Shown piece by piece: positions 1 through 6,489 of a stretch of DNA of 6,489 bases. Within the stretch, counting starts at the first letter, position 1. Each line of letters starts with the position of its first letter. The notes beneath the pieces are model-generated. The model ran no database searches. It was not told where the DNA came from and worked only from the letters and a program-made list of their open reading frames with translations. The stretch is from Methanobacteriota archaeon (GTDB lineage: Archaea; Halobacteriota; Methanosarcinia; Methanosarcinales; Methanosarcinaceae), in NCBI GenBank assembly GCA_030837265.1, contig JAUPKV010000503.1, forward strand, positions 1 through 6,489, in the 5' to 3' direction. A program made the position numbers and the translations under genes.

Positions 1-1
1 T

Positions 2-256
2 AGTGGAATTGGTTCGGCAGCGTGGCAGGCAATTGAGGCGCAATATCCAGAAACAAAAGTATGGGAGCTCTTTACACCTTATTTTGAAAAACGTAACATT
101 CATTTTTATGTGAATAAATGTGGATTTCACATTGTTGAGTTTTATCACAAGTTTAACCCTGATCCACATCAGCCTCGTGTAAACGAGCATCAAAACAATC
201 CGAGACCATCAGAAGAATACGGATTTTTTAGATTTGAAAAAGTGATGAAAAATTAA
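2..256 (+). CDS. GNAT family N-acetyltransferase, C-terminal fragment (5' end outside window)
   Basis: The frame is open from the left edge to a TAA stop at 254-256 and gives 84 C-terminal residues. The fragment begins with [13 protein letters not shown], which fits the acetyl-CoA pyrophosphate-binding motif A (G-x-G-x-A then a helix) of GNAT enzymes. About 30 residues later comes [14 protein letters not shown], the usual 'FY-x-K-x-GF' strand-helix element near the end of the fold. It should transfer an acetyl group from acetyl-CoA to an amine on a small molecule or protein; the substrate cannot be told. The tail after the fold is polar and rich in Pro, His and Asn, then ends [12 protein letters not shown], a normal-looking finish rather than a truncation. 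It reads in the opposite direction to the defence genes and is separated from them by about 1.5 kb, so it is probably not part of that cluster. The family call is fairly secure; the missing N-terminal half prevents anything more specific. Confidence 0.85.
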
Positions 257-274
257 TTTGCAACATCCTCTATC

Positions 275-302
275 CATTCATTTATGTTCTGATAAGTGAA
301 TG
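275..302 (+). terminator. Hairpin after the acetyltransferase gene, possible 3' end
   Basis: Eighteen bases after the acetyltransferase stop codon, bases 275-285 pair with 292-302 as an 11-bp stem including one G-U pair, with a 6-nt loop. The stem is AT-rich and is not followed by a clear T-run, so it is not a classical bacterial terminator. It could mark or protect the 3' end of the acetyltransferase mRNA. The pairing is seen in the sequence; the role is inferred. Confidence 0.35.
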
Positions 303-631
303 ACAATCAATATATATGTGTCAAAGGGTATTTTAGAAAGTACTACATCAAGGATGATCCCATCCAGAACTATTGAAGACATATATTTAAAGAAAAAAAC
401 AGGAAGAAAAGTATACTTTCCAAAGATTTTAAAATAAAGGTCTTTTAGATTAAATTTTAAGGGTTGAAAACAGAGGACCATATTAGCTGTCTTTAATGTG
501 TTTTTTCACGCTCGACGCAGGAGAGCGGCCTTTCCTATAAATTTGAAGAATATTTATTTTTAAGCAGAGCAAACATGTGGTTTTTGAAGATTAAAGTTTC
601 AGCTGTTAAATCCGATCCGGATTTTTTACCA

Positions 632-970
632 AGGGCACAGGGATACGACAATCATGCCTTTAAAATCACGGAAAACACAGAAAATGCAGAAAAAACCGTG
701 TCTGGATTTTAATTTAGTTTTTGAATTTGGACAGTTTGCGTTGAAGAGAAATGAGCTTCACAAAGACGGAATTGGGAATTTCTAGATAAGTTAAGCGCGA
801 GTATTCGATCCGAAGCCCGGTTGAGGTATAACTGTAAAATTATATTTCGGGGCGGGCGGTTCTTCTCTCTCCCCGCTAACCATCGAATGATAAAGAAAAG
901 CTGTGCCTGTGCCTCTTCTTTCTGCGTTTTCCGCGTCTTCAGCGGTTCGAATTCACTCTAAATTTTGATC
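632..970. repeat. Tandem repeat unit 1 of 3 (about 340 bp)
   Basis: This is the first full copy of the array, counted from the AGGGCAC anchor at 632. Inside it, in order: a 9-nt-periodic purine-rich tract at 663-700 (CGGAAAAC, CAGAAAAT, CAGAAAAA steps); a GACGGAATTGGGAATTT block at 766-782; the best-conserved core at 801-859 (GTATTCGATCCGAAGCCCGG onward to GGGCGGGCGG); then at 901-948 a pyrimidine-rich tract that is the reverse complement of the first type. The short stretch 597-631 in front of it resembles the end of a preceding unit (compare 1280-1309), so the array probably began further left and has decayed. No protein is encoded. Confidence 0.85.
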
Positions 971-1044
971 AGGGGCACGGGCATTATGCTATCAAGACTT
1001 TTAACCGCGGAAAACGCCGAAAGCGCGGAAAAAACCGTGCCTGC
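901..1044. repeat. Imperfect inverted repeat at the unit 1/unit 2 junction
   Basis: The pyrimidine tract at about 904-947 is the reverse complement of the purine tract at about 1003-1044. Reading inward, AACCGC, GAA, ACGC, GAAA, CGC and GAAA blocks match, roughly 24 of the first 29 positions. A spacer of about 55 bp lies between the arms. If transcribed, the RNA could fold into a long imperfect hairpin; as DNA it could form a cruciform. The same arrangement recurs at the next junction (about 1243-1288 with 1339-1380). Confidence 0.6.
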
Positions 1045-1309
1045 ATTTTAATTTAGTTTTTTGAATTTTGGCGGTTTGCGTTGAAGAAAAATGAGCCTCA
1101 AAAAGACGGAATTGGGAATTTTTGGATTAGTAAGGCGTGAGTATTCGATCCGAAGCCGGTTAAACTATAACTGTAAAATTATATTTTCGGGCGAGCGGCT
1201 CTCCCCTCCCCTAGTAATCCGTCGATAGATATAGAGAAGCTGAGCTTGTGCCTCCTTCCTTCTGAGTTTTTCGCGCCTTCGGCAGTTAAATTCACTCTGA
1301 ATCTTAGCT
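971..1309. repeat. Tandem repeat unit 2 of 3 (about 340 bp)
   Basis: This second full copy starts at the AGGGGCAC anchor, 339 bp after the first. It has the same order of parts: a 9-nt tract at 1003-1034 (the cleanest in the array, CGCGGAAAA-CGCCGAAAG-CGCGGAAAA), the GACGGAATTGGGAATTT block at 1106-1122, the conserved core at 1141-1199, and a reverse-oriented pyrimidine tract at 1243-1288. The core is exactly 340 bp from that of unit 1. The copies differ by scattered substitutions and one- or two-base indels, so the duplication is not recent. Confidence 0.85.
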
Positions 1310-1381
1310 AGGGGCACAGGGATAAGCGATCAAGACTTATTAACTTAGAAAAACGCCGAAAAACGTAGAAAAAACCGTGCC
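1243..1381. repeat. Imperfect inverted repeat at the unit 2/unit 3 junction
   Basis: The tract at about 1243-1288 read on the minus strand begins TTAACTGCCGAAGGCGC, and matches the plus-strand tract starting TTAACTTAGAAAAACGC at 1339. It repeats the arrangement of the preceding junction but is more degenerate. That the pairing relation is kept at both junctions despite substitutions suggests an ancestral feature of the unit rather than coincidence, though inheritance from one parent unit explains it as well as selection does. Confidence 0.5.
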
Positions 1382-1580
1382 TGTATTTTGATTCAGCATT
1401 TTCCGATTTTAAGGTTTGCATTTTAGAAATTTGAGCCTTAAGAAAGCTGAATAGGGAATTTCTGGATTAGTAAGGCGTGAGTATTCGATCCAAAGCCCGG
1501 CTGAGATATAACTGTAAAATTATATTTCTGGGCGGGCGGCTTATCTTCTCTCCTCGCTCGCGGTTTAAAATCCTCCGAAA
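1310..1580. repeat. Tandem repeat unit 3 of 3 (3'-truncated)
   Basis: This third copy starts at the AGGGGCAC anchor at 1310. It has the 9-nt tract at 1341-1375 and the conserved core at 1481-1539, which is 340 bp after that of unit 2. The left part is the most diverged of the three copies (the GACGGAATTGGG block is broken), yet its core matches that of unit 1 at about 55 of 59 positions. After the GGGCGGGCGG motif the similarity fades around 1560-1580, and the reverse-oriented pyrimidine tract that ends units 1 and 2 is missing. Confidence 0.8.
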
Positions 1581-1752
1581 AGGGCTTCCTAGTGAAGTGG
1601 TCACGTAGATCAGAAATTTAAGATCGGTGTCCAAGAGAAATCGTTGATATTGGTTAGAAACAGAACTTGTAAATGAATTTTCTATATAGATGCTATGGTA
1701 TCTTCTAATTGGTTTTTTAGATTTGAATTAAGATAGCAGTGTATAATATGTA

Positions 1753-2826
1753 TCAGGAATTACTGTTATCATTTACTTCTTTTACCTCTTTCATTTCTTT
1801 TTGGAATAATTCCCAGCTTGCAGTAATACCTGCATTTTCCATGAAAATCTCATTATCTCCTCCAACAATATATCTACGAGATATGGCCTTTATAATCTGC
1901 CTCAAAGCCTTTCCTTTATTGGCGTCATCAGGTAAAACAAAACTTTTACCGTCTTCACTAATGTCAAAAAGCAGTATCGAGCCAGCAATTTCTTTTAAGC
2001 GTTTCAACTCAGAGAATGTTAAATATTTTACCTCGCCTTCTAATAATACTCTATTATTTAGCATTCTTTGGACGATCCTATCCTCTTTGACAACATCTTG
2101 TATACTTTTAAATGCAGGATTTTCAACAAATACTTCCATCTGATTAATCATGCTTATAGCATTTTGTTCTAATTCCCAACTCAAATCAAAAATATCTTCA
2201 AAATTCTTCTTTGAGAATATTATGGATCTTGTAACCTTCTTAGCATCAGTGTTAAATAATATATCCGCTCTAGACGATATCCTAAAGCCTTTCTCATCTC
2301 GTAATTCCGATATGTAATTATTTGCATCTGAATCGAAAATTGCTAAAAAACTCTCCGAGTTATTTAAAACGAATTTTGGCTGCAACCTTGTTATTTGCCC
2401 ATAGAAACATTCATTTTTTTTGCAAAAGATCATAATCCCAGCAAAATTTAGACTCATCCTATCGAGTTCATTTTGACTGATTTCACGATCAAAATTGTGC
2501 TCCAATGGATTTTTGAAATAACTCCATGTACTCACACCATCTAAGATAGCCCATTCATTAGTCTCTTGAGGAACTCCTGGATTATACTTGCAAATGTTGT
2601 CAAAATCAATTTTAGCAAAATTTTCTTTCATCCACATTAAAAGCTTATTAGAAACTTTTTTAGTATCTATTTCAGGCGATTTAAAAACATATTTAGTTTT
2701 TTTATGATTATCTCTATATTTTCTTATAAAACAAATGTGGGCATAATCCGCGTCATCCTTAGTGTCACTTGTCCAGAAAATAAAGCCAGGAGATTTAAAA
2801 CAATTTGATAGTTCATCTTGCAACAT
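1753..2826 (-). CDS. kwaB: KwaB-like DUF4868 protein, Kiwa anti-phage system
   Basis: I read this 357-residue soluble protein as KwaB, the cytoplasmic partner of membrane protein KwaA in Kiwa defence; work on the bacterial system describes KwaB as a DNA-binding protein acting against injected phage DNA. What is seen: no signal peptide or membrane segment, and a mixed alpha/beta protein. A DUF4868-like stretch lies around residues 150-290 counted from the upstream Met (a strand with RADILFNTD, then a KKNFEDIFDLSWEL segment), followed by a long helical region and a charged, Lys/Glu-rich C-terminus ending in a polar tail. The start at 2826 is preferred because AGGAG lies 5 nt before its ATG. An in-frame ATG at 2859 would add 11 residues but has no ribosome binding site and lies inside kwaA. 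The gene follows kwaA by 17 bp. It is somewhat longer than the roughly 315 residues I recall for E. coli KwaB. The identification is from family pattern plus the KwaA neighbour, not an alignment. No clear terminator follows. Confidence 0.78.
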   Translation of the reverse strand: MLQDELSNCFKSPGFIFWTSDTKDDADYAHICFIRKYRDNHKKTKYVFKSPEIDTKKVSNKLLMWMKENFAKIDFDNICKYNPGVPQETNEWAILDGVSTWSYFKNPLEHNFDREISQNELDRMSLNFAGIMIFCKKNECFYGQITRLQPKFVLNNSESFLAIFDSDANNYISELRDEKGFRISSRADILFNTDAKKVTRSIIFSKKNFEDIFDLSWELEQNAISMINQMEVFVENPAFKSIQDVVKEDRIVQRMLNNRVLLEGEVKYLTFSELKRLKEIAGSILLFDISEDGKSFVLPDDANKGKALRQIIKAISRRYIVGGDNEIFMENAGITASWELFQKEMKEVKEVNDNSNS

Positions 2827-2831
2827 ATTAA

Positions 2832-2836
2832 CTCCT
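2832..2836 (-). promoter_or_regulatory. Ribosome binding site fixing the kwaB start
   Basis: On the minus strand AGGAG is followed by TTAAT and then ATG at 2826, an ideal sequence and spacing. It sits just downstream of the kwaA stop (2844-2846). It supports translation of kwaB from the shared kwaAB message starting at 2826 rather than at the upstream in-frame ATG at 2859. Confidence 0.8.
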
Positions 2837-2843
2837 GTAATAT

Positions 2844-3407
2844 TTACTTCTCTTTCCATAGATTGTCAGTTATTTTATAAATTTTCACGTATTTGCTAAC
2901 ATTTCTATGTCTCTTTGTAGTTAGCATAAAACCATCCATATTATGCATTTCAATTTCGTAGATATTGTAACCAAAGGAATAATTCAAAAGTGGGTTAATG
3001 CAAAAAAGCGAAGTTTTAATGTAAGCATATAATATTAAAGCGAAAAGTAAGCAAAATGCGAACAAATCGTACAAACCATTTTCAAATGTAATACAAAATG
3101 GGACTACGTATGTTAAAAGAAAACCAAGCATTTCAGTATTCTTCTCAGATTTAATTTGAACTTCGACTTCTCTGGGTACTTGAGAATCGATTCTACCAAG
3201 TATTCTTCCCACTAAACGCTTAAATAGATAATATAAACATACAAAGAAAATGATAACTGCAATAAACAACCTAATTTTTGGAACGTCTATATCGATGTAA
3301 TTCAAAAATATGTTATGCAAAAAATCTAAATTTCGTATCGCAATTACAGCAAAAAGAGGTAAGTATGCGAACAATGTCAATATAATTTTTGTATTATTAC
3401 TTATCAT
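2844..3407 (-). CDS. kwaA: KwaA-like four-TM membrane protein, Kiwa anti-phage system
   Basis: This 187-residue integral membrane protein is read as KwaA, which in bacterial Kiwa sits in the inner membrane, is reported to sense phage attachment or membrane perturbation, and assembles with KwaB. Four hydrophobic segments are visible at about residues 7-25, 46-63, 92-107 and 112-131. A charged loop of about 25 residues (KRLVGRILGRIDSQVPREVEV) separates segments 2 and 3. After an INPLLNYSFGY element (about 137-147) comes a short polar, probably beta-rich cytoplasmic tail (147-187) with basic residues KRHRNVSKYVKIYK. There is no cleavable signal peptide. Size, topology and position directly before a DUF4868 gene are what is expected of KwaA. 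The ATG at 3407 has a modest upstream GAAGTGAT that could pair with the 16S 3' end. Base composition is more AT-rich than hsdR. On sequence alone it would only be called a membrane protein; the pairing carries the call. Confidence 0.75.
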   Translation of the reverse strand: MISNNTKIILTLFAYLPLFAVIAIRNLDFLHNIFLNYIDIDVPKIRLFIAVIIFFVCLYYLFKRLVGRILGRIDSQVPREVEVQIKSEKNTEMLGFLLTYVVPFCITFENGLYDLFAFCLLFALILYAYIKTSLFCINPLLNYSFGYNIYEIEMHNMDGFMLTTKRHRNVSKYVKIYKITDNLWKEK

Positions 3408-3412
3408 TGCCC

Positions 3413-3420
3413 ATCACTTC
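3413..3420 (-). promoter_or_regulatory. Weak ribosome binding site for kwaA
   Basis: On the minus strand GAAGTGAT lies 5 nt before the kwaA ATG and resembles part of the GGAGGTGAT complement of the 16S rRNA 3' end. It is weaker than the kwaB site. There is no competing in-frame start nearby: the ATG at 3414 is out of frame. Confidence 0.4.
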
Positions 3421-3525
3421 AAACGTACCCACAATTATCTAATTCTCAAGTTTTAATTCAAAGTTCATCTTCATTAATTTTCAAATCAAAAATACTTTGA
3501 GTTAATCATCAACTGAAGACAAGAG

Positions 3526-3537
3526 TATTAAATAAAC
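3526..3537 (-). promoter_or_regulatory. Possible archaeal TATA box for kwaAB
   Basis: On the minus strand the sequence GTTTATTTAATA resembles an archaeal TATA element. It lies about 119 nt before the kwaA start, which would give a leader of roughly 90-95 nt; long leaders are common in Methanosarcina. AT-rich sequence makes such matches frequent, and the site directly follows the hsdR oligo-T tract, so this is only a candidate. Confidence 0.25.
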
Positions 3538-3556
3538 AAAAATTCAGGAAAAAAGA
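3538..3556 (-). terminator. Oligo-T tract after hsdR, possible archaeal terminator
   Basis: Starting 12 bases after the hsdR stop, the minus strand carries six T's (3549-3554, within TCTCTTTTTTCC) and then TTTTT at 3538-3542. Archaeal RNA polymerase terminates at T-rich tracts in the non-template strand without needing a hairpin. This would end or weaken hsdR transcription before kwaA, so kwaAB would need either read-through or its own promoter. I see no stable stem beside it. Confidence 0.4.
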
Positions 3557-3566
3557 GAACATAATA

Positions 3567-6476
3567 TTAATAGTGTTCCCTTATATACTCATAGGCTTTT
3601 TCAAAAAGTTCCTGGTCTTTATGAAGTTTGTATTTTAGCAGAGTTTTTCGTAAAGCTTTCTTAATCTCTTTTTCACCTGTATCCGTCCACTGCCAGCCGT
3701 CAAACCGGGTGTATTTTACAACACTATCGATGTCGTTAACGATTTTTTCAACTATTACTGGAGTTTGTTCAATTTTACATTCCATAAATAACTGGGTTAG
3801 GGCTTCCTTTGTATTGTCGACAGGTTCAGCAGGAGTTTCTCTTTCCAGTTTGACAGTTTCCTTTGCCATCTCCAAAAGCCCTTTTAAGAATTCGATGCTA
3901 TTGATAGTATTTCTATAATGTTTGTTTTTTAAATCTTCCAGTCTTTTACCCAGTTCTTCAAACCTTGGGTCTTTTGCATTCTTGTGCAGCTTCCACTCAA
4001 TCTTAATTTCAATATCTCTAGCTCTCTTAGATGCTTCTTTTTCTGAGATTTTCTCAAGGATATCTGCATCCATTATCAGGGTTTCAAGATCATCTCTAAT
4101 CGTTTGAACGGTGGTGTTCTCATGTATAAGGTCTAGAGTTTTAGGTCCCAGTACATACCAGACAAGTTTTCCATCTCCACTGGTTGGTTTGATAGACTGA
4201 TATACCTGGGTCAACCACTTGTAATCGGTTTCATAAGGATTTAAAAAAGAGTCTGGAGAGAGTGCTTCCCAGTGCCGTGCAAGATAGGAATAATCTGCTG
4301 CAAACTTGTCTCTCAGTTCATTTGTGAGCAGACAGTCTTGGGCAGGAAGCAAACCTTCATATCCTTCAAGGCTCCGGTCAACTCCTTCAAAATAAGCTAA
4401 ACAAGTTTCAAGGGCAGGCGGGAGCTCATCTTTCAATTTATTGAGATTAGATATTACATTCTGTATCTCTTTTATGTCAAAGTTGAGAGCATTTGCAACA
4501 TTGTCAAAAATGCCTAGATAGTCAACTACAAGGCCGTGGTCTTTGTCTGGATAGGGACGGTTTACTCGACAGATTGCCTGAAGAAGGGTATGGTCTTTCA
4601 TTGGTTTATCGAGATACATAACCTCATTAATTGGAGCATCGAAACCTGTTAAGAGTTTTGAGGTTACAATAAGGAGTCTAAGCGGGTCAGTCGGGTCTCT
4701 AAAACGATCCAGCAATTTTGCAAGTTCATCGTCAGTCAATGAGTAATTTTTCTTCCAATCTTCAGGGTCCCCCTGCGAGAGGGTCATAACCACAGCAGAC
4801 TCCTCTGGATTCAGGTACTTATCAATTTCCTGTTTATAAAGATGACATGCCTCTCTGTCAAAAGTGACGATCTGTCCTTTGAAATTGCCTGGTTCGATGT
4901 GCTGTTTATAGTGATCTATAATATTTTTGCAGACTTTTCTGATCCTGTCCGGAGCCTTTACAAGTACACCGAATTTTGCAGCACGCTTTGATAGCTGGAT
5001 TTTATCGTCTTCCTCCAGCTGATCGGTCATCTCATGGAAGGTTTCATCAATCATTTTCTGGTCAATATGAAGTTCTACGGGTCTTGGCACAAAATAGATC
5101 GGAAGAGTTGCTTTGTCTTTAAGAGACTGCTCAAAACTGTATTTATTCATATATCCGCTTTCATCTTCTTCCGCCCCAAAAGCCCAAAAAGTGTTTCTGT
5201 CTCTTGTATTTATCGGGGTACCTGTGAGCCCAAAGAGAAATGCATTCGGAAGCGCTTCTCTCATCTTTTTTCCAAGATCTCCTTCCTGAGTCCGATGTGC
5301 TTCGTCAACCAGGACAATGATGTTATCTCTTCGGTTTAAAACCCCATCTGCCTCGGCAAATTTATGGATCGTGGTAATGATGATCTTTCGCGTATCCTGT
5401 TCAAGTAAACGCTTTAACTCATCTCTTGATTCTGTCGTTACTGTATTTGGGATACTAGCAGCATTAAATATCCCGCTAATCTGGGAATTCAGGTCAAGGC
5501 GATCTACAACAACAATAACTGTGGGGCTTTTAAGTTCAGGATTCTGTCGAAGCTGCATGGCTGCGTACACCATCAACAGGGACTTTCCCGACCCTTGAAA
5601 GTGCCATATAAGCCCTTTTTTAATCCTACCTTCAACGACCCTTTTTATAATCTGCTTCGTTGCTTCATACTGCTGGTATCTGCAGAGAACCTTAATTTTT
5701 TGGCCTTTTTGATTAGTACTGAATAATGTGAAATTCCTGGTAATATCAAGCACAGATTCCGGACTCAACATCATGTTTACTGCATGTTTTACTTCTTCTA
5801 GCTGTTCAAAAGCAGTATCTGTAGTTCTCCTCCAGGGCTGCCACTTTTCAATCGGAAGCTTGATTGACCCCACGCGATAGTTTTTCCCTTCACTTGCAAA
5901 ACAGAAAACATTTGGTACAAATAATTCCGGAACGGATTTCTGGTATTCATCAAGCTGAATAGCTCCATCAAGCCAGGATATCGAAGGTCTCACCGGACTT
6001 TTTGCTTCCCCAATAACCAGAGGAATCCCGTTTACGAGCAGTACAAGATCCGGCCTTCGGTTCAGGTTCCTTTTAGGTGTGAAACTGTACTGTGTGGTAA
6101 CTATGAATTCATTGTTTTCCGGATTCTCGTAATCAATCAATTTTATAGATACGTGCTCCCCGCGCTCTTCAAAAGGCATCGTTTTTTCATTTTTGAGCCA
6201 CCGGAAAAACTCTTCATTGGCTTTTACAAGCCCTACGCCTCTGACTGAAATGAGAATAGCTCTTAATTTATAGATGATTTCATCTGCACGGCTCGGGTTT
6301 TCTGCAATAAGAGGGTTCAGTCTGATAAGTGATTTCAGGAGATTTTCTTCCACAAGGATATCTGATTCTGCCCTGTTAAGTTCGTTTCTCGGGACAAATT
6401 TCCACCCAATGTTTTTCAATAGATCCCGAATGAAATTTTCAACTGAATTTTCCTCATTGAACGCCAAAAAACCCAT
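3567..6476 (-). CDS. hsdR: Type I restriction enzyme R subunit (HsdR), nuclease and DNA translocase
   Basis: This is the motor and nuclease subunit of a type I restriction-modification complex. With HsdM and HsdS it binds unmodified sites, translocates DNA using ATP and cuts at a distance. The 969 residues hold every expected part. An N-terminal nuclease domain (HSDR_N) has PD-(D/E)xK residues D143, E157 and K159, plus a QxxxY motif at Q174/Y178. The SF2 helicase core has a Walker A (FQGSGKSL, K298), Walker B/DEAH box (391-394), motif III (TGTP, 418-421), motif V region (LLTGFDAP, 608-615) and an arginine-finger-type motif VI (QAICRVNRPY, 633-642). The C-terminal part from about residue 855 resembles the T1RH-like/DUF3387 domain, which links HsdR to the methyltransferase core. 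The gene appears functional. The ATG at 6476 is the first Met in the window, but AGAAGGA abuts it with no spacer and the frame stays open to the edge (ATC TTA GAA GGA), so a start just beyond 6489 is quite possible. hsdM and hsdS are not here and probably lie upstream. Confidence 0.96.
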   Translation of the reverse strand: MGFLAFNEENSVENFIRDLLKNIGWKFVPRNELNRAESDILVEENLLKSLIRLNPLIAENPSRADEIIYKLRAILISVRGVGLVKANEEFFRWLKNEKTMPFEERGEHVSIKLIDYENPENNEFIVTTQYSFTPKRNLNRRPDLVLLVNGIPLVIGEAKSPVRPSISWLDGAIQLDEYQKSVPELFVPNVFCFASEGKNYRVGSIKLPIEKWQPWRRTTDTAFEQLEEVKHAVNMMLSPESVLDITRNFTLFSTNQKGQKIKVLCRYQQYEATKQIIKRVVEGRIKKGLIWHFQGSGKSLLMVYAAMQLRQNPELKSPTVIVVVDRLDLNSQISGIFNAASIPNTVTTESRDELKRLLEQDTRKIIITTIHKFAEADGVLNRRDNIIVLVDEAHRTQEGDLGKKMREALPNAFLFGLTGTPINTRDRNTFWAFGAEEDESGYMNKYSFEQSLKDKATLPIYFVPRPVELHIDQKMIDETFHEMTDQLEEDDKIQLSKRAAKFGVLVKAPDRIRKVCKNIIDHYKQHIEPGNFKGQIVTFDREACHLYKQEIDKYLNPEESAVVMTLSQGDPEDWKKNYSLTDDELAKLLDRFRDPTDPLRLLIVTSKLLTGFDAPINEVMYLDKPMKDHTLLQAICRVNRPYPDKDHGLVVDYLGIFDNVANALNFDIKEIQNVISNLNKLKDELPPALETCLAYFEGVDRSLEGYEGLLPAQDCLLTNELRDKFAADYSYLARHWEALSPDSFLNPYETDYKWLTQVYQSIKPTSGDGKLVWYVLGPKTLDLIHENTTVQTIRDDLETLIMDADILEKISEKEASKRARDIEIKIEWKLHKNAKDPRFEELGKRLEDLKNKHYRNTINSIEFLKGLLEMAKETVKLERETPAEPVDNTKEALTQLFMECKIEQTPVIVEKIVNDIDSVVKYTRFDGWQWTDTGEKEIKKALRKTLLKYKLHKDQELFEKAYEYIREHY

Positions 6477-6489
6477 TCCTTCTAAGATA

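Follow-up and report, generated by a model that had tools for sequence, protein, structure and literature searches.

A probable divergent kwaA–kwaB cassette behind hsdR in a likely Methanosarcina-type archaeon

The window, by which we mean the whole stretch of 6,489 nucleotides analysed, carries behind a type I restriction gene a pair of genes that we consider probably to be a divergent kwaA–kwaB cassette. Its host is a likely Methanosarcina-type archaeon, which the pair, by analogy with bacterial Kiwa, is predicted to defend through a membrane KwaA that would bring a DNA-binding KwaB onto incoming virus DNA. What is new here is a KwaB subfamily missed by annotation, together with its genomic setting; archaeal Kiwa as such is not rare.

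The genes are listed in Table 1. In the preliminary description they were read as a 187-aa and a 357-aa gene 17 bp apart beside hsdR, and both the open reading frame coordinates and the starts of relatives agree with this. Counted from its first ATG, at 2859, the kwaB open frame (1753–2859, minus strand) encodes 368 aa. Of its relatives, 11 extend over the N-terminus (P0013 is a fragment), and their first residue falls at position 12 or 13 of this frame, so that the start likely lies at 2826, giving 357 aa and the 17-bp gap. The partner gene lies directly downstream of kwaA on the same strand, in an order identical in L001 and L002. Between the window and L001 (genome G001), dN/dS was 0.13 for kwaA and 0.19 for kwaB, which indicates purifying selection, with both genes kept. 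The product of hsdR matched TIGR00348 at 551 bits (cut-off 285), with HSDR_N and SWI2_SNF2 domains. RNA families and tRNAs were not found in the window, a bacterial-type promoter scan, whose model excludes archaeal promoters, stayed at chance level, and the sole terminator-like site falls inside kwaB. Downstream of kwaB a unit of about 340 bp occurs in three direct copies, 74–84% alike by segment; among 185 genomes of the order, four contain similar DNA (E ≤ 1e-10; at most two candidates scored per genome).

Table 1. Positions of the genes and other features discussed in the text.
Feature	Position	Strand	Remark
hsdR, type I restriction enzyme subunit R	window 3567–6476	−	upstream neighbour of kwaA
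hsdR–kwaA spacer, 159 bp	window 3408–3566	−	
kwaA, 187-aa membrane protein, predicted sensor/scaffold	window 2844–3407	−	KwaA profile and PDB matches
gap, 17 bp, from kwaA stop to likely kwaB start	window 2827–2843	−	
kwaB, 357-aa soluble protein, probable divergent KwaB subfamily	window 1753–2826	−	
direct repeats	window 680–1541		three copies
3′ end of a gene	window 2–256		weak, sub-threshold acetyltransferase (GNAT) match
apparent kwaA frameshift	L002 ~10001–10075		near N-terminus, beside a T run
partner gene of KwaA	L017 1973–2956		genome G116
171-aa open frame	L057 7486–8001		between hsdS and the DUF4868 gene
OLD-type ATPase/TOPRIM gene, in L051 together with a UvrD-type helicase gene	L050 3736–5409; L051 1367–5057		between hsdS and hsdR
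AlbA_2/Schlafen-type look-alikes	L001 2863–4233; L012 1–391; L015 2989–3405; L016 2967–3417		by eye
fused protein	L002 4430–6679		upstream of hsdR
RecC-like match	G103, contig C148 779–1912		

Judged by its flanking gene, the contig is archaeal, as had been proposed: for the window's HsdR, identity is 92 and 93% with proteins from G151 and G171 and 88% with those from G001 and G084, all four genomes coming from the order of Methanohalophilus profundi. We take the genus to be most likely Methanosarcina-like, and the host to be a likely methane-producing archaeon.

The KwaA identity of the 187-aa protein is secure by profile comparison. It matched PADLOC PDLC00213 with an E value of 5.5e-21 and 12 further PADLOC KwaA models (weakest 0.017), as well as the solved KwaA chain 9mrg_A (E 7.2e-5); against NCBIfam NF041622 it scored 62 bits, below the 100-bit cut-off. 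Four membrane segments had been claimed. In hydropathy over 19-residue windows, the peaks beginning at 6, 44 and 112 stand out; a lower fourth (start 94, score 1.42) directly precedes the last, so that three segments are clear and the fourth is plausible. In L002, from Methanohalophilus profundi, kwaA is apparently frameshifted, its start matching one frame and the remainder another, through either a sequencing error or real inactivation.

We surveyed 392 genomes drawn evenly from the same phylum. KwaA matches at E ≤ 1e-3 were obtained in 17, all below the NCBIfam 100-bit cut-off. One of these (G460, 21 bits, three internal stops) was dropped, leaving 16 that include G001 and G002 of the window's clade; we retained G141 (20.1 bits) on account of the hsdS, KwaB and hsdR genes next to its kwaA. 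L001 and L013 are the same place, and L008 and L010, which look alike, were each counted. At all 14 KwaA loci outside the clade a gene lies directly downstream of kwaA, and at 13 of them it matches PADLOC KwaB (E ≤ 1e-3). The exception, L017, has a partner without any PADLOC match at that threshold, which may represent a further KwaB branch that goes unrecognised or a different kind of partner. Of 185 genomes of the order, 2 contain the clade's own KwaB. Archaeal Kiwa thus appears ordinary and this branch rare, and the suggestion that Kiwa would be unusual in an archaeon was not upheld. Our literature search found nothing joining Kiwa, archaea, anti-phage defence and Methanosarcina, nor, in titles and abstracts among the matches listed, Kiwa in methanogens or inside hsd operons. 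According to an excerpt of the PADLOC paper, its survey took in archaea as well (PMC8565338), so archaeal Kiwa may already be in print there.

The position beside hsdR, already remarked in the preliminary description, proved to recur, which had gone unnoticed. Six of the 16 genomes (G002, G141, G205, G297, G352 and G445) have domain matches to both hsdR and hsdS no more than 6.5 kb from kwaA and in its orientation. Five of the six have kwaAB between hsdS and hsdR, all in one direction, and in G002 it follows hsdR as in the window. Random placement would yield 0.16 genomes (P about 5e-9, for a uniform model that ignores the clustering of defence genes and a radius picked after the distances were seen). 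Nine of the 16 carry KwaA without a nearby type I locus (in G370 the contig begins 1.4 kb away), and in G001 the KwaA locus runs into the end of its contig. We gave up the idea of a restriction setting confined to archaea in view of a Bartonella plasmid (L057), which shows hsdM–hsdS, an unannotated 171-aa open frame, kwaB and hsdR. This frame, absent from the gene table of the record, is hydrophobic and KwaA-like by eye. Around a Microvirga kwaAB we found no annotated type I gene in the 8-kb flanks, for which the gene table is incomplete. These cases point to a recurrent physical link of Kiwa with type I restriction, in archaea and on at least one bacterial plasmid.

The place behind hsdR is itself variable. 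What follows hsdR in the close relatives G151, G171 and G084 is not kwaAB but a co-directional frame matching GmrSD_N (in G171 only 148 aa, near the contig end), and in the more distant relatives G109, G116, G136 and G137 the next open frame lies on the other strand. In G001 the contigs bearing hsdR (L052) and kwaA (L001) both end within a stretch matching the window's 159-bp spacer; the two ends (L001 1–60 and L052 1–70) are alike by eye and inverted, without an exact overlap reaching 20 bases. This is as expected if a putative insertion element had split an hsdR–kwaA arrangement there. Between the window and G001, dS was 0.40 for both kwaA and kwaB and 1.65 for hsdR, implying neighbours with different histories, as for a movable module. 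This unequal divergence points to kwaAB as a movable cassette. Close relatives carry an OLD-type ATPase/TOPRIM gene between hsdS and hsdR, accompanied in L051 by a UvrD-type helicase gene, a combination that we take to be reminiscent of Gabija. AlbA_2/Schlafen-type look-alikes recur, by eye, downstream of kwaB; the one candidate of this type examined with profiles was the fused protein of L002.

The unequal divergence of kwaAB and hsdR would also suit a passive hitchhiker, that is, a functional Kiwa that happens to reside in a defence island and works independently of hsdR, a reading compatible with the cassette proposed above. An integration hot spot of D. pigrum harbours Kiwa together with restriction systems, as described in an excerpt of PMC8547433. 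In five of the six restriction-linked genomes, however, the pair is enclosed by hsdS and hsdR with all genes pointing the same way, a closer packing than an island requires, and we give this reading a real chance, if somewhat short of an even one.

Assignment of the 357-aa protein required more sensitive comparisons. It had been described as DUF4868-like, and lack of a significant match to KwaB or PF16162 profiles had been named as evidence against Kiwa. Such a match was indeed lacking: no KwaB/DUF4868 (PF16162) hit was obtained in Pfam, NCBIfam or PADLOC, and no KwaB was found among PDB sequences. Within set A2, PF16162 matches 12 of 19 proteins at E ≤ 1, the window's protein not being one of them. 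Its clade comprises 13 protein clusters, the window's own included, among 5.8 billion sequences, and a search with the clade alignment gained no protein beyond these; the named sources of three relatives are an uncultured Methanolobus, Methanohalophilus profundi and a euryarchaeal MAG. Six of the 13 members weakly reach the PADLOC KwaB model PDLC00223 (5.6e-4 to 0.096). An alignment of the clade with other KwaBs gave 361 matches, the 120 listed belonging mainly to one 293-aa group.

Profile–profile comparison set the clade against eight KwaBs that accompany other archaeal KwaAs; the alignment covered 263 columns at an E value of 1.3e-4 and a probability of 54%. Rerun without realignment, the comparison scored 39.3 over clade positions 214–320, above all 60 column shuffles (maximum 28.3) and all 60 block shuffles (maximum 36.9). 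A 71-sequence KwaB set scored 35.1 (positions 68–241) against column- and block-shuffle maxima of 25.4 and 29.4, and the controls gave 16.3 and 19.2 (reversed profiles) and 11.9 (KwaA profile). Plain HMMER did not achieve this distinction: the clade profile scored 7.6 bits at best against 14 other KwaB partners, below the best shuffled decoy (13.2), and in the reverse direction 3 of 13 members outscored the best decoy. The same profile found no KwaB among PDB sequences (chance kinase matches only, best E 0.75). In 15 genomes that carry KwaA it had no match even with the threshold relaxed to E 10, and viral contigs gave none either. At the level of fold, two predicted models of the protein both ranked solved KwaB chains first among 350,542 PDB chains, by a wide margin. 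The models are of low confidence, and the good match is confined to the C-terminal helical domain, the N-terminal alpha/beta domain not being matched well.

These data bear on whether KwaA here has a different partner, a separate effector standing in KwaB's place in a system that is Kiwa-like in its membrane half only. Such a partner would account for the lack of any curated KwaB match where 13 of 14 other archaeal partners have one, for the failure of the clade profile (A1) to pick out other KwaBs, and for an identity of only 11–15% to KwaBs outside the clade. We nevertheless think it unlikely, given the lead of KwaB chains among the fold matches of both models, the collinearity of the 263-column alignment and the six clade members that touch a KwaB model. 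KwaB is favoured for the 357-aa protein on profile–profile and fold comparison, which also carry the DUF4868 likeness that curated profiles do not give. The Kiwa assignment is thus supported in part, by standard profiles for KwaA and only by sensitive methods for KwaB.

In bacteria, as set out in an excerpt of PMC12904381, KwaA forms membrane tetramers that each bind four KwaB dimers and hold them in a lattice. This complex gathers where the virus injects its DNA; KwaB then binds the incoming DNA and, without cutting it, halts its replication and late transcription. A passage of another paper places Kiwa under DNA degradation (PMC12322248). Part of a third (PMC11514479) reports that S. thermophilus Kiwa gives phage resistance, describes a RecBCD-dependent pathway and finds KwaB active without KwaA. 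By homology to bacterial Kiwa, the window's membrane KwaA would bring its DNA-binding KwaB to incoming virus DNA, and KwaB would capture that DNA, blocking replication and late transcription without cutting it. The setting suggests further that the type I enzyme would cut unmethylated DNA while Kiwa holds DNA that escapes, and that kwaAB may move as a cargo module able to occupy the slot after hsdR.

The preliminary description assumed a host without RecBCD. By proxy this was borne out: of 185 genomes of the order, one had a RecC-family match, with a profile that detected E. coli alone among 14 controls. The sole RecC-like match, in G103, could be contamination. With RecC nearly absent from the order, a RecBCD partnership, or a trigger by the RecBCD-linked route of bacteria, is unlikely here. 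The type I enzyme is the neighbour that could conceivably fill RecBCD's role. In the fullest form of this idea, which we regard as rather unlikely, a divergent Kiwa in archaea lacking RecBCD would have been rewired to the type I enzyme: HsdR would take over from RecBCD as DNA-end machine, its failure or its products being what summons KwaB, and KwaAB would be a membrane-bound second line and restriction guard, travelling as an exchangeable module of the hsd operon. A restriction guard, with KwaAB watching the type I enzyme and acting, like PrrC, only when a virus disables restriction, is quite unlikely: the type I genes that run alongside the pair in the same direction in 6 of 16 genomes and the precedent of PrrC, embedded in a type I locus and sensing its inhibition (excerpt of PMC12707154), are set against 9 of 16 genomes with KwaA and no type I locus nearby and against the resistance conferred by plasmid-cloned S. 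thermophilus Kiwa (excerpt of PMC12322248).

Returning to the divergent Kiwa cassette as the preferred reading, the branch is invisible to present annotation models on its KwaB side, and Kiwa in this lineage would therefore go uncounted. It would also be a natural case in which to test whether components of the bacterial mechanism, such as envelope sensing and the RecBCD link, can be dispensed with. The lineage is related to genetically tractable methanogens.

Compared with characterized Kiwa (PDB 9mrg, 9mrx, 9mtn and 9nyu), the window has the same layout, a membrane KwaA gene upstream of an adjacent gene for a soluble, here putative, KwaB; its KwaA is detectable by sequence and KwaB chains are the top fold matches of its partner. 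It differs in a KwaB beyond the reach of PF16162, NCBIfam and PADLOC profiles, in the length of that protein (357 aa, against 315–321 aa in solved chains) and in a host order nearly without RecC. Other archaeal KwaAB pairs (14 loci within L005–L021) share the gene order, and 13 of their 14 partners match PADLOC KwaB, but their KwaA and KwaB are only 16–29% and 11–15% identical to those of the window. PrrC, GmrSD and the OLD/UvrD cargo of type I operons are likewise accessory defence genes inside or behind hsd operons, and kwaA resembles PrrC-like guards in being embedded beside hsd genes, 159 bp behind hsdR; they belong to other protein families, and a guard role for KwaAB is only putative.
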